Shown here piece by piece: positions 1 to 64,000 of a DNA stretch of 64,000 bases; position 1 is the first letter of the stretch, and every line of letters starts with the position of its first letter. Origin of the DNA: Flavobacteriales bacterium (lineage in GTDB: Bacteria > Bacteroidota > Bacteroidia > CAIKAF01); contig JANWKT010000017.1 in assembly GCA_025451235.1 (NCBI GenBank), forward strand, positions 186,001 to 250,000, read 5' to 3'. Below the pieces are notes generated by a model. That model was not told the origin of the DNA and ran no database searches. It saw nothing but the letters and a program-made list of their open reading frames with translations. The position numbers were made by a program, and so were the translations under genes.

Positions 1-23
1 CTTTTATAGAATCAAAAAAAGCA

Positions 24-1334
24 TTAGAACTTGCCCTTGTTATCTAAAAAATATTGCCAAAGTTGCAGAAACTTTTCGGCCGATCTTTTAATAGGAGCAA
101 GATCTGTTCCTTCTTTTTCCATTATCCTCCACTGTGATCCCAGCAAACCTGGATGGGCCAATCCCTGGGTCTCGATAGGTTCGGTAATAGAATCTGGAAG
201 GGTTTTATAGCAGCCCTCTTCACCATACCTGGGACGACTGTGGTTCAGCCAACCATTAAAATCACTTTGAAAACCTATGCAATAATTTACTTTTTCTGCC
301 TCCGATAAAGAATCATGATAACCTAACTGAGGGTGCTTTTCTATAAAGTCTTTGACGGCCAGGTAAGTGAATTGATAAGAGTCCAGAGATCCTTCGCAAT
401 ATAATTCAAGGCTGTCGATCTGTTTTTTATACTTTTCATCCGGGTTATAAGGCATGCACGAGTATCCACTAATCGGCAATGAAACAAAACCATTGTTTTG
501 ATAGATCTTCAAAATATCTTCCTCATCCAGGGCACGAGCATGATGCTGAATGGGCTTAAAACCATCGTGAGTTGATAAAGGAGGGATCCCATGGGCTTCC
601 ATTACCGCCAAGGCATCTTTCCTGGTTTGATCATTCATATGGGTAACATCTGTCATAATACCGGCATTTGCCAGCCAGACAATGGTATTTTTTCCATGCT
701 CCGTTAAACCGATCTCCTTCTTGGTATCACAGGTGGCTTCTATGTTAATGATCCTGGTGGGAATTCCGGGAAGAACAGCTGCCCCACCATATTCACAGTC
801 TACCAAATGGATCAGGGTAATAAAACTAACGCCTTGCTCTGCCCAGAAATTGGCATCTTCCTGGCTTTTGATCAACTCTTTTCCCCCTTCAATAGAATGG
901 ATAATAATTGTTTTGTTGGTTGTTTTCAGATAATCTCTTACCTGCTGCGGATTTTTGGCAACTACAAAAAATTCAGCATTCTCTTCAGCAAATTTGTTTA
1001 CATAGTTGATCTGTTTAAGAATGGTCTTCCTGGCTTTGTCAGGATCACCAATATATTCGCTGTTCAACGAACCATTTACCATAATGCGGAGCCCCTGATT
1101 GTTCTTAAAAAAATTAGCATAGTTCACATTATTGAACTGATGCTGATAACTCAGGTCAGGTGGATCCTTTTCATCGAAGAACAACAATCCTTTACCAAAA
1201 AAGGAATAAGGAACATGCATGGTGGTATGGATCTGGAGGTCGATATATTCATTTACTATCTGCGACTTTGCCGAACCAATCAGGCAAGGGGAAAACAAAA
1301 GAGTAAAGAGGATTATACATTTTTTCCTGATCAT
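24..1334 (-). CDS. M19-type (renal/membrane) dipeptidase-like secreted hydrolase
   Basis: Predicted exported zinc hydrolase of the membrane dipeptidase (peptidase M19) family, about 436 residues. The SIEGG metal-site motif, a GLTEHG...DVTHM segment matching the family GLS.FG...DLSH motif, a following STHDG (family SHS), and a C-terminal GFQSDFNG matching GG/TDFDG are all visible. The start at 1334 gives a clean signal peptide ending near SAKSQ; an upstream ATG at 1379 would add 15 residues in front of it. Odd point: the usual first metal-binding HxD appears as IHTTMH, so one metal ligand may be lost or replaced. It is the last gene of a minus-strand run and stands about 60 bp downstream of the next gene. 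Confidence 0.75.
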   Translation of the reverse strand: MIRKKCIILFTLLFSPCLIGSAKSQIVNEYIDLQIHTTMHVPYSFFGKGLLFFDEKDPPDLSYQHQFNNVNYANFFKNNQGLRIMVNGSLNSEYIGDPDKARKTILKQINYVNKFAEENAEFFVVAKNPQQVRDYLKTTNKTIIIHSIEGGKELIKSQEDANFWAEQGVSFITLIHLVDCEYGGAAVLPGIPTRIINIEATCDTKKEIGLTEHGKNTIVWLANAGIMTDVTHMNDQTRKDALAVMEAHGIPPLSTHDGFKPIQHHARALDEEDILKIYQNNGFVSLPISGYSCMPYNPDEKYKKQIDSLELYCEGSLDSYQFTYLAVKDFIEKHPQLGYHDSLSEAEKVNYCIGFQSDFNGWLNHSRPRYGEEGCYKTLPDSITEPIETQGLAHPGLLGSQWRIMEKEGTDLAPIKRSAEKFLQLWQYFLDNKGKF

Positions 1335-1392
1335 AAGCCTGACAAAATTAAGGAAATAATCAGGTTTAGCATTGAGCAATAAGTGGAATCAC

Positions 1393-2244
1393 CTACCAGA
1401 TGATAATTTTTTTGGAGATCAGCATATCATTTACCTTGAACTCAAAAGTATATTCTTCTCCCTTGGCAAATTCGGAAATATTAATGCTGATATAAGGGAA
1501 ATCGGAATAGGAATGGTAATCTGTTTTTTCTCCTTTCGGATTTTGTATAGAAACCAATTTCAGGTCAACACTGTCTGCTTCAATGATCAATGACTCTCCG
1601 GCAGCACTGGGTTTTTTATAGGCCCTTACCTTTGATCCCAGGTCTACCTCCAGACTAACATAGCCTATATATAAAGCAAATAAAGCACCAGCAGGCTCTC
1701 CTTTGAATACACTGTCCATTACTGTTAGTGTATAGATCGGCCCTTTGATCCTGGTATCATTCCAACCGGATGTAGAACATTCATTGCAGCCTGCTACATT
1801 TCCATCTGGGGAAAGAATGGCCAATGGCTCACAGCTATTCATCACTCCTGCTTCTTTTATTTTATAATGCTCTCCATTTACATAGAGGATCATTTCTTCA
1901 TAATACTTATCGCTATACGATAAACCCGTAAAATTCAATTTTACTTCGGATACGGGCGGAGAAAAACTAAATGTATAACTTCCATTGCTGCATGAATAGT
2001 CTACCGTATTGTAGCCGATAAAATAAGGTCCTGTCTCCCCATTACAATACTTCTTGTCCCACATAATGGCTGTTTGACCTTTAGAAGTAACGTCTACTGT
2101 TATATCATTTATCTTTTGTGAGCCACTCAAGTGATTTACTCTTTGTAGTATTTGTCCATGCGTCATTGAAAAAAAACCGAATAGGAAAAGGAAGGATCCC
2201 ATTCGTATTTTGAGTTGTTTTTTTTCAGAATGATACATTTTCAT
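1393..2244 (-). CDS. Secreted protein of unknown function
   Basis: Unrecognised exported protein of 283 residues. The N-terminus has a basic region followed by a hydrophobic stretch (MGSFLFLFGFFSMTHG) before Gln, typical of a Bacteroidota signal peptide; an internal Met at codon 15 is an alternative start. Several cysteines (CNGE, CSNG, SCEP, CNEC) suggest disulphides outside the cytoplasm. The last residues (KGEEYTFEFKVNDMLISKKIIIW) resemble the end of a degenerate T9SS sorting domain, with a KKIII-type terminus, so surface export is possible. It lies between the M19-like hydrolase and a T9SS protein, all on the minus strand. No enzymatic motif was seen. Confidence 0.55.
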   Translation of the reverse strand: MKMYHSEKKQLKIRMGSFLFLFGFFSMTHGQILQRVNHLSGSQKINDITVDVTSKGQTAIMWDKKYCNGETGPYFIGYNTVDYSCSNGSYTFSFSPPVSEVKLNFTGLSYSDKYYEEMILYVNGEHYKIKEAGVMNSCEPLAILSPDGNVAGCNECSTSGWNDTRIKGPIYTLTVMDSVFKGEPAGALFALYIGYVSLEVDLGSKVRAYKKPSAAGESLIIEADSVDLKLVSIQNPKGEKTDYHSYSDFPYISINISEFAKGEEYTFEFKVNDMLISKKIIIW

Positions 2245-2355
2245 GCCTTATTTAATACAGAATTGTATTGTACAAAGATAGGGCCAAATACAGGAAGAGA
2301 ATAAAGCTCAGGAAGAATGTATCAACAACGGTTTGGTGATGAAACCAAGCCCTGT

Positions 2356-3660
2356 TTATTCAACCATGATGCGTTTAACAACGGTATTGGATGACGAATG
2401 GATCCGAAGGAAATACAAGCCCGCAGCTAAGCAGGAAATATCAATCCGCCGGTCTTCGATCTTTTGTTCAACCACCACTTCACCCATATTGTTTACCAGT
2501 TCGAGGGTTGAATTCTCTTCAATATCTCCAGCGATCATAAAATATTCGCTGGCTGGGTTTGGATAAATTTCTATGGCCGCTTGCTTAGGGACATCTATGG
2601 CAACTATTTGAGAATACTGAGTACTTCCATCAAAATCTACCTGTGATAAACGGTAATAACTGGTCCCTTCAAAAGGTGCATCGTCAAACTCCAGGTATTG
2701 CACTACCTCGTTGCTGTTGCCAGCCCCTTGTACCCGCATTAAGTCAGTAAAATGAACGGCATCCTGAGATCTCTCTACAATAAAATAATGATTATTGATT
2801 TCGGAGGCTGTAGCCCAGTCAAGCTTCACTCTTCCATGGTCATAGATTGCATTGAACGACAGTAATTCAACCGGTAAGGGTGCACCAAATATTCTATAGC
2901 TATACCAGGTAAAATCGGCTAGGTTAAACAACCATACATATCCGTTGGCCCAGGATACCCTGAAGGCGCTGGTGGTAACTGCAGCAGCTGGAAGCTGACT
3001 CATCCCTGCATAAGCTCCGGTAGCTTTGTTATAAAGGTATATTCTCTTATTTACGTAATCCAATAAGGCGATCTCCATGCCTGTGCAACCTGTATACATC
3101 ACCGTGTATACATTCATATTGCCCATGGCTACGGGGGTTCCTGTAAGCGCATAAGAACCTAGAAACGCATTTGTAGTTCTTGAATAGCGGTAAATGAGGC
3201 CGGCATTAAAATAAATGATTTCGTATGCTTGCCAATCCAGGTCGCCACAGGATTGAGCATTGGGCTGATTCATTCCTGGGAAAATAGTTAGCCCTGTATT
3301 CAGTGCATGCCCACTGCCGTTTAGGTTAGCCCTCCAGATCCCGGATGTATTGTATCCATTTCCTTCTAATTGGTTGGTGGTAGGATTCCACCACATGCCT
3401 CTCCAGTCAAAACCAGCAGTTGTATTAAATAAGGGAGCTCCAGCTGCCGTCCATGTTTCCAAGGGAAATGTTGAATTGCCTGCGCGGACTCCATAGTATA
3501 AATTTAAATTAGGATTATAGGCAACTCCGCTATTGTTAAAGCAATTGGTGTTTTGGTGCACCAGAAGGATCCCTGGTACTGCGTTTGGTAACAAACTGCA
3601 TTGAGCACTCACCAGCATGGATGTGGCCCAAAATAAAACCGGGAGCAATAATTTTTTCAC
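2356..3660 (-). CDS. T9SS type-A sorting domain-containing secreted protein
   Basis: Exported protein of 434 residues starting at a GTG (MKKLLLPVLFW...SAQ signal peptide). Residues 25-265 form aromatic/Gly-rich repeats (WNPTTNQL, YNKATGAY, WLFNLADFTW) that look like a beta-propeller or similar beta-rich fold. From about 268 it carries the linker seen in many Bacteroidota surface proteins (LPVELLSFNA...LDWATASEINNHYFIVERS), then a C-terminal sorting domain with the YPNPAS motif and a final KRIMVE. It should be secreted across the outer membrane by the T9SS and cleaved or anchored there. The linker and tail match the protein encoded at 23686-24792. Confidence 0.8.
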   Translation of the reverse strand: MKKLLLPVLFWATSMLVSAQCSLLPNAVPGILLVHQNTNCFNNSGVAYNPNLNLYYGVRAGNSTFPLETWTAAGAPLFNTTAGFDWRGMWWNPTTNQLEGNGYNTSGIWRANLNGSGHALNTGLTIFPGMNQPNAQSCGDLDWQAYEIIYFNAGLIYRYSRTTNAFLGSYALTGTPVAMGNMNVYTVMYTGCTGMEIALLDYVNKRIYLYNKATGAYAGMSQLPAAAVTTSAFRVSWANGYVWLFNLADFTWYSYRIFGAPLPVELLSFNAIYDHGRVKLDWATASEINNHYFIVERSQDAVHFTDLMRVQGAGNSNEVVQYLEFDDAPFEGTSYYRLSQVDFDGSTQYSQIVAIDVPKQAAIEIYPNPASEYFMIAGDIEENSTLELVNNMGEVVVEQKIEDRRIDISCLAAGLYFLRIHSSSNTVVKRIMVE

Positions 3661-3835
3661 TTCTTGGGATGGTTTTAAAGGATAATGCTAATAAAATTTT
3701 GGCAGATTTCCAAATACCCAAAAGGGGTAAAGCTGCAAATAAGCAAATTAGATAAATGAGATGGAAACAGGGGGTGTTTAAATCCTAAAACTTAAAGAGC
3801 AAACGATAGGGACCAAAACGTTTGTAGATATGATC

Positions 3836-4339
3836 TTATTCAGTGAGTGCCTCTGTAACATATTTATCAATATTGGCCTTGTCTTTTTTCAATTTTTCAA
3901 GCACCGCCTCTTTTTTGGGCTTGCTCTTTTCATAGCAGGCAAGTACACTTAAAAGTCCGGCTTTGGTTGCTGAATTATTGGTAAAGGTTGAAGGGTTTTC
4001 GATCACATTTCTGCTAAAACTAGCCATAAAAACAATCAAAAGGTCAGGGTTCTTTTCGAAGTACGACAGGAGCTTGTTGGTTACAGTGATACTCACTGTT
4101 GGACTACCTGTGACCCATTGAAGTACAAAGGCATTCGCCTCTTTTCTTTTTTCAATATTGGTCTCTAGCGGGGTTTCCTCTAACCACTTGGCGGCATTTA
4201 CCACATCAGGCTCATAGCTTTTATAATCTTCTGGTGAAGTAAGGATGGGGCTTTTGGGAACGGTAAAATAATCGGTTTGGGAAAAGGATAATGTGGCATA
4301 GGAGGCCAGCAGGAACATGATATAAACTGATTTTTTCAT
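3836..4339 (-). CDS. Exported protein of unknown function next to SCO/DUF420 genes
   Basis: A 167-residue protein with a signal peptide (MKKSVYIMFLLASYATLSFSQ). The mature part is mostly helical with a Lys/Glu-rich C-terminus and no cofactor motif. It is encoded 23 bp downstream of the small membrane protein at 4363-4623 on the same strand, so it is probably the last gene of the SCO/DUF420 operon. A role in respiratory chain biogenesis is only an inference from this position. Confidence 0.6.
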   Translation of the reverse strand: MKKSVYIMFLLASYATLSFSQTDYFTVPKSPILTSPEDYKSYEPDVVNAAKWLEETPLETNIEKRKEANAFVLQWVTGSPTVSITVTNKLLSYFEKNPDLLIVFMASFSRNVIENPSTFTNNSATKAGLLSVLACYEKSKPKKEAVLEKLKKDKANIDKYVTEALTE

Positions 4340-4362
4340 GGGATCGATGTGATGAATTGAAA

Positions 4363-4623
4363 TTAAGAGTTTGAACTCTGTTCAGCCCTTTTTTGCTTTC
4401 TATATCTCCACCAAATAATTACAATCGACATCAGCAAAAGATAGGGAATCGCCATTAAGAACAGGATGCCTCTGTTCAAGGCCAACGCACTTTCTTTTTT
4501 ACCCTCTGTTGCAGTGGCAGCGGTCGCATTACACATGGCACATTGGGCCTCAGCCAGCATAGGAGATAGAAGCCAACAAGCGACGATAAGAAAAATGCCG
4601 ATATAGAGGTATCGTTGTTTCAT
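4363..4623 (-). CDS. Small membrane protein with CAMC motif, cytochrome oxidase maturation context
   Basis: An 86-residue protein if it starts at the ATG at 4623, which overlaps the stop of the DUF420 gene by one base (TAATG), a typical translational coupling arrangement. A signal-peptide-like segment is followed by a periplasmic CAMCNAT motif, a short loop and one strong transmembrane helix (near residues 52-72) with a basic cytoplasmic tail. The CxxC pair could bind metal or take part in thiol redox chemistry, which would fit its position downstream of SCO and DUF420, but this is inference. A longer reading frame to 4695 would run into the DUF420 gene and lacks a signal-like start. Confidence 0.6.
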   Translation of the reverse strand: MKQRYLYIGIFLIVACWLLSPMLAEAQCAMCNATAATATEGKKESALALNRGILFLMAIPYLLLMSIVIIWWRYRKQKRAEQSSNS

Positions 4624-5156
4624 TAGGTATAATAAGGCGAAATTAAAAAATAAACCACAACCCCGGTAATAGAAACGTATAACCATACAGGCCAAGTAAT
4701 CCTAGCCAATGCCTTATGCTTGGGGAATTCACTGATCAAAGCCCGATAGGCGGTAAGAAGAATAAAAGGCAAAATGATGGCTGCCAGTATAATATGTGAT
4801 CCCAGGATCAACAGGTAGATGCGCTTCATCGAGCCTTCCCCGCCAAATTTGGTTTCGCCGGTAAACAAATGATGACAGATATAAGAAACCAAGAACAGAA
4901 TAGACAAGGTCATGGCTGTTAGCATGATCTTTTTATGTAAATCCCTTTTTTTACTTTTAATGGATATCAGCCCTGCAATCAACAAAACAGAAACCAGGGA
5001 GTTAATGCATGCATTGATCTTTGCGAAGATATGTTTGTCAAATCCCAGGTCAACATCCAGTTTAACCCTGCCCAAGGCTACTATGGCGGCAAATATTACA
5101 AACGATACAACGAAGATGAGTAGTTTGGCCTTTTTATCATTCTTTTGTAGTTTCAT
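4623..5156 (-). CDS. DUF420 membrane protein, CtaM-like cytochrome oxidase assembly factor
   Basis: A 177-residue polytopic membrane protein with four to five predicted helices, conserved His residues in ICHHLFTGE and GSHIILA, and the family's typical ending near FPKHKALARITWPVWLYVSITGVVVYF. DUF420 proteins are related to CtaM/YozB, which are needed for haem-copper oxidase maturation. It is translationally coupled to both neighbours (stop/start overlaps at 5156 and 4623), forming a SCO-DUF420-CAMC operon. The oxidase subunits themselves are not in the window. Confidence 0.8.
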   Translation of the reverse strand: MKLQKNDKKAKLLIFVVSFVIFAAIVALGRVKLDVDLGFDKHIFAKINACINSLVSVLLIAGLISIKSKKRDLHKKIMLTAMTLSILFLVSYICHHLFTGETKFGGEGSMKRIYLLILGSHIILAAIILPFILLTAYRALISEFPKHKALARITWPVWLYVSITGVVVYFLISPYYT

Positions 5157-5809
5157 TATTTTTCCATTAATAAAAGTTTTACATCTGCTGCAATACTATC
5201 CGCTAGTTCTGCACGTGTACCATCGTAGGCACCCCTTACATATTTATGCTTGTCTATGAGGATCAAAAATCCGCTATGTAAATAGCCCCCTTCTGCCAAT
5301 GAATCTTTTTGCGCAAAAGCCATATAATAATTTTCACAAAGATCATAAATGGCATCCCGGTCTCCAGTTACAAAATTCCAGATGCTACTATCAGCATTGT
5401 TCTTTTGAGCATATGCCTTTAGTTTTGAAGGATCATCAAACTCAGGATCGATGGTATGTGATAAGATAGCAAATCCAGGCTCATCTTTTAATTTTTCCTG
5501 TACGATTGACAAGGTATTCGTCATTTTAGGGCATATACTGGGGCAGGATGTAAAAAAGAAATCAGCAATGTATACCTTGCCTTCATAATCTTTTTCGGTA
5601 ATGATTTTATTATCCTGGTTGATAAAGCTAAAGGGAGGAATAGAATTAAATACAGTGTCGTAAACGATCACACCATTTTCTGTTCTTTCGATGATTTCAT
5701 ATTCACCCATGTAGGGTAGTTTGGGCATATCCACCTGATGTTGGGGAGGATTTTTTTTACCACCACATGAGGCAAGAAAAAAAAGAGATAAGATCAAAAA
5801 CCTATTCAT
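5156..5809 (-). CDS. SCO1/SenC family copper chaperone lipoprotein
   Basis: Thioredoxin-fold protein of about 217 residues that delivers copper to the CuA site of cytochrome c oxidase. The N-terminus is a lipoprotein signal (lipobox FLASC, Cys15), so it is anchored to a membrane on the periplasmic side. The copper-binding pair lies in FTSCPSICPKM (Cys89 and Cys93) and the third ligand is the His in YLHSGFLILID. An ATG at 5809 is preferred over the in-frame TTG two codons upstream. It is the first gene of the coupled SCO-DUF420-CAMC operon. Confidence 0.88.
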   Translation of the reverse strand: MNRFLILSLFFLASCGGKKNPPQHQVDMPKLPYMGEYEIIERTENGVIVYDTVFNSIPPFSFINQDNKIITEKDYEGKVYIADFFFTSCPSICPKMTNTLSIVQEKLKDEPGFAILSHTIDPEFDDPSKLKAYAQKNNADSSIWNFVTGDRDAIYDLCENYYMAFAQKDSLAEGGYLHSGFLILIDKHKYVRGAYDGTRAELADSIAADVKLLLMEK

Positions 5810-5924
5810 CTGCAACCTTCAAAACAGGTGCAAATATAGTAATTTGTGGTGTAGCAATGATGGATAGATACCGAAGGAAGATTTTGGAGAATAGAGGAGG
5901 TGACCCAACTCGGAATGGCCACTC

Positions 5925-6224
5925 TTAATTCAGCGAAGGTTGAGGCATGCTTTGGTGTTGAGTTTCGCTGAACATGAGCTCATGGATCATATATTCAACA
6001 AAATAATCATATAAAGGCATACTGGAGATCATATTTCGAACCTGCGTTTTGCTGGCAGCAAAAGCGGTGATCCAAAGCTTCCCCTTGTCAGCTGAAAGAG
6101 AATAGGAAACAATAGCTCCCTTCTCCATCAATTTGTTGACCATATACCTTTGATGGGGTATTCTTTGTTCAAAGTCTTCCGTATAATTGTCCGGAAGATC
6201 TATTTCTATCATATAAGAGGTCAT
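5925..6224 (-). CDS. Small conserved protein, possibly muconolactone isomerase/YciI-like fold
   Basis: A 99-residue cytoplasmic protein with no signal peptide. The pattern MIEIDLP...HQRYMVNKLMEKGAIVSYSLSADKGKLWITAFAASKT...MPLYDYFVEYMIHEL alternates strands and helices in the order of a ferredoxin-like alpha/beta barrel such as muconolactone delta-isomerase or YciI proteins. No catalytic residue can be assigned. It is divergent from the helicase gene at 6304, so both promoters lie within 6225-6303. Confidence 0.55.
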   Translation of the reverse strand: MTSYMIEIDLPDNYTEDFEQRIPHQRYMVNKLMEKGAIVSYSLSADKGKLWITAFAASKTQVRNMISSMPLYDYFVEYMIHELMFSETQHQSMPQPSLN

Positions 6225-6303
6225 ATTGCGATGTTTTAATACTCATACAACTTATTTACGATAGCCCTGATTTATTGTAAATTCGTTACAAGATATATAT
6301 CAG

Positions 6304-8220
6304 ATGGTTAAAGTACACGAAGAAGTTGTGAATGATTTGCAAAATTTATTAACGCTGGTTGAAAAAGAGCGCCGCGAAGAATATATATACTATTTTGAAC
6401 ACCTTGCCAGACTTCCGATTCAGCAAAAAGTAAAGGAGGGTTATGCCTGGTATCCCATCTTCATAAAAGAGAGTGGGTATGGGCTGGGGGATTATCCATA
6501 CATAAAAATCGAATCCAAAGTATCCGAGGCCCTACACCAATTTAGTGGTGGGAAGCAGGTAAAAGTATATAATGTACTCGATGACAAAGAGTTTCTAATA
6601 GGTTCGGTGTATTATGTAGACGGGAATAGCATGAAAATCGTTTTTATGTTAGATGATTTACCAGACTGGGTAGAAGATGGCAAACTTGCAGTAGATGTGC
6701 TCTTTGACGATAAAACCTATAAGGAAATGGAAAAGGCCGTGAGAATGGTGATCAATGCCAAAAATTGCCGTCTGGCTGAATTGGCCAATATCTGCTACGG
6801 GCATTCGCCGGTGGAAATAGCCAAGGAAACCCATTATTATCAAAATGAAATATTGAATCCCTCCCAAAATGAGGCCGTGAATGCAATTATAATGGCAAAT
6901 GACCTGGCCCTGGTCCATGGGCCTCCGGGGACGGGTAAAACAACTACGTTGGTCGCTGCGATCCATGAAATGGTGAAGCGGGGAGAACAAATTCTCGTTT
7001 GTACCCCGAGCAATGCCGCAGCTGATCATATTGCCATTGAGTTGGGCTATAAAGGAATGAATGTGGTTCGTATCGGAAATGTATCACGTGTTTCCAATGA
7101 GCTTTTAAAATATACGGTAGAAGGACTGCTGGAAAATCACAACCGCCAAAAGGAATTGAGCGATTATAAATGGCGTGCTTTGGAGTATCGAAGAATGGCA
7201 TCCAAATACAAGAGAAATTTTGGTCAGGAAGAAAGAAAACAGCGCGATCTTTTATACAAAGAGGCCAAGGCGTTAAGCAATGAAGCCAGGATGCTGGAGG
7301 ATTATATGGTGGAAGACATTTTACAGATGGCCCAGGTGGTGATCACCACATTGGTGGGTGTTGAAAGCCGGTATTTGGAAAAAAGGAAATTCAAAACGGT
7401 CATTATTGATGAAGCAGCACAGGCGTTAGAACCAGCCACCTGGATCCCCATATGCAGGGCGGAAAAAATAATTATGGCAGGTGATCCCTTTCAGCTTCCT
7501 CCAACTGTAAAAAGTATAGAAGCTGCCAAAGGAGGCCTGAGCTTTACCCTGATGGAAAGGTGTATGAAAACACAGCCGGAAACCGCCCATCTTTTAAAGG
7601 TACAATACCGGATGAATGCCGAGATCATGGCGTTTCCGAACCTAAAATTCTATGAGGGAAAACTGGAAGCACATGAGACGGTTATTTCCCGAAGATTGAA
7701 CCTGCCAGAAATCAATAACGATCCTATCGAATTCGTAGACACTGCAGGATGTGGATTTGAGGAGGTTCAGGATGCCGAAACACTTAGTTTGTATAATGAA
7801 GGGGAAATAAAGGTGTTACTTCAGCATTTGGAAGAATGGAAGGAAGCCTTGAATAGTGAAAGACCTCCTAGCCTGGCCATTATTTCACCTTACCGACAAC
7901 AAGTAAAAAAGATTTCCGAAGAACTGATAAAAAGGGGAGAGCCCTATAACCGAATAAAAATAAACACAGTTGATGCTTTTCAAGGCCAGGAAAGGGATAT
8001 TATTTATATTTCTTTAGTTAGGTCTAATAATAACGGTGATATTGGCTTTCTGAAGGACTATAGAAGAATGAATGTGGCCATGACCAGGGCAAAAAAGAAA
8101 CTCATCATTATTGGAGATAGTGCCACCCTGAGCAACGATCGTTTTTATTCAGATTTTCTGGAGTTCTCCGAACAGAACGGATATCATAAAACGGCATGGA
8201 ATTACCTGTATTCAGACTAG
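6304..8220 (+). CDS. UPF1/SMUBP2-like superfamily 1 DNA/RNA helicase
   Basis: A 638-residue cytoplasmic helicase of the IGHMBP2/UPF1 type (SF1B). Motifs run in order: Walker A VHGPPGTGKTTT near residue 204, Ia TPSNAAADHI, DEAA box VIIDEAAQALE near 366, motif III AGDPFQLPPT, motif IV YRMN, motif V VDAFQGQERDIIYISLVRS, and motif VI RRMNVAMTRAKKKLIIIGD. The N-terminal 190 residues match the beta-barrel domain 1B region of this group. Such bacterial proteins are thought to unwind nucleic acid 5' to 3'; the cellular role is not settled. It is monocistronic or the head of a short transcript. Confidence 0.88.
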   Translation: MVKVHEEVVNDLQNLLTLVEKERREEYIYYFEHLARLPIQQKVKEGYAWYPIFIKESGYGLGDYPYIKIESKVSEALHQFSGGKQVKVYNVLDDKEFLIGSVYYVDGNSMKIVFMLDDLPDWVEDGKLAVDVLFDDKTYKEMEKAVRMVINAKNCRLAELANICYGHSPVEIAKETHYYQNEILNPSQNEAVNAIIMANDLALVHGPPGTGKTTTLVAAIHEMVKRGEQILVCTPSNAAADHIAIELGYKGMNVVRIGNVSRVSNELLKYTVEGLLENHNRQKELSDYKWRALEYRRMASKYKRNFGQEERKQRDLLYKEAKALSNEARMLEDYMVEDILQMAQVVITTLVGVESRYLEKRKFKTVIIDEAAQALEPATWIPICRAEKIIMAGDPFQLPPTVKSIEAAKGGLSFTLMERCMKTQPETAHLLKVQYRMNAEIMAFPNLKFYEGKLEAHETVISRRLNLPEINNDPIEFVDTAGCGFEEVQDAETLSLYNEGEIKVLLQHLEEWKEALNSERPPSLAIISPYRQQVKKISEELIKRGEPYNRIKINTVDAFQGQERDIIYISLVRSNNNGDIGFLKDYRRMNVAMTRAKKKLIIIGDSATLSNDRFYSDFLEFSEQNGYHKTAWNYLYSD

Positions 8221-8279
8221 TTAAGGCATTTTTACAATCCTATTTAAGGTTGTTTAAGTAGTTGAACCCATTGCCCTTA

Positions 8280-8309
8280 TTGGGCTTTCCGATTTTTTTA
8301 CTAGCTTTG
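8280..8309 (+). promoter_or_regulatory. Predicted Bacteroidota-type promoter of kdsB
   Basis: TTG at 8280-8282 and TAGCTTTG at 8302-8309 are separated by 19 bp, matching the primary sigma factor consensus of Bacteroidota (TTG, about 19-20 bp, TAnnTTTG). The kdsB start codon follows 31 bp downstream. Confidence 0.55.
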
Positions 8310-8339
8310 CCCCTCTAAAAGAAACAGGACCAACCAAAC

Positions 8340-9101
8340 ATGAGTCGAACGGTAGGGATTATTCCAGCCAGGTATTTAAGTACAAGATTTCCAGGGAAGC
8401 CTTTGGTTGACATTGGAGGAAAAAGTATGATCTGTAGGGTTTATGAGCAGTGTATTAAATCCAACGGTCTGCAAAAGGTGTATGTGGCAACGGATGACGA
8501 AAGGATTTTCAAGGAGGTAACTTCTAAAGGGGGGAAAGCCATTATGACCGATTCAATGGCCTTGAATGGGACCCTGAGATGTTTTGAGGCCTACGAACAG
8601 ATTATGGCAATGGATGGAGAATTTGACTATCTCATCAATATCCAGGGTGATGAACCATTTATTCAGCCAGAACAGATTACTGAACTTGCCCAACTCATCA
8701 GCACGACTTCCTGTTTGATCGGCACCTTGGTAAAGGAAATAACAGACCCTCAGGATCTTGTGGATGAAAACATTATTAAGGTGGTGATAAATGAGAAAAA
8801 AGAAGCTTTATACTTCAGCCGACAGACCATTCCGTACATTCGTGATGCCGAGAAACATACCTGGATGAAGAAATGGACGTTCCTGAAGCATATTGGCATA
8901 TATGCATTTAAAACAAGCGCTATTCCCTTGATAAAAGACCTGAAACCTACCCCTCTTGAAAAAGTGGAGAATCTGGAACAATTGAGATGGCTGGGGAATG
9001 ATCTGAAAATAGCGATTGCGTCTACTAATTTTCAAACCATTTCAATCGACACCCCTTCTGACCTGGAGAAAGCTCTATTATTCGTTCAATCAAATACTTA
9101 A
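8340..9101 (+). CDS. kdsB: 3-deoxy-manno-octulosonate cytidylyltransferase (CMP-Kdo synthetase)
   Basis: A 253-residue cytoplasmic enzyme that activates Kdo with CTP to CMP-Kdo for the lipopolysaccharide inner core. The N-terminus has the family nucleotide-binding signature IIPARYLSTRFPGKPL, followed by INIQGDEPFI (metal and CTP site) and SRQTIPYIR; length is as usual for KdsB. A good promoter precedes it, and the TPR and thioesterase genes follow within 17 bp and with overlap, so the three are probably co-transcribed. Confidence 0.93.
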   Translation: MSRTVGIIPARYLSTRFPGKPLVDIGGKSMICRVYEQCIKSNGLQKVYVATDDERIFKEVTSKGGKAIMTDSMALNGTLRCFEAYEQIMAMDGEFDYLINIQGDEPFIQPEQITELAQLISTTSCLIGTLVKEITDPQDLVDENIIKVVINEKKEALYFSRQTIPYIRDAEKHTWMKKWTFLKHIGIYAFKTSAIPLIKDLKPTPLEKVENLEQLRWLGNDLKIAIASTNFQTISIDTPSDLEKALLFVQSNT

Positions 9102-9118
9102 AAAACTATAAGCTAAAA

Positions 9119-9826
9119 ATGATGATCAAGATGAAATATTTAGTTGGATTTCTGTTTTTTCTCACCTTTTCCACTGCATTGGTGGCACAAAAGGGTAAAA
9201 CCCCTAAGGTAGATAATGAATATCTCGTATATAAAAAAGCATTGGAATATGGTGACCTTACGGTGGCCCGACATTCCATCATCCAGTTAATTGTAAAGTA
9301 TCCTGCCAAACCTGAATGGAAGGACACCTTATTGTCGATTTATGGAATGATGGGAATGTATGAACAGGCGATATTGTTGGGAGAAGAAATTTTGAAAACA
9401 AAGTCGGCCGATACCAATACATTAAAAGTCGTGGCGATCAGCTACGAGAGTCTGGGTGCATTGAACAAAGCCATCGAATATTACGATAAAGTATTAGTCC
9501 TTTTGGATGATATCATCATTCGTTATAAGCTGGCTGTATGCCAATATGGGCTGCAGCGGTATGGAGAAGCGATGGCCAATGTAGAAAAGATCTTAGGTGA
9601 TAAAAGGGCCATGGATGCTAAAATCACCATTAATTATGAAAGTTCCAGCCAGCAGGTTTCGGTTATGGCAGCGGCATTGAATGCTGGAGGGATTATTTAT
9701 ACAGATAACGGGAAGCATGAAGAGGCGAAATTTTACTTTGAAAGTGCCCTAAAACTAGAGCCGAATTTTGTATTGGCCCAAAACAATTTAAAAGTGGTGA
9801 CCTCATTAATAGAAAAAGGGAAATAA
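9119..9826 (+). CDS. Exported tetratricopeptide-repeat protein
   Basis: A protein of 231-235 residues with a signal peptide (MKYLVGFLFFLTFSTALVAQ). Two ATGs at 9119 and 9131 are possible; the second is closest to the signal peptide. Three to four TPR-like units are visible, including EQAILLGEEIL, NKAIEYYDKVL and a C-terminal HEEAKFYFESALKLEPNFVLAQNNL, the canonical TPR pattern. It probably scaffolds protein interactions in the periplasm. Its stop codon overlaps the thioesterase start (TAATG). Confidence 0.75.
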   Translation: MMIKMKYLVGFLFFLTFSTALVAQKGKTPKVDNEYLVYKKALEYGDLTVARHSIIQLIVKYPAKPEWKDTLLSIYGMMGMYEQAILLGEEILKTKSADTNTLKVVAISYESLGALNKAIEYYDKVLVLLDDIIIRYKLAVCQYGLQRYGEAMANVEKILGDKRAMDAKITINYESSSQQVSVMAAALNAGGIIYTDNGKHEEAKFYFESALKLEPNFVLAQNNLKVVTSLIEKGK

Positions 9827-10344
9827 TGAATATGATGAAAGGAAAACCTGCCAAGGACAGCGCAGCGATCAGCACCGAAATTGTTTTACCCAATGATACC
9901 AATACCCTAGGCAATTTAATGGGTGGTAGGCTTTTACATTGGATGGACATTACCGCTGCCGTAGCATGTCAGCGTCATTGTGGTAGGATAGTGGTAACTG
10001 CTTCGGTAAATAATGTATCGTTTGGACAACCGATTAAATTGGGCAATGTAGTTACATTGCAATCAAAGGTTTCCAGGGCATTTACCACCTCGATGGAGGT
10101 ATTTATTGAAGTTTGGGTGGAAGACCCTTTTTCAGGAGAAAAAGTAAAATGTAATGAAGCCATTTATACCTTCGTAGCGGTCGACCAGATGGGGAACCCC
10201 ATTTATGTCCCCCCCCTGATCCCTGAGTCGGAGGAAGAAAAAAAGAGGTATGATGGTGCTTTGCGTCGCCGCCAGCTAAGCCTTATCCTGGCTGGGAAAA
10301 TGAAGCCTGAAGAGGCAACTGAGCTGAAAGCACTCTTTATATAA
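9826..10344 (+). CDS. Acyl-CoA thioesterase, hotdog fold (YciA/BACH type)
   Basis: A 172-residue cytoplasmic thioesterase hydrolysing acyl-CoA. Hotdog signature: ND TNTLGNLMGGRLLHWMD with the catalytic Asn/Asp region, followed by ASVNNVSFGQPIKLGNVVTL and the C-terminal CNEAIYTFVAVD. Substrate chain length cannot be read from sequence. It is translationally coupled to the upstream TPR gene by a one-base overlap. Confidence 0.88.
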   Translation: MNMMKGKPAKDSAAISTEIVLPNDTNTLGNLMGGRLLHWMDITAAVACQRHCGRIVVTASVNNVSFGQPIKLGNVVTLQSKVSRAFTTSMEVFIEVWVEDPFSGEKVKCNEAIYTFVAVDQMGNPIYVPPLIPESEEEKKRYDGALRRRQLSLILAGKMKPEEATELKALFI

Positions 10345-10456
10345 AAGCTATCAACAAGCCTTATGGTATAATTTTTGTTAAATACCAGGGGTAGGTGCCA
10401 ATGTATTAATTACTTTTGCACAAAATTAATTTGTCGGGCCCTTTAAGCCAAGTTGC

Positions 10457-10936
10457 ATGATTCGATTAGTCTTATTTGTTTTTTGGAGTTTTTTCACGTT
10501 TGTTGGAGTTAACCAAAACCTATTAGCACAGTCAAGCCAAATAAAGTCACAAACTTTTAATGCGGATGATATCATTGGTATATGGACGAATTCAGACAAT
10601 ATCATGAAAGTGAAGATTGAAAAAATAGGATCACATTATTTTGGAAAACTCATCTGGTTGGAAAAACCTAATGAGCCCGATGGATCTCCTAAATTGGATA
10701 AATTCAACCCCGATCCAACACTCCGGAAGGTCCCTTTTATTGGCTTACGTGTGATGAAAGACATTAAATACAGAGGAGATGGTGTTTGGGGAGGTGGGAC
10801 CTTGTATGACCCGGAGAAAGGGAAAACGTATGGTTGTAGGATCACTATGGTGAATAGTGACGTAGCGAATATTAGAGGATATGTAGGTGTATCTCTATTG
10901 GGAAAAACCGAAAAGTTTTCTAGAGTCAGTAAATAA
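10457..10936 (+). CDS. DUF2147 family exported protein
   Basis: A 159-residue exported protein with an N-terminal signal peptide (to about residue 25) and one DUF2147 domain: DIIGIWTNSDN, GSHYFGKLIWLEKPNEPDG, a LGLxxMKD-like segment (IGLRVMKDIKY), GGTLYDPEKGKTYGC and RGYVGVSLLGKTEKFSRV. This beta-rich domain is common in Bacteroidota and Proteobacteria; its function is unknown. Confidence 0.82.
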   Translation: MIRLVLFVFWSFFTFVGVNQNLLAQSSQIKSQTFNADDIIGIWTNSDNIMKVKIEKIGSHYFGKLIWLEKPNEPDGSPKLDKFNPDPTLRKVPFIGLRVMKDIKYRGDGVWGGGTLYDPEKGKTYGCRITMVNSDVANIRGYVGVSLLGKTEKFSRVSK

Positions 10937-10970
10937 TATAATTTTGTATCTTTAGTTTAGATTTAGAGAA

Positions 10971-12017
10971 TTGAGCCCGAAGCGGAAAAAGAAAATATTA
11001 TTCATCATTGGATCGCCTAACCAGACGACCCAAATGCATCAAATCTACCTCCAGATGAGGAATGAATTCGATTGCTATTTTACACAGTTATTTCCTGCCG
11101 ACTGGATCATGTACACGACCCTGAAATTAGGAACTCTGGAGCATACCATCATTTCTGGGCGCTTCAAACAAATGGGTGAAAAGTTTGTTAAAGACCATGG
11201 CCTTCAATACGATTATGGGGGTGAAAGTTTAGGCCATAAATACGACCTTATTTTCCTTTGTACGGATATGTCATTTCCGAAGATCTGTAAAGAAACCAAG
11301 ACCATTTGGGTGCAAGAGGGCATGACTGATCCCATCAATACCTGGGCAAAATTCATTAAAAAAATGAAAATGCCGGCTTATATGGCCTTTAAAACCTCTT
11401 TAAATGGAAGTTCTAACCGGGCCGACATCTATTGTGCTGCTAGCCAGGGGTATAAGGACTATTTCGCCAATATGGGCACTGAAAGTGAACGAATTGTGGT
11501 TACCGGCATGCCGAATTATGACAATGCCTCAGAATTTTTGATCAACGATTTTCCTCATAGAGACTATGTACTGGTTTGCACATCAGATATCAGAGAACAA
11601 AAAGTAAGTGAAGATAGGATCGGGTTTATCAAGAAATGTGTGGAAATCGCCGATGGAAAGCCACTTTGCTTTAAATTACATCCGAACGAGATTTGGGATA
11701 GAGCTTATAATGAGATCATCCAGAATACTCCAGAAGGAACTTTGGTATTTCAGGATGAAAATACCAACCATATGATCGCTAATTGTAGAGAACTGATCAC
11801 CCAATATTCGACCGTGGTTTATATCGGAATTGCGTTGGGTAAACCGGTACACTCTTATTTTAATATTGAAGTACTTAAAAAGCAATTACCTATTCAAAAT
11901 AAAGGCACATCTGCCTATAACATTGCCGCCCTGGCCAGTGAGTTTATAGACTTTAACGGGGACGGAAAGAAATTTCTTAAGCAATACGTACCGGAGCATA
12001 GTTTACAAACGGTTTAG
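10971..12017 (+). CDS. Glycosyltransferase-like (GT-B fold) surface polysaccharide protein
   Basis: A 348-residue cytoplasmic protein with a TTG start; an in-frame stop at 10953 and no ATG before the KKKILFIIGSP strand leave TTG as the only good choice. The N-terminal Rossmann-like strand, a central ADIYCAASQGYKDYFANMG...RIVVTGMPNYD segment, and a C-terminal CFKLHPNE...ITQYSTVVYIGIALGKPV resemble the GT-B fold of UDP-GlcNAc 2-epimerase and CDP-glycerol glycerophosphotransferase relatives (KLHP and a Ser/Thr-rich donor loop). It is encoded 8 bp upstream of the SpsF-type cytidylyltransferase, suggesting both act in surface sugar assembly. Confidence 0.65.
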   Translation: MSPKRKKKILFIIGSPNQTTQMHQIYLQMRNEFDCYFTQLFPADWIMYTTLKLGTLEHTIISGRFKQMGEKFVKDHGLQYDYGGESLGHKYDLIFLCTDMSFPKICKETKTIWVQEGMTDPINTWAKFIKKMKMPAYMAFKTSLNGSSNRADIYCAASQGYKDYFANMGTESERIVVTGMPNYDNASEFLINDFPHRDYVLVCTSDIREQKVSEDRIGFIKKCVEIADGKPLCFKLHPNEIWDRAYNEIIQNTPEGTLVFQDENTNHMIANCRELITQYSTVVYIGIALGKPVHSYFNIEVLKKQLPIQNKGTSAYNIAALASEFIDFNGDGKKFLKQYVPEHSLQTV

Positions 12018-12025
12018 GCCATTCC

Positions 12026-12823
12026 ATGAAAATCATTACTGTTATACAGGCAAGGAGAGGATCTTCCAGGTTGCCGGATAAGGTCTTGAAGGAAGTACAA
12101 GGAACCCCTTTATTACTTAAAATGATAGAAAGGGTTCAAACGTCTCAGCTGAAAGGCCAGATAGTGGTTGCTACGACCCTTGAGGAAACCGATGATGCCA
12201 TTGCCCAATTATGTGATTTGAATCAAATACAAAGCTTCCGAGGCCATTCTACTGACTTGTTAGACCGCCATTACCAAGCGGCTATTCAATATGGGGCCGA
12301 GGCGGTGGTAAAGATCCCCAGTGATTGCCCATTGATAGACGCTGAGATCATCGACCAGGTATTGCAGTATTTTATTAGTCATTCTGCTGAGTTCGATTAT
12401 GTTAGCAATCTTCATCCCGCCACCTGGCCAGATGGAAATGATGTGGAGGTCATGCATATGGCCACTCTCGAAAAGGCCTGGAAAGAGGCTTCTAAGGATT
12501 TTGAACGAGAACATACCACCCCATACATTTGGGAAAACCCAGGGAAATTCAAGATCGGGTCGGTACTTTGGGATGCAGGGAAGGATTATAGCACTTCACA
12601 TCGATGGACCTTGGATTATCCAGAAGATTTCGAGCTCATCAAAAAAGTATACGAGGAGCTATATCCTCAAAATCCCCAATTCAAATTGGAGGATATTCTG
12701 CATTTGCTTCAACAAAAGCCAGACATTGCAGACATTAATAAAACCCATGCAGGAGAGTATTGGTATAAGAACCACCTGGATCATCTGAAGCATATAGATG
12801 AAAAGTGGAAGAAGAATTCCTAG
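12026..12823 (+). CDS. SpsF-type cytidylyltransferase (acylneuraminate cytidylyltransferase family)
   Basis: A 265-residue nucleotidyltransferase that probably activates a sugar acid or other surface sugar with CTP. Signature: VIQARRGSSRLPDKVL at the N-terminus, VKIPSDCPLIDAEIIDQVL, and DVEVMHMATLEKAW near the middle, all typical of SpsF/NeuA-like proteins. Residues 190-205 (TSHRWTLDYPEDFELI) match the conserved C-terminal motif. Likely in an operon with the GT-B-like gene upstream. The sugar substrate is unknown. Confidence 0.85.
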   Translation: MKIITVIQARRGSSRLPDKVLKEVQGTPLLLKMIERVQTSQLKGQIVVATTLEETDDAIAQLCDLNQIQSFRGHSTDLLDRHYQAAIQYGAEAVVKIPSDCPLIDAEIIDQVLQYFISHSAEFDYVSNLHPATWPDGNDVEVMHMATLEKAWKEASKDFEREHTTPYIWENPGKFKIGSVLWDAGKDYSTSHRWTLDYPEDFELIKKVYEELYPQNPQFKLEDILHLLQQKPDIADINKTHAGEYWYKNHLDHLKHIDEKWKKNS

Positions 12824-12860
12824 TGCCTGTTTTAATAAGGAGAATAATCAGAAGTAAAAA

Positions 12861-12892
12861 GAAAAGGCCGGAATTTTATTCCAGCCTTTTCA
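12861..12892. terminator. Bidirectional intrinsic terminator
   Basis: Hairpin AAAGGCcGGAAT/ATTCCaGCCTTT with A-rich left and T-rich right flanks, located between the converging cytidylyltransferase (+) and lipoprotein (-) genes. Confidence 0.7.
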
Positions 12893-12915
12893 AAAAATGA
12901 CTATGCAGATACTAA

Positions 12916-13416
12916 TTAGTCTTGCTTATCAATTCTTATAAGATTCTCATAACGAAGTTTGGTTCCAGCCTCATCACCATCTAATTGTACCAAACAGAAA
13001 GTATTATCAATTAACGACAGGATGGTGCCTAATTTTTTACCAAATTGAACCCTGTCTGATACCTGAAACCCTTTCACATTTGTTTTTTCTCCTTCGGCCT
13101 TTTTAAGACCCCATACATCACCGGTAACTTTTACATAATTACCACCCCAGGTAATCATTACTTCCAGGTTTTTTACAAACTCTCCACCTGGAGTTGCTTT
13201 CAGCAAGTTTTCAATGGCAACATCCAATGCGCCGGCTTGTTTTTTCTTTTGTCTTCCAATCGCTTTAATACTTCTAGATAGCTCAACATATTCAGTACTC
13301 CCATCCGTGGTAACAGAGCGATTTGAAATAACCGTAAAATCTCCCAGCTTGGTCCAGCAACTGGAGAGGGAAGTAATTAAAAAAGTAATGCAGATTAGTT
13401 TAATAATCGATTTCAT
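12916..13416 (-). CDS. Putative lipoprotein of unknown function
   Basis: A 166-residue protein with a clear lipoprotein signal peptide (lipobox LSSC, Cys at about 20). The mature part begins TKLGDFTVISNRSV, a segment often found in small lipoproteins that sense or shape the envelope, and continues with a mixed alpha/beta region ending in a possible SH3-like barrel (VQFGKKLGTILSLIDNTFCLVQLDGDEAGTKLRYENL). No catalytic motif. It converges on the cytidylyltransferase gene. Confidence 0.6.
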   Translation of the reverse strand: MKSIIKLICITFLITSLSSCWTKLGDFTVISNRSVTTDGSTEYVELSRSIKAIGRQKKKQAGALDVAIENLLKATPGGEFVKNLEVMITWGGNYVKVTGDVWGLKKAEGEKTNVKGFQVSDRVQFGKKLGTILSLIDNTFCLVQLDGDEAGTKLRYENLIRIDKQD

Positions 13417-13817
13417 AATTGTTGTGTTTTTAAGTTTGTATAATGGTTTAAATGCGTTGCAACAGCCCCAAAATTAGGACAAGAATTTACGTTCCAAATT
13501 TCGGGGGTGGTCAACCACACCAAAAAAAAACGAAAAAAAATGTGGCCCATGTTCGGTTTTACTATCTATTGACTACCAGTTGTTTGATTATAAAAATGGG
13601 CCATGTTTTTCCATCAAAAAACGCTCCTTTTTCAAATAAACCTCAGGTAAGGGATATAAAAAGGAAAGTGCTGATAAAGAGCAATTTAACCTAGCCTCTA
13701 AAAAATGCATTCCGTAAGGACTTCTGAAGGCCTTGGTACCGCCCATTTGCATCAAGTTTAGGTCATTTCCGAAACTGGGCTGCTTAAAATCGTATTTTTG
13801 AAAAAATTTTCTTTCAG
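13417..13817. other. Intergenic region between divergent genes
   Basis: About 400 bp between the lipoprotein (-) and the transketolase subunit (+). It should hold both promoters. It contains several short A/T tracts and no ORF with coding character, RNA gene or clear repeat. Confidence 0.5.
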
Positions 13818-14675
13818 ATGACATCAGATCGCATTCAAATCCTTCAATCGCAAGCCATCAAGGTTCGTGAACATATTATTCGCATGAGTACTGATGGAGG
13901 CTGTTTCATTGGAGCATCCCTTTCCTGTACTGATCTCTTCGTGTTTTTATATAATGAGTTCCTGAATGTAAATCCCCAAAACTTAAATGACCCTAACAGG
14001 GATTATCTATTGCTTTCGAAAGGACATGATGTTCCAGCCCTGTACGGAGTTTTTGCTGAATTGGGATGGATGGAAAAAGATCGGCTCAAAAATCATTTAA
14101 AAAGCAATGATCATATCTATTGGCACCCCAATAGAAATATTCCTGGAATAGAATTCTATTCGGGTTCATTAGGGCATTTACCCTCCGTGGCGGTGGGAAT
14201 TGCCATGGATATAAAAATCCGCAATGGCAAGAATAAAGTGGTGGTGGTTACAGGCGATGGTGAATTGAATGAGGGATCGGTTTGGGAATCTGTTTTAATA
14301 GCACAGGCTTATAAATTAGACAATCTCATTTTTTTGGTGGATAGAAATCAATTTCAGGCCAATATACGAACAGAAGATCTGCTGCCTTTGGAGCCCTTAC
14401 AAGATAAATTCAAAGCATTTGGTTGTGCCGTTCGACGTATCAACGGGCATGATTTTACTGAACTCGAAAAAGCTTTTTCATCTTTTCCAATTGAAGCAGG
14501 TAGGCCCAATGTAATTATTGCAGATACCATTCGCGGGAAAGGGCTACCAAGTATTGCGGAAAGAGCAGATAGATGGTTTTGTAATTTTACCCATGAGGAA
14601 GTGGAGAACCTCATCAAGGAATTACATGGAGAAGCAGACGCTACCTTAACTTCAGAAACCCTAACAGTAAGGTAG
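13818..14675 (+). CDS. Transketolase N-terminal subunit
   Basis: A 285-residue thiamine-diphosphate-binding half of a split transketolase. The ThDP site is visible as GDGELNEGSVWESVLIA...NLIFLVDRNQFQ, and the N-terminal part has LSKGHDVPALYGVFAELGW and GSLGHLPSVAVGIAMDIK, as in the family. Split transketolases need a C-terminal subunit for activity; the next gene is instead a DinB protein and no C-terminal half was found in the window. The protein may partner with a subunit encoded elsewhere, or act in a specialised C2/C3 transfer for surface sugars. Confidence 0.88.
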   Translation: MTSDRIQILQSQAIKVREHIIRMSTDGGCFIGASLSCTDLFVFLYNEFLNVNPQNLNDPNRDYLLLSKGHDVPALYGVFAELGWMEKDRLKNHLKSNDHIYWHPNRNIPGIEFYSGSLGHLPSVAVGIAMDIKIRNGKNKVVVVTGDGELNEGSVWESVLIAQAYKLDNLIFLVDRNQFQANIRTEDLLPLEPLQDKFKAFGCAVRRINGHDFTELEKAFSSFPIEAGRPNVIIADTIRGKGLPSIAERADRWFCNFTHEEVENLIKELHGEADATLTSETLTVR

Positions 14676-14676
14676 G

Positions 14677-15219
14677 ATGAACAAGATCTTCGAAAAAAGA
14701 TTCAACATTTTACAAGATTTGCTCAAGGAATATGAAGATGAATTAAAAAATATTTCAGACGAGGAGGCCAATCAAAAACCGGGGTCAGGTGGCTGGTCTA
14801 TTGCAGAAGTGGTCTATCATATATCGATAGCGGAAAAGGGGATCATACAATACATTCAAAAAAAATTAATAGACCCGGCAGAAAGTAAAAAGGCCGGATT
14901 AAAATCTTTTTATAAGGCAGCTTTGTTGCGCTATGCACTTCGTTCATCCCGTAAATTCAGAGCACCCAAAGTGCTGGATGAACCTAAAGGTCCTTATGAA
15001 AAAGATCAACTCTTGAAAGATTGGCAGGCCACCAGGCTACAACTTGAAGAGTTGTATAAAAAAGTACCCGATGAATATATCCGCCACCAGTTGTTCAGAC
15101 ATCCTGTAGTAGGCAAGATCAATTTAAAGCAAACGCTGGGTTTTATGGCCGATCATATGCAAAGACATTTGGATCAGATCAGAGTAATAAAAGTCATCTT
15201 ACGCCAGCCTACCGGCTAA
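14677..15219 (+). CDS. DinB superfamily protein (putative metal-dependent)
   Basis: A 180-residue four-helix-bundle protein. The three DinB metal-ligand histidines are present as VVYHISIAE (near residue 48) and MADHMQRHLDQI (near 158-162). Family members bind divalent metal and some are thiol transferases, but the substrate cannot be inferred. The start is one base after the transketolase stop, so the two are co-transcribed. The 3' end overlaps the converging gene at 15209 by 11 bp. Confidence 0.8.
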   Translation: MNKIFEKRFNILQDLLKEYEDELKNISDEEANQKPGSGGWSIAEVVYHISIAEKGIIQYIQKKLIDPAESKKAGLKSFYKAALLRYALRSSRKFRAPKVLDEPKGPYEKDQLLKDWQATRLQLEELYKKVPDEYIRHQLFRHPVVGKINLKQTLGFMADHMQRHLDQIRVIKVILRQPTG

Positions 15220-16354
15220 CCACTATCTTTTTTGTTTCAATTGCCTTTCCTTCCACAGTGATCAATATATAATATACGCCTGCAGCATAAGTAGAAACAT
15301 CCAATGTATACCGGCTGCTTACTTTCACTACGGCATGTATTTTTTTACCATTTCCATCGAAAACATCCATATTAAAACTTTCAGCAGAATTCGATACAAT
15401 GTTTACATGATCGAAACTGGGAACTGGAAAAATATCGAAAGTGGAGGTGGTCACAGCATCACTTGTAGTGGTAGGATCGGAAGAACTAACTGCAGTATCC
15501 ACGGATTCTTCCATAATTACAGGCTCAATGCTTTCTAAGGCCACCACATGGTCCCGAATGAGGGGAAGCTTCTTGATATGATCGAAATCGCATTTACAAA
15601 CATCGATGATCGGCATACTATCACGTACAACTGTTTTGGTTACTTCGGGTACAACTACTTTAGGAGTTTCAGGAGTTTTTTCAGGGATATACATCATCTC
15701 TCCCATGATATGCATTTCCTCATCCATTTTTATCTCTATGGTTTGAATGTCTTTTACAATTTTAATTTTTACTTGTTTATATTCAAACCCAACTGCGGCA
15801 ATTTCTATTTCCACTACATCCCCTACCAGGTCCTTTGGATCGATCAATACTGCCACCTTTCCATTCACATCAGTGATCAATGTTTCCGGATGATTTTTTA
15901 CACCGGATAAAATACGGATCTCTGCACTTTCAATCGGGGTGTTGGCATTTGATTTTACTACCACTGTTACTTTTTTTGAACTTACATGGTAATCCCTTAC
16001 ATCCATTTTTCCTTTTACCGGATAATCATGGGTGATCTGTGCTGTTGCTTTTTTAGTGAGGAAAGTTACACCCAACAAAGCCATGATAGGATAAATGGCC
16101 TTTCTAAAGAGCACTCCATTGATCCAGAAATATACTTTTTGTTTTTGAGTGGCTGGGGTTAGCTGCTTCACGTTGATCCTTCCACAAACTTCTCCATCTG
16201 TATTTTTTAAGGAATGGACGATCTCCTCTTTTTTCATTTTGGTAAAATCCTTTACCACTTTACTGCAAACTGCACAATGGCGGCCCTGCTCTTCAGGGGT
16301 CATGTTGTTCCATTTCTCATGGCAAGGTTTGGCAATGATGATTTTTGAATTCAT
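15209..16354 (-). CDS. Cys-motif/T9SS-sorted envelope protein (paralog 1)
   Basis: A 381-residue protein with an unusual layout. Residues 8-62 hold a cysteine domain (PCHEKWNNM...RHCAVCSKVV...EVCGRI) with four conserved Cys and a His, likely a zinc site, and no signal peptide in front of it. One hydrophobic helix (about 85-105) is followed by a carboxypeptidase-regulatory-like beta domain (about 125-215), a variable linker and a T9SS-like C-terminal domain (DIFPVPSFDHVNIVSN...AAGVYYILITVEGKAIETKKIVV). It is separated by one base from its tandem paralog upstream. The Cys domain probably stays in the cytoplasm; how such a protein is sorted is unclear. Confidence 0.72.
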   Translation of the reverse strand: MNSKIIIAKPCHEKWNNMTPEEQGRHCAVCSKVVKDFTKMKKEEIVHSLKNTDGEVCGRINVKQLTPATQKQKVYFWINGVLFRKAIYPIMALLGVTFLTKKATAQITHDYPVKGKMDVRDYHVSSKKVTVVVKSNANTPIESAEIRILSGVKNHPETLITDVNGKVAVLIDPKDLVGDVVEIEIAAVGFEYKQVKIKIVKDIQTIEIKMDEEMHIMGEMMYIPEKTPETPKVVVPEVTKTVVRDSMPIIDVCKCDFDHIKKLPLIRDHVVALESIEPVIMEESVDTAVSSSDPTTTSDAVTTSTFDIFPVPSFDHVNIVSNSAESFNMDVFDGNGKKIHAVVKVSSRYTLDVSTYAAGVYYILITVEGKAIETKKIVVSR

Positions 16355-16355
16355 A

Positions 16356-17477
16356 TTATCTGACTAAAATAATTTTATGCGTTTCTATGGCCTTATTATT
16401 AATAAATATTACAGCAAAATAAAGTCCGGCAGCATGCCCTTGTAGTTGTATAGATGTTCTTTGCTGCAGGTTGCTTTGTTGTAATAGTAAAACTCCCGTT
16501 TCTGTATAGATCTTTACGTCAAAATTTTCGTTCTGCTTGGTCTCAATAGTAAGGTCTCCCATGGTAGGATTAGGAAATGAAACAAAAGACAAGGCCGCTG
16601 GATCCTGATGAAGGAAAGGGTTCCATGAAATTTCGCTGGTGGGTATTTCGTTGGTTAAACTGATCTCCTGCAGAGTTAATGCAGCTATTGCAGGATCTGT
16701 TTTAATCAGGATTGGATTTTCTTCGGTAACATTTACCTGTTCCAAAACGCATTTCTTGGTCACGGGATCTTCTATGATCGTTACATTTTCTGGTTCGGAT
16801 ATTTTCATTTTCCCGAACAGCAGAACGTTTTCGTTGAGTTTGATCCTGATCGTTTGTCCGTTTTTAGTGAGCCTTACATCTTGGATCTCTTTTGGATTAT
16901 ATCCATCAGCGGTAACTAACATTGAAATATATAAATACCCCACACTTAATCGAACAGCTTCAATTTCCACGTTGGTACTTCCATGGGACTTAGTAATGGT
17001 ATTGCTCACTTCTGAACCGAGGATAAAAACCTGGACCACGGCGTTGTTTACCGGTTTGTCGTACTCATTGACTACTTCTACGGTGAATTTCCTATTCTCT
17101 TCAGCCTGTGGCTCATATTTGGCTCCACCATTTACCATGACCTGCCCGGGCAAGGCTTGCGACCAGGCTGATTTTTTGAAAATGGATGCCAGTCCGAAAA
17201 TGGCAAAGCAGGTATAAGCTATTTTGGGAACCAGGGTGCCCTTGATCCAGAAATAGAATTGTTGTTTTTTATTGACCGCCGTCAACTGCTTAATATTGAT
17301 CCTGCCGCAGACTTCCCTTTCAGAATCCTGAATGGTAGCAACGATCTCCTCGGTTTTCATGTTGGTAAAATCGGTTACCACCTTGCTGCAAACAGCGCAG
17401 TGGCGGCCCTTTTCATCAGGACTCATTTTATTCCAGTTCTCATGACAGGGCTTGGGAATGTAAACGTTTCCGCTCAT
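16356..17477 (-). CDS. Cys-motif/T9SS-sorted envelope protein (paralog 2)
   Basis: A 373-residue tandem paralog of the next gene with the same order: N-terminal cysteine domain (PCHENWNKM...RHCAVCSKVV...EVCGRI, residues 8-62), one transmembrane helix (about 78-98), a beta domain resembling carboxypeptidase regulatory repeats, and a C-terminal T9SS-like domain (SFPNPTMGDLTIETK...AAGLYFAVIFINNKAIETHKIILV). The N-terminal and C-terminal parts are much better conserved between the paralogs than the middle. It starts at an ATG at 17477, divergent from the gene at 17600. Confidence 0.72.
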   Translation of the reverse strand: MSGNVYIPKPCHENWNKMSPDEKGRHCAVCSKVVTDFTNMKTEEIVATIQDSEREVCGRINIKQLTAVNKKQQFYFWIKGTLVPKIAYTCFAIFGLASIFKKSAWSQALPGQVMVNGGAKYEPQAEENRKFTVEVVNEYDKPVNNAVVQVFILGSEVSNTITKSHGSTNVEIEAVRLSVGYLYISMLVTADGYNPKEIQDVRLTKNGQTIRIKLNENVLLFGKMKISEPENVTIIEDPVTKKCVLEQVNVTEENPILIKTDPAIAALTLQEISLTNEIPTSEISWNPFLHQDPAALSFVSFPNPTMGDLTIETKQNENFDVKIYTETGVLLLQQSNLQQRTSIQLQGHAAGLYFAVIFINNKAIETHKIILVR

Positions 17478-17599
17478 CTATTGGTAGTTATAGATAAGTT
17501 TACACCTGGACTTCAAAAAAGTTCAGCAAAGGCAACCTTGATGACCATTCGGCCGTAAATACCCCCTGTCTTCAATTAACCAGGCAGTTATAGATTTAT

Positions 17600-18220
17600 A
17601 TGAAACCAATCATCTTATCCATTTTTATTATATTCCCTTCTCTTATGGCTTTTTCTCAAACAACTGACTTCCCTTTTAACTATGCCATTCCTGATATAGA
17701 GGCGGATAGCCTGGTCAAAACCCTTCCCATCGCAGAAGGCTATCCTTTTGCAGGTTATGACCCTATAAAAAAGAAATGTCTGGCATTGGGGAAAAGCCCC
17801 TTCTGGAAAAACCTGGGGATATGGCATTTTAATGAAGGAAACGGACATGACGAAAGGGTATATGCTTTATTTGAATTCGATGACAAAGACAAATTAACAT
17901 CCATCCAGTTTTCTTCTACTAACCTGGCCGAAATTCACCACGATGATCGCCCCACCACCATGGAAGATTATTTTGTGGAATATGGAAATCCCATTATGAA
18001 GTACCTTCAACAATCAGGTTGGGAGAAATCCGGGAACCCTTCCTCATTTCCATTTATCCTGAAATATAAAAACCTATTGGTGACCATATCGGTGGATACA
18101 TTGTACGATGTGGCGATCAATCCTGAAGCAGATCATTTCAGCGGTTTTCATTATCATTATCCGGAAGACCATATCCCCTCAGCCAATAAATACCTCCGTT
18201 TTAAGATCAGTTTTAGCTAG
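17600..18220 (+). CDS. Secreted protein of unknown function
   Basis: A 206-residue protein with a signal peptide (MKPIILSIFIIFPSLMAFSQ). The mature part is rich in aromatic residues and His near the C-terminus (HFSGFHYHYPEDH) but no family is recognised. It precedes the ion channel homolog by 86 bp on the same strand. Confidence 0.5.
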   Translation: MKPIILSIFIIFPSLMAFSQTTDFPFNYAIPDIEADSLVKTLPIAEGYPFAGYDPIKKKCLALGKSPFWKNLGIWHFNEGNGHDERVYALFEFDDKDKLTSIQFSSTNLAEIHHDDRPTTMEDYFVEYGNPIMKYLQQSGWEKSGNPSSFPFILKYKNLLVTISVDTLYDVAINPEADHFSGFHYHYPEDHIPSANKYLRFKISFS

Positions 18221-18306
18221 ATAAATGGAGGATCTGCTCCCTCCTAGCCGTTTGTAGCCTGGCTGGCAAAGAAAAAAATCATAGTTTTGCGATTGCTACC
18301 AGCGAT

Positions 18307-19269
18307 ATGATCAGAAAAATACTTCTTTTAATCGGCCTATTCTTCGGTGTTGCTTCTCTTCAATTAAAAGCGCAACCTGATACTGCCAAGGTAGGACTGT
18401 TTGTATATTCACTATATGACTTTGATCTGGCCAATAAAAGTTTTAGTACTGTTATTTATATATGGGTGAACCATGATGTAGATTCGCTGACCTTTGAAAA
18501 TTCCTTGGAAATTACCAATGCTAAATCAACGGAATACTCTTTATATTTTGACGAGGAGGTGGAAGGAATAAGATGGGTAAGTGTGAAGTGTCGTGCGGTG
18601 ATCATTAGCGAATGGGATATTTCGAATTTTCCATTCGACAAACAAGTGCTTACACTCCAAATAGAAGAAGGGGATAAAGATACCTCCGATCTGGTATATA
18701 TTGCCGATGCCGCTAATTCTAAAATCCATGAAAGTTTAAAACTAAAGGATTGGAAAATTATTGGATTTAAAATGAGTGAAGGAGTAAGTGTATATAAAAC
18801 TTCTTATGGAGACCCAGGCTTATCCGACCAAAGTGGATATGCCATGGTAAAAGCAGAGATCTATATCAAACGGATCAATGTCTGGACTATTTTCTTTAAA
18901 ATATTTACAGGGGTATTTGTTGGGTTTTTAATAGCTCTCTTTGTATTTTTTATCAAACCGATCAATGTGGATCCCCGGTTTGGATTATGCGTTGGAGGTC
19001 TATTTGCCGCGGTGGGTAATAAATATGTGGTGGAATCCACCGTCTCAACGGTATCCTCCAATACGTTGATCGATACTTTACATAACCTCACTTTTGTTTC
19101 TATCCTCATCATTATTTTTATCTCCGTTATTTCTCTGTTTATTTTTGAAAAAGGAGGAGAAAAAAACCTGCGCCGTGCAAAACTCCTGGATATGTGGAGC
19201 TTTATTATTATTCTATGCACCTACGTTGCTTTATCGTTTTATTTTGTTAGCCGGGCATTGGAGAGCTAA
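18307..19269 (+). CDS. Pentameric ligand-gated ion channel homolog (GLIC/ELIC-like)
   Basis: A 320-residue membrane protein with the complete architecture of a Cys-loop receptor relative. A signal peptide (residues 1-23) is followed by an all-beta extracellular domain (about 24-190) containing WDISNFPFDKQVLTL (residues 103-117), the bacterial counterpart of the FPxDxQ loop, then four helices: M1 about 193-216, M2 about 222-244, M3 about 258-281 and M4 about 293-314. The pore-lining M2 reads GLCVGGLFAAVGNKYVVES. No cysteine pair flanks the loop, as in other bacterial members. The ligand is unknown; it sits in the inner membrane with its sensor domain in the periplasm. Confidence 0.8.
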   Translation: MIRKILLLIGLFFGVASLQLKAQPDTAKVGLFVYSLYDFDLANKSFSTVIYIWVNHDVDSLTFENSLEITNAKSTEYSLYFDEEVEGIRWVSVKCRAVIISEWDISNFPFDKQVLTLQIEEGDKDTSDLVYIADAANSKIHESLKLKDWKIIGFKMSEGVSVYKTSYGDPGLSDQSGYAMVKAEIYIKRINVWTIFFKIFTGVFVGFLIALFVFFIKPINVDPRFGLCVGGLFAAVGNKYVVESTVSTVSSNTLIDTLHNLTFVSILIIIFISVISLFIFEKGGEKNLRRAKLLDMWSFIIILCTYVALSFYFVSRALES

Positions 19270-19274
19270 GCATT

Positions 19275-19703
19275 TTATTCGGGGGTATCCACCCAGCTAT
19301 TCGACCAGGAATAATATTGTTTATCGTATATCTCGATGAGTTTTCCATCAGGTAGAACTTGATAGATCTGTTTACGCTTTTCGGGTATTGGATCATTGCC
19401 TTCCTGTAAATATTCTGTGTAGAATATGATCTTATCATCCTCTACTGAATAAGAACCGATATCTTCAAAAACATTATTACAATCTCCTGACCATGCATAT
19501 ACATCATGACTTAGCAGGTATTTGAGCTGGCCATCGGCTTGGATCCTGTATAACTGGAGAATTGTATCCTTCCCATGTTGGTATTCATTCTTTCGTGTTT
19601 TTTTTACCAACACAAAAGAAGTGTTGTTCACGGAAAATGTTGCTTCCTGCGCCTGTACAACCTGAGTTGTTAATATCAGAAAAAATATCAGGATATTTTT
19701 CAT
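19275..19703 (-). CDS. Exported protein of unknown function
   Basis: A 142-residue protein with a signal peptide (MKNILIFFLILTTQVVQAQ). It is beta-rich with repeated Tyr and Trp residues (YSVEDDKIIFYTEYLQ, YDKQYYSWSNSW). No family was recognised. It ends 5 bp from the converging ion channel gene. Confidence 0.5.
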   Translation of the reverse strand: MKNILIFFLILTTQVVQAQEATFSVNNTSFVLVKKTRKNEYQHGKDTILQLYRIQADGQLKYLLSHDVYAWSGDCNNVFEDIGSYSVEDDKIIFYTEYLQEGNDPIPEKRKQIYQVLPDGKLIEIYDKQYYSWSNSWVDTPE

Positions 19704-19723
19704 TCTACTTCAAATATAAAGCA

Positions 19724-21313
19724 TTATAGCCGAAAAACATGAATAGGACCCGAACTTCCGATTTCAAATGGAAGGTATTCCTGCATTTCAGGCTGTTTTA
19801 ATATTTCAGGATCGAGAATAATGAGGATACGGGTCCCCTGGTCCTTAAAATTCTCAATCAGTTCTTTTCCTCTTAGGTCTTGTCCATATTCGTTGTTTCC
19901 CTTTCGGCCGGCCATTACAAATGGGATACTAATGCTATTGTCGGGAATGCAAAGTATTTTTTCATCTCTCCCAACCTTTAATCCATCCAGAAAAGTATCG
20001 AGGGAGAGCATGTATTTCACCTTATTTTCATATTGTTCCTGAAAGAATTGCCAGTAACCTCGTTCGTAAGTTGAAAATAGCATATGCTTTTGATGGATAT
20101 TGATTTTATATCTATTGTATCTTATATCCAGGGCAAGTTCGGTATAAGCAAGGTTCAATAAAACAAAGAGTAAAAAAGCTGATTTCACCATTATATTTTT
20201 AAAGCTTTTGGGAAAAACAGTTTTGAATGTAATGGAAAAACATATCAGTAATAAGATCCACATGGGCATGATCTCAATCAGGTAATAATCATGGTTGCCG
20301 AACAAAGTGAACCAACATAGGATATACAGAATGCTCCCGATTTGTACAATGAACAGGAACAATAACAGAGGCAAATGTTTTCTCCATGTTTTAAGGAGAC
20401 CAACCAGTATACTCAGATAAAATACTCCCAAGAGGATCAATGAAAACTTATGGTACCATTGGAAGATCATGATATGGGTAAATCCATACCAAGCCTCCGC
20501 AATTTCTTTTTTGCCCATTTTCCAAATGGGGTAAACGTCGTTGAAAGTATAAGGGGCCCGATGGATGAAATTATAATGATAGGCATACTTATACCAGGCA
20601 AAAAGAGACAGCAACAGGAATACAATTCCACCCAGCATCCAGCCTCTATGGTGGAAGAGCGTTGGCCCATTTTTCTTGAAAAATTTTAACTCGTGCATGA
20701 TCCATATCATGACCCAGGCCACCCAGGTGATCAGGGAAGAAACCTTCATCAGTCCGGCAAGCGTGAAAAGAAAAATACATAGGACGAGGAATTTTTTCTT
20801 TTGGGAAATAGTGTACCGATAGAACATATACCAGGCCATCATCACCAATCCAAGAGAAGTGGTATTCGTAAGATAGTTGCAGGTATAAAAGGCAATGACG
20901 GGCGTAGCCAATACCAACAAGCTAATTCCTCCTGCCCAAATATCGTCCTTGAGAATACCTTTTAATAACCTGAATAAACAAATGAGTCCTAAGAAAAAGA
21001 TCAATGTATTGAGTCCACGGTAGATCCATAGGTGATATCCGAAGACACTCCAAAGTTTGGCTACAGAATAATAGAGAAGAGGAAATTCTCCAGCAGAATA
21101 TCCAGCCGATCCACCATCGGCTATTTGATTATGAATGGCAGGATGATGAAAAGGAAGACCGTCGTTATAATAATTAATGGCCAACGAAAGGCAATCACTT
21201 TGCCTGTACATATGGATTGATTGAGGCTTTTGGTTGATGATGGTATGGTAATTATAAAACCACCCTACCAATAATAAGATTAAAAAAAAGAATAATGTGG
21301 AATATCGATTCAT
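19724..21313 (-). CDS. GT39/ArnT-like polytopic glycosyltransferase
   Basis: A 529-residue inner-membrane protein with about ten helices. The first periplasmic loop after helix 1 has MYRQSDCLSLAINYYNDG...HHPAIHNQIADGGSAGYSAGEFPLLYYSVAKLW, which resembles the acidic-motif loop of GT-C enzymes that use polyprenyl-phosphate sugars. The C-terminal 130 residues are soluble and alpha/beta-like. It likely transfers a sugar to an envelope acceptor; donor and acceptor are unknown. A related protein is encoded at 31098-32585. Confidence 0.7.
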   Translation of the reverse strand: MNRYSTLFFFLILLLVGWFYNYHTIINQKPQSIHMYRQSDCLSLAINYYNDGLPFHHPAIHNQIADGGSAGYSAGEFPLLYYSVAKLWSVFGYHLWIYRGLNTLIFFLGLICLFRLLKGILKDDIWAGGISLLVLATPVIAFYTCNYLTNTTSLGLVMMAWYMFYRYTISQKKKFLVLCIFLFTLAGLMKVSSLITWVAWVMIWIMHELKFFKKNGPTLFHHRGWMLGGIVFLLLSLFAWYKYAYHYNFIHRAPYTFNDVYPIWKMGKKEIAEAWYGFTHIMIFQWYHKFSLILLGVFYLSILVGLLKTWRKHLPLLLFLFIVQIGSILYILCWFTLFGNHDYYLIEIMPMWILLLICFSITFKTVFPKSFKNIMVKSAFLLFVLLNLAYTELALDIRYNRYKINIHQKHMLFSTYERGYWQFFQEQYENKVKYMLSLDTFLDGLKVGRDEKILCIPDNSISIPFVMAGRKGNNEYGQDLRGKELIENFKDQGTRILIILDPEILKQPEMQEYLPFEIGSSGPIHVFRL

Positions 21314-21344
21314 GAAAACAAGAGCTGAGAGCTAGATTATATGC

Positions 21345-22337
21345 TTAATGATATTTTATTTCCCTTTCTGTGATCCACTCAGCTTTACCATTTCGAAAGT
21401 TGATTTTTTGGGTCCAATTTCCGGTCTTATCGTAGGTATACTTAAATATAAGTTCAAGGGTGGACTCGCCTTTTCGCAATACAGTTCTTTTGATCTCATT
21501 CCCATTTTTGTCGAAAGTAAAAGTTACCTGGGTGGTAAGTTCTCCATTGGAAGAGTAGGTTTTCTCATCTATTTTATTCCCATTTTTGTCGTACTGGTAA
21601 ATTTGTTTGTCATGCATGGAGGTATCATTTTCGTTAATATAATAAGTGACTTCCTCGATTAGGTGACCTTTTTTATCATATTTACTTGCAACCCAATCCA
21701 TTTCCGACGCTGAATAATATTCAATAACACTGGTGCGGTTTCCTTTCTCATCATAGTTTGTGGTAGACCTACCTGTTTCTGTACCTTCGCTCAATTTTGC
21801 TGTGTAATTTTGCTCAATCCATTGCCCCCTTTCATTATACGTATAGGAATAATGCATTCGCATAACCCCTTCTTCATAGGATTTATATTCTATTAAGTGA
21901 CCTCGTTCATCGAAGTTAAAAGTTTCTTGGGCCATCAAATGACCCTTTTCATCGTAATCACTTATTTCGGTGTTATTTCCTTTTGCATCATAAACATACA
22001 CCATCTTGCCAGTTGACTTATTGTCCCAATCGGAATAGGCTATTCCCATTTTATTGCCTTTTTCATCATAAGAGAAAACCTGCTTTTCGGATGGCTGATC
22101 GTTTTCGTAGTAATAAGTTTTTTCAGTTATCTTCCCCTTCGTATCATAAGCAACGGAATAGAATTTGACCTGTTTACTTGGTTTACCTTTGGTTATTTCT
22201 GCATTGACTTGGGTGGCTTCAAATAATTTTTCTTTAAAAAATGACACCTCCCCTTTTAGTCCTAGCTCAGAAATAGACTGTGTATAACTATTGGACGAAA
22301 AGATAAAAGCAGCCATTAAAAAAATGAATATTCTCAT
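21345..22337 (-). CDS. Exported YD/RHS-like repeat protein
   Basis: A 330-residue protein starting at the ATG at 22337, which places the signal peptide (MRIFIFLMAAFIFSSNSYTQ) at the N-terminus; an upstream frame to 22439 overlaps the neighbouring gene. About ten repeats of the form YDxKGNxxExxxYxxxG run from residue 60 to the end (YDEKGNKM, YDAKGNNTE, FDERGHLIE, YNERGQWIE, YDKNGNKID, FDKNGNEIK, YDKTGNWTQ). These match the short YD-repeat beta-solenoid found in RHS-like and wall-associated proteins, here without a toxin or shell domain. Confidence 0.7.
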   Translation of the reverse strand: MRIFIFLMAAFIFSSNSYTQSISELGLKGEVSFFKEKLFEATQVNAEITKGKPSKQVKFYSVAYDTKGKITEKTYYYENDQPSEKQVFSYDEKGNKMGIAYSDWDNKSTGKMVYVYDAKGNNTEISDYDEKGHLMAQETFNFDERGHLIEYKSYEEGVMRMHYSYTYNERGQWIEQNYTAKLSEGTETGRSTTNYDEKGNRTSVIEYYSASEMDWVASKYDKKGHLIEEVTYYINENDTSMHDKQIYQYDKNGNKIDEKTYSSNGELTTQVTFTFDKNGNEIKRTVLRKGESTLELIFKYTYDKTGNWTQKINFRNGKAEWITEREIKYH

Positions 22338-22392
22338 GTCTTCTTTTTTGCTGGTAGCTAATATAGACATTAAAATGCTGATCCAATGACTC

Positions 22393-22956
22393 TCATTTTT
22401 TACAATATTCATCCGACTCATCCACAGGATATTTCTCATCCAGGTCTATGTTATTAAAACTTTTTCTTCCTCCCCACGAAAAAAGTTTTTCGAAAAAAGG
22501 CAATAGCCGGCTTGTTTTGATCGCTTCGAGGAAATAAACCTCATGTTCTTTTTCCTTCATTCCCATTTCATAAAGGATATGATCATGTTCACGGATCCCC
22601 AATGAATGAAAATAATGTTTCATCCTGAAATATTCACAAACATTTCCACTTTCCAGTCTGCCGGCAAAATAAAAAGGCATGAACCAGCCAATAACATAGC
22701 AGCTAGCGGAAATCACCTTGCCGATAATATGAAACCTGAATTCGTAATATTTTGAAACCGGGATCTGATATTGTTGCATGATCTTCAAAACTTCCTGGCG
22801 ATGGTTCCATTCATCCACTTCAATTTGGTGGATCGCTTTTTTTTCTTCCTTATTTTTAACAGAGCCTGCATGTCCCTGATATGCAAAAGCAGCAGCTTTT
22901 TCAGCAGAATAGGCTTTTTGCAAGAGCTTAATTAAATCAGAATGGTTTAATTGCAT
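22393..22956 (-). CDS. Ferritin-like/COQ7-type di-iron protein
   Basis: A 187-residue protein with a carboxylate-bridged di-iron signature: YSAEKAAAFAYQGH near residue 16, EVDEWNHRQEV near 46-56 and a C-terminal HDHILYEMGMKEKEHEVYFLEAI. The spacing and the two hydrophobic segments between (FHIIGKVISASCYVIGWFMPFYF) recall membrane-associated COQ7 (demethoxyubiquinone hydroxylase) relatives. In a menaquinone-using Bacteroidota the substrate is uncertain. Confidence 0.62.
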   Translation of the reverse strand: MQLNHSDLIKLLQKAYSAEKAAAFAYQGHAGSVKNKEEKKAIHQIEVDEWNHRQEVLKIMQQYQIPVSKYYEFRFHIIGKVISASCYVIGWFMPFYFAGRLESGNVCEYFRMKHYFHSLGIREHDHILYEMGMKEKEHEVYFLEAIKTSRLLPFFEKLFSWGGRKSFNNIDLDEKYPVDESDEYCKK

Positions 22957-23025
22957 GGGAATGGAAAGACCTGCATATCAACAAACTTTCAATCAAATAT
23001 ATGGGTTTTATGTTCTTCATATAGA

Positions 23026-23625
23026 TTAATATTCCATAAAATCCTTTTGCCAGGTAAAACCTTCTTTTTTTGCCTTTTCTATATCGTCTTTTTCCACTTT
23101 AATGGTAATGGTTCGACCACTTTTTGCCAAGGGATCATCCGATTTCCTTTCGGATAATCCGGTACCATACAATCCCTGAACGTGGATATTTTTATCTAAC
23201 ATTTTTTGCTTGATCTGCTCATCGTCCAGATCCATGGTCCAATCACCTATTAATTCAACTCTAGCCATCCAAATCCAGGGGCGATGAAAATTCATGTCTT
23301 CTAATTTGAACTGGTCCTTACGTAGAATGGTAACCTCGATATTCCTACCGGTTAAACATTGGCAACCGGCACAGGTCGTTTCATAAGGTTTTCCACTAAA
23401 TTTTGAGCTGAAGACCTGAATAGAATCTTTGGCTAGTTCTTTTTCAAGGTTTTTCAATGTTTGTGTTGCGTTATCAAAAGTAACCCAGGAGGGAGGGCAT
23501 ACTGTTTCCTGGTAGATCATCACAATACGATCATTGGTTTGCCCAAAAAGAACCGAAGCGCAAGAACAAAAAAGAATGTACCATGCTTTTCTCAATTTCT
23601 TTCGTTTACATACAATACAACCCAA
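23026..23625 (-). CDS. Exported Cys-containing protein of unknown function
   Basis: A 199-residue protein with a hydrophobic N-terminal segment ending in SVLFGQ, probably a signal peptide. The mature part contains TVCPPSWVTFDN and a TTCAGCQCLTGRNIEV cluster typical of a disulphide-bonded or metal-binding beta domain, and a Lys/Glu-rich C-terminus. No family was recognised. Confidence 0.5.
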   Translation of the reverse strand: MGCIVCKRKKLRKAWYILFCSCASVLFGQTNDRIVMIYQETVCPPSWVTFDNATQTLKNLEKELAKDSIQVFSSKFSGKPYETTCAGCQCLTGRNIEVTILRKDQFKLEDMNFHRPWIWMARVELIGDWTMDLDDEQIKQKMLDKNIHVQGLYGTGLSERKSDDPLAKSGRTITIKVEKDDIEKAKKEGFTWQKDFMEY

Positions 23626-23685
23626 ATAATGGAAGGTTCAATGGATCCATTGATTGAATACCTCGCAATAAAGAGGTTTAAAGAA

Positions 23686-24792
23686 TTACTGGACGATGAT
23701 CCTCTGCGTTACTTGGTTGCCGGAAGCCTCATTAAAAATGGAGGCACTGTAAATGCCGGCAGCCCATTGGGTGCAATTGATTTCGAGTCGGGCCATTCCT
23801 GATATGGAAAAGGGGGTTGAATACATGAGTTTCCCTACAGCATCATAGATCACCACTTTGGCATTCACAGGTTCGTTACTGCTCATGTCAATAAAAAATC
23901 CTTCATCCGCAGGATTTGGATAAACAGGATGTACCTGGAAATCGGCTATATTTTCATTCTTAATAATTACCGGACCATAATATTTATATTCTCCATCATA
24001 ATCCACTTGTTTCAATCGGTAGTAGGTAAGCTGATAAGGCCTTTCGTCTAACAATGCATAACTTAGTTGGGTATTTGAATATCCTGCCCCTTTTACGGTT
24101 CCTAATATTTCATAATTAATCGCATCAATAGATTTTTCTACAATAAATGCATCACTGTTGATCTCAGTTTCAGTTTCCCAATAGAGGCGGTTCGTTTTCC
24201 CCTCATCATATCCATTGAACAAGGAAAGGGCAACCGGCAATGGGGTGGTAACAAAACAATCGAGTGGAGTCATTCTTGATCCTGAACCAACTCCATTGTG
24301 GTAAACTGTTAATTGGCTCATCCCAGTAGCATGATTGACCGAAACGATGGTCCCCAGAGATCCGTTACAAGTAAGTTGGTTACCCGCAGAGGAGAAGTTG
24401 CCTCCTCCGGAGCAATAGTCGTTCAGCGTAACCGTGCCGGTGCCTGGTACAAAGGTGAAAACTTCTGAAGTGTTGGACCCGTTCAGTGCCCAGGTCATTT
24501 TATAAACAGGTGATGAAAAATTCAACCTGATCCAGCCGGTTGAATATTGATGCCACCAGGCAGGGTTGGAGCAATTAAAGGTATTGGCCCCACAGGTATA
24601 ACTAAAATTCCCTAAAGTAGGGACATTAAAAACGGTGGCTGTAACCGTAACACCTGAACCTGCACTGAAATAAGGGAACATGGCAGGACCAATCAATGTA
24701 GCTGTGTTATAATTCGACATATTGCATGCCTGCCCCCATTGAAAAATTGGAATACAAACTATCGATATAATAGTTATGAGTAGACGTGACAT
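23686..24792 (-). CDS. T9SS type-A sorting domain-containing secreted protein
   Basis: A 368-residue secreted protein. Signal peptide, then a beta-rich domain of about 200 residues with conserved Cys (ACNMSN, YTCGANTFNC, CNGSLGT), the LPVALSLFNGYDEG...LYWETETEINSDAFIVEKSID linker and a C-terminal sorting domain (VYPNPADEGFFIDM...AAGIYSASIFNEASGNQVTQRIIVQ). Linker and tail match the T9SS protein at 2356-3660. It should be exported across the outer membrane. Confidence 0.8.
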   Translation of the reverse strand: MSRLLITIISIVCIPIFQWGQACNMSNYNTATLIGPAMFPYFSAGSGVTVTATVFNVPTLGNFSYTCGANTFNCSNPAWWHQYSTGWIRLNFSSPVYKMTWALNGSNTSEVFTFVPGTGTVTLNDYCSGGGNFSSAGNQLTCNGSLGTIVSVNHATGMSQLTVYHNGVGSGSRMTPLDCFVTTPLPVALSLFNGYDEGKTNRLYWETETEINSDAFIVEKSIDAINYEILGTVKGAGYSNTQLSYALLDERPYQLTYYRLKQVDYDGEYKYYGPVIIKNENIADFQVHPVYPNPADEGFFIDMSSNEPVNAKVVIYDAVGKLMYSTPFSISGMARLEINCTQWAAGIYSASIFNEASGNQVTQRIIVQ

Positions 24793-24932
24793 AGGGTCCT
24801 TGATTTGAAAATTCCTACTTTAAATGTATACAGAGAATTAGGAAATACAAATAATGTTGAATGATTTTTAGCTAAATGGCTGATTATTAACGCCTAATTT
24901 CACACTTTTCTTCATGATGTCAATTTAAGACA

Positions 24933-26369
24933 TTATTGATCCGGCGTATCCGTTGCTGTTTTTTTGGATCGACCGAATATAAAATAAACGGGTATACCCA
25001 AAGCAACGATCAAGATTCCCCAACGCGTAACATCCCACATATAGATCAAAAGGATCAGGCAGAATGCGGTTGCCAGGATCATATACAGGGCTGGTAGAAA
25101 AGGATACCCAAATGCTTTATAAGGCCGCGGGGTATCTGGTCTTTTTCTTCGGAGGATAAAAATCCCTCCAATGGTGAGAATATAAAACAAAATAACCGCC
25201 AGCATTACATAACCCAAGAGTTGATTATAAGCCCCTAACAAACAAAGCAAACTTGCCCATATACATTGAAAATTCAACGCCTTTCCAGGAACACCATTTT
25301 TGTTCAAGGTTCCCATACCTTTGAAAAACAATTTATCTTTTGCCATGGCATAGTACACCCTGGCGCCTGAAAGTATACAACCATTGTTACAACCAAAAGT
25401 GGAGATCATGATCAATACGGCAATAGATATCACGGCCGTTGTACCTCCTATCCTTTCGGCTGCAGTTGCTGCTACCCGGTTATAAGGAGAGGTTTGAATA
25501 TCACCTAAGGGAAGTACCAGTAAATAAACAAAATTTACGACGATATAAATAAAGGTCACCAAACCTGTTCCGATGGCCAAACTTCTTACCAAAGTTTTGG
25601 TGGGATTCACCACCTCGTCGCCAGCAAAACTAATATTATTCCATGCATCGCTGGAGAATAAAGAACCCGTCATCGCCAGACCAATCGCAATAATAATTCC
25701 AAAACCTGTTATCATTTGCGGAGCACTTGCTGTCCAGGTTGTCTTATCAACTACCACTTTTTTTGCTTCCCAAATATTGTGGAAATTCGCTTTTACTGCA
25801 TCCGGATCAATGCCGATAGCCAAGCCCAATACAATTAAAATGAGGATAGCAATGATCTTGGTACTTCCAAAAATATTCTGAATGAGTTTTCCATTTTTAA
25901 CTCCTCTACCATTGAGCCAGGTAAGCAAAATAATTGAAGCAATGGCGAGCAACTGAACAGATGAAAACTTAAATGAACCTATTTCAAATAATATATTTTT
26001 TTCAGAAAACCAGGGAACAAGGATCCCTGTAAATGTTGCAAAAGCAACCGCTACCGCTGCAATCGTTCCGGTTTGGATCACTCCAAAAAGTGTCCATCCA
26101 TATAAAAAAGAGACCAATGGATTATACGCTTCACGAAGATAAATATATTGCCCACCAGCTTTAGGCATCATGGCGGCCAACTCCGCATAACTGGTGGCAC
26201 CAATTAGGGTAATCACTCCCGACAGAAGCCATACTACGATTAAATATCCTGGAGATCCTACGGTCCTCGCAATATCAGCACTCACCATAAAAATACCCGA
26301 ACCGATCATGGTCCCGGCTACGATCATTACCGCATCAAAAAGACGAATTTCACGCTTAAATCCTGTCAT
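24933..26369 (-). CDS. APC-superfamily amino acid permease
   Basis: A 478-residue inner-membrane transporter with about 12 helices. The N-terminal helix has the APC signature FDAVMIVAGTMIGSGIFMVSADIAR, followed by GATSYAELAAMMPKAGGQYIYLREAY, and a central FSSDAWNNISFAGDEVVNPTKTLVRSL as in LAT-type/AdiC-like amino acid exchangers. The ATG at 26369 is preferred over the TTG two codons upstream. Substrate cannot be assigned beyond an amino acid. Confidence 0.85.
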   Translation of the reverse strand: MTGFKREIRLFDAVMIVAGTMIGSGIFMVSADIARTVGSPGYLIVVWLLSGVITLIGATSYAELAAMMPKAGGQYIYLREAYNPLVSFLYGWTLFGVIQTGTIAAVAVAFATFTGILVPWFSEKNILFEIGSFKFSSVQLLAIASIILLTWLNGRGVKNGKLIQNIFGSTKIIAILILIVLGLAIGIDPDAVKANFHNIWEAKKVVVDKTTWTASAPQMITGFGIIIAIGLAMTGSLFSSDAWNNISFAGDEVVNPTKTLVRSLAIGTGLVTFIYIVVNFVYLLVLPLGDIQTSPYNRVAATAAERIGGTTAVISIAVLIMISTFGCNNGCILSGARVYYAMAKDKLFFKGMGTLNKNGVPGKALNFQCIWASLLCLLGAYNQLLGYVMLAVILFYILTIGGIFILRRKRPDTPRPYKAFGYPFLPALYMILATAFCLILLIYMWDVTRWGILIVALGIPVYFIFGRSKKTATDTPDQ

Positions 26370-26459
26370 GGTCAAAAACTTACAGATACAAATAAAAGAA
26401 AATGGGCCATGATTCCTATATTTTTACACCGAATTCACTATTTTGAATAAATTTGTTGA

Positions 26460-26948
26460 ATGCCTGATAAAGCACAAATAGATCAAATCACGGATCAGGA
26501 TCTTGTAAAGGATCTGAGGTTAGGTGACCAGGATGCTTTTGAATTGTTATACGATAAATATGGCCGGGCCATTTTCGGGCTGTTATGTAAGATAACCAAC
26601 CATCCTGCATTGGCGGAAGATCTTTTGCATCAATGCTTTGTAAAGGTATGGCAGGATATTTCACTTTTTGATCCTCAGCAACAAAGGTTATTTACATGGA
26701 TATGCACGATGGCCAGAACCCTTGGTCAAGATAAAATGAGCGTAAAAAACGATTTAGATCAAATCCAAGCAGGTAAAAATTACGTAAAGGAAAGTATAGC
26801 TTATGCCCAGGAGAAGAAACCGGAGCAAATTTTCGACCTGGTTTTTATAAAAGGGAAAACCTATGAAGAGTTGGAAAAGGAGATGGGCATAACGAGGGAA
26901 GAATTAAAAAGAATCATAAGATCAGAAATAAACCTATTGAGAAAGTAA
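26460..26948 (+). CDS. ECF-type RNA polymerase sigma factor
   Basis: A 162-residue sigma-70-family factor. Region 2 spans about residues 14-82 (DQDAFELLYDKYGRAIFGLLCKITNH...AEDLLHQCFVKVWQDISLFDP...LFTWICTMARTLGQDKM), with the usual helix for -10 recognition, and region 4 is at about 118-160 (FDLVFIKGKTYEELEKEMGITREELKRIIRSEINLLRK). It is 8 bp upstream of a cupin-type protein with an anti-sigma-like N-terminus and probably controlled by it. Confidence 0.86.
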   Translation: MPDKAQIDQITDQDLVKDLRLGDQDAFELLYDKYGRAIFGLLCKITNHPALAEDLLHQCFVKVWQDISLFDPQQQRLFTWICTMARTLGQDKMSVKNDLDQIQAGKNYVKESIAYAQEKKPEQIFDLVFIKGKTYEELEKEMGITREELKRIIRSEINLLRK

Positions 26949-26956
26949 TAAATAGA

Positions 26957-27568
26957 ATGAACAATGTAGTAAAATTTATAGAGTCAGGAATTATCGAGTC
27001 CTATGTTTTAGGGCTTGCCTCTCCCGATGAGCAAAAAGAAGTGGAGCTCATGGCCTCTATGCATACGGAGGTGAACGAGGAGATCGAAAATATTTCCAGG
27101 TCATTACAAACGGTATCGGCCCATAATGCTCCTCAACCTAATTCTACAGTACGACCTTTAATTATGGCTACGGTTGATTATGTAGAAAGGATCAAGCATG
27201 GAGAGGCGCCCAGCGATCCTCCCATCCTGAATGAAAATTCTCAACTTTTAGATTACCAGGAATGGTTGTCAAGACCCGATATGATCCTGCCGGATGACTT
27301 CAATGACATCTTTATCAAAATCATTGCTCATACCCCTCAGGCCATATCTGCCATTGTATGGATCGAAGAAGAAACTCCTTATGAAGTGCATGAAGCGGAG
27401 TATGAAAAATTCCTAATTGTAGAAGGTACCTGTGATATCATCATCGATGAAAAACCCCATAGCCTGGTTGCAGGAGATTATATGAGCATCCCTTTGCATT
27501 CAGGGCATATAGTTAAAGTTACATCTACCATACCTTGTAAAGTGATTTTACAAAGGGTGGCGGCGTAA
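26957..27568 (+). CDS. Cupin-domain anti-sigma-like protein
   Basis: A 203-residue cytoplasmic protein with no transmembrane helix. The N-terminal part (FIESGIIESYVLGLASPDEQKEVELMASMHTEVNEEIE) resembles the anti-sigma domain of RskA-type proteins but lacks the HxxxCxxC zinc motif. The C-terminal half (about 110-200) is a cupin (YEVHEAEYEKFLIVEGTCDIIID...LVAGDYMSIPLHSGHIVKV). Together they resemble a soluble ChrR-like anti-sigma/sensor, which may bind metal or a small molecule. It lies 8 bp after the sigma factor gene. Confidence 0.72.
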   Translation: MNNVVKFIESGIIESYVLGLASPDEQKEVELMASMHTEVNEEIENISRSLQTVSAHNAPQPNSTVRPLIMATVDYVERIKHGEAPSDPPILNENSQLLDYQEWLSRPDMILPDDFNDIFIKIIAHTPQAISAIVWIEEETPYEVHEAEYEKFLIVEGTCDIIIDEKPHSLVAGDYMSIPLHSGHIVKVTSTIPCKVILQRVAA

Positions 27569-27638
27569 AAAAAGACGTAAACCCTAAAGATCGTCTTATG
27601 TCCTTTTTCTTATCTTTACGCCCTAATCATTTTTACTT

Positions 27639-28725
27639 ATGGCTATTACTACAGACCATATCAAAGAACTTGTAAAGCGCCTGGATGCGTTGAGGGGGTC
27701 TCTTTGACATAGATGGCAAATTGATCGAGCTGGAAGAAGAAAACCGGATCCGCGAAAATCCTAAATTCTGGGACAAACCAAAAGAAGCGGAAAAAGTAGA
27801 AAGGTCCATTAAACAAAAAGAAAAACTATTGGCTGAATTCAACGCAGTTAGATCTGCCGTGGATGATACCCAGGTCCTCTTTGATTTTTTTAAAGAAGGA
27901 GCTGCCGAGGAATCAGAACTTGAATCACAATATAAAATTGCATTCGAAAAACTCGAAGCCCTTGAGTTGAAAAAAATGCTTCGGGGTAAGGAGGATGCAT
28001 TCAATGCAGTTCTGCAAATTACCGCAGGTGCAGGGGGTACTGAAAGTTGTGATTGGGCATCCATGCTCATGCGTATGTACATTATGTGGGGAGAAAAAAA
28101 TGGATACAAAATAACAGAAACGGATTTTCAGGAGGGAGATGTAGCCGGTGTAAAATCTGTTACTTTAAATTTTGATGGAGAATATGCGTATGGATATTTA
28201 AAGGGAGAAAATGGTGTACATCGGCTGGTAAGGATTTCTCCTTTTGATTCCAATGCCAAACGTCATACTTCTTTTGCATCGGTCTATGTATATCCACTCA
28301 TCGACGATACCATTGATATAGAAGTGAAAGATTCGGAAATTGAATTCGAGACCTTTCGTTCGGGCGGAGCAGGAGGACAGAATGTAAACAAGGTGGAAAC
28401 GGCCGTAAGGTTATACCATAAACCCACAGGCATTGTTATTAAAAACCAGGAGAGTCGATCGCAATTGCAGAACAAAGAAAATGCGATGAAATTATTGAAA
28501 TCGCAATTGTACGAAAACGAAATGCGTAAACGTAACGAAGAGCGTGATGTGGTGGAAGGAAATAAAAAGAAGATCGAATGGGGATCGCAGATCCGCAGTT
28601 ATGTATTGCATCCGTATAAAATGGTAAAGGATAACCGCACTGATTTTGAGACCAGCGATACCCAAGGAGTATTGGATGGTAATATCGATGGATTTTTGAA
28701 ATCTTTCTTGATGGAGTATAATTAA
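27639..28725 (+). CDS. prfB: Peptide chain release factor 2, programmed +1 frameshift
   Basis: RF2 of 361 residues that releases nascent chains at UGA and UAA codons. The reading frame starts at the ATG at 27639, runs 22 codons to CTT, then meets an in-frame TGA at 27705-27707 and must shift +1 to GAC to continue (27706 onward) to the stop at 28725. The SPF anticodon-like tripeptide ([12 protein letters not shown]) and the GGQ motif ([18 protein letters not shown]) are both present. Annotation without the shift yields a truncated protein from an internal TTG at 27721. Confidence 0.95.
27691..27708 (+). promoter_or_regulatory. prfB autoregulatory frameshift site
   Basis: The AGGGGG Shine-Dalgarno-like hexamer, TCT spacer, slippery CTT and TGAC (AGGGGGTCTCTTTGAC) form the canonical RF2 frameshift element. 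Low RF2 slows UGA termination, promoting the shift and more RF2. Confidence 0.93.
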
Positions 28726-28734
28726 TGGGGCGGC

Positions 28735-28829
28735 TGTAAAAAAGTGAAATGTGTCTTGGGGCTTCGTCATGCTGAAACAAGTTCAGGATGACAGCGCTTA
28801 TCAACAAAAACACATTTCACTTTTTTACA
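28735..28829. repeat. Palindromic intergenic repeat (MITE- or REP-like)
   Basis: Perfect 20-bp terminal inverted repeats at 28735-28754 and 28810-28829 (TGTAAAAAAGTGAAATGTGT and complement) enclose a nested hairpin at 28766-28792 (GTCATgCTGAA/TTCAGgATGAC). The element lies just after the prfB stop and could also act as a terminator. No transposase is present. Confidence 0.7.
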
Positions 28830-28853
28830 CCGGGCTATACGCTAAACTCCTTA

Positions 28854-28873
28854 CCTGCGGTTGAAACCGCAGG
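28854..28873. repeat. Short perfect hairpin
   Basis: CCTGCGGTT, two bases and AACCGCAGG form a perfect stem. It is followed by a second G/C-rich imperfect hairpin (28875-28903). Neither has a T-run; they lie upstream of the amidohydrolase gene. Confidence 0.5.
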
Positions 28874-28951
28874 CTGCGGGGTATCGCTTCTATCCCTGCC
28901 GCAATTTCTTCTTCGAAAAAATTGGTACATTTAATCAATCAAAAACCATCC

Positions 28952-30604
28952 ATGAAAAAATATCTTTTCTTTTTTCTCCTGTCCAGCATACTATTCGCCT
29001 GCACAAAACCCAAGCAAAAAGTAGATCTTCTCATCCTGGGTCCCACCATTTATACAATAGACAAAGATTCTTCTACCTATACAGCCATGGCTATTGATAG
29101 TGGAAAGATCATTGCGTTGGGAAACGAAGCGAACATTATTAAAAAATATACCAGTGATAGCATTGTAAAACTTCCGGGTAAATTTATTTATCCTGGATTG
29201 ATAGATGCCCATTCCCATTTTTATGGATTAAGCAGGAGTATGGTAACTGCAGATCTTCGCGGAGCAAAAAGCGAGGAGGAAATGATCCAAAAAGTGGTGG
29301 AATTTAATTCTCCCGAAAACCAGGTCAATAGCGAATTAAAACCCCTTTGCATATATGGGAGAGGGTGGGACCAGAACCTCTGGGAATCCAAAGAATTTCC
29401 AACCAATGAAAAACTAAACGAGTTATTTCCAGACATCTTGGTTTGCTTAACAAGAATAGATGGACATGCTGCCTTGGTGAACCAGAAGGTGTTGGACGTA
29501 GCTGGTATTGATGAAAACACAAAGATCAGCGGAGGCGAATTCGTTAAGAAGAATGGGAAATTAACCGGCGTTCTCATTGACAATGCAGTGGATTTGGTGA
29601 CCTCTAAGCTGCCCACTCCGGATGATTTTGAAATGAAATTGGCCTTGCAAAAAGCAGAGGAAAAGTGTTTGAGCTATGGACTTACTACCGTTTGTGATGC
29701 TGGCCTGGATAAAGAGATCATTGATATATATGATGAAATGCATAAAAATGATCAGCTCAAGATCCGTATTTATGCCATGGCCAATCCAACCCAACCTACA
29801 CTTGGCTGGTTATTAAAGAACGGACCGTATAAAACGGCTCGCCTGCATGTGCATTCGGTAAAATACTATATGGATGGAGCTATGGGATCAAGAGGAGCCT
29901 GCCTATTGGGGGATTATGCAGATCAACCGGGGCATAAAGGTTTTTTATTAAATCCTATTGATAGCTTAAGAGCTTTGGCCATTCGGCTACACGATGCCAA
30001 GCTCCAATTGAATGTTCATTGCATTGGAGATTCGGCCAATAGGGTTACACTACAAACAATGGCCGAAGTATTAGGAATGGACACCAATGCCCGTTGGAGA
30101 ATTGAACATATGCAATTAATATCGGAGGAGGACCTGGGTTACCTTAAGCGCTATAATATTATTCCTTCCATGCAACCAACACATGCTTTATCCGATGGTT
30201 CATGGGTGATTGGACGATTGGGATTATGGAGATTGGGATTAGCCTATGCCATTCGAACAGCCATGATACAGTCTGGATTGGTTGCGTTTGGAACCGACTT
30301 TCCTGTGGAAGAGGTAAACCCTTTTCGAACCCTTTATGCAGCTGTTGCCAAAGAGAAAGCCAGCGAATTTTCATGGCTGTTTTTTGAAAAAGTAGACCGT
30401 TACCAGGCCTTGCAAGCGATGACGATCTGGGCAGCTTATGCCCAATTCGAAGAAAACGAAAAAGGATCTTTGGAACCCGGCAAGCTGGCTGATTTTATAG
30501 TGCTTGACCAGGACCTGCTGAGCGTTCATCAGGATAGCCTGGTGGGATTATTGCCCTCCAGGGTTTATATAAATGGCAAGCTTGTTGCAGGTAAAGAAAA
30601 GTAG
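28952..30604 (+). CDS. Lipoprotein amidohydrolase (YtcJ-like, TIM-barrel)
   Basis: A 550-residue lipoprotein starting at the ATG at 28952 (lipobox LFAC; the frame extending to 28922 lacks a signal-like start). The amidohydrolase_3 fold is shown by YPGLIDAHSHFYGL, a GRGWDQNLW segment, RIDGHAALVN, KYYMDGAMGSRGACLL, LNVHCIGDSANRV, RIEHMQLISEEDL and GTDFPVEEVNPF near the C-terminus, in the order seen in exported YtcJ proteins. It likely cleaves an amide or ester outside the cytoplasm; the substrate is unknown. Confidence 0.83.
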   Translation: MKKYLFFFLLSSILFACTKPKQKVDLLILGPTIYTIDKDSSTYTAMAIDSGKIIALGNEANIIKKYTSDSIVKLPGKFIYPGLIDAHSHFYGLSRSMVTADLRGAKSEEEMIQKVVEFNSPENQVNSELKPLCIYGRGWDQNLWESKEFPTNEKLNELFPDILVCLTRIDGHAALVNQKVLDVAGIDENTKISGGEFVKKNGKLTGVLIDNAVDLVTSKLPTPDDFEMKLALQKAEEKCLSYGLTTVCDAGLDKEIIDIYDEMHKNDQLKIRIYAMANPTQPTLGWLLKNGPYKTARLHVHSVKYYMDGAMGSRGACLLGDYADQPGHKGFLLNPIDSLRALAIRLHDAKLQLNVHCIGDSANRVTLQTMAEVLGMDTNARWRIEHMQLISEEDLGYLKRYNIIPSMQPTHALSDGSWVIGRLGLWRLGLAYAIRTAMIQSGLVAFGTDFPVEEVNPFRTLYAAVAKEKASEFSWLFFEKVDRYQALQAMTIWAAYAQFEENEKGSLEPGKLADFIVLDQDLLSVHQDSLVGLLPSRVYINGKLVAGKEK

Positions 30605-30616
30605 TAAATTTAAACC

Positions 30617-31108
30617 ATGAAAAAATTCTCTTCAGCCCTTGTTTTTTTTCTATTCCTCAACCATTTTACCCATGCGCAATTTGTATATAAATGGGAAAAG
30701 AACGGATTTAGTTTTACATCCCCCTTTGAGTTAACAAGACTGGAAACCACCTCCACCGATGAGTTCAATTGGCAAAGTGATGATTATACCGTAGAAATAT
30801 CAGCTTTTGGAATTGGTTATTACAATACTTATTATGGTGGCCGTGATATCAACAAGGTGGCAAAAGATGTAGCACTCGACCAAAGCTTTTATGATATTGA
30901 AGAGGGAGATTCTTTGCCTTTAATAGAAAGTGGATATTATGTATTGGCGAAAACCCCGGGAATGGAAGCCAACGAATATGCTTCGGTAATAGTTATTGTA
31001 GGGTTCAGTGATAAAAAAAAGATCTATTTTGAAGCCCGGATCTTTTGTTATAACAATAAATTTAAAAAAGGAATTGAAATAGCCAGGTCCTTTACTTTTG
31101 GCAAATAG
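30617..31108 (+). CDS. Exported protein of unknown function
   Basis: A 163-residue protein with a signal peptide (MKKFSSALVFFLFLNHFTHAQ). The mature domain resembles PsbP/YtfJ-like small beta sandwiches (GFSFTSPFELTRLETTS...YTVEISAFGIG...GYYVLAKTPGMEANEYASVIVIVGF). It overlaps the downstream membrane protein by 11 bp, suggesting a shared transcript. Confidence 0.5.
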   Translation: MKKFSSALVFFLFLNHFTHAQFVYKWEKNGFSFTSPFELTRLETTSTDEFNWQSDDYTVEISAFGIGYYNTYYGGRDINKVAKDVALDQSFYDIEEGDSLPLIESGYYVLAKTPGMEANEYASVIVIVGFSDKKKIYFEARIFCYNNKFKKGIEIARSFTFGK

Positions 31109-32585
31109 TTTTACCATATCGCCTAAACGCTCCGCATGGATCATTGCGATCATAGGAGGTATCTGGGCCTTTTTTATACATACCGATAATATTTCCTACT
31201 TAAAAGATTCAGGAAGTCCCAAATACGATCGTGGAATGATCCTTACTGCGGATGATGCATCTTATCTCGTTCCTGCAGAAAATTATTTGCGTACTGGAAT
31301 ATGGAAAGATAATTCGCAAGGCATCAGCTCCTATGTACAAAGGCCGCCGGGTATGGGATTCATGCACTTGGTCTTTTATACCATCAGTCCGGAAAATTAT
31401 CCATTGCTGCATAAAATATTCAATCTCCTGTTGCATGTACTTCAACTATATGTGTTTGGCTTGATTGCCCATATCCTCTTATCAAAAGGAAGAGCGGTTT
31501 TCGCCCAGGTATTTTATGCCATTCTCCCATTTTTCTGGGGATATTTGTTTTATTATTTGACTGAATCGGTTACTCCTGCATTGATCGTATTTTTGGTTTT
31601 TGGATATGTAAAATACCATCAGCACCCGGCCTCCAAATGGATCATTTTTCAGGCAGCAGTTTCGGGCATTTTATTGTTGATCAGGCCACAATTGATCATT
31701 TTTATTTTACCGTTTATATATTTTTTGTGGTCCTATATAAGGGAAAAACATTATAGAAAATGGCCATATTTTTTATTTGCGATTGTACTTGCCTTTGGTG
31801 GATTTGTAATGTGGCAGGTAAGGACCGCCACTATCGTAAAAAAATGGACCGGTATGCATCCCATTTATGATGTGACCAATAATACACAGTATAGACCCGT
31901 ACATAGGTCGTTGGGAGAATTGTACAAAATATGGGAACATGATGGGGAGAAGTTCCATTCACATTTAAGGCTTATTTGGGAGTACTCGCTAGAAGATAGT
32001 TCTATGCTAGAGTTCAGCATTCTGAATACCACCATGTCATTCCCTAAAAAGGTGTTTAAATATGCTTCTTATGAGGAGTTCAAGTACATCTTTACCGAAT
32101 ACTATTATGTTGCCAAAGAAATTGAACCCTATTCGAGGAACCGGATACCTGTTCCCGGTGAAAGCCCGAGAGAAAAAGCGTTGAGGCTGAAAATCGACAG
32201 CCTTACCCATGCATTAAAAAAGAAGATGTGGATAGAAAGTTATATAACTACACCTATTCATTCCGCCAAGTTTATGTTCACCAAGAGTCATCTTAACTTG
32301 TACGTGTTTCAGCATACCTATAGGGGAACTGTTTTTATGGAGATTACCCGATTCGCTACGGTGGGGCTTATTCTCATGCTCACTTTACTTACACTTCTGC
32401 AGTTATTTAATAAAAAAAACAAACCGGCTTTTTTATTGGCGTTGGCCACCATGGCCTATCTCTTTTATTTGTTCTTTGTACAAAAGATCAACGAAGAAAG
32501 ATATGTATTCCCTCTGTTACCCATGTTTGCCTTAATGGGCTATGAAAGACTCTATAGCTGGATCAAACGATTTACCAGGAAATAA
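31098..32585 (+). CDS. GT39-like polytopic membrane glycosyltransferase
   Basis: A 495-residue inner-membrane protein with about ten helices, beginning at a TTG inside the upstream gene because no upstream ATG precedes the first helix (AWIIAIIGGIWAFFI). The first periplasmic loop contains ILTADDASYLVPAENYLRTG and a KxxRPPGMGF segment, as in GT-C mannosyltransferases of the ArnT/PMT type. It probably uses a lipid-linked sugar donor. The C-terminus ends in NEERYVFPLLPMFALMGYERLYS, typical of this family. Confidence 0.65.
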   Translation: MANSFTISPKRSAWIIAIIGGIWAFFIHTDNISYLKDSGSPKYDRGMILTADDASYLVPAENYLRTGIWKDNSQGISSYVQRPPGMGFMHLVFYTISPENYPLLHKIFNLLLHVLQLYVFGLIAHILLSKGRAVFAQVFYAILPFFWGYLFYYLTESVTPALIVFLVFGYVKYHQHPASKWIIFQAAVSGILLLIRPQLIIFILPFIYFLWSYIREKHYRKWPYFLFAIVLAFGGFVMWQVRTATIVKKWTGMHPIYDVTNNTQYRPVHRSLGELYKIWEHDGEKFHSHLRLIWEYSLEDSSMLEFSILNTTMSFPKKVFKYASYEEFKYIFTEYYYVAKEIEPYSRNRIPVPGESPREKALRLKIDSLTHALKKKMWIESYITTPIHSAKFMFTKSHLNLYVFQHTYRGTVFMEITRFATVGLILMLTLLTLLQLFNKKNKPAFLLALATMAYLFYLFFVQKINEERYVFPLLPMFALMGYERLYSWIKRFTRK

Positions 32586-33032
32586 TTATACTCCAAATTG
32601 CCTTAAATGATGATCTAAATGTTTATACATTCCTTTTCCCCATTCCACAGGACTAAACTTTCCCATAATGGGATGAGGATGATCGGTACATATTTTTTCT
32701 CCCCCATGATGCATTTCTTCAATGGCGGCGATAAGTCGTTGTTTTTCCAATTCGAAATTTCTTTCATCCACCACATCGCCTCCTTTGATGGTCTTTACAT
32801 TTTTAGGAAAATTTCTTTCGTTGGAATAAGAGGACCTGAATAACCAACCCAATATACCCATGAATTGGCGGCGAGGTTTGAACTTTCCCATGGCCAACCC
32901 CATGGCATTGGCACAATGGGCCAGCATTTGTGCTACCTTCATTTTCCCCCATAAACCGGTGCTCTCCGGGCCCAATTTTTCAAGGCGCTGAAGGATCTCT
33001 GTTTTTGCTTCCGGTTCGAAAATGGATTTCAT
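32586..33032 (-). CDS. DUF1569 (DinB-like) protein
   Basis: A 148-residue protein of the DinB/YfiT group. It has the DUF1569 hallmarks WGKMKVAQMLAHCANAMGLAMG near residue 28 and HPHPIMGKFSPVEWGKGMYKHLDHHLRQFG at the C-terminus, with histidines that bind metal in relatives. It lies 3 bp after the PhzF gene on the minus strand. Confidence 0.82.
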   Translation of the reverse strand: MKSIFEPEAKTEILQRLEKLGPESTGLWGKMKVAQMLAHCANAMGLAMGKFKPRRQFMGILGWLFRSSYSNERNFPKNVKTIKGGDVVDERNFELEKQRLIAAIEEMHHGGEKICTDHPHPIMGKFSPVEWGKGMYKHLDHHLRQFGV

Positions 33033-33035
33033 TAT

Positions 33036-33821
33036 TTAAATTTCTATCTCCCCTTTCATATATGTAACTGCATTTCCACTGATCTCTACCCTTTCTCCTA
33101 AAAGTTTACATTGTAAATATCCTTTTCTGGCTGAAAGTTGAATGGCGGTTAAACGGTCTTTACCTAGTTTTTCGGCCCAATAAGGAGTTAAGGTAGTATG
33201 GGCAGAACCGGTTACAGGGTCTTCAGTGATGCCTGATTGAGGAGCAAAAAAACGAGATACAAAATCCACTTCATTACCGGGAGCTGTAATGATTACTCCA
33301 CGTCCACCCAGGGCATTGATGGCGCTAAAATCGGGGATCATATCCAATATCTCGGATTCATTTTTAAATACGAACATGAAATCTGTTTTTCCTTTAAAGG
33401 CTTCTATGGGTCGACTATTAAAACATTCATCAATGCTATTGGGGATCTCCATTTCTTGAAATACATCTGCAGGAAAGTTCAAGGTGAGGAGATCTTCGTT
33501 TTTTTCTACTGTTAATTCTCCGCTTCTGGACGAATAAAATGGGATATGATTTCCTTGGTGGTTTTCGTGATTAAAAAGTACATGGGCGGTGGCTAAAGTA
33601 GCATGCCCACATAGATCCACTTCCACTTCAGGGGTGAACCAACGAATGAGGAACTGATTATTTTCTTTTACATAAAAAGCCGTTTCGGCCAGGTTATTTT
33701 CCATGGCAATATGTTGCATCAGTTCATCAGAAAGCCATTCATCCAACGGACATACTGCTGCAGGATTTCCTCCGAACACTTTTTCAGTAAAAGCATCTAC
33801 CTGGTATATTTTTAATTTCAT
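33036..33821 (-). CDS. PhzF family isomerase/epimerase
   Basis: A 261-residue cytoplasmic protein with the diaminopimelate-epimerase fold. Signature YQVDAFTEKVFGGNPAAVCPL, catalytic Glu in MENNLAETAFYV, and the C-terminal GITEDPVTGSAHTTLTPYWAEKLG. The start at 33821 puts the first strand at the N-terminus. PhzF relatives isomerise enol or amino-acid-derived compounds; the substrate cannot be read from sequence. It may share a transcript with the DUF1569 gene. Confidence 0.85.
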   Translation of the reverse strand: MKLKIYQVDAFTEKVFGGNPAAVCPLDEWLSDELMQHIAMENNLAETAFYVKENNQFLIRWFTPEVEVDLCGHATLATAHVLFNHENHQGNHIPFYSSRSGELTVEKNEDLLTLNFPADVFQEMEIPNSIDECFNSRPIEAFKGKTDFMFVFKNESEILDMIPDFSAINALGGRGVIITAPGNEVDFVSRFFAPQSGITEDPVTGSAHTTLTPYWAEKLGKDRLTAIQLSARKGYLQCKLLGERVEISGNAVTYMKGEIEI

Positions 33822-33881
33822 GCTATAAAGATCGAAATACATTACAACTTACGAAAGTATTTTTTGGATATAGTATTGTAG

Positions 33882-33901
33882 GGACGGACGATTGTCCGTC
33901 C
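33882..33901. repeat. Perfect 8-bp hairpin in divergent promoter region
   Basis: GGACGGAC, GATT loop and GTCCGTCC. It lies between the PhzF and RseP genes and has no T-run, so it is more likely part of the neighbouring GC-rich island than a terminator. Confidence 0.55.
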
Positions 33902-33929
33902 TAAAACAGCCATATGATTCTTTTGCCCT

Positions 33930-34115
33930 GTCCAGGGGTGAAGCAAGTAGCTGACGGTGAAAACCGCTGTATTTTTTTGCCACCAGGGCAGAGCGGAGCG
34001 CCAGCGAGCTCTGGCCATGGAGTGCAAAAACAAGCGGTTGAGCCGGCACTACTGTGCAACACCTGGCAGGAAAGGCCCGGCGGGCGGCCCCTTAAAAAAC
34101 TAAAAATCCCCTGAA
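33930..34115. other. GC-rich structured intergenic island
   Basis: An unusually GC-rich stretch in an AT-rich genome between divergent PhzF and RseP genes. Bases 33962-33980 can pair with 34023-34038 (AACCGC... with ...GCGGTT, plus poly-T with poly-A), enclosing a CAGAGC/GCTCTG stem (33989-33994 with 34008-34013). It could be a structured RNA or an inserted repetitive element; no known RNA family was recognised and the short ORFs across it look non-coding. Confidence 0.45.
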
Positions 34116-34238
34116 TCCATTTTGTAATGGGGCTTTAAAAGGTTACTTTTGGCCCCGTCTGAACGCCAGCCCGAAAGAATTTCATTCTGTCGGGGGATAG
34201 GCCAGGAAGGACTTCATAAAAAATGATGAGACCGTTAT

Positions 34239-35585
34239 ATGGAATGGGTAGTTAAAATAGGCCAGCTCCTCCTGAGCTTGAGCATCTTGGTTTTTTTGCA
34301 TGAATGGGGCCATTATATTACTGCTCGGATCTTTAAAGTAAGGGTGGAAAAATTTTACCTGTTTTTCGACTTTTTATTTCCCATGCCCAACGTTGCTAAA
34401 TTTTCCATTTTTAAATTTAAGAGAGGTGATACAGAATGGGGTCTTGGCTGGTTCCCCTTAGGAGGCTATGTAAAAATTGCCGGTATGATAGACGAAAGTG
34501 CCGACAAGGAAGCTATGAAGCAACCGCCAAAACCAGATGAATTTAGAAGTAAAAAAGCATGGCAACGGTTGATCATTATTTTAGGTGGTATTACGGTTAA
34601 CCTCATCTTAGGTGTCCTTATTTTCTGGATGGTAAAATTTATATGGGGCGATAGATATGTCCCCTATAGTGAAGCAACCATCGCTGTATCGGATAGCACC
34701 TTACTGGAAGCCGGATTTAAAACAGGAGATAAAATAGTGGATTATAAATGGTGGGGTGATCTGGTGAACAATATTATATTGAACGATGTTAAAAATGTAA
34801 GGGTGGAAAGAGCAGGTGATACATTGAACTTTGCCCTTCCTACAGATATTGTAAAAGATATTATTGCAAACCCAAGAGCGGCTTATTTTGAACCAAGGAT
34901 GCCCTTTGTGGTGGGTGACTTAGAACTTAAATCCATTAACTATTCAAGTGGATTAAAAGTAAAAGACCAAATTGTTCAAATAGATACCATTCCTATTCAA
35001 TATTTTGATGAAGTGAAGGCGACCCTTGCCGGGTATAAAGGCAAAGTAGTTGAAGCAAAAGTGAAAAGAGAGAACGCCATTGTGGATGTGAAATTAAATG
35101 TAAATGACAAGGGATTGATAGAAGTAGCTGCCCTAGGTAATTATAGAGAATTACATAAAATGAACTTGATGCCGGAAGTACATGTTACCTATGGATTTTT
35201 TGAGGCATTACCTGCCGGATTCAACGCCGCCGTGAAGACCATTGTAGATTATGTAAAACAGTTCAAGCTCATTTTTACCCCATCCACCGGTGCATATAAA
35301 CAAGTAGGTGGATTTGGTGGTATGGCAAAAATGTTCCCCGGCGAATGGGATTGGGAGGCCTTCTGGAGAATGACTGCCATCCTTTCACTTGTATTGGCCT
35401 TTATGAATTTCCTTCCCATCCCGATGTTGGATGGAGGGTATATGATGTTTATTTTATGGGAAATGATTACCGGCAAACCTCCCGGTGAAAAATTTATGAC
35501 CATTGCGAATAATATTGGATTTTTTATTGTGATGGCCCTGCTGGTCTATGCCAATGGGAATGATATTTTAAAAGCAATTTTTTAA
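34239..35585 (+). CDS. rseP: RseP-type site-2 membrane metalloprotease
   Basis: A 448-residue inner-membrane zinc protease (M50B) that cleaves membrane-embedded substrates such as anti-sigma factors. The zinc-binding HEWGH lies at residues 21-25 of the first helix. GWFPLGGYVKIAGM follows, and two PDZ-like domains occupy about 155-320. The second active-site motif NFLPIPMLDGGYMMF is near 395. Full length for the family. The ALDH gene follows 3 bp downstream. Confidence 0.9.
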   Translation: MEWVVKIGQLLLSLSILVFLHEWGHYITARIFKVRVEKFYLFFDFLFPMPNVAKFSIFKFKRGDTEWGLGWFPLGGYVKIAGMIDESADKEAMKQPPKPDEFRSKKAWQRLIIILGGITVNLILGVLIFWMVKFIWGDRYVPYSEATIAVSDSTLLEAGFKTGDKIVDYKWWGDLVNNIILNDVKNVRVERAGDTLNFALPTDIVKDIIANPRAAYFEPRMPFVVGDLELKSINYSSGLKVKDQIVQIDTIPIQYFDEVKATLAGYKGKVVEAKVKRENAIVDVKLNVNDKGLIEVAALGNYRELHKMNLMPEVHVTYGFFEALPAGFNAAVKTIVDYVKQFKLIFTPSTGAYKQVGGFGGMAKMFPGEWDWEAFWRMTAILSLVLAFMNFLPIPMLDGGYMMFILWEMITGKPPGEKFMTIANNIGFFIVMALLVYANGNDILKAIF

Positions 35586-35588
35586 AGA

Positions 35589-37133
35589 ATGACCTTTGAC
35601 ATTCTCGACATATTAAAAAAATTAGAAGTTAACACAACGGGGGTTAATCCCGGAGTAAGCACCGGAGCCGATCATTGGCAAGGAAGCGGGAATGTATTAG
35701 ACTCTTTTTCCCCAGTGGACGGTAAACTGATCGCAAAGATAGGTACAGCTGGGAAAAAAGATTATGAAAAGGTAATGTTAGCTGCTACCGAAGCCTTTAC
35801 TACCTGGCGCATGATGCCTGCTCCTAAGCGAGGAGAGATTGTTAGACAGGTGGGTGATGAGCTCAGAAAATACAAATCGGAATTAGGTGCCCTGGTGAGT
35901 TATGAAATGGGGAAAAGCTACCAGGAGGGATTGGGAGAGGTACAGGAGATGATCGATATATGCGACTTTGCCGTAGGGCTGAGCCGCCAGTTATATGGAC
36001 TCACCCTTCATAGTGAACGACCTTTGCATAGAATGTACGAACAATACCATCCACTGGGAGTAGTGGGCATTATTACTGCCTTTAACTTTCCGGTTGCGGT
36101 ATGGAGCTGGAATACGGCCCTGGCATGGATCTGTGGGGATGTATGCATTTGGAAACCCAGCGAAAAAACACCTCTTTGTTCCATCGCTTGCCAGGTAATT
36201 ACAGCCCGTGTTTTTGCAAGGAACAATGTTCCTGAAGGTGTAAGTTGCATCATCAATGGAAATTATGAAGTAGGCGAATGGATGACTACAGATCATCGTG
36301 TTCCGCTGATCAGCGCCACCGGAAGTACAAGAATGGGTAAGATTGTGGGCAGCGCAGTTGCACAAAGATTTGGAAAATCATTGTTGGAATTAGGAGGAAA
36401 CAATGCCATTATAGTGAGTGAACATGCCAATATGGACCTGGCCATCCGGGGTGTTCTGTTTGGTGCGGTAGGTACTGCCGGCCAAAGGTGTACCAGTACA
36501 CGTAGAGTGATCATCCACGAAAAAGTATACGAAGCATTTAAGACCAGCCTGGTAAAAGCCTATGGGCAATTAAAAATTGGGAATCCGTTGGACACCACGA
36601 ACCTTGTAGGCCCATTGATTGACAAGCAGGCGGTTGAATTATATACCAAAGCCATAGAAAAAGGGAAGAAGGAAGGAGCTCACTTTATAGTAGAAGGAGG
36701 AGTATTGGATGGAAAAGGATTGGAAGGAGGCTGTTATGTAAAACCATGTATTGCTGAGGCGAAGAGCGAAATGGAAATTGTTCAACAGGAAACTTTTGCA
36801 CCTATTCTATACCTCATTAAATATTCAACCATAGAAGAGGCCATGGCTATTCAAAACGGAGTTCCTCAAGGGTTGAGCAGCGCCATTTTTACCAATAACC
36901 TGCAAGAATCGGAATATTTTTTATCGCATCAAGGAAGTGATTGCGGAATTGCCAATGTAAATATTGGCACCAGTGGTGCAGAAATTGGTGGGGCCTTCGG
37001 AGGAGAAAAAGAAACCGGCGGTGGTCGTGAGTCTGGCTCCGATGCCTGGAAGATCTATATGCGCCGACAAACCAATACCATTAACTGGGGAAGCTCATTG
37101 CCCCTGGCACAAGGTATTGAGTTCAATTTATAA
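35589..37133 (+). CDS. Aldehyde dehydrogenase, ALDH7 (antiquitin) type
   Basis: A 514-residue NAD-dependent dehydrogenase. Family motifs: GIITAFNFPVAVWSWNTALA near 155, GSTRMGKIV near 245, the catalytic Glu in LLELGGNNAIIV, and the catalytic Cys in GTAGQRCTSTRR near 300. The C-terminal FGGEKETGGGRESGSDAWKIYMRR is typical of ALDH7. Such enzymes oxidise alpha-aminoadipic semialdehyde/piperideine-6-carboxylate in lysine catabolism. It is 3 bp downstream of rseP, an arrangement without obvious shared function. Confidence 0.88.
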   Translation: MTFDILDILKKLEVNTTGVNPGVSTGADHWQGSGNVLDSFSPVDGKLIAKIGTAGKKDYEKVMLAATEAFTTWRMMPAPKRGEIVRQVGDELRKYKSELGALVSYEMGKSYQEGLGEVQEMIDICDFAVGLSRQLYGLTLHSERPLHRMYEQYHPLGVVGIITAFNFPVAVWSWNTALAWICGDVCIWKPSEKTPLCSIACQVITARVFARNNVPEGVSCIINGNYEVGEWMTTDHRVPLISATGSTRMGKIVGSAVAQRFGKSLLELGGNNAIIVSEHANMDLAIRGVLFGAVGTAGQRCTSTRRVIIHEKVYEAFKTSLVKAYGQLKIGNPLDTTNLVGPLIDKQAVELYTKAIEKGKKEGAHFIVEGGVLDGKGLEGGCYVKPCIAEAKSEMEIVQQETFAPILYLIKYSTIEEAMAIQNGVPQGLSSAIFTNNLQESEYFLSHQGSDCGIANVNIGTSGAEIGGAFGGEKETGGGRESGSDAWKIYMRRQTNTINWGSSLPLAQGIEFNL

Positions 37134-37143
37134 TCAATATACC

Positions 37144-37704
37144 ATGAGAAAAACTACCTGCATATTTATGGGAACCATAATATGGATGGCTGGATTTTTT
37201 ATTTCATGTGAAACGAAGACTACAGAGAAAAAATTCTTTGATATTCCCGGCTATTTTAAAGAAGAGATAGAATATATAACGATGCTCCACAGCACAGTAA
37301 AAAAAACCTCCATCTACAATGGCAAAAAAACGGAAGAACAGAAAAAGACCATTGACGTGAATTGGAAAAAGGAATGGCAATTCTTTTTGCAGGCAGATAT
37401 CAATAAGCCCGTATATATAGCCAATATGCAACAACACGATCTGTCGGATTCGATCCAAAAAAGAATATTATATACCAGCAATTCATCCAAAACAACGATA
37501 CAGCGAGTGGAGTTGGTTTGGGGGTTTTTAAATAAAAATGTTGACATTGTTTCGATCAGTACCCGGAAAAACAACCTCATCTCCAGCTCTGAAATGATGG
37601 GCATTTATATAAGAGGGAAGAGATACTTTATTAGTGGTACACAAAGAACAAAATATATAGGATCGAGCACCAGCTTTTCGGTAGAGGGATTTTTTGATCA
37701 ATAA
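37144..37704 (+). CDS. Putative lipoprotein of unknown function
   Basis: A 186-residue lipoprotein whose ATG at 37144 directly precedes the signal peptide (lipobox FFISC); the longer frame to 36964 overlaps the ALDH gene and is rejected. The mature part is Lys-rich and beta-rich with no recognised domain. hemW starts 2 bp after its stop. Confidence 0.6.
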   Translation: MRKTTCIFMGTIIWMAGFFISCETKTTEKKFFDIPGYFKEEIEYITMLHSTVKKTSIYNGKKTEEQKKTIDVNWKKEWQFFLQADINKPVYIANMQQHDLSDSIQKRILYTSNSSKTTIQRVELVWGFLNKNVDIVSISTRKNNLISSSEMMGIYIRGKRYFISGTQRTKYIGSSTSFSVEGFFDQ

Positions 37705-37706
37705 GC

Positions 37707-38831
37707 ATGGCTGGTATTTATATCCATATCCCATTTTGCAAGCAAGCCTGCCATTATTGTGATTTTCATTTTTCCACTTCTTTAAAACTCAAGGAGCCTC
37801 TTTTGCTGGCGTTACACCAGGAGATTGCTTCCAGGAAGGATGAACTCTCAATGGATCCCATCGAAACCATCTACTTTGGTGGGGGCACTCCTTCTATTTT
37901 AGAAATAGATGAGATCAAAAAAATACTGGAATTGGTTTATATGCATTACCAGGTGGTGGATGAGGTAGAAATTACCCTGGAATCTAATCCGGATGACCTG
38001 AGCCCCAAAAAGATCAAGGGATTAAGGACCTCCATGATCAACCGGTTCAGCATAGGTGTTCAATCTTTTTTTGAGGAGGACCTTCAATACATGAATAGGG
38101 TGCATAGCGTTTCTGAAGCTGAACGTTCAGTGAAATCAGTGCAGGATGCTGGTTTTGAAAATATTACCATCGATCTGATCTATGGGACTCCTACCCTTAG
38201 CAAAGAGCATTGGGAGGAGAATTTGCGTAAAACGATTAGTTTGGAGGTGCCACATGTATCCTGTTATGCATTAACTGTTGAAGAAAATACACCCCTGGAA
38301 CATTTGATCAGGCGAAAAAAACTCCCTTTGGTAGAAGATGCTCAGGTAGCCGACCATTTTTTGATGTTGGTTGAACAGCTGATTCCCGTGGGTTTTGAGC
38401 AATATGAGATCTCGAATTTTTCCAAGCCAGGATATCGTTCCAGGCATAACACTGCTTATTGGAGTGGGAAAGCATACCTGGGTTTTGGACCAGGGGCGCA
38501 TTCGTTCAATGGGAAGGATCAAAGAAGATGGAATCTTTCTAATAATGCCTTATATGTACAGAAAACAGCAGCAAAGGAAACTTATTGGGACCAGGAGATA
38601 CTTACCGAGAAGGACCGGTACAACGAATTTATTATGACCCAGATCAGATTACAAGAAGGTATTTCGCTTGACCTGGTGGAGAGAAAGTTTGGTCAATCGT
38701 ATAAACAGCATCTGCTAAACGGGTTAGAAGGTTTTTCGAAGGATGCATATACCTTATTGGATAACAAGATGGTGCTCACGATTCAAGGAAAACTTATTTC
38801 TGACAGGTTGGCTTCCGATTTATTTTTTTAA
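37707..38831 (+). CDS. hemW: HemW-type radical SAM protein (haem chaperone)
   Basis: A 374-residue radical SAM protein related to oxygen-independent coproporphyrinogen III oxidase. The 4Fe-4S site is CKQACHYC (Cys11, Cys15, Cys18) after IYIHIPF. FGGGTPS and FSIGVQSF follow, and the C-terminal wing (GFGPGAHSF...RWNLSN) is as in HemW. HemW relatives insert or carry haem rather than oxidise coproporphyrinogen, and the first extra Cys of HemN is absent. Cytoplasmic. Confidence 0.9.
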   Translation: MAGIYIHIPFCKQACHYCDFHFSTSLKLKEPLLLALHQEIASRKDELSMDPIETIYFGGGTPSILEIDEIKKILELVYMHYQVVDEVEITLESNPDDLSPKKIKGLRTSMINRFSIGVQSFFEEDLQYMNRVHSVSEAERSVKSVQDAGFENITIDLIYGTPTLSKEHWEENLRKTISLEVPHVSCYALTVEENTPLEHLIRRKKLPLVEDAQVADHFLMLVEQLIPVGFEQYEISNFSKPGYRSRHNTAYWSGKAYLGFGPGAHSFNGKDQRRWNLSNNALYVQKTAAKETYWDQEILTEKDRYNEFIMTQIRLQEGISLDLVERKFGQSYKQHLLNGLEGFSKDAYTLLDNKMVLTIQGKLISDRLASDLFF

Positions 38832-39075
38832 AAGGATGTCGGCATTCCTCGTATCTGCAAAGGATACGTTAGCTGTAAACCATAAGCTGTTGTATACCAG
38901 GGTCGCTACTCTCTATATTTACCGGAACTGGACTTCCACCATCGTTCATACTCGATAAATGTTATTCAACGTCCTGTATTTTACCTTCACTAAAATTAGG
39001 TATTTTTCATAGAGGTAATGATAAAGTAAAAAACAATTCTTTTTTTTGTAGCTGTAAACCACCAACGCTGATAGA

Positions 39076-39681
39076 ATGATTGAGTTAACGGCCGATCAAA
39101 ATAAGATCATTGACGCTGCTTTTAAGCGGTTCGCCAAGTATGGCCAGGAAAATACAACGATGGCTCAGATTGCAAAAGATCTGGGATATTCACGTACATT
39201 TTTATACTATTATTTCCCCGATAAGGAAAGCATTTATAAAGTTGCACTTATCCGAAGAGCAAATAACTACTTCAATTCCATCAATAAGGAAATGAAAAAA
39301 AAGCATACCGGAGTAAAGATGCTAGAAAGTTTGATCCGGATCAAAATATCCTGTGCAAAAGATTATTATAGTCTGGGTGTATACACCAACGCTACTTTTT
39401 TCAGGATGTTACTCGAAGATCCTGACCTGCGCTTTATTTTTGCGGACGAGCAAAAGATCGTCACCAAAATTATTCAAGCAGGAATAAAAGATGGAACCTT
39501 AGAAAAATGTAATGCTACCAAAGCTGCACAAGCAGTGGTGGATGGATTGCATGGATATATGTCAATAGGATTAAGAAAACTAGGTTTCGAGCATAAGCTT
39601 ACACAAAAGGAGCTGGAAGGATTGTATAAGCGCCAGTTGGAATATGGTTTATTCCTGCTCAACTCGATCAAAAGAAGATAA
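39076..39681 (+). CDS. TetR family transcriptional regulator
   Basis: A 201-residue DNA-binding protein. The N-terminal helix-turn-helix runs from about residue 8 to 55 (DQNKIIDAAFKRFAKYGQENTTMAQIAKDLGYSRTFLYYYFPDKESIYKVAL), the classic TetR pattern. The ligand domain is all-helical. It ends 4 bp from the converging DAHP synthase gene. Target genes cannot be inferred. Confidence 0.85.
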   Translation: MIELTADQNKIIDAAFKRFAKYGQENTTMAQIAKDLGYSRTFLYYYFPDKESIYKVALIRRANNYFNSINKEMKKKHTGVKMLESLIRIKISCAKDYYSLGVYTNATFFRMLLEDPDLRFIFADEQKIVTKIIQAGIKDGTLEKCNATKAAQAVVDGLHGYMSIGLRKLGFEHKLTQKELEGLYKRQLEYGLFLLNSIKRR

Positions 39682-39685
39682 TTCC

Positions 39686-40795
39686 TTATTTAATATTTTC
39701 CTGGTTCAGCATGTCCGTTTGGATCTGAATGGATTCTTTATGGATTTCACTCATCACCCTTCTTACAAAATCAGTATCCAGGTTCAATTTTTCGGCCAGG
39801 GCTACACGGGTATCTAAGATCTCATACCATCTTTCTAGCTGGAAGATGGTAATGTTATGGTCTTTTTTATGCTCGCCGATCTCTTCGATCACTTTTAATC
39901 TTTTGGCGATGATCTGCAAAAGCTCTTCATCAATGCTATCTATTATCCTGCGGAGTTGCATTAGTCTATCGAGCATTTCAAGATCCGTTGATTCTTGTTG
40001 GCGGATCGCCAGTTTCCGAAGAATCTCTCCCAGCTTTTCAGGTGTTACCTGTTGATCAGCATCACTCCAGGCATGTTCAGGATCAGGATGGGTTTCGATC
40101 ATCAACCCATGCATTCCCAGGTTCATGGCCTTTTGTGCTACTTCCGGCACCCAATCTCGCCGACCGGTTATATGGCTGGGATCGCAAATCACCGGGATAT
40201 TCGGAATAGAGGTCATTAACTGTATGGGAATTTCCCAACGGGGGGAATTCCGGAAATGAGAACTTTCATAGTTATTGAATCCACGATGGATAGCAGCCAG
40301 TTTTTTTATACCCGCCTGATGAACTCTTTCCAAAGCCCCAATCCATAAATTCAGATCAGGATTGATTGGGTTTTTAACCAGCACAGGAATATCCACTCCT
40401 TTCAGAGAATCAGCTATTTCCTGGACCGAGAAGGGATTCACCGTGGTACGGGCACCAATCCATAGAATATTTACACCGTATTTCAAAGCGTCTTCCACAT
40501 GTTCGGTATTGGCTACTTCAACCGTGGTGAGCATGCCCGTTTGTTTTTGTACCTCTTGTAACCACTCCAATGCAGCAATTCCATTCCCTTCAAATGAATT
40601 GGGGCGGGTACGGGGTTTCCATACACCGCTTCTAAAGATCCCTACCTGACCTAAGGCAGCAATGGCCTTGGCATCTTCCATTACCTGTTCGGGTGTTTCA
40701 GCACTGCAAGGGCCGGCGATCACCGGCAGCCTTCCGGGTATCGGAAACCAGGAGGAAAGCGGAGCGATGTCCAGTTCTATTTTTTTGGGAGACAA
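39686..40795 (-). CDS. aroF: Bifunctional DAHP synthase/chorismate mutase
   Basis: A 369-residue enzyme of aromatic amino acid biosynthesis: condensation of PEP and erythrose 4-phosphate plus a C-terminal AroQ-type chorismate mutase. DAHP synthase motifs: VIAGPCSAETPEQV, GVWKPRTRPNSFEG, LVKNPIN and VICDPSHITGRRD. From about residue 270 a helical CM domain follows (LDRLMQLRRIIDSIDEELLQIIAKRLKVIEEIGEHKK). The start is TTG; no in-frame ATG exists upstream of the conserved N-terminus. The CM domain may serve as a regulatory domain, as in related fusions. Symbol is by family and not certain. Confidence 0.88.
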   Translation of the reverse strand: MSPKKIELDIAPLSSWFPIPGRLPVIAGPCSAETPEQVMEDAKAIAALGQVGIFRSGVWKPRTRPNSFEGNGIAALEWLQEVQKQTGMLTTVEVANTEHVEDALKYGVNILWIGARTTVNPFSVQEIADSLKGVDIPVLVKNPINPDLNLWIGALERVHQAGIKKLAAIHRGFNNYESSHFRNSPRWEIPIQLMTSIPNIPVICDPSHITGRRDWVPEVAQKAMNLGMHGLMIETHPDPEHAWSDADQQVTPEKLGEILRKLAIRQQESTDLEMLDRLMQLRRIIDSIDEELLQIIAKRLKVIEEIGEHKKDHNITIFQLERWYEILDTRVALAEKLNLDTDFVRRVMSEIHKESIQIQTDMLNQENIK

Positions 40796-40823
40796 CCAGG
40801 AAAGTTTAAGGAGTAAAGATAAA

Positions 40824-40854
40824 CAAAAAGCCCTACTATCGCAGGGCTTTTTTA
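40824..40854. terminator. Intrinsic terminator of ssrA
   Basis: Hairpin AGCCCT/AGGGCT with an 8-base loop and T-rich flanks on both strands, immediately downstream of the tmRNA 3' end. Confidence 0.75.
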
Positions 40855-40863
40855 ATCATCCAG

Positions 40864-41229
40864 TGGAGCTGGTGGGAATTGAACCCACGTCCAAACACGG
40901 AATGGATAAGCTTTCTACACGTTTAGTATTACTTGTGTTTTCGTGAAGAGATAAGGCATAATACTACCAATCTATTCCTTAGTCTTTTATCTTAAGTTGC
41001 AATCAAGACACTTGCAACAGCAACCCGATGATCTGATGCCTCAGAGGACCCTATCAGGCAGAGGATCCAAGAAGCAGCACACTACGTAATCAAATTAGAT
41101 TAGGCAGCAAGTGCATAGTTAGAAGTGTTGCCACTTACAAGTTTGATGTCCGTTTTTAAAGAGGCAGATCCATCATCCCTCTACGTGCTTACCTATTCAA
41201 TACTCATGCTGTCAAAACCGGTCAGCCCC
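40864..41229 (-). ncRNA. ssrA: Transfer-messenger RNA (tmRNA)
   Basis: One-piece tmRNA of about 366 nt that rescues stalled ribosomes and tags the products for proteolysis. The acceptor stem pairs GGGGCUG at the 5' end with CAGCUCC at the 3' end, including the G-U third pair that alanyl-tRNA synthetase recognises. The tag reading frame is at 41132-41100 and encodes GNTSNYALAA before TAA. The 3' CCA is not encoded: the sequence after the discriminator A is CTG. The T-arm reads GGGUUCAAUUCCC. Confidence 0.95.
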
Positions 41230-41282
41230 ATATTTTAAAGAACCTTATTTCAATATTCCGTTCTATTACGGATTTAATGATG

Positions 41283-41290
41283 CAAAGTTA
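41283..41290 (-). promoter_or_regulatory. Predicted -7 element of the ssrA promoter
   Basis: TAACTTTG on the minus strand matches TAnnTTTG and lies about 50 bp upstream of the mature tmRNA 5' end. No convincing TTG -33 element was found at the usual distance. Confidence 0.4.
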
Positions 41291-41359
41291 CGAATTCCTT
41301 TTTAACTATTCTTTCCCTATTCATCCGCCCAACAAACCAACTACTTCAACAAAGGGTCG

Positions 41360-42484
41360 TTAAGCATGGGCCAAAGATTTTCCAGCGCTCAAATGGGCTG
41401 GGTAATAGTGAAGCTTTCTTGCTCTACCTACTGCTTTAAAATGTCTAACATGCGATTGAAAAGCTTCCAGCAGGCTCGGATACTCATGGTATTGCACGTT
41501 ATACTCTTTGCTCAACCCCTTTACAATTTTGTGGATCTCTACATAGTGAATATGTGATACATTCGGAAATAAATGGTGCTCAATATGAAAATTTAGTCCA
41601 CCAATGAACCAATATAATAGCTTGCTTTGGGTGCCGAAATTTGCAGTCGTTGACAAATGATGATATAGACCGGATGTGTCTTCTTTCTTTTCATCATTAT
41701 AAGAGGTATAGAAACTGGTCTCTTCCACAATATGGGCCAAATGCAACACCACCGCCAAAAGCATTCCCTGAAGGCCAAAAACGATCAGGTATCCGATGAT
41801 GGTTGGAAGAACTCCGGCAAAAAACATGGGGATTACCAGGAAAATAACAACATGGATCATTTTACCTCCCCAAAAAACAATATGGTCGATCGCTTTCATC
41901 TTTTTTATTTGGTGATTGGCGATCTTCCCGGTAAAATATTTTACAAAATCCAATACATAATTACTCCAAAGCGCTGCGATACCATATAAAAATATAAAAT
42001 AGATATGTTGGTACTGGTGCATCCAGTTTCTAGGCTGATTTTCATTCGTACGAATAAAAGGTTTGATATCGATATCCTCATCATGCTCCTCAATATTATT
42101 ATTGTTATGATGAATAATATTGTGTTTTTGGTTCCACATATAAGAGCTACCACCCATGATGTTCATGGTAAATGCCATGGATTTATTCAACCATTTTTTG
42201 TTTGAATAGGTACCATGCGATCCGTCGTGCATTACATTACAACCAATGGCAGTGAGGTTAAAGCCCAGCACAACGGACAATAATAGGTTGATGGACCAAT
42301 GAAGGTTGGCAAAAACCAATAGCCCATAACATACGGCAAATATGGCAAACAGCACAATGGTTTTCCGGTATAGCTTCCAGTTTCCGGTTTTGCGCAGGTT
42401 ATTTGTTATGAAATACTTATTTACTTCGGTCCTGATCGCCTGTCCAAATTCAAGATAGTTCGATGGTTTGTTAACTGTGTTCAT
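41360..42484 (-). CDS. Membrane fatty acid desaturase (acyl-CoA/acyl-lipid type)
   Basis: A 374-residue integral membrane di-iron desaturase. Three His boxes are present: HDGSH at 86-90, HNIIHH at 121-126 and HIEHH near the C-terminus, before LFPNVSHIHY. At least four membrane helices separate them; no cytochrome b5 domain. The ATG at 42484 is used, because the longer frame to 42535 would run through the predicted -33 and -7 elements of its own promoter. It is divergent from the FAD oxidase and shares the dyad-bearing promoter region at 42500-42660. Likely introduces double bonds in membrane acyl chains. Confidence 0.86.
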   Translation of the reverse strand: MNTVNKPSNYLEFGQAIRTEVNKYFITNNLRKTGNWKLYRKTIVLFAIFAVCYGLLVFANLHWSINLLLSVVLGFNLTAIGCNVMHDGSHGTYSNKKWLNKSMAFTMNIMGGSSYMWNQKHNIIHHNNNNIEEHDEDIDIKPFIRTNENQPRNWMHQYQHIYFIFLYGIAALWSNYVLDFVKYFTGKIANHQIKKMKAIDHIVFWGGKMIHVVIFLVIPMFFAGVLPTIIGYLIVFGLQGMLLAVVLHLAHIVEETSFYTSYNDEKKEDTSGLYHHLSTTANFGTQSKLLYWFIGGLNFHIEHHLFPNVSHIHYVEIHKIVKGLSKEYNVQYHEYPSLLEAFQSHVRHFKAVGRARKLHYYPAHLSAGKSLAHA

Positions 42485-42504
42485 GTTGTTTCGTTTTGTT
42501 AGGA

Positions 42505-42549
42505 CAAAGCTCCGGAGAATGAAAGCTCCAAACAATGAACTTGAGTTAA
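42505..42549 (-). promoter_or_regulatory. Dyad-controlled promoter of the desaturase gene
   Basis: Dyad TTAACTCAAGTTCA (42549-42536), TTG -33 element (42535-42533), 24-bp spacer, then TTTG of the -7 element (42508-42505). A second dyad lies at 42580-42567, 31 bp further upstream. The 5' leader is short, about 20 nt. Confidence 0.7.
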
Positions 42550-42566
42550 CTAAGGGAAAATGGACA

Positions 42567-42580
42567 TGAACCTGGGTTAA
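42567..42580 (-). promoter_or_regulatory. Second dyad between the divergent promoters
   Basis: TGAACCTGGGTTAA on the plus strand, an exact copy of the consensus dyad in the minus orientation. It is 31 bp from the desaturase dyad and 49 bp from the oxidase dyad. Confidence 0.7.
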
Positions 42581-42615
42581 GAAATTTTTTTTACAGAATA
42601 TCTTTTCTTAAAATC

Positions 42616-42660
42616 TTAACCCAGGTTCATTGTTTCAGGAATGAGATATGCCTTGCTTTG
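42616..42660 (+). promoter_or_regulatory. Dyad-controlled promoter of the FAD oxidase gene
   Basis: Dyad TTAACCCAGGTTCA (42616-42629), TTG (42630-42632), 24 bp, TTTG (42657-42660). The start codon follows at 42684. Confidence 0.72.
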
Positions 42661-42683
42661 TGATGAATTAAATACGCATCACC

Positions 42684-44096
42684 ATGAAAGGAACTAAAAA
42701 GAAATACTGGAGTTATGGTAACACACACCATTCAACCGCAGAAATTTTCTATCCAAACAACGTGGAGGAATTACAAGAAACAGTTCAATATGCAAAAGAT
42801 CATAACCGGAAAATAACGGTTGCCGGAAGTTTTCACTCCGTTGATAACCAAAATTCAGGATCTGATATCGTTATATCCTTAAAAGAGATCAATTTTATTC
42901 AATTTAATGAAACGGATCATACCATAGAAGTAGGACCTGGAGCCAATTGGGGTAATATATTAAAAGTGGCTTATGCAAATGATTGTGTTCCTTATATTGT
43001 TATTACAGGTACGAAACCAACTGCTGCAGGGACCTTATCAGCCAATACCAATTCTCAATTCAGTCCAAGTTGTGGGAAGGAAGGTAAGTATTGTATTGAA
43101 TTTGATCTATTAACTCCGAAAGGGGAGTTGTTGAATTGCTCAAGAACACAAAATTCAGATATATTTTACGGAGTCATAGGTGGAATGGGGATACTTGGAT
43201 TTATTACCCGAATTAAGTATCAATTATTCCATGTGGGTTCGCCCTATAAAATTGAATATAACATCAAGCTATACGATGGGGTGGAAGACATTGAATCACG
43301 TTTTGATGTAAGGGAATCAAAAGAATATAAAACGGTGGAGGATCTAAAATCTCAGGGATCTCTTTTTTATTTTGATGGGGACCAACCCAAGATATGTATT
43401 TTGAACAGGCAATATGAACCTATCAAGAAAAGACAGAAACACAATACCTGGTATGCCTATTATTCATCCTTATCCTTTTTCCTGGTTCGTTTCTTCCCAA
43501 AGATCATCCTCAAACATATGGTGAAGGATGAAAAAACCCCTGTAAAAAAGAAGCCCATGCTAAAAAGGATGGACAACGTTTACTATGGGACCTTTTATGC
43601 CGACTCTGATTATTTATGGCAAAAATATTTTGGAAAAATATTTTCATTTTTTGGATATAAACCCAAAATATATGAGAATGCTTATTTTATTCCATTGGAG
43701 GGAGACAATGTAACCACCTTTAATAAAAGGGCATGTGAACTCCTCCTCAAATATAAATTGCAATTTGGCATGTACGATATTATGTACGTTCCCAAAGACG
43801 AACCATTTACCTTATCTGCATCCAGAAACACCGACGGGTTTTATGTTGATATCGCTTTTTTTGACAGGGCCCCTAAAGAATCATTAATGGCATTTTATCA
43901 AGAACTGAATGAACTTTGTTTTGAAATGAAGGGGAGGTTAACCCTGGTAAAGCATCTATACATTGAAACTGACATGCTTGAAAAAATGTATAAAGCTGAG
44001 ATAGAAGAAATGGTTGCCTTGAAAAGAAAAACCGATCCTGAGAATTTAATTGTTTCCAATTTTTTTAAAGAAAAATTTCCAACCTATTTTAGTTAG
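42684..44096 (+). CDS. FAD-linked oxidase (VAO/PCMH family)
   Basis: A 470-residue flavoenzyme with the p-cresol methylhydroxylase/VAO FAD-binding domain. AGSFHSVDNQ places a candidate covalent flavin-linking His at residue 51; GPGANWGNILKVAYANDC and GTLSANTNSQFSPSCGKEGKY follow, then GVIGGMGILGFITRIKYQL. The C-terminal substrate domain resembles alditol/aldonolactone oxidases or the bacterial relatives of sterol reductase DIMINUTO. A mid-protein basic and hydrophobic region (SSLSFFLVRFFPKIILKHMVK) suggests membrane association. It is divergently transcribed from the desaturase and shares its dyad regulation, so it may act on lipids. Confidence 0.75.
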   Translation: MKGTKKKYWSYGNTHHSTAEIFYPNNVEELQETVQYAKDHNRKITVAGSFHSVDNQNSGSDIVISLKEINFIQFNETDHTIEVGPGANWGNILKVAYANDCVPYIVITGTKPTAAGTLSANTNSQFSPSCGKEGKYCIEFDLLTPKGELLNCSRTQNSDIFYGVIGGMGILGFITRIKYQLFHVGSPYKIEYNIKLYDGVEDIESRFDVRESKEYKTVEDLKSQGSLFYFDGDQPKICILNRQYEPIKKRQKHNTWYAYYSSLSFFLVRFFPKIILKHMVKDEKTPVKKKPMLKRMDNVYYGTFYADSDYLWQKYFGKIFSFFGYKPKIYENAYFIPLEGDNVTTFNKRACELLLKYKLQFGMYDIMYVPKDEPFTLSASRNTDGFYVDIAFFDRAPKESLMAFYQELNELCFEMKGRLTLVKHLYIETDMLEKMYKAEIEEMVALKRKTDPENLIVSNFFKEKFPTYFS

Positions 44097-44243
44097 ATGA
44101 CTTCGTACGGTGATCATCCTGCAATACCAAAGATAATGTTCGGAAAATCAATAACTTGTGTTTTTGTTTGTTCTTTATTTTAAATTCTGTTCTAAAAAAA
44201 TGTATTTTCATCAGCACTAAACAAAACCTATTAGTTTGGTGCA

Positions 44244-44825
44244 ATGATACAAGAAGCCCTTCAACCGATCAGAGAATATTTTGAAAGAATTGTTGAGTTG
44301 AGCGACAAAGATTGGGGAGTATTCTCCTCCAAGCTGGTAAGAAGAGAATTTCCGAAGAAAACCACCTTGCTAAAAACCGGGCAGGTAGAAAATTATCTTT
44401 CCTATATTGAAAAAGGGATCACCCGTTTTTATATTCCTAAACTGGATAATGACCTCACCTTTGAATTCGAATTCGAAACCAGTTGGGTAAGTGCTTATGA
44501 TTCGTTCTTAATGCAAAGCCCTTCGGTATATGATATAGAAACGCTTACGGATACCGTATTGTGGAGCATTAGCTATGATGATTTCCAAATAGCTTATATG
44601 GAAACTGATATTGGAAATAAGATTGGGCGCCTTGCCAGCGAACAACTTTTTTTGAGAAAATCAAGGCGAGAATTATCCTTGCTGAATGATACCGCTGAGG
44701 AACGTTATCTAAAGCTGATCACTGAGGAGCGTCATTTGATCAAAGAAATTCCCTTAAAATACCTGGCCTCCTATATTGGGGTCACCCCTCAAGCTCTCAG
44801 CAGGATCCGGAAAAGAATTACTTAA
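44244..44825 (+). CDS. Crp/Fnr family transcriptional regulator
   Basis: A 193-residue regulator. The N-terminal cNMP-binding-like beta barrel is visible as VRREFPKKTTLLKTGQVENYLSYIEKGITRFYIPK...FEFEFETSWVSAYDSFLMQSPSVYDIETL, without the canonical cAMP-contact RxA signature. The C-terminal HTH is in EIPLKYLASYIGVTPQALSRIRKRIT. No Cys cluster for an iron-sulfur sensor. Its own promoter region (44097-44243) lacks the dyad, while the five promoters around it carry it, so it is the best candidate to bind that motif. Confidence 0.82.
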   Translation: MIQEALQPIREYFERIVELSDKDWGVFSSKLVRREFPKKTTLLKTGQVENYLSYIEKGITRFYIPKLDNDLTFEFEFETSWVSAYDSFLMQSPSVYDIETLTDTVLWSISYDDFQIAYMETDIGNKIGRLASEQLFLRKSRRELSLLNDTAEERYLKLITEERHLIKEIPLKYLASYIGVTPQALSRIRKRIT

Positions 44826-44947
44826 CTTCAGGATCATTCGGTTGTTCGTCTATCCCGAGTATTCTCTAAAATCCTTTTTAAGCATCTCGTTTTCTTGATG
44901 CTGATAGTTGAAGTAATTCAGGTTCCCCAAATAACGGATCGAATTTC

Positions 44948-44961
44948 TTAACCCAGGTTCA
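44948..44961 (+). promoter_or_regulatory. Upstream dyad of the lipoprotein promoter
   Basis: TTAACCCAGGTTCA, exact consensus, placed 31 bp upstream of the promoter-proximal dyad at 44979. A weaker third half-match (TAATTCAGGTTCC) lies near 44914. Confidence 0.7.
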
Positions 44962-44978
44962 TGCCATTCATTTCTTTC

Positions 44979-45023
44979 TTAATCTGGGTTCATTGTTTCC
45001 CATTTCGAATCTTTGGAGGTTTG
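44979..45023 (+). promoter_or_regulatory. Dyad-controlled promoter of the lipoprotein pair
   Basis: Dyad TTAATCTGGGTTCA (44979-44992), TTG (44993-44995), 24 bp, TTTG (45020-45023). The start codon follows at 45069. Confidence 0.72.
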
Positions 45024-45068
45024 TGTTATAATCATTCAAGATCTACTTAACACATAAAACTAACAGAA

Positions 45069-45959
45069 ATGAAAACAACAAAAGTAATTGTATGCATTGC
45101 CACTATGTTCGCTTTCATAGCTTCATTGTGCTCTTGTTCAATCAGCTTTGAGAAAAGAAGATATCGACCCGGTTACCATGTAGATGTTGTTCAGCGCCAA
45201 CATCGTTCAAAAACGAATAGAATAAATACTGAATCGGTTAAAATAAACGATATGGCACTGGAGAAGATCTCAACTCCATTTAACCTATCGACAGCTGAAT
45301 ATGAACAAGCCGAAGAAAATCCGGTTATCATAAAGAATAAAAAAATAGAACCCAACAGAACAGAACTTGTAAAAACCAAACCTATCCAGGAATATAAACC
45401 TACATTCATCCATGCCCATAAAACATCTAAAAAGATCAACAAGGCTTCAGAAACCAAAAAAAGTAAAAGTTTAAGAGATAGAAAAACTGCAGCATGGATA
45501 TTGGGAGGGATCTCCGTGTTGCTAGCCATCCTTGTTGCTATACTTTTTTCTGTGTACGGATTGGGGTTTTATGGTATCATGTTGATCGTCTATGGGGTGT
45601 TAGGGCTTGCTGCGATTCTCTTAGCCATCATCGCTTTAATAGTAAGGTTCGCCGGGATCCGAAAAGAGGAGGGATATGTTCACAAGCCCGTAGGCCGTGG
45701 CTTTACTAATGCAGGTTTTTATATTTCTATTATTACCGTATGCCTTGCCGTGTTTGCGTTTATTTTCAGTTTGCTTTTTCCAGGCGGATTCTTTAGCGTC
45801 ATCCTATGTCTGATAAGTGCTATTATGGCCTGTCTTTCATTTGGGATGGGATTCAAGTCGCTTAAAGATGATAAAAGCATCAAGACTAAATTGACGATTA
45901 TTTTTGGCTTTATTGCTTTGTTACTGGCCATTATAAGTATTATACTAATTATAGTCTGA
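45069..45959 (+). CDS. Polytopic lipoprotein with RRYRPGYHVDV motif (paralog A)
   Basis: A 296-residue protein with a lipoprotein signal (lipobox LCSC or CSCS near residue 22) followed by SISFEKRRYRPGYHVDV, a motif shared with the next gene and known from other small Bacteroidota lipoproteins. After a Lys/Thr-rich linker come five to six transmembrane segments: DRKTAAWILGGISVLLAILVAILF, a Gly/Leu-rich pair, FYISIITVCLAVFAFIFSLLF, a cysteine-containing helix and a final IIFGFIALLLAIISIILIIV. The second half resembles DUF4190-like membrane domains. Transcribed from the dyad promoter. No enzymatic function is visible. Confidence 0.7.
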   Translation: MKTTKVIVCIATMFAFIASLCSCSISFEKRRYRPGYHVDVVQRQHRSKTNRINTESVKINDMALEKISTPFNLSTAEYEQAEENPVIIKNKKIEPNRTELVKTKPIQEYKPTFIHAHKTSKKINKASETKKSKSLRDRKTAAWILGGISVLLAILVAILFSVYGLGFYGIMLIVYGVLGLAAILLAIIALIVRFAGIRKEEGYVHKPVGRGFTNAGFYISIITVCLAVFAFIFSLLFPGGFFSVILCLISAIMACLSFGMGFKSLKDDKSIKTKLTIIFGFIALLLAIISIILIIV

Positions 45960-46008
45960 TAAGTTTTACAACAACCGATCATAACATGTAACCTTAAAAA
46001 CAAATCAA

Positions 46009-46617
46009 ATGAAAACAACACTTTACATTCTTATCTGCATTTTTATTACTTCTTTGTTTTCGTGCTCCATTAGTTTCGAAAAAAGAAGATATAGGCCCGG
46101 CTATCATATTGATGTGACCCAGCATCCTCAGCGTCTAAGAACGCATAAACGAAACAGTGAAACGGTTAAAATTGATCCTTTTGATCAGAGACCTGTACTC
46201 ATTTCCTCAAAGTCTGGAAGTATAGAATTAGGGACCATTAAAAAAGTGCCTTCTATAACAGAAGGCAACAAATTGATAAATGATCATAGCTCATTGGTTA
46301 AAACAGAAAATATCAATATTAAAAAAACGACATTGATATTTAAGGACCTGACCTCAAAAAAAATGAGCAGGGCATCCGAAACCAAACAATCCAATAGCCT
46401 AAAAGGAAGAAAAATTGCCGCATGGATACTGGGGGGACTTGCTATTGCTCTTTTCCTTCTTTTTATCATATTTGCCATTGTCTGGACAAACGCTGGCGGA
46501 TTTTTAGTCGGCTTAGCATTGCCTTCGGCTTTTTTATTTTTTGCTGTTCCCGCAATTATTCTGGCTATTATAGCTTTATGTGTAAGATTTATAGGGGTGT
46601 ATAAGGAGAAGGATTAA
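46009..46617 (+). CDS. Polytopic lipoprotein with RRYRPGYHIDV motif (paralog B)
   Basis: A 202-residue shorter paralog of the preceding gene: lipobox LFSC, SISFEKRRYRPGYHIDV, a similar charged linker (SETKQSNSLKGRKIAAWILGG is shared almost exactly) and two to three helices (WILGGLAIALFLLFIIFAIV; AVPAIILAIIALCVRFIGV). It lacks the last helical block of paralog A. It has no dyad of its own and lies 49 bp downstream of it, so both probably form an operon. Confidence 0.7.
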   Translation: MKTTLYILICIFITSLFSCSISFEKRRYRPGYHIDVTQHPQRLRTHKRNSETVKIDPFDQRPVLISSKSGSIELGTIKKVPSITEGNKLINDHSSLVKTENINIKKTTLIFKDLTSKKMSRASETKQSNSLKGRKIAAWILGGLAIALFLLFIIFAIVWTNAGGFLVGLALPSAFLFFAVPAIILAIIALCVRFIGVYKEKD

Positions 46618-46726
46618 AAGTCGGGTAGGGGCGGCCATTCCATATTCAGGAAGGAAGGATAAGAGAGCTTCAATAACAATGGCCCACCGGCCCTTCCTCA
46701 TGGTTAATACTGATATTTCTGCGTTC

Positions 46727-46771
46727 TTAACCCAGGTTCATTGATTTCTGCAGATTATTTATAAAACTTTG
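46727..46771 (+). promoter_or_regulatory. Dyad-controlled promoter of the TonB receptor operon
   Basis: Dyad TTAACCCAGGTTCA (46727-46740, exact consensus), TTG (46741-46743), 24 bp, TTTG (46768-46771). A leader of about 115 nt precedes the ATG at 46893. Only one dyad is clear here. Confidence 0.72.
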
Positions 46772-46892
46772 CTCAAAATTAATGCGAAGAGTAAAAAATC
46801 ATTGATAGGGTACAAGTGATGATATATAACAATCTCGAAATAGTAAAGGATATCATTATAAAATTTTACTAACTTCGTTACTGAATTTAACA

Positions 46893-49781
46893 ATGAAAAA
46901 ACCACTACTCTCTTTATTTTTTATTGCCTTTTGTTTTTCGGCATATACCCAGATCATCCGGGGTAAGGTGACCGATGCATCTAACAATGAGGGAGCTTAT
47001 TCCATCGCCATTATGGAAAAAGGTACTACCAATGGAGTGCTTTCTGACTTTGACGGAAAATTTCAGATCAAACTTACCAAAGGATTTCCGGATACATTGG
47101 TTGTTTCGGGTTTAGGATTTATCCCGCAAGAAGTGGTTGTGCAAAATCAACAGGAAGATGTAGCCATAAAAATGGAAGTGAATCAGGTTACCTTAAAGGA
47201 AAAGACGATCACCGACACCCGACTCACTGACAAGCAAAAGGAATCTCCTCTTACGGTTGAATCAATGGATGCGATTGCCATTAAACAAACGGCTTCGGTT
47301 ACCTTTTATGAAGGATTGGGAAACCTGAAAGGAGTGGATCTTACTTCTGCATCCATTGGATTCAAAGTAATCAATACTCGAGGATTTAATAGTACTTCAC
47401 CTGTAAGATCCTTACAGATTATCGATGGAGTTGACAACGCTTCACCAGGATTAAATTTTTCACTTGGGAATTTCTTAGGTGCCTCTGAATTGGATATCCA
47501 AAAGGTGGAGTTGGTTCAAGGTGCCAGCGGTGCCTATTTTGGTCCCAGTGCATTTAACGGGGTTATTTCCATGACCACCAAAAGCCCGTTTGATTATCAA
47601 GGGATCACAGCATCCGTAAAATATGGAGAGCGGAATTTATTTGAAGGAGCTCTGCGGTATGCCCAAAAATTTAAGGATAAAAAAGGCTTCGATAGGTTTG
47701 CCTACAAGGTGAATTTATATTATCTCAGGGCCGATGATTGGCGTGCTACCAATTATGCGCCTTCCACCGATTCTGAAGTAGATGAATCGAATCCGGGAGG
47801 TTATGATGCTGTGAATCGTTATGGTGATGAAGCTTTGGCGGGAGGAGCTGACTTTTATTCAGACTCATCACAAAGAAAATTTTATCCAGGGCTGGGTTAT
47901 TTTTATAGAGATGGATATAAAGAAGAAGACCTGGTGGATTACAATACTCAAAATGTAAAGGCAAATATTGCTTTACATTATAAAACCAGGAAAGGAGTAG
48001 AAATGCTGGCTACTTCTAATTTTGGATACGGAACCACAGTTTATCAGGGTGACAACAGGTATAGTTTAAAGGATATTTTATTTTTTCAGAACAAATTTGA
48101 GATCCGGCAAAAAGATAAATTCTTTGTAAGGTTTTATGCTACGAATGAAGATGCAGGAAATTCTTATGATGCCGTGGTAACTGCTTTCTTATTGCAGAAC
48201 AATAACAAACCGTCGGGACCACCTTTTTCAGGAATAGGACCTTCCTGGAACAATGATTATTCTACCTGGTTCCAGAATAATATTGCCAACGTAAACAATG
48301 GTCAGCTATTCGATGTTTGTTATCCTTTATATGGAGATAGCTTTCCTGTAAATGGACCTAATTATAATTGGGGTTTAGCAGATTCCTTGCTCAACCTATT
48401 ATATGATTCATTAGTAGTATGGCATCAGCAAGCCCGGGACTATGCCAATTACCAGCAATTGTTGGGGGGGCAATTTCCTTATTTTCAACCAGGAACGTAT
48501 CAATTTGATACAGCGTTTGCCGGAATCACCAGCCGACCTTTAGGTCAGGGGGGTAGCAAAATATTCGATCGTTCGGCGTTATACCACCTGCACGGAGAAT
48601 ATAAATGGAGATTTAAAGCAGCCGACGAGAAAAAATCGGGCAAGGATTGGTATAAGTTTACCCAGGGATTGTCGACCATTGATTGGACAGTTGGAGCAAA
48701 CGTGAGGATCTATGCACCCGATACAAAAGGCACCATTTTTATTGATACCGGAGATGTACGAATTACCAATTGGGAGTTTGGCGTTTATTTCGGATTGGAA
48801 AAGCGATGGGAGAAAATTAAACTCAATGCTACCCTTCGAATGGATAAGAACCAGAATTTTCCTTTCTTATTTTCTCCGGCGGTTTCGATAGTATATCTTC
48901 CACATAAAAATCATATACTTCGCTTTTCTCTTGCTTCGGCCATCAGAAATCCAACTTTAGCCGATCAATATTTAAATTATAATGTAGGCCGGGCTATCCT
49001 GTTAGGAAATATCAATGGATATGACTCATTGATAACGGTTGAATCATTTTACAATTATTTAGACAGCGTTGGAATTTTTTCGGCACTTAGGTATTTTAAT
49101 GTGGATCCGGTAAAACCTGAACAAGTAAAAACATTTGAGATAGGATACAGAGGAACCTTTTGGAAGAGATGGTATATAGATGCCTCTTATTACGTGAGTT
49201 TATACCAGGATTTTATAGGCTATAAAGTGGGGATATCCGCTACCTTCGATCAGACCTTTGGTTTTCCTTCACCCGATACAAAAGCCTATAGGGTAGCTAC
49301 TAATTCACCCGATTTAATTCTCACCCAAGGGTTCTCGATACAATCCTCCGTTTATTTTGGGAAGTATTTTTCTTTTAATGGAAATTATACCTGGAATGAA
49401 TTGAATAGTTTAGGATCGACCGACCCCATTATTCCTGCATTTAATACCCCAGAGCATAAATTCAATGTTGGAATTGATGGCCGGGATATTCAAATGAAGT
49501 TGGGGAAATTAAAGATCAACAACTGGGGATTCAACATTAATTTTAAATGGATCGATGGATTCCAGTATACCGGCTCTCCTCAGTTTACGGGTATGGTTCC
49601 TTCTTATTATATGTTAGATGCTCAATTGAATTATACTTTAAAAAAGGCACATCTTACTTTCAAGGTGGGAGCACAGAATATTACAAATAATATGACTTTC
49701 CAGGTATACGGTGGGCCAAGAATAGGACGACTTGTTTATTTTAGTTTATTATTCGATTGGAACTTTTTCAAGAAAAAATAA
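46893..49781 (+). CDS. TonB-dependent outer membrane receptor with carboxypeptidase-like domain
   Basis: A 962-residue outer-membrane beta-barrel importer. Signal peptide (to residue 20), CarboxypepD_reg-like domain (about 21-95: IRGKVTDASNNEGAYSIAIMEKGTTNGVLSDFDGKF), a plug (about 115-235) with FKVINTRGFNSTSPVRSLQIIDGVDN and VELVQGASGAYFGPSAFNGVISMTTK, then a long barrel ending in the aromatic YFSLLFDWNFFKKK. No SusD-like partner follows; the next gene is a T9SS-exported esterase 42 bp downstream. It is part of the dyad regulon. Confidence 0.88.
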   Translation: MKKPLLSLFFIAFCFSAYTQIIRGKVTDASNNEGAYSIAIMEKGTTNGVLSDFDGKFQIKLTKGFPDTLVVSGLGFIPQEVVVQNQQEDVAIKMEVNQVTLKEKTITDTRLTDKQKESPLTVESMDAIAIKQTASVTFYEGLGNLKGVDLTSASIGFKVINTRGFNSTSPVRSLQIIDGVDNASPGLNFSLGNFLGASELDIQKVELVQGASGAYFGPSAFNGVISMTTKSPFDYQGITASVKYGERNLFEGALRYAQKFKDKKGFDRFAYKVNLYYLRADDWRATNYAPSTDSEVDESNPGGYDAVNRYGDEALAGGADFYSDSSQRKFYPGLGYFYRDGYKEEDLVDYNTQNVKANIALHYKTRKGVEMLATSNFGYGTTVYQGDNRYSLKDILFFQNKFEIRQKDKFFVRFYATNEDAGNSYDAVVTAFLLQNNNKPSGPPFSGIGPSWNNDYSTWFQNNIANVNNGQLFDVCYPLYGDSFPVNGPNYNWGLADSLLNLLYDSLVVWHQQARDYANYQQLLGGQFPYFQPGTYQFDTAFAGITSRPLGQGGSKIFDRSALYHLHGEYKWRFKAADEKKSGKDWYKFTQGLSTIDWTVGANVRIYAPDTKGTIFIDTGDVRITNWEFGVYFGLEKRWEKIKLNATLRMDKNQNFPFLFSPAVSIVYLPHKNHILRFSLASAIRNPTLADQYLNYNVGRAILLGNINGYDSLITVESFYNYLDSVGIFSALRYFNVDPVKPEQVKTFEIGYRGTFWKRWYIDASYYVSLYQDFIGYKVGISATFDQTFGFPSPDTKAYRVATNSPDLILTQGFSIQSSVYFGKYFSFNGNYTWNELNSLGSTDPIIPAFNTPEHKFNVGIDGRDIQMKLGKLKINNWGFNINFKWIDGFQYTGSPQFTGMVPSYYMLDAQLNYTLKKAHLTFKVGAQNITNNMTFQVYGGPRIGRLVYFSLLFDWNFFKKK

Positions 49782-49823
49782 TCATTCAAATTTTAATCAA
49801 CAACACAATCAAATTCACTTTTT

Positions 49824-51374
49824 ATGAAAAAACAATTATTCATCTTTATTGTAAGCTTAACTGCCATGGTTTCCATCCATGCACAAGTAAGGTATCTCGA
49901 TGATATTTTTACTGTTGGGCAGATCCAGAAAACAACGGATGTGGTTTATGGACAAAATTTTTACTTCAATGCCTATCCACCTGCCCCCGCAGGTACCTCA
50001 CCAAGCAATCCACAAATGGCGGACCTGCAAATGGATGTATATACACCTCCGGGGTCAGATACCGCCCAAATGAGACCTTTGGTATTGATATTCCATACCG
50101 GTATCTTTCTTCCCAGGTACATTAATTTTGTTCCTACCGGAAGAAAAGATGATAGTACTGTGGTGGAATTGGCGAACAGGTTTACCCAAAAAGGGTATGT
50201 GGTGGCAGCTCCCAATTATCGATTAGGGTGGAATCCATTTGCCGGCACACAGGTGGAGAGAACCGCTGAGATTCTCAATGCCGTTTACCGGGCTATTCAT
50301 GATGCACAAACTGCAGTTCGTTTTTTCAAAAAAGATGCAGCTACCACCAATCTTTATAAGATTGACCCAAATAGGATCATTCTGATTGGCCAGGGCTCGG
50401 GAGGGTTTGTTACACTGGCCTATAATTTTTTAACCGATCAATCAGAACTTAATTTGCCCAAATTTTTGGATGGACTGGGAAATTCGGTCATTGATCCGAG
50501 TCTGGTAGGCTATGTGGATGGTATTGGTGGGACCTATAACAACTATAATCACGCTGGCTACTCTAATCAGGTGCATATGGTTTCCGGTTTAGGTGGGGCC
50601 ATTGGCGACATTAGCTGGATGAATAATTATTGGCCTGCAGTTCCGGTAGCTTGCATGCATTGTAGAAAAGATCTGTTTACATCCATTGATAGTGGAAATG
50701 TAACAGTGCCAGGGACAGGACAGGTGGTGGTTTTTGTTCATGGCTCCAGAACAGTGGTTAAAAAAGCCGTACAACAAGGTTTGAACGATGTATGGGTAAA
50801 CAATGTATTCACAGATCCATATTCCCTAAGGGCTTATGCCTTAAATCCTGCTGCTACCTCTGAAGGATTATTTCAATTTGAAATTCCTGATATCCCGAAT
50901 TCAAGCAACCAGGAAGCTGATCCATGGGAATGGTGGGATTCTACTTTAACTACCCAGCAAGCAATAGCCGAAGGCGCCACCTTTGCCTTGCAGGTTCACC
51001 AAAATGGAATATCCGGAAACCCGAATATGAGTGCTGCCAAAGGAAGGGCTTATTGTGATACCATCGTAGGATTTCTTACTCCCAGAATGTATTTGGTAGT
51101 GACCAATCCAACCATTTCTATTGAACAAAATGCGGATATTGATTATGAGGTTTATCCGAACCCATCCACCGAAAGTTTGATCATCAACGTTTCAGGCGGA
51201 TTGATCATTGAAAACATTTCGGTGGTTGATATGAATGGAAAAACATTGGCGGATTTTAGAAGCATCAATAGCAGTTCGTATGTACTTCACCGATATGGAA
51301 TGAGTGCAGGTGTTTATTTTCTGGATGTAAAAACCAGCAATGGAAATTTCACGCATAAGATCATTTTGGATTAA
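49824..51374 (+). CDS. T9SS-exported alpha/beta-hydrolase esterase
   Basis: A 516-residue secreted esterase. Signal peptide to about residue 20; alpha/beta-hydrolase domain with LVLIFHTGIF (oxyanion strand), VVAAPNYRLGWNPF, and GQGSGG with nucleophile Ser192; the catalytic Asp and His cannot be fixed with confidence. The C-terminal domain carries YEVYPNPSTESLIINV and AGVYFLDVKTSNGNFTHKIILD, a T9SS type-A sorting domain. It is likely co-transcribed with the TonB receptor, suggesting that the esterase releases a molecule that the receptor imports; this is inference. Confidence 0.8.
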   Translation: MKKQLFIFIVSLTAMVSIHAQVRYLDDIFTVGQIQKTTDVVYGQNFYFNAYPPAPAGTSPSNPQMADLQMDVYTPPGSDTAQMRPLVLIFHTGIFLPRYINFVPTGRKDDSTVVELANRFTQKGYVVAAPNYRLGWNPFAGTQVERTAEILNAVYRAIHDAQTAVRFFKKDAATTNLYKIDPNRIILIGQGSGGFVTLAYNFLTDQSELNLPKFLDGLGNSVIDPSLVGYVDGIGGTYNNYNHAGYSNQVHMVSGLGGAIGDISWMNNYWPAVPVACMHCRKDLFTSIDSGNVTVPGTGQVVVFVHGSRTVVKKAVQQGLNDVWVNNVFTDPYSLRAYALNPAATSEGLFQFEIPDIPNSSNQEADPWEWWDSTLTTQQAIAEGATFALQVHQNGISGNPNMSAAKGRAYCDTIVGFLTPRMYLVVTNPTISIEQNADIDYEVYPNPSTESLIINVSGGLIIENISVVDMNGKTLADFRSINSSSYVLHRYGMSAGVYFLDVKTSNGNFTHKIILD

Positions 51375-51410
51375 GATCTACAGGATTTTTATTACTTAAT
51401 AATAAATGGC

Positions 51411-51434
51411 AAAGCCCCGAAAGGGGCTTTTTTT
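51411..51434 (+). terminator. Intrinsic terminator after the esterase gene
   Basis: AAAGCCCCgaaaGGGGCTTT stem with a T-run, 36 bp after the esterase stop. Confidence 0.85.
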
Positions 51435-51470
51435 ATTGGGATACCTCCTTTATAACGGAACATAAACGCA

Positions 51471-51512
51471 TGAACCTGGGTTAAGAAAACATGCTTTCTT
51501 AACCCAAGTTCA
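51471..51512 (+). promoter_or_regulatory. Two upstream dyads of the small lipoprotein promoter
   Basis: TGAACCTGGGTTAA (51471-51484, reversed orientation) and TTAACCCAAGTTCA (51499-51512). The second is 31 bp upstream of the proximal dyad at 51530. Over about 75 bp this block matches the reversed desaturase upstream region. Confidence 0.7.
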
Positions 51513-51529
51513 TGTCCTTTTTCTCTTAG

Positions 51530-51574
51530 TTAACTCAGGTTCATTGTTTCAGCCTGCAAATGGGGCGAACATTG
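51530..51574 (+). promoter_or_regulatory. Dyad-controlled promoter of the 69-residue lipoprotein
   Basis: Dyad TTAACTCAGGTTCA (51530-51543), TTG (51544-51546), 24 bp, ATTG (51571-51574). The start codon follows at 51607. Confidence 0.7.
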
Positions 51575-51606
51575 TATTGTAAATAATACAACAAGCATCC
51601 ATTCAA

Positions 51607-51816
51607 ATGAAAACAATTATATTCTTACTGATATTGTCCATCATACTCACTGCATGCTCAAAAAAAGAGACCTATATCATCGTTGAATCCAATAAAGGCA
51701 CTTCTACCATGAGCAGGTTGGATAGCACGGAGGAATATGTACTGGGGAAAACTAGCAGCAACATGGCTCAAAAGACTGTTAGCCCAGCCGTTGGGCGTAC
51801 CTATGACTTTCCATAA
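51607..51816 (+). CDS. Small lipoprotein of the dyad regulon
   Basis: A 69-residue protein with a lipoprotein signal (lipobox LTAC, Cys17) and a short mature part, Ser/Thr-rich, ending in VGRTYDFP. No family recognised. It is supported as a real gene by its signal peptide, ATG with upstream A-rich leader, and the best conserved tandem-dyad promoter of the set. Confidence 0.62.
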   Translation: MKTIIFLLILSIILTACSKKETYIIVESNKGTSTMSRLDSTEEYVLGKTSSNMAQKTVSPAVGRTYDFP

Positions 51817-51894
51817 GGCATTTATGCAACCGGTTAAATGGAAATTTTAAAATAATCCTTATATTTATTTCCATATTCAACCAAGTATAGATCT

Positions 51895-53070
51895 ATGAAA
51901 AAACTTTACTTCTGTTTTATTTTATTCCTGGCTCCCATATCCGGAAAATTATTTTCTCAAACAGGATCCACTTTTAATTTTACCAATACCGGAACCAGCA
52001 GCGCTATGGACAGTGCCATTGACTATAGCGGACAAATATGGGGGCAATATCTTAATTCCACCGTGCCGATCAAAGTAAATGTTTACTATGCGTTTTTGGG
52101 AGTAGGGACTACATTGGCGGTAACCATGCCGAACGGTGAAAGGGATTTTCCAACAGCCCCTCTTGATTCTGTTTGGTATCCGAGTTGTTTGGCGAATTCG
52201 ATGGAGGGATCTGAATTGAATCCGGGGGAAGCGGATATGGATATTTTCGTGAACAATACCGTGAACTGGTATTTTGGATTGGATGCTGTATGTCCTGCTG
52301 GTAAATATGATTTTGTAACGGTTTTCTTACATGAAATAGGTCACGGGCTGGGATTTTTATCATTGGCCAAATTGCAGGATACCATTGGTTCCTTTGGTCA
52401 TATCACCACTGCTGATATTTCGCCTTTGATCACCAGCTTTCCTTTTCCTGATCTACAGGGGAAATATTCTATTTTCTCCTCCTATATGGAAAACGGATCA
52501 GGTCAACAACTCGACGATACGTTGATATTCCCGAATCCTTCCGTAGTATTGGGTGATGAGTTTGTAAGCAATGACCTGTTTTTTAATGCCCCACTTTCTT
52601 TTGCACAGAACGGAGGAGCGCCGGTGCGGATCTATGCACCTACCGTATATGCTCCCGGATCCAGCATGGAACATTTAAACGAATCTACCTTTCCACCCAG
52701 CAATCCCAATACCCTTATGACCCCATTTTCGGGCATGTCGGAAGAGCACCATACCCCCGGACCGCTTACCATTGCTATCCTGGAAGATATTGGATGGAAC
52801 GTAAACCATGACATAGGATTTGAGAATATACTATCCGATTTACGCATGGAGATATTTCCTAATCCCGTTCAAGCGGAGGCTTTTATAAGACTCGATCAAT
52901 CTGTACAGGATGAAAAAATGGAGATCATGGATATGATGGGGAAAGTGGTGTATGTCCGGACTATTTCAGTGGAGCAGGGAGCTTATTATTCAATAGATCT
53001 ATCTGCACTTACAGGAGGGATCTATACCGTAAGAATAAAAGACGGCTTGTTTAAGCTGATCAAAAACTAG
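51895..53070 (+). CDS. Secreted zinc metalloprotease-like protein with T9SS sorting domain
   Basis: A 391-residue secreted protein. Signal peptide (to about residue 21), a long N-terminal domain with NTVNWYFGLDAVCPAGKYDFVTVFLHEIGHGLGFLS (His146, Glu147, His150), then SSMEHLNESTF...TLMTPFSGMSEEHHTPGPLTIAILEDIGW, which includes a Met-turn-like LMTP. Residue 156, where metzincins have the third zinc ligand, is Ser; the His in SMEHLNE may replace it. The C-terminal sorting domain (MEIFPNPVQAEAFIRL...GGIYTVRIKDGLFKLIKN) follows. It lies downstream of the small lipoprotein without a dyad of its own. Confidence 0.75.
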   Translation: MKKLYFCFILFLAPISGKLFSQTGSTFNFTNTGTSSAMDSAIDYSGQIWGQYLNSTVPIKVNVYYAFLGVGTTLAVTMPNGERDFPTAPLDSVWYPSCLANSMEGSELNPGEADMDIFVNNTVNWYFGLDAVCPAGKYDFVTVFLHEIGHGLGFLSLAKLQDTIGSFGHITTADISPLITSFPFPDLQGKYSIFSSYMENGSGQQLDDTLIFPNPSVVLGDEFVSNDLFFNAPLSFAQNGGAPVRIYAPTVYAPGSSMEHLNESTFPPSNPNTLMTPFSGMSEEHHTPGPLTIAILEDIGWNVNHDIGFENILSDLRMEIFPNPVQAEAFIRLDQSVQDEKMEIMDMMGKVVYVRTISVEQGAYYSIDLSALTGGIYTVRIKDGLFKLIKN

Positions 53071-53100
53071 TCAACCATCACTTCCGGTTGCCCGTTTGGT

Positions 53101-53481
53101 CTAGTCATACATAGGCCGATCGTAAAAATATTCGATGCTGATTGTATTATCGGAATCATCAAAATTGATACAAATATATGGAGCCTGATCATGATTGAAC
53201 AGCTCCGTATGGGTAAAGGTGTTGTTGACAATCACCGCAATTTCATGATTGCCTGAAGTTAAAGTGGTGGAATCCACATCGGCCAACCCTAAAACATGAT
53301 TGGTGCTCACTAGATTATTATAAACCTCATTGCCATCAAATTTTACTTGCACCTGATCATTCGAAAAGCTGGATTGGATATGCAGATATACTCTTTCATC
53401 TTCATTGATTGTGCCGTTCTGGCAAGAGGTTGCCATGAGAACCAAGAGCGCAAATATTGTATAAAATCGAATATGTTTCAT
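53101..53481 (-). CDS. Small putative lipoprotein
   Basis: A 126-residue protein with a lipoprotein signal peptide (lipobox ATSC) and a beta-sandwich-like mature domain (VYLHIQSSFSNDQVQVKFDGNEVYNN...SGNHEIAVIVNNTF). It converges on the metalloprotease gene and is divergent from the ACP gene. No family recognised. Confidence 0.6.
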   Translation of the reverse strand: MKHIRFYTIFALLVLMATSCQNGTINEDERVYLHIQSSFSNDQVQVKFDGNEVYNNLVSTNHVLGLADVDSTTLTSGNHEIAVIVNNTFTHTELFNHDQAPYICINFDDSDNTISIEYFYDRPMYD

Positions 53482-53559
53482 AGATCTGATCTATTTTATA
53501 AAGTGAACGATTGTATCCCACAAAGACCCTACAATCATGTAATAGACAAATAAAACATG

Positions 53560-53755
53560 GAATAGCTGCATAAGGCGCCTGGAAGACTGCCAGCTATGCT
53601 GCCAGGCCCGACTGTAAGTTCGAGTACACCGGCAAAAAGCCGGTGGTATCGAGAACAAGGAGGGCGGGACTATAGAAGGGGCCGGCGGCGGCTTAGTGCA
53701 GGCTGGCGAACACCAGAGAGCCTTGGCTGCACTTGGCCGGGGGGATTCCCAAGTC
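53560..53755. other. GC-rich structured intergenic island
   Basis: A second GC-rich, palindrome-dense stretch between divergent genes. It holds a perfect stem CACCGGC/GCCGGTG with AAAAA loop (53627-53645) inside a longer pairing (TCGA/TCGA flanks) and AGTGCAG/CTGCACT (53695-53701 with 53727-53733). No T-run, no recognised RNA family; an 88-codon frame across it on the minus strand looks non-coding. Confidence 0.45.
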
Positions 53756-53804
53756 ATAAGTCTGATGAATAATATCTATATTTAAAAAATATTTATCCTT
53801 GTGA

Positions 53805-54053
53805 ATGAAAGAGCCCTTTAATCAGGAAAATTTTTTACAGGTTTTCGCCGATCAGTTTGAAGAGAGTGTACGAAAATTCATTTCGCTCAAATCTGCATTT
53901 AAGCAAATACAAGGTTGGTCATCGTTGCAAGCATTGATCGTTACGGTTGCCATGCATGATGAATGGGGGGTTAGTTTTTCGGATGAAGATTTCAGGAATT
54001 CGCAAACGGTAAATGACCTTTTTGAAATTACCAAAACTAAACTAGGTTTATAG
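53805..54053 (+). CDS. Acyl carrier protein
   Basis: An 82-residue acidic four-helix protein. GWSSLQALIVTVAMHDEWGVSF aligns with the DSL...E helix of ACPs, with Ser40 as the likely phosphopantetheine site (Asp of DSL replaced by Ser). Dedicated ACP of the cluster; the next gene begins in its stop codon (TAGTG). It carries acyl groups for the KAS III-like enzyme. Confidence 0.78.
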   Translation: MKEPFNQENFLQVFADQFEESVRKFISLKSAFKQIQGWSSLQALIVTVAMHDEWGVSFSDEDFRNSQTVNDLFEITKTKLGL

Positions 54054-55081
54054 TGGCTGTTTTTTCCATTCAACATATCAGCATACAAGGCGTTTCGGCA
54101 ACGGTTCCATCAGTTTCCGAGAACAATTGCGATTTGCAGAATTTGAATGAACAGGAGAAAAAAAACCTCATCACCACCACTGGAATTGAAAAGAGAAGAA
54201 TTGCCAACGAAAAAACCACCGCTTCTGACCTTTGCATCGATTCGGCCAAAAACCTCATGCAGGAATTGAGTTGGACTCCAGCTGAAGTGGACATCCTTAT
54301 ATTTGTTACCCAAACGCCTGATCATACGATTCCGGGCAGTAGCATGTATATTCAGCATCAATTAGGCATTCCGTCTACTTGTTTGGCCATTGATATTAAC
54401 CAGGGATGTGCCGGATATATATATGGACTCTCTGTGATCTCTTCCATGATGAGTTCGGGTAAATTAAAAAAAGGTCTTTTATTGGTGGGTGATACCATTA
54501 CAAAAACGATTCACAAAAACGACCAAAGCCTGATCCCTGTTTTTTCGGATGCAGGTTCATGCACAGCATTAACGTTGAAGGAAGACGCGACTCCTATGCA
54601 TTACAACCTTCAAACGGATGGATCAGGTTACGATAAGATCATTGTACAAAAAGGAGGGGCCCGCAAACCCGCTGGAGATCATACAGAGGAAGGTTGTTTT
54701 TTATACATGAACGGACAGGATATATTTAATTTCGGGTTAAAGGAAGTGACGGTCAATGTTCAAACCCTTTTAAATGAATATTCGATAAAAAAAGAGGAAA
54801 TTGATTATTTTGTGATGCACCAGGCCAATTTTTTATTGAATGAGACCATTCGCAAAAAGGTGGGGATAGAATCCGGTAAGACTTTGTATTCACTGAAAGA
54901 ATATGGAAATACAAGCTGTGCCTCTGTACCGGTTACCCTGGCTGTGAATGGTGAGGTGTTAGAAGCAGCAAGACGGTCGAAGGTCTTATTAGCAGGATTT
55001 GGGGTAGGTTTGTCGTGGGGATCGGTTCTGGTTGACCTGAAAGATTGTAAATTTGTGAAACTACATGAATACAGCAGATAA
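54053..55081 (+). CDS. 3-oxoacyl-ACP synthase III-like enzyme (FabH family)
   Basis: A 342-residue condensing enzyme starting at GTG. The catalytic triad is Cys119 (INQGCAGYIYGL), His256 (VMHQANFLLNE) and Asn286 (EYGNTSCASVPV). It is coupled to the dedicated ACP and followed by GT2 and GNAT genes. In surface-glycan clusters such enzymes can make or transfer short acyl groups onto amino sugars; this role is inferred. Confidence 0.85.
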   Translation: MAVFSIQHISIQGVSATVPSVSENNCDLQNLNEQEKKNLITTTGIEKRRIANEKTTASDLCIDSAKNLMQELSWTPAEVDILIFVTQTPDHTIPGSSMYIQHQLGIPSTCLAIDINQGCAGYIYGLSVISSMMSSGKLKKGLLLVGDTITKTIHKNDQSLIPVFSDAGSCTALTLKEDATPMHYNLQTDGSGYDKIIVQKGGARKPAGDHTEEGCFLYMNGQDIFNFGLKEVTVNVQTLLNEYSIKKEEIDYFVMHQANFLLNETIRKKVGIESGKTLYSLKEYGNTSCASVPVTLAVNGEVLEAARRSKVLLAGFGVGLSWGSVLVDLKDCKFVKLHEYSR

Positions 55082-56000
55082 TCACATAAAATCTCTTTCC
55101 ATTGTAATTCCAGTGTATAACAGCACCGACACCTTGGATGAACTGGTAGGTGCCCTTCTTGAATCGATCGATAAAAACAAATATTCGTTAGAAATTATTT
55201 TTGTAGATGATCACGGAAAAAAAGAATCGTGGGAAAAACTTTCTGAGATAAAAAATAAATATCCCGATCTGGTCAAGATCATTCGTTTATCAAAAAATTT
55301 CGGGCAGAACAATGCTACTTTATGTGGGATTGATCATTCAACAGGAGATGCAGTGATTACCATTGACGATGATATGGATTTTCATCCCAGGGATATCAGT
55401 TTATTGATCGAAAAAGCAGAAGCAAATTCCTCTGATGTAGTATATGGCGTTTTTAAAAAATCGTCAGGATTTTCGTTGAGATCTCTGGGTCGCCGTGTAT
55501 TGTTCTTTGTGCTCAACAAGTTTGAGAATGGAGCCAATATAGGTTCTTCCTTCCGATTGATCAGGAGAAGTATTGTAGAAAAAATCAACTACCATAACCA
55601 GGACCATCTTTTCATTAACCAGATCATTTCCTGGTACACCAGTGATGTGGATTATCTGCAGGTAGGGCGCCAAAACCGTAAGGATGGAAAATCTGGTTAT
55701 TCATTCGGGAAATTGGTGGCTATTGGCTTTAAACTCATGTTTTATTATACAAGTTTGCCGCTAAAACTCATTATTTATTTTTCATTTCTTACGGCGATCA
55801 TCAGTTTTATATTTGCTGTTTATTATTTTATCAAGAAAATAACTGTGGGTACATTGGCCGGTTATTCATCTATGATCATTTCTATTTTTGTGGCTACCAG
55901 TGTAATCATGATAGGAATAGGTGTAATGGCTATTTTTGTGAACCGCATCTATAATTCCAGGATCAAGCGACCCAACTATTCGATCAAAAAAATCAAGTAA
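55065..56000 (+). CDS. GT2 glycosyltransferase, polyprenyl-phosphate type
   Basis: A 311-residue enzyme of the DPM1/GtrB group: SLSIVIPVYNSTDTLDELV, IIFVDDHGKK, TIDDDMDFHPRDI (catalytic DD), and two C-terminal membrane helices (about 222-245 and 262-285). It probably loads a sugar onto undecaprenyl phosphate. It overlaps the KAS III gene by 17 bp and the GNAT gene by one base. Confidence 0.85.
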   Translation: MNTADNHIKSLSIVIPVYNSTDTLDELVGALLESIDKNKYSLEIIFVDDHGKKESWEKLSEIKNKYPDLVKIIRLSKNFGQNNATLCGIDHSTGDAVITIDDDMDFHPRDISLLIEKAEANSSDVVYGVFKKSSGFSLRSLGRRVLFFVLNKFENGANIGSSFRLIRRSIVEKINYHNQDHLFINQIISWYTSDVDYLQVGRQNRKDGKSGYSFGKLVAIGFKLMFYYTSLPLKLIIYFSFLTAIISFIFAVYYFIKKITVGTLAGYSSMIISIFVATSVIMIGIGVMAIFVNRIYNSRIKRPNYSIKKIK

Positions 56001-56626
56001 TGATCATTGAATGTGAAAACCTGAAGTTACAGCTCATTACAGAAGCCGACCTGGAACAGGTAAGGGAATGGAGGAATGCCTTACATGTTAACCAACAAAT
56101 GGAATACAGGGAAATGATCCAACCGGAGGATCAGCGCCAATGGTTTTCATCATTGGATAAAAGAAAGAATTTTTATTTTAAAATATTGATCTCCGGCGAA
56201 GCGATAGGGGTGATCCATTTAAAGAACATTGATTGGGAGTCCGGATCAGCAGAAGCGGGAATATTCGTGGGAAAGGAGGACCATATAGGGACTCTGGCTC
56301 CTATTCTTTCGGTTTTTGTGATGATGAAAGTAGCTTTTGATGGATTTCAACTCAAAGAACTATATGCGAAGATCTCGAAGAAAAACCACAATGCATTAAA
56401 ATTTAACCAGGAATTGGGCTATCAGTTGTATGCTCCGGCCGGCGAGGGCTTCGATCGCTTTATTTGTACCAAAGAAAGTTTTCATTCTCCCTTGGATTCT
56501 GTATCCAAGATCCATCAATTGATCAATCGGAATGCCTCCATTAAATTCTATATAGGCAAAGAACTAGAATGGTTGCTGCCTCGATTACAGGTAGAAGGAA
56601 CTCCTTTCCAGTTTTACTTGTTGTAG
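56000..56626 (+). CDS. GNAT family N-acyltransferase
   Basis: A 208-residue GNAT protein: CENLKLQLITEADLEQVREWRN N-terminus, IGVIHLKNIDWESGSAEAGIFVG core strands and ELYAKISKKNHNALKFNQELGYQLYA at the acetyl-CoA loop. The order in the cluster suggests acylation of an amino sugar, possibly using the cluster ACP as donor. The last 60 residues extend beyond the GNAT fold. Confidence 0.8.
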   Translation: MIIECENLKLQLITEADLEQVREWRNALHVNQQMEYREMIQPEDQRQWFSSLDKRKNFYFKILISGEAIGVIHLKNIDWESGSAEAGIFVGKEDHIGTLAPILSVFVMMKVAFDGFQLKELYAKISKKNHNALKFNQELGYQLYAPAGEGFDRFICTKESFHSPLDSVSKIHQLINRNASIKFYIGKELEWLLPRLQVEGTPFQFYLL

Positions 56627-56653
56627 TTGCTCCTTGGGATTCATTTGTTTTTT

Positions 56654-56681
56654 CCCGAACCATCTTCTCCATTCCAGTTTC
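56654..56681 (-). pseudogene. Remnant of a glycosyltransferase 3' end
   Basis: 28 bp match the 3' end of the neighbouring glycosyltransferase gene (56887-56914) in 26 positions. Read on the minus strand it encodes KLEWRRWFGKK, the same tail motif (KLEWRKWFGGK). The two copies flank the palindromic repeat at 56707-56879. Confidence 0.5.
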
Positions 56682-56706
56682 CACGTTCTATCCATTAAAG
56701 TCGGTA

Positions 56707-56879
56707 AAAGTACGACCCCGCTGGGGTCGGTTTCATAAGTGTAATACTTTTGTTACCGATCTGTGACCTCTCTGAGGTCAGACTTGTTTGTAGTCTCATC
56801 TCCTGACTCCAGAGGAGTCATAGATAGGTAACCGCAAAGATAGTTTTATCAATATTCGACCCCAGCGGGGTCGTACTTT
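56707..56879. repeat. Palindromic repeat cluster with 23-bp inverted ends
   Basis: Outer inverted repeats of 23 bp (56707-56729 and 56857-56879; AAAGTACGACCCCGCTGGGG core), each itself a hairpin, enclose two further palindromes: TGACCTCtctGAGGTCA (56764-56780) and TGACTCCagaGGAGTCA (56804-56820). The element lies between converging genes and ends inside the stop codon of the next gene, so it may also terminate transcription. Confidence 0.75.
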
Positions 56880-57744
56880 ATTTCCCCCCGAACCACTTTC
56901 TCCATTCCAGTTTCAATGCCAACTTAATAGGGATACATGGGTGCAGTCCCCACCGGATGATCCGGATGGGTAAAAGAAGATTTGAAAAAGGAAGATTTTT
57001 ACTTTTTAAATAAGGGTCTAATTTTTTGATGGCTTTTCTGAATTCTCCCCGATTATAATTAAAATATTCTTTGGGTGCTCTGTTTTTAAAGATCTCCATT
57101 CCTATATGGAAAGTATAGTCACCACTTTTTACCAGTTTAAATTTGTTAGAGAGGTGAAACAGGTTTTGTGAAAAGGTAATTTCAATAAAAGGGACCCCAA
57201 TACAAATATTTTCAAGAACCATTTTTTCAAACAGACTTCTATGAAAAACAAAACAATCGAATCCGGGATGCGGTTTTCCCGCTTGCTGAAAGATCTTATC
57301 CAGGTCTTCGATTTGGGTATATAAAGGCGCAATTCTTTTCCGGTTAATAATGATGGCATCATGTCCTTCGTTCAGCAGTTCGTTCAGCTTTAAATAAAAA
57401 TCGGGATATAAACTGATATCTATGTTGGAATATAAAATGAACTCCGCATCTGATTCGTGAAATGCTTTAGCGAGTATATCGGCAATCAACGGAAGTTTTA
57501 TTTTTTGGTGGAAGTCCTGTTGGTCCAGCACCGATCTTTTCAGAAAGGAAGTTTTTTTGATAAAGGGTGGAACTATTTTTTCATCTTCTTCAAAACAGGC
57601 GGCCAGTACCTCAATATCGATGAATCCTTCGGCCTTTTCTTTGGCCCTGCGGATGGTTTCGAAGGTAATGGGTTGAGCATAGGCCAGGTCGGATGTTGAC
57701 GGAGCCATAAAGGGATTGATAATATGAACAACCTTGTGTTTCAA
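56878..57744 (-). CDS. Glycosyltransferase-like surface glycan protein
   Basis: A 288-residue protein with a TTG start (no ATG in frame upstream of the first strand). VVHIINPFMAPSTSDLAYAQPIT at the N-terminus and FILYSNIDISLYPDFYLKLNELLNEGHDAIIINRKRI in the middle resemble a GT-A-like fold with a YSNxD acceptor-type motif. The TAA stop is supplied by the adjacent palindromic repeat, so the natural C-terminus may have been longer. Confidence 0.6.
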   Translation of the reverse strand: MKHKVVHIINPFMAPSTSDLAYAQPITFETIRRAKEKAEGFIDIEVLAACFEEDEKIVPPFIKKTSFLKRSVLDQQDFHQKIKLPLIADILAKAFHESDAEFILYSNIDISLYPDFYLKLNELLNEGHDAIIINRKRIAPLYTQIEDLDKIFQQAGKPHPGFDCFVFHRSLFEKMVLENICIGVPFIEITFSQNLFHLSNKFKLVKSGDYTFHIGMEIFKNRAPKEYFNYNRGEFRKAIKKLDPYLKSKNLPFSNLLLPIRIIRWGLHPCIPIKLALKLEWRKWFGGK

Positions 57745-57797
57745 ATGTTTTTGGTATTTATTATTTCAGTACTGCTATATTTATGGTTTAGATTCTC

Positions 57798-58760
57798 ATG
57801 AAAGTGGAGGCATTGCCTAAAATATCCATTGTTACGATCAGTTATAACCAGGGGAAATATCTCGAGGAGACCATCCTGTCTGTTTTGAATCAAAATTATC
57901 CAAATTTAGAATATATCATCATAGATGGCGGAAGTAAGGACAATAGTGTAGAGATCATACAGAAATATGCCGATCAACTTACCTATTGGGTAAGTGAACC
58001 TGATAACGGCCAATACCATGCCGTTGAAAAGGGTCTGAACATGTGTACTGGTGATATCATGGCCTGGATCAACTCCGATGATAAGTACGTACCCGGTGCC
58101 TTTAAATCGGTGGCTGATCTCTTCAGGGCTTATCCGAATGTAAATTGGATCAGGGGGCTTCCGTTGGAATGTTCTGAGAAAGGGGTTATTTTTAATCGAA
58201 TTGCCCATCCCTGGGCCCGTTGGTCAAAATACAGGTACCTTACCTTTGATTTTCAATTCATCCAGCAGGAATCTACATTTTGGAAGAAGAAAGTATGGGA
58301 TGAGGCGGGTCGTTGCATGGACCATAGCATACAATATGCAGGTGATATGGAATTATGGGCCCGGTTTTTCAAAAAGGAAAAATTATATACCGTCATGACC
58401 CATTTGGCCGTATTCAGGCATAGAGGTAGGAACCAGATATCAAAAGCCCATTTGGTGGATTATTTATTGGAATGTATCAGCGTAATAAAAAGAGAAAGGA
58501 AGAGGTTATCTTTTTTCGAAAAATTAAAAGTACTTTTCTTATATCCGGTCCGTATTTTCTGGGGACCTTTTTTCTTTTTTAACGTTCCAGTTTTAAAATG
58601 GATCTATCCGCTGTTTTTTTCAATCCCGCCGGCCATTGGTCATGGATTAAAGAAAAGTGGTTATCGCAAATCTTCCAATCAGATCCGGCTCCCTCCTTTT
58701 ATATTGGGGAAATGGGTGATCCAGAAAAAACCGATACGGCTGAAACCAAAACAAGGATAA
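57798..58760 (+). CDS. GT2 family glycosyltransferase
   Basis: A 320-residue enzyme: ISIVTISYNQGKYLEETILSVLNQNYPNLEYIIIDGGSKDNS, WINSDDKY (DxD-type metal site) and QQESTFWKKKVWDEAG. It makes a glycosidic bond on the cytoplasmic face. It is the only plus-strand gene among minus-strand glycan genes and converges on the gene at 58764 with a 3-bp gap. Confidence 0.87.
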   Translation: MKVEALPKISIVTISYNQGKYLEETILSVLNQNYPNLEYIIIDGGSKDNSVEIIQKYADQLTYWVSEPDNGQYHAVEKGLNMCTGDIMAWINSDDKYVPGAFKSVADLFRAYPNVNWIRGLPLECSEKGVIFNRIAHPWARWSKYRYLTFDFQFIQQESTFWKKKVWDEAGRCMDHSIQYAGDMELWARFFKKEKLYTVMTHLAVFRHRGRNQISKAHLVDYLLECISVIKRERKRLSFFEKLKVLFLYPVRIFWGPFFFFNVPVLKWIYPLFFSIPPAIGHGLKKSGYRKSSNQIRLPPFILGKWVIQKKPIRLKPKQG

Positions 58761-58763
58761 GAT

Positions 58764-59642
58764 TTATCCAGTGATCTTGTTTGTCTTATTTTTCATCCGG
58801 CGGAAGAGCAGAATAAAGTAATAAACAGGATTCAATAAGAAGATCAAGGCAGGTACAGCAATGGCTGGAATAATGATGTTTAAGCAAATAAAAATGCCTA
58901 TGTTCACCAGTAGTAACAAGAGGCCATATACTTTAGCCACCTTTTGGTTGACCAGTATAAGAAAAGCGCAGGTTTCAATCAATAGAACCACAGCCAGCAG
59001 GACGGATAATACTTCCGGATTTTTCGCAAAAAAATCAGTCATATACGTTTTATCTGAGAGCCAATCGATCCTTCCAGTGGTATAATACCTGGCAAATGCT
59101 TCTTTTTTTATTTGAAGTAAAAGATAGGGAGCATCAGATATCCATCCAAGCCCGGACGTAATTAATTTGGAAATACCCGACAACGTATAAACTGCGGCAA
59201 TGACCTGGAAGGAAAATTGTAACCTGTACTTGTTTTTATCCTGCATAAAAATGTATGCCACGGCTTGAACAAAGAATAAAATAGTAAAAAGAGCGGATCG
59301 AAAATGCTGACCATTGGCCTCTTCGTAGGAAAAAATGATCAGCGAAAGAACAAAAAGAAGGGTGCAAGTTGTTTTCATGGACACTTCGAAAATATAGAGT
59401 ACCGCAAAAAACAGGCAGCTAAAAGCGATCACAAGTTTTATCGGATATAAGGAAATATACTGGCATGGGAGCCATCGGCACAACCCTTCCTGTACAAATG
59501 GATTGGAAAAGGCAAAAAGACTAAATAGCCCCATATAAAGCCAGATACAAACATAGGAGACTTTGATGCATCTCCATGCCAATGTTTCATCGGGTTTTAA
59601 GCGGATGAAGGATTTAAAATGCCTGATATGCGATAACCTCAT
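58764..59642 (-). CDS. Polytopic membrane protein, MauE/HTTM-like
   Basis: A 292-residue protein with seven to eight helices. The CRWLPCQYISLYPIKLV segment, EANGQHFRSALFTILFFVQAVAYIF and the long central helix-turn region resemble the HTTM/vitamin K carboxylase-like or MauE/DoxX folds. Function unknown. The start overlaps the neighbouring membrane protein gene by 29 bp, suggesting a coupled pair. Confidence 0.6.
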   Translation of the reverse strand: MRLSHIRHFKSFIRLKPDETLAWRCIKVSYVCIWLYMGLFSLFAFSNPFVQEGLCRWLPCQYISLYPIKLVIAFSCLFFAVLYIFEVSMKTTCTLLFVLSLIIFSYEEANGQHFRSALFTILFFVQAVAYIFMQDKNKYRLQFSFQVIAAVYTLSGISKLITSGLGWISDAPYLLLQIKKEAFARYYTTGRIDWLSDKTYMTDFFAKNPEVLSVLLAVVLLIETCAFLILVNQKVAKVYGLLLLLVNIGIFICLNIIIPAIAVPALIFLLNPVYYFILLFRRMKNKTNKITG

Positions 59643-60273
59643 CTTTTTCTACCAGCGAATTCTTTTCATTGAAATAAATATTTTTTCTTACCAGAAATAT
59701 GGTATCATTTGGCGGTGGTGGAACTATTATTTCCTGCAACATAAAATCCAGCACATTTCTTCCAGCCAGTTTCAATCCAAAAGGATCTTCTTTGCCTGAT
59801 CCATAACTAATATGATGTATGTCACAATAGGAATAAAATCGATGCGCCAGCAATCCTGTTTTGATAGAGGATGAAAAGTTTTTTTGGGTGAAGAGAATGT
59901 TCTGATGGTTGTCTTTGGCATAAAACACATACGACCAGTTGGGCAGGGAATCATACATAGGGACTCTTGAAAAGGGATGAATTTCACCAATTTTGAGTGA
60001 AAGCAGGATGTATACAACAAAGAATATAACATTTTTAAACTTACTATCGATCTTCGACAGAAAAGGCGAACTGGTTTTTTTGCCCAGGAGATATCTGAAA
60101 AGGCAAAGGTAGACCAGGACCATTACATAGGTATGCCATTTGACAAAGGAAAGTCCTACATTAATAAACCAGTATAATTCCCAACAGAAATAAGCGATGC
60201 AAACCACCACTACTGCATACAGAAATAATTTCCTGATGATGGGCGATTTGTATAAAAACTTGTTGAAAGGCAT
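59614..60273 (-). CDS. Membrane protein with periplasmic C-terminal domain
   Basis: A 219-residue protein with three helices (about 14-36, 43-59 and 80-98) and a soluble C-terminal domain (PMYDSLPNWSYVFYAKDNHQNILFTQKNFSSS...). No family recognised. It is translationally coupled to the MauE/HTTM-like protein; together they look like a two-part membrane complex, by analogy with HTTM proteins and their companions. Confidence 0.55.
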   Translation of the reverse strand: MPFNKFLYKSPIIRKLFLYAVVVVCIAYFCWELYWFINVGLSFVKWHTYVMVLVYLCLFRYLLGKKTSSPFLSKIDSKFKNVIFFVVYILLSLKIGEIHPFSRVPMYDSLPNWSYVFYAKDNHQNILFTQKNFSSSIKTGLLAHRFYSYCDIHHISYGSGKEDPFGLKLAGRNVLDFMLQEIIVPPPPNDTIFLVRKNIYFNEKNSLVEKDEVIAYQAF

Positions 60274-60282
60274 ACCTGTTTC

Positions 60283-61455
60283 TTATTGAACTTTTTCTAT
60301 GATCTTGTTCCAAACTTTCCAGCTGGTATCTCCCCAATGGTGATAAATATGTGCAAATTCGGGACTTTTCCAGGTCACTCCATCCAATGTAATAGCTCCG
60401 TCGTTGGAGATATCCACCTGCGCATTATAATAATCCAGGATCATGTTCCATTGGTTATCCAACGTGGGTTGTTTTTCCAACCCTAATTTCCATATGGTGG
60501 CCACTAAAGTTCCCTGATCCCGTGTTTTCCATTCAGGATCTTTAAATATTTCCATGGTAAATTGGTGCCAGGTTTCCATAAACTCATGCGATTCGTTGGA
60601 AAAAATAAAAACCCCTCCATTCCAATGTTGAAAGTTGGGATGAGCAACGTTGATCCCCCATTTTTTATAAATAAGTTCCACCAGGTGACTGCACTCTTTT
60701 CTATATATATTTCTTCCATCCTTTAAACAAAGGGCCCCTTGAAGGAATTTCCATTTCAGGGATGTTTTGGAAGCGATCTCTTTCATGGTTATATGACTCA
60801 TTATAACGGTACCGTCTTGGTCGATCCAATGCTTCTTTCTTTTATCCAACCTAAAACTTTCTGAAATATGGAAATAGGGCCAGCTTAAAAAATATTTCAG
60901 ATAAAAACTCATTAACGATTTTTTTTTGGTCTCAATTAAGTTGGACAGTTTTTTTCTTTTGGAAATAATATCTTCATTGTTGGATATTGACTGAGGATCT
61001 GTTTTTTGTATGAACAAATGAACAGTTTCACGGGCTTTTAATATGGCTTCATCAATGCAGCCACAATTTACCGCATATAAGCTGAACTGTGGAAGTTTAC
61101 AATGATCGGGAGCAAATCTGATGGGCGGTAAATATTGGTCGAAGACCTGGTCGATATGAGTACCAATAGCTAACACATCAGTATCCAGGTAAACATATAA
61201 GCCATTTGGAGGAAGTATTTTATGTAAAGAAGTTTTTAGCCAGATAGAAGCTTGGTGATGCGTGAAATGGGAAGGTGTTTCGATGTGCAGGATCCTATCG
61301 TGTTCAATGGTGACCTGATTTCTTTTGGCATCGGTTACCACAAATATAGGATGGGTTGTCTTGGTTTTTAGGGCCTTCAGGGAAATCGCCAATGTATCTG
61401 TATGCTCCTTCTCTCCACAAACTACAAAAACAAATGCTTTCTGGCTGTTTACCAT
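60283..61455 (-). CDS. GT-A-like glycosyltransferase
   Basis: A 390-residue protein. FVFVVCGEKEHTDTLAISLKALKTKTTHPIFVVTDA and YVYLDTDVLAIGTHIDQVF (DxD motif) match the nucleotide-sugar site of GT8-like enzymes; the C-terminal half has NWNGGVFIF-type segments (FQHWNGGVFIFSNES, TRDQGTLVATIWKLGLEKQPTLDNQWN). It probably transfers a sugar in the surface glycan pathway. It overlaps the radical SAM gene by 7 bp. Confidence 0.72.
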   Translation of the reverse strand: MVNSQKAFVFVVCGEKEHTDTLAISLKALKTKTTHPIFVVTDAKRNQVTIEHDRILHIETPSHFTHHQASIWLKTSLHKILPPNGLYVYLDTDVLAIGTHIDQVFDQYLPPIRFAPDHCKLPQFSLYAVNCGCIDEAILKARETVHLFIQKTDPQSISNNEDIISKRKKLSNLIETKKKSLMSFYLKYFLSWPYFHISESFRLDKRKKHWIDQDGTVIMSHITMKEIASKTSLKWKFLQGALCLKDGRNIYRKECSHLVELIYKKWGINVAHPNFQHWNGGVFIFSNESHEFMETWHQFTMEIFKDPEWKTRDQGTLVATIWKLGLEKQPTLDNQWNMILDYYNAQVDISNDGAITLDGVTWKSPEFAHIYHHWGDTSWKVWNKIIEKVQ

Positions 61456-62861
61456 TGTTCTAATTCTATTTGTTTTCTCATGAGTCCAATAATGGTGGAA
61501 GGTTCCATGTTCACTATTTGTTTAAAGCTATCTTCAGTAAGTAATTGAAGAGAATTATAGAATGAAATAACAGATAATCCTTCTAAATTTTCATCAGTGA
61601 TCACCAATTTCAATTTTTCTAAAATAATATTTCCATCATCTAACCGGCCTTCTTTTTCATATTGATCGATTTTTTTTGCAATAAAGTCGAGGATCTCCGA
61701 AGGGTTTAAGGTGCTATAAGCCGAAATATTTTCATTTTGTAATGCCCAATTTTCCAGTTGGTGCAGATATTCATCAAATATGATCTTGTTTTTGCTGGCT
61801 GCCGAAGAAGTTTCAGTAAATCTTTCAGATCTTAAGACACCAAGAATATGGTGAAGTTCACTATGGGTGAGGTTACACAATGCGTATTTGGCTGGTCTGT
61901 ACACCATATTAAAATGGCAAACAATATCCATCGAATTACATAAGCGGATAAAATCAGGGACCTCTTGCCAATTATTCGTCATAGGACAAAAATTGAAGTT
62001 GAAATCGGTTTTTTTTGTTTGGCAATATTGGTGGAATTTCCGGGCATTCGAAATCACCTCATCAAATGAAGCGCCTATTCTTATTTTTTCATAGGTTTCT
62101 TTATGTGGTGAATCAAGAGATATGGTAATATGAAAATTGTTTTTTTCCAGGATCTTTTGTACCCGATCATTATAAATGGTTCCATTGGTAATTACTTTAA
62201 GGGTACATGTATTGTTGAGCCGTGCAAAAACTTCCCAGATATCATAGTAGATCTTGATCAGAAAAGGTTCGCCCCCGCTAAAGGTGGTATATTTTAAATA
62301 GGGAATGAATTCCTCCAGCTGCTGCACAAATTTTTCATCAAACTTATTGGGGATCGAGGGAAGTTTATCCCTGTTGGCTCGTATGGCTGAGGAGAGCAAC
62401 CCACTGCACATCACACATTCCAGGTTACAAGTGTTGGTAAGCTGAAATTCCATCATCGTTGGATAGGATTCGGCCTCAAACCAATCAAACCTCAAAGCAT
62501 TTACCGAGGCGAAGCGCTCCTTTAGGATATCGTTTTTGCATACATCACAACCTTTCGAGAGGTCATAGTTTTTGAGATGCTTTCTTAAGTCATTTGCTTT
62601 CTCCCCTTTCCAGATCTCCGCAATACTTTGTTCCGGATATTGGCCTAAGATGTATTCCTGGTTATAGCAGCAGGCAATCGCTTTTCCCTCCCAGGAAAAG
62701 TACATATTGTTCAAAGGAGCCTGACAAAAGGTGTATAGGTTTTTCTTATTGCGATTCTTATTATGGGCTTTCTTGGCCTGGTCCGAAATAGGATCAAACC
62801 CCATGGATGAAAGGGTAGTTGCTGAATTATTTTTTCCGAATAGGTTCTTCAATAGCCCCAT
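61449..62861 (-). CDS. Radical SAM enzyme with N-terminal Cys-rich accessory domain
   Basis: A 470-residue radical SAM protein if it starts at the ATG at 62861; an extended frame to 62942 overlaps the upstream gene. The SAM/4Fe-4S site is CNLECVMC (Cys145, Cys149, Cys152), followed by FSGGEPFLIK. Five cysteines at about 46, 64, 65, 105 and 108 (FCQAP, CCYNQEY, GCDVC) precede the core and resemble a SPASM-like accessory cluster, usually C-terminal, here N-terminal. The substrate is unknown; its glycan neighbours suggest sugar or lipid modification rather than peptide maturation. Confidence 0.78.
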   Translation of the reverse strand: MGLLKNLFGKNNSATTLSSMGFDPISDQAKKAHNKNRNKKNLYTFCQAPLNNMYFSWEGKAIACCYNQEYILGQYPEQSIAEIWKGEKANDLRKHLKNYDLSKGCDVCKNDILKERFASVNALRFDWFEAESYPTMMEFQLTNTCNLECVMCSGLLSSAIRANRDKLPSIPNKFDEKFVQQLEEFIPYLKYTTFSGGEPFLIKIYYDIWEVFARLNNTCTLKVITNGTIYNDRVQKILEKNNFHITISLDSPHKETYEKIRIGASFDEVISNARKFHQYCQTKKTDFNFNFCPMTNNWQEVPDFIRLCNSMDIVCHFNMVYRPAKYALCNLTHSELHHILGVLRSERFTETSSAASKNKIIFDEYLHQLENWALQNENISAYSTLNPSEILDFIAKKIDQYEKEGRLDDGNIILEKLKLVITDENLEGLSVISFYNSLQLLTEDSFKQIVNMEPSTIIGLMRKQIELEQW

Positions 62862-62907
62862 GAGTGGAGTAATGAGGGATATATGCCTAAAGTAATAGAA
62901 AAGACGT

Positions 62908-64000
62908 TTACATCCAAATTTGCCACCAGTTTTCGAGAACAAATAGTTTCCATAAACGCCAGTGATCCTTTTTTTTCAAGAGTTCTGATACGTATTCTTT
63001 CCGGATCACTTCTTCATTTACCAGCCGCCCGTTGATCAAAGTTTTTTCGTACAAAGTATAATCCATATAATATTGATCAGGTCCTACAAATCCCTGTTTG
63101 GCCCGGTTCAGTATTTTTTCTGGAACATGGCCCTGCAACAACTTCCGCAATAAAGGTTTTTGCTCTCCATCAACGAGGTAAGAGGATGGGTCGAGACTGA
63201 ATAAGAATTCAACCAGTTCATGTTGTAAAAAAGGAACCCTCACCTCCAGCGAATGAGCCATAGAGGCACGGTCCACTTTGGAAAGGATCAATTCGGACAT
63301 AAAAGTATGGATATCTAAATATTGTAACTGTTTAACGGGAGATTCATCCTGGATGGCAAACTGATCGAAATGTGAAAAGGGGTCTTGAGGGATAAAGGTG
63401 TGATACTGGGGGCCCAGGGCATTTTTGAGTTCGGCCGTGTCAAACAAACCCATACTCATGGCATTTATATAATGGAGCTTGATATCATGAAAGGATTTTC
63501 CCGTAAAGGAGGAACTCCATTTTTTAAATAGATTTTGATGATGAAACTTTTCGGATTTATGCCACCAATAACCTCCCATCATTTCATCAGCTCCTTCGCC
63601 CGATAGAACCGCTTTTACTTTTGTGGAGGCTAACCTGCTCACGTCATAAGTAGGAATAATTGAAATATCAGCAATGGGGTCATCATAATGCCACATTAGT
63701 TTTTTTACAATATCCAATTGAATATTGTTAGGCATGGAAGTATATAGATCGGCTCCTACAGCATCTGAAACCAATTTTGCATATTGATCTTCGCTTTGGT
63801 CCCAATCCTTAAAGCCAATTGAAAATGCGGATGTAGGATAGTGGAGATCCTTTTTCATCAGCATCACCAATGCCGAGGAATCATAACCACCGCTCAGGAA
63901 AGAACCTACGGGAACATCACTCCTTAAATGTTTTCCAACCGACTTGAGCAGGAGGTTTCTGAAGTTTTCATAGGTCTCTTCCAGGCTAATTTTTATTTTA
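62908..64000 (-). CDS. asnB: Asparagine synthetase B-like protein, 5' end outside the window
   Basis: The C-terminal synthetase half of a glutamine-hydrolysing asparagine synthetase-like protein, cut by the right edge of the window. The ATP-binding SGGYDSS loop is read at about 63888-63908, preceded by LRSDVPVGSFL; later motifs are AVLSGEGADEMMGGYWWH, SKVDRASMAHSLEVRVPFLQHELVEF and ILNRAKQGFVGP. The N-terminal glutaminase is not visible. Such proteins in surface-glycan clusters often amidate uronic acids. It ends 46 bp before the radical SAM gene and probably leads that operon. Confidence 0.85.
   Translation of the reverse strand, partial: KIKISLEETYENFRNLLLKSVGKHLRSDVPVGSFLSGGYDSSALVMLMKKDLHYPTSAFSIGFKDWDQSEDQYAKLVSDAVGADLYTSMPNNIQLDIVKKLMWHYDDPIADISIIPTYDVSRLASTKVKAVLSGEGADEMMGGYWWHKSEKFHHQNLFKKWSSSFTGKSFHDIKLHYINAMSMGLFDTAELKNALGPQYHTFIPQDPFSHFDQFAIQDESPVKQLQYLDIHTFMSELILSKVDRASMAHSLEVRVPFLQHELVEFLFSLDPSSYLVDGEQKPLLRKLLQGHVPEKILNRAKQGFVGPDQYYMDYTLYEKTLINGRLVNEEVIRKEYVSELLKKKDHWRLWKLFVLENWWQIWM

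Follow-up and report, generated by a model that had tools for sequence, protein, structure and literature searches.

Putative Crp/Fnr-type operators and lineage-specific 31-bp tandem dyads at promoters of a Flavobacteriales bacterium

Overview

The window analysed here is a stretch of 64,000 nucleotides from a Flavobacteriales bacterium (contig JANWKT010000017.1, positions 186,001 to 250,000). It contains a set of palindromic dyads, TTAAC-N4-GTTCA, that appear to be operators of a Crp/Fnr-superfamily protein encoded at 44244-44825. In each promoter, the proximal dyad has its centre at about -41.5 to -42.5 and runs into the -33 TTG, and a dimer bound to it would serve as a class II activator. 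The activated promoter would be of the sigma-A type and otherwise poor, the T of TAnnTTTG being mostly missing from its -7 box. The desaturase, lipoprotein A, and small-lipoprotein promoters also have a distal dyad, on which a second dimer may make a class I-like contact or help to hold the first one in place. The ancestral state across Bacteroidia would be one operator, whose TTAAC provides the stop codon of the regulator, driving the next gene. The operator appears to have been multiplied in the organism studied here, where the regulon comprises at least seven promoters and three of these have a tandem module. Taken as a whole, this explanation (Crp/Fnr operators, class II activation, a distal helper dimer, and regulon growth) is considered quite probable.

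Dyads and their pairing in the window

The dyads share the consensus TTAAC(C)-N2-(G)GTTCA and are 5-N4-5 palindromes. The 4.28-Mb genome has 12 sites that match the degenerate dyad exactly, and nine of these lie in a 9-kb part of the window (binomial P ~2e-22; Table 1). The original prediction had reported that the desaturase, lipoprotein A, and small-lipoprotein promoters each have two dyads, whose starts differ by exactly 31 bp. For the oxidase and TonB-receptor promoters it had reported a single clear dyad, and from this difference it had proposed that promoter strength may be graded. The three pairs are real, all of their coordinates are correct, and the single dyads are present as described. 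When searched for with a strict pattern that allowed any gap from 3 to 33, tandem dyads were found exactly three times in the window, all at 31 bp. This distance corresponds to 2.95 helical turns, on the same face of the helix. A chance origin can be ruled out, with tandem pairs in 0 of 100 shuffles and nine of the 12 genomic sites so close together.

Three corrections to the earlier description are needed, of which the third, that two of the modules are copies of each other, is taken up below. At the small lipoprotein there is a third dyad, in inverted orientation, 28 bp upstream of the distal one. In addition, the desaturase and oxidase dyads lie within one divergent region, where the distal desaturase dyad also stands behind that of the oxidase, at an out-of-phase distance of 49 bp (4.7 turns). 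All four of the extra dyads (42567, 44948, 51471, and 51499) run on into TTCATG and are without TTG; therefore, they are not core promoters themselves. As a separate observation, the third dyad and the distal small-lipoprotein dyad together form a 23-nt near-perfect inverted repeat (51471-51514), and no gene faces the third dyad.

Table 1. Coordinates of the dyads, core promoters, and genes in the window
Feature	Position	Strand	Remarks
Fatty-acid desaturase (target)	41360..42484	-	PF00487, E=3.6e-35
Desaturase core promoter	42505..42535	-	TTG 42535-42533, 24 nt, TTTG 42508-42505; 0 mismatches
Proximal dyad, desaturase promoter	42536..42549	-	TTAACTCAAGTTCA
Distal dyad, desaturase promoter	42567..42580	-	TTAACCCAGGTTCA; 31 bp upstream of proximal
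Single dyad, oxidase promoter	42616..42629	+	
Oxidase core promoter	42630..42660	+	TTG, 24 nt, TTTG
FAD-linked (D-arabinono-lactone oxidase-like) oxidase (target)	42684..44096	+	PF01565, E=3e-19; PF04030
Crp/Fnr-superfamily regulator	44244..44825	+	193 aa, no cysteine; recognition helix TPQALSRIRKRI
Distal dyad, lipoprotein A promoter	44948..44961	+	
Proximal dyad, lipoprotein A promoter	44979..44992	+	TTAATCTGGGTTCA
Lipoprotein A core promoter	44993..45023	+	TTG, 24 nt, TTTG
Exported membrane protein / lipoprotein A	45069..45959	+	Paralogue 46009-46617, 45% identity
Single dyad, TonB-receptor promoter	46727..46740	+	
TonB-receptor core promoter	46741..46771	+	TTG, 24 nt, TTTG
TonB-dependent receptor (target)	46893..49781	+	PF00593, PF07715
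T9SS-sorted esterase-like gene, after TonB receptor	49824-51374		PF20434, PF18962
Third, inverted dyad upstream of small lipoprotein	51471..51484	-	No adjoining TTG
Distal dyad, small lipoprotein promoter	51499..51512	+	
Proximal dyad, small lipoprotein promoter	51530..51543	+	
Small lipoprotein core promoter	51544..51574	+	TTG, 24 nt, ATTG
Small lipoprotein (target)	51607..51816	+	69 aa; from sequence reading

Core promoters and the position of the proximal dyad

Every proximal dyad directly abuts a TTG, which is followed by 24 nt and then by TTTG (ATTG at the small lipoprotein). As computed over the genome, the architecture dyad-TTG-N24-TTTG occurs at 0-1 mismatch exactly seven times, five times in the window and twice on contig C14 (123011 and 123952). 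The remaining genome matches have 2-3 mismatches, a level that is also reached by the reversed control. In Bacteroidota, TTG followed by TAnnTTTG (-33/-7) is the sigma-A promoter. In Flavobacterium psychrophilum the sigma-A box TAnnTTTG has been mapped at -12 to -5 (PMC9723704). The promoters found here resemble those of Flavobacterium and Bacteroides in having the -33 TTG and a -7 nAnnTTTG at fixed spacing. They differ in that the T of TA is mostly lost and that an activator dyad abuts the -33 box.

With the transcription start predicted from these elements, the centre of the proximal dyad is placed at -42.5, or at -41.5 if the box is centred at -7. The corresponding values for the distal dyad are -73.5 and -72.5. 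The original prediction had put the proximal dyad at about -41.5, a productive position for Crp-type activators, and relative to the conserved -33 TTG and -7 TTTG it does lie at a class II position. The spacing from dyad to core does not vary among the seven promoters of the genome or at the foreign loci described below, as fits class II promoters, in which the centre is near -41.5. In CRP and FNR, a centre at -41.5 together with fixed promoter spacing is the geometry of class II activators, and FNR boxes have the 5-N4-5 spacing of half-sites.

The closest known systems are the class II and the tandem class I plus class II promoters of Escherichia coli CRP/FNR. These share the regulator superfamily, the 5-N4-5 dyad (FNR), the proximal centre at -41.5/-42.5, and a distal site about three turns upstream. 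In contrast, the half-site here is TTAAC(C) and not TGTGA or TTGAT, the core is the Bacteroidota -33 TTG/-7 TTTG, and the regulator has neither Fe-S cysteines nor a recognisable cAMP-contact motif.

Computation shows the architecture, how it is linked to the regulator, and that it is unique; binding and activation, as well as what the distal dyad does and what the signal is, are inferred. Class II activation by a Crp/Fnr dimer at the proximal dyad is, on the sequence, highly probable. Since no promoter leaves a gap between the dyad and the -33 element, the protein could instead be a repressor, with the dimer at the TTG blocking RNA polymerase. However, the centre at -41.5/-42.5 and the fixed 24 nt between TTG and TTTG are those of a classical class II activator, in most of the -7 boxes the T of TAnnTTTG is missing, and distal dyads at -72.5 suit activation more than occlusion. 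Repression is thus considered unlikely.

The regulator protein

The putative regulator possesses an N-terminal beta-roll of the cNMP-binding type (PF00027, E=2.9e-7, above the curated cut-off). A C-terminal winged helix-turn-helix may be present; it gave no Pfam HTH match, but there is a full-length alignment with PDB 3dn7 (residues 12-191, E=1.8e-18) and an invariant helix, TPQALSRIR, at the expected C-terminal place. This recognition helix is 99-100% conserved. PDB 3dn7, a "cyclic nucleotide binding regulatory protein," is the sole solved sequence relative. It has a similar C-terminal helix, TPEYLSEIRKK, but it is a distant relative, with TPEYLSEIR in place of TPQALSRIR. To our knowledge, no DNA site is known for 3dn7.

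The cAMP-contact motif G-E-L ... R-S/T, which belongs to the binding pocket of cAMP-dependent CRP, is not recognisable by reading; the region in question is VSAYDSFLMQSPSVYDIETL, and the conserved residues there differ. An FNR-type 4Fe-4S cysteine cluster is also absent, as the protein has no cysteines, and 54 of 101 aligned proteins are likewise free of cysteine. CRP and FNR have Glu at the position that corresponds to Q183, and this Glu recognises a G:C pair in TGTGA/TTGAT. The Gln at Q183 would, by analogy, fit the A at that position of TTAAC.

Linkage of the operator to the regulator across Bacteroidia

A scan of 84,980 species was carried out on DNA only, with the pattern dyad-TTG-TTT-N21-TTTG and no use of protein information. 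It returned at least 116 loci, and all 80 of the titles listed were Bacteroidota. The linkage to the regulator was computed from these loci. An orthologue of the regulator (43-77% identical) is on the same strand at 79 of 80 loci checked and nearly always ends at the dyad. Regulator reading frames were identified 103 times over the at least 116 loci, and in 94 of them the stop codon is the TAA inside TTAAC. Conservation at the foreign loci reaches 93% for the A of TAnnTTTG, and most start codons are found 55-70 nt past the start of the dyad. The linkage was also examined in reverse. In six other sampled genomes with a strong orthologue, the dyad is at the 3' end of the regulator gene in five (G155, G114, G151, and G025 with 0-1 mismatch, G176 with two mismatches) and not in G089. 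No sampled genome from any other class of the phylum contains the motif. The promoter-adjoining site is conserved across a whole bacterial class, the Bacteroidia.

Because the same dyad and promoter are directly behind orthologues of its gene across the Bacteroidia, the local Crp/Fnr protein is the likely binder. The identification of the dyads as Crp/Fnr-type operators, as originally predicted, is strongly supported by promoter anatomy and by linkage to the regulator. A different regulator could own the dyads, for example the TetR-family protein encoded at 39076-39681, whose gene is 3 kb away; TetR proteins bind palindromes. However, 79 of 80 loci that were found by the motif carry a Crp/Fnr orthologue, and the 5-N4-5 spacing of half-sites is of the FNR type. 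The TetR protein was rejected as the binder since the dyad co-occurs with the Crp/Fnr gene, and ownership by any such other regulator is very improbable.

In this genome, the regulator gene has no dyad in its own upstream region. The region of its stop codon (44815-44845, TTAACTTCAGGATCATTCGG) has the look of an ancestral operator that decayed in place (edit distance 3, P ~0.02), which is suggestive only. Upstream of some dyads is AATTTC, in which a remnant of the last codons of the regulator is indistinguishable from a functional flank. In the one genus mate compared (G001, an incomplete genome), neither a close regulator orthologue nor any of the promoters was found. More distant regulators, about 43-45% identical where measured, are seen with the same operator at L101, L109, L164, L180, and L182, followed by YiaA/B membrane proteins and not by DoxX.

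Lineage specificity of the tandem pairs

The 31-bp spacing is lineage-specific. The tandem pattern was found in no other species of the 84,980-species collection, from which very close relatives may have been left out. In the 395 Bacteroidia genomes compared, two or more such promoters were seen in this genome only. Each of the at least 116 foreign loci has exactly one strict dyad, and weak secondary dyads within 150 bp of them number two, with 3.2 expected. Words cut off by the ends of contigs were not counted as sites. No good dyad or dyad pair was found near related desaturase, oxidase, and lipoprotein genes in relatives, near the oxidase copy on the organism's own contig C8, or near the copies in the genus mate. 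It had been held that absence of the spacing from orthologous regions would count against the tandem design. On this point the outcome is divided, as the single operator is conserved and the 31-bp spacing is not. The view of the tandem as a general conserved design is not supported; it is seen in this genome only, and copying explains part of the identity in spacing.

The desaturase and small-lipoprotein modules are identical at 15 of 17 spacer positions, and their flanks beyond are near chance. Since the surroundings match less than the spacer, one module was probably copied from the other. There are therefore at most two independent cases of 31 bp. With one copy discounted, two random spacings would agree by chance in about 1-2%. 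The lipoprotein A spacer has drifted (8 of 17 and 10 of 17 identical to the other two) with its length unchanged. The two promoters on contig C14 are related to each other, and in both a TTAAC half-site occupies the corresponding -31 register.

It is possible that the distal dyads are inert, that the proximal dyads do all of the work, and that the pairs are relics of copying a two-operator stretch between promoters. The common spacer with flanks near chance, the absence of tandem pairs from every other genome, and the lack of TTG at all four extra dyads agree with this. However, the distal dyads are nearly perfect (0-1 mismatch) even though the lipoprotein A spacer diverged without an indel, which suggests that the spacing was held, and 31 bp is close to three turns. 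This explanation is given somewhat less than an even chance. No conservation backs the distal dyads because the 31-bp pairs occur in no other genome. That the distal dyad adds to activation is judged, from the sequence features above, to be even or slightly better in likelihood.

Target genes

The putative targets in the window are the desaturase, the FAD-linked oxidase, lipoprotein A with its paralogue, the TonB receptor with the esterase-like protein, and the small lipoprotein (Table 1). On contig C14 the targets comprise exported membrane proteins together with a desaturase, whose sphingolipid delta-4 desaturase domain matches PF08557 at E=1.2e-15. This bacterial protein (L091:8015-8995, contig C14 ~124015-124995) combines Lipid_DES (PF08557) and FA_desaturase domains under the same operator. 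DoxX-like genes predominate behind the operator at the foreign loci, with 55 of 110 matching DoxX_2. Others are desaturases, DUF2141, YiaAB, epimerase-like, and acyl-ACP thioesterase genes. With two desaturases and envelope proteins here, and DoxX-like proteins, desaturases, and acyl-ACP thioesterase elsewhere, a membrane-lipid response is suggested. A membrane-lipid or envelope response would thus be the likeliest theme of the regulon.

The genome also possesses paralogues of the oxidase (C8:331788-333194, 66%) and of the desaturase (C8:282393-283442, 55%) that are without the promoter architecture. Counterparts in the genus mate (64% for the oxidase, 54% for the desaturase) are about as similar as these C8 paralogues. 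Therefore, the oxidase and desaturase of the window may be duplicates that were captured by the regulon.

Other features of the window

A tmRNA gene (tag GNTSNYALAA) is present at 40863-41229 on the minus strand. Between genes at 53550-53765 is a GC-rich, highly structured stretch (z-score -3.3, plus strand) that is possibly an unknown RNA. It matched no Rfam family, and a comparison with 30 related genomes revealed no relative.

Significance

A literature search found no paper on the motif, the regulator, or such a regulon, and among the matches listed, the papers that contained the letters of the motif were unrelated. A regulon of a known activator kind probably grew here from one target to at least seven promoters by copying of operators. 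A broader reading can be offered tentatively, at close to an even chance. According to it, a Crp/Fnr subfamily without cAMP or Fe-S features was hard-wired to its target through an operator that also provides the stop codon of the regulator gene, an arrangement retained across Bacteroidia. In one lineage it may then have grown into a membrane-lipid or envelope regulon, as modules, some of them 31-bp tandem cassettes, were copied to promoters that drive duplicated genes for desaturases, oxidases, and lipoproteins.

For a widespread Bacteroidota Crp/Fnr subfamily with no description found in the literature search, the analysis provides a concrete and testable operator, promoter architecture, and putative regulon. 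With seven promoters in this bacterium and one operator per genome elsewhere, its genome may offer a natural case of regulon growth.
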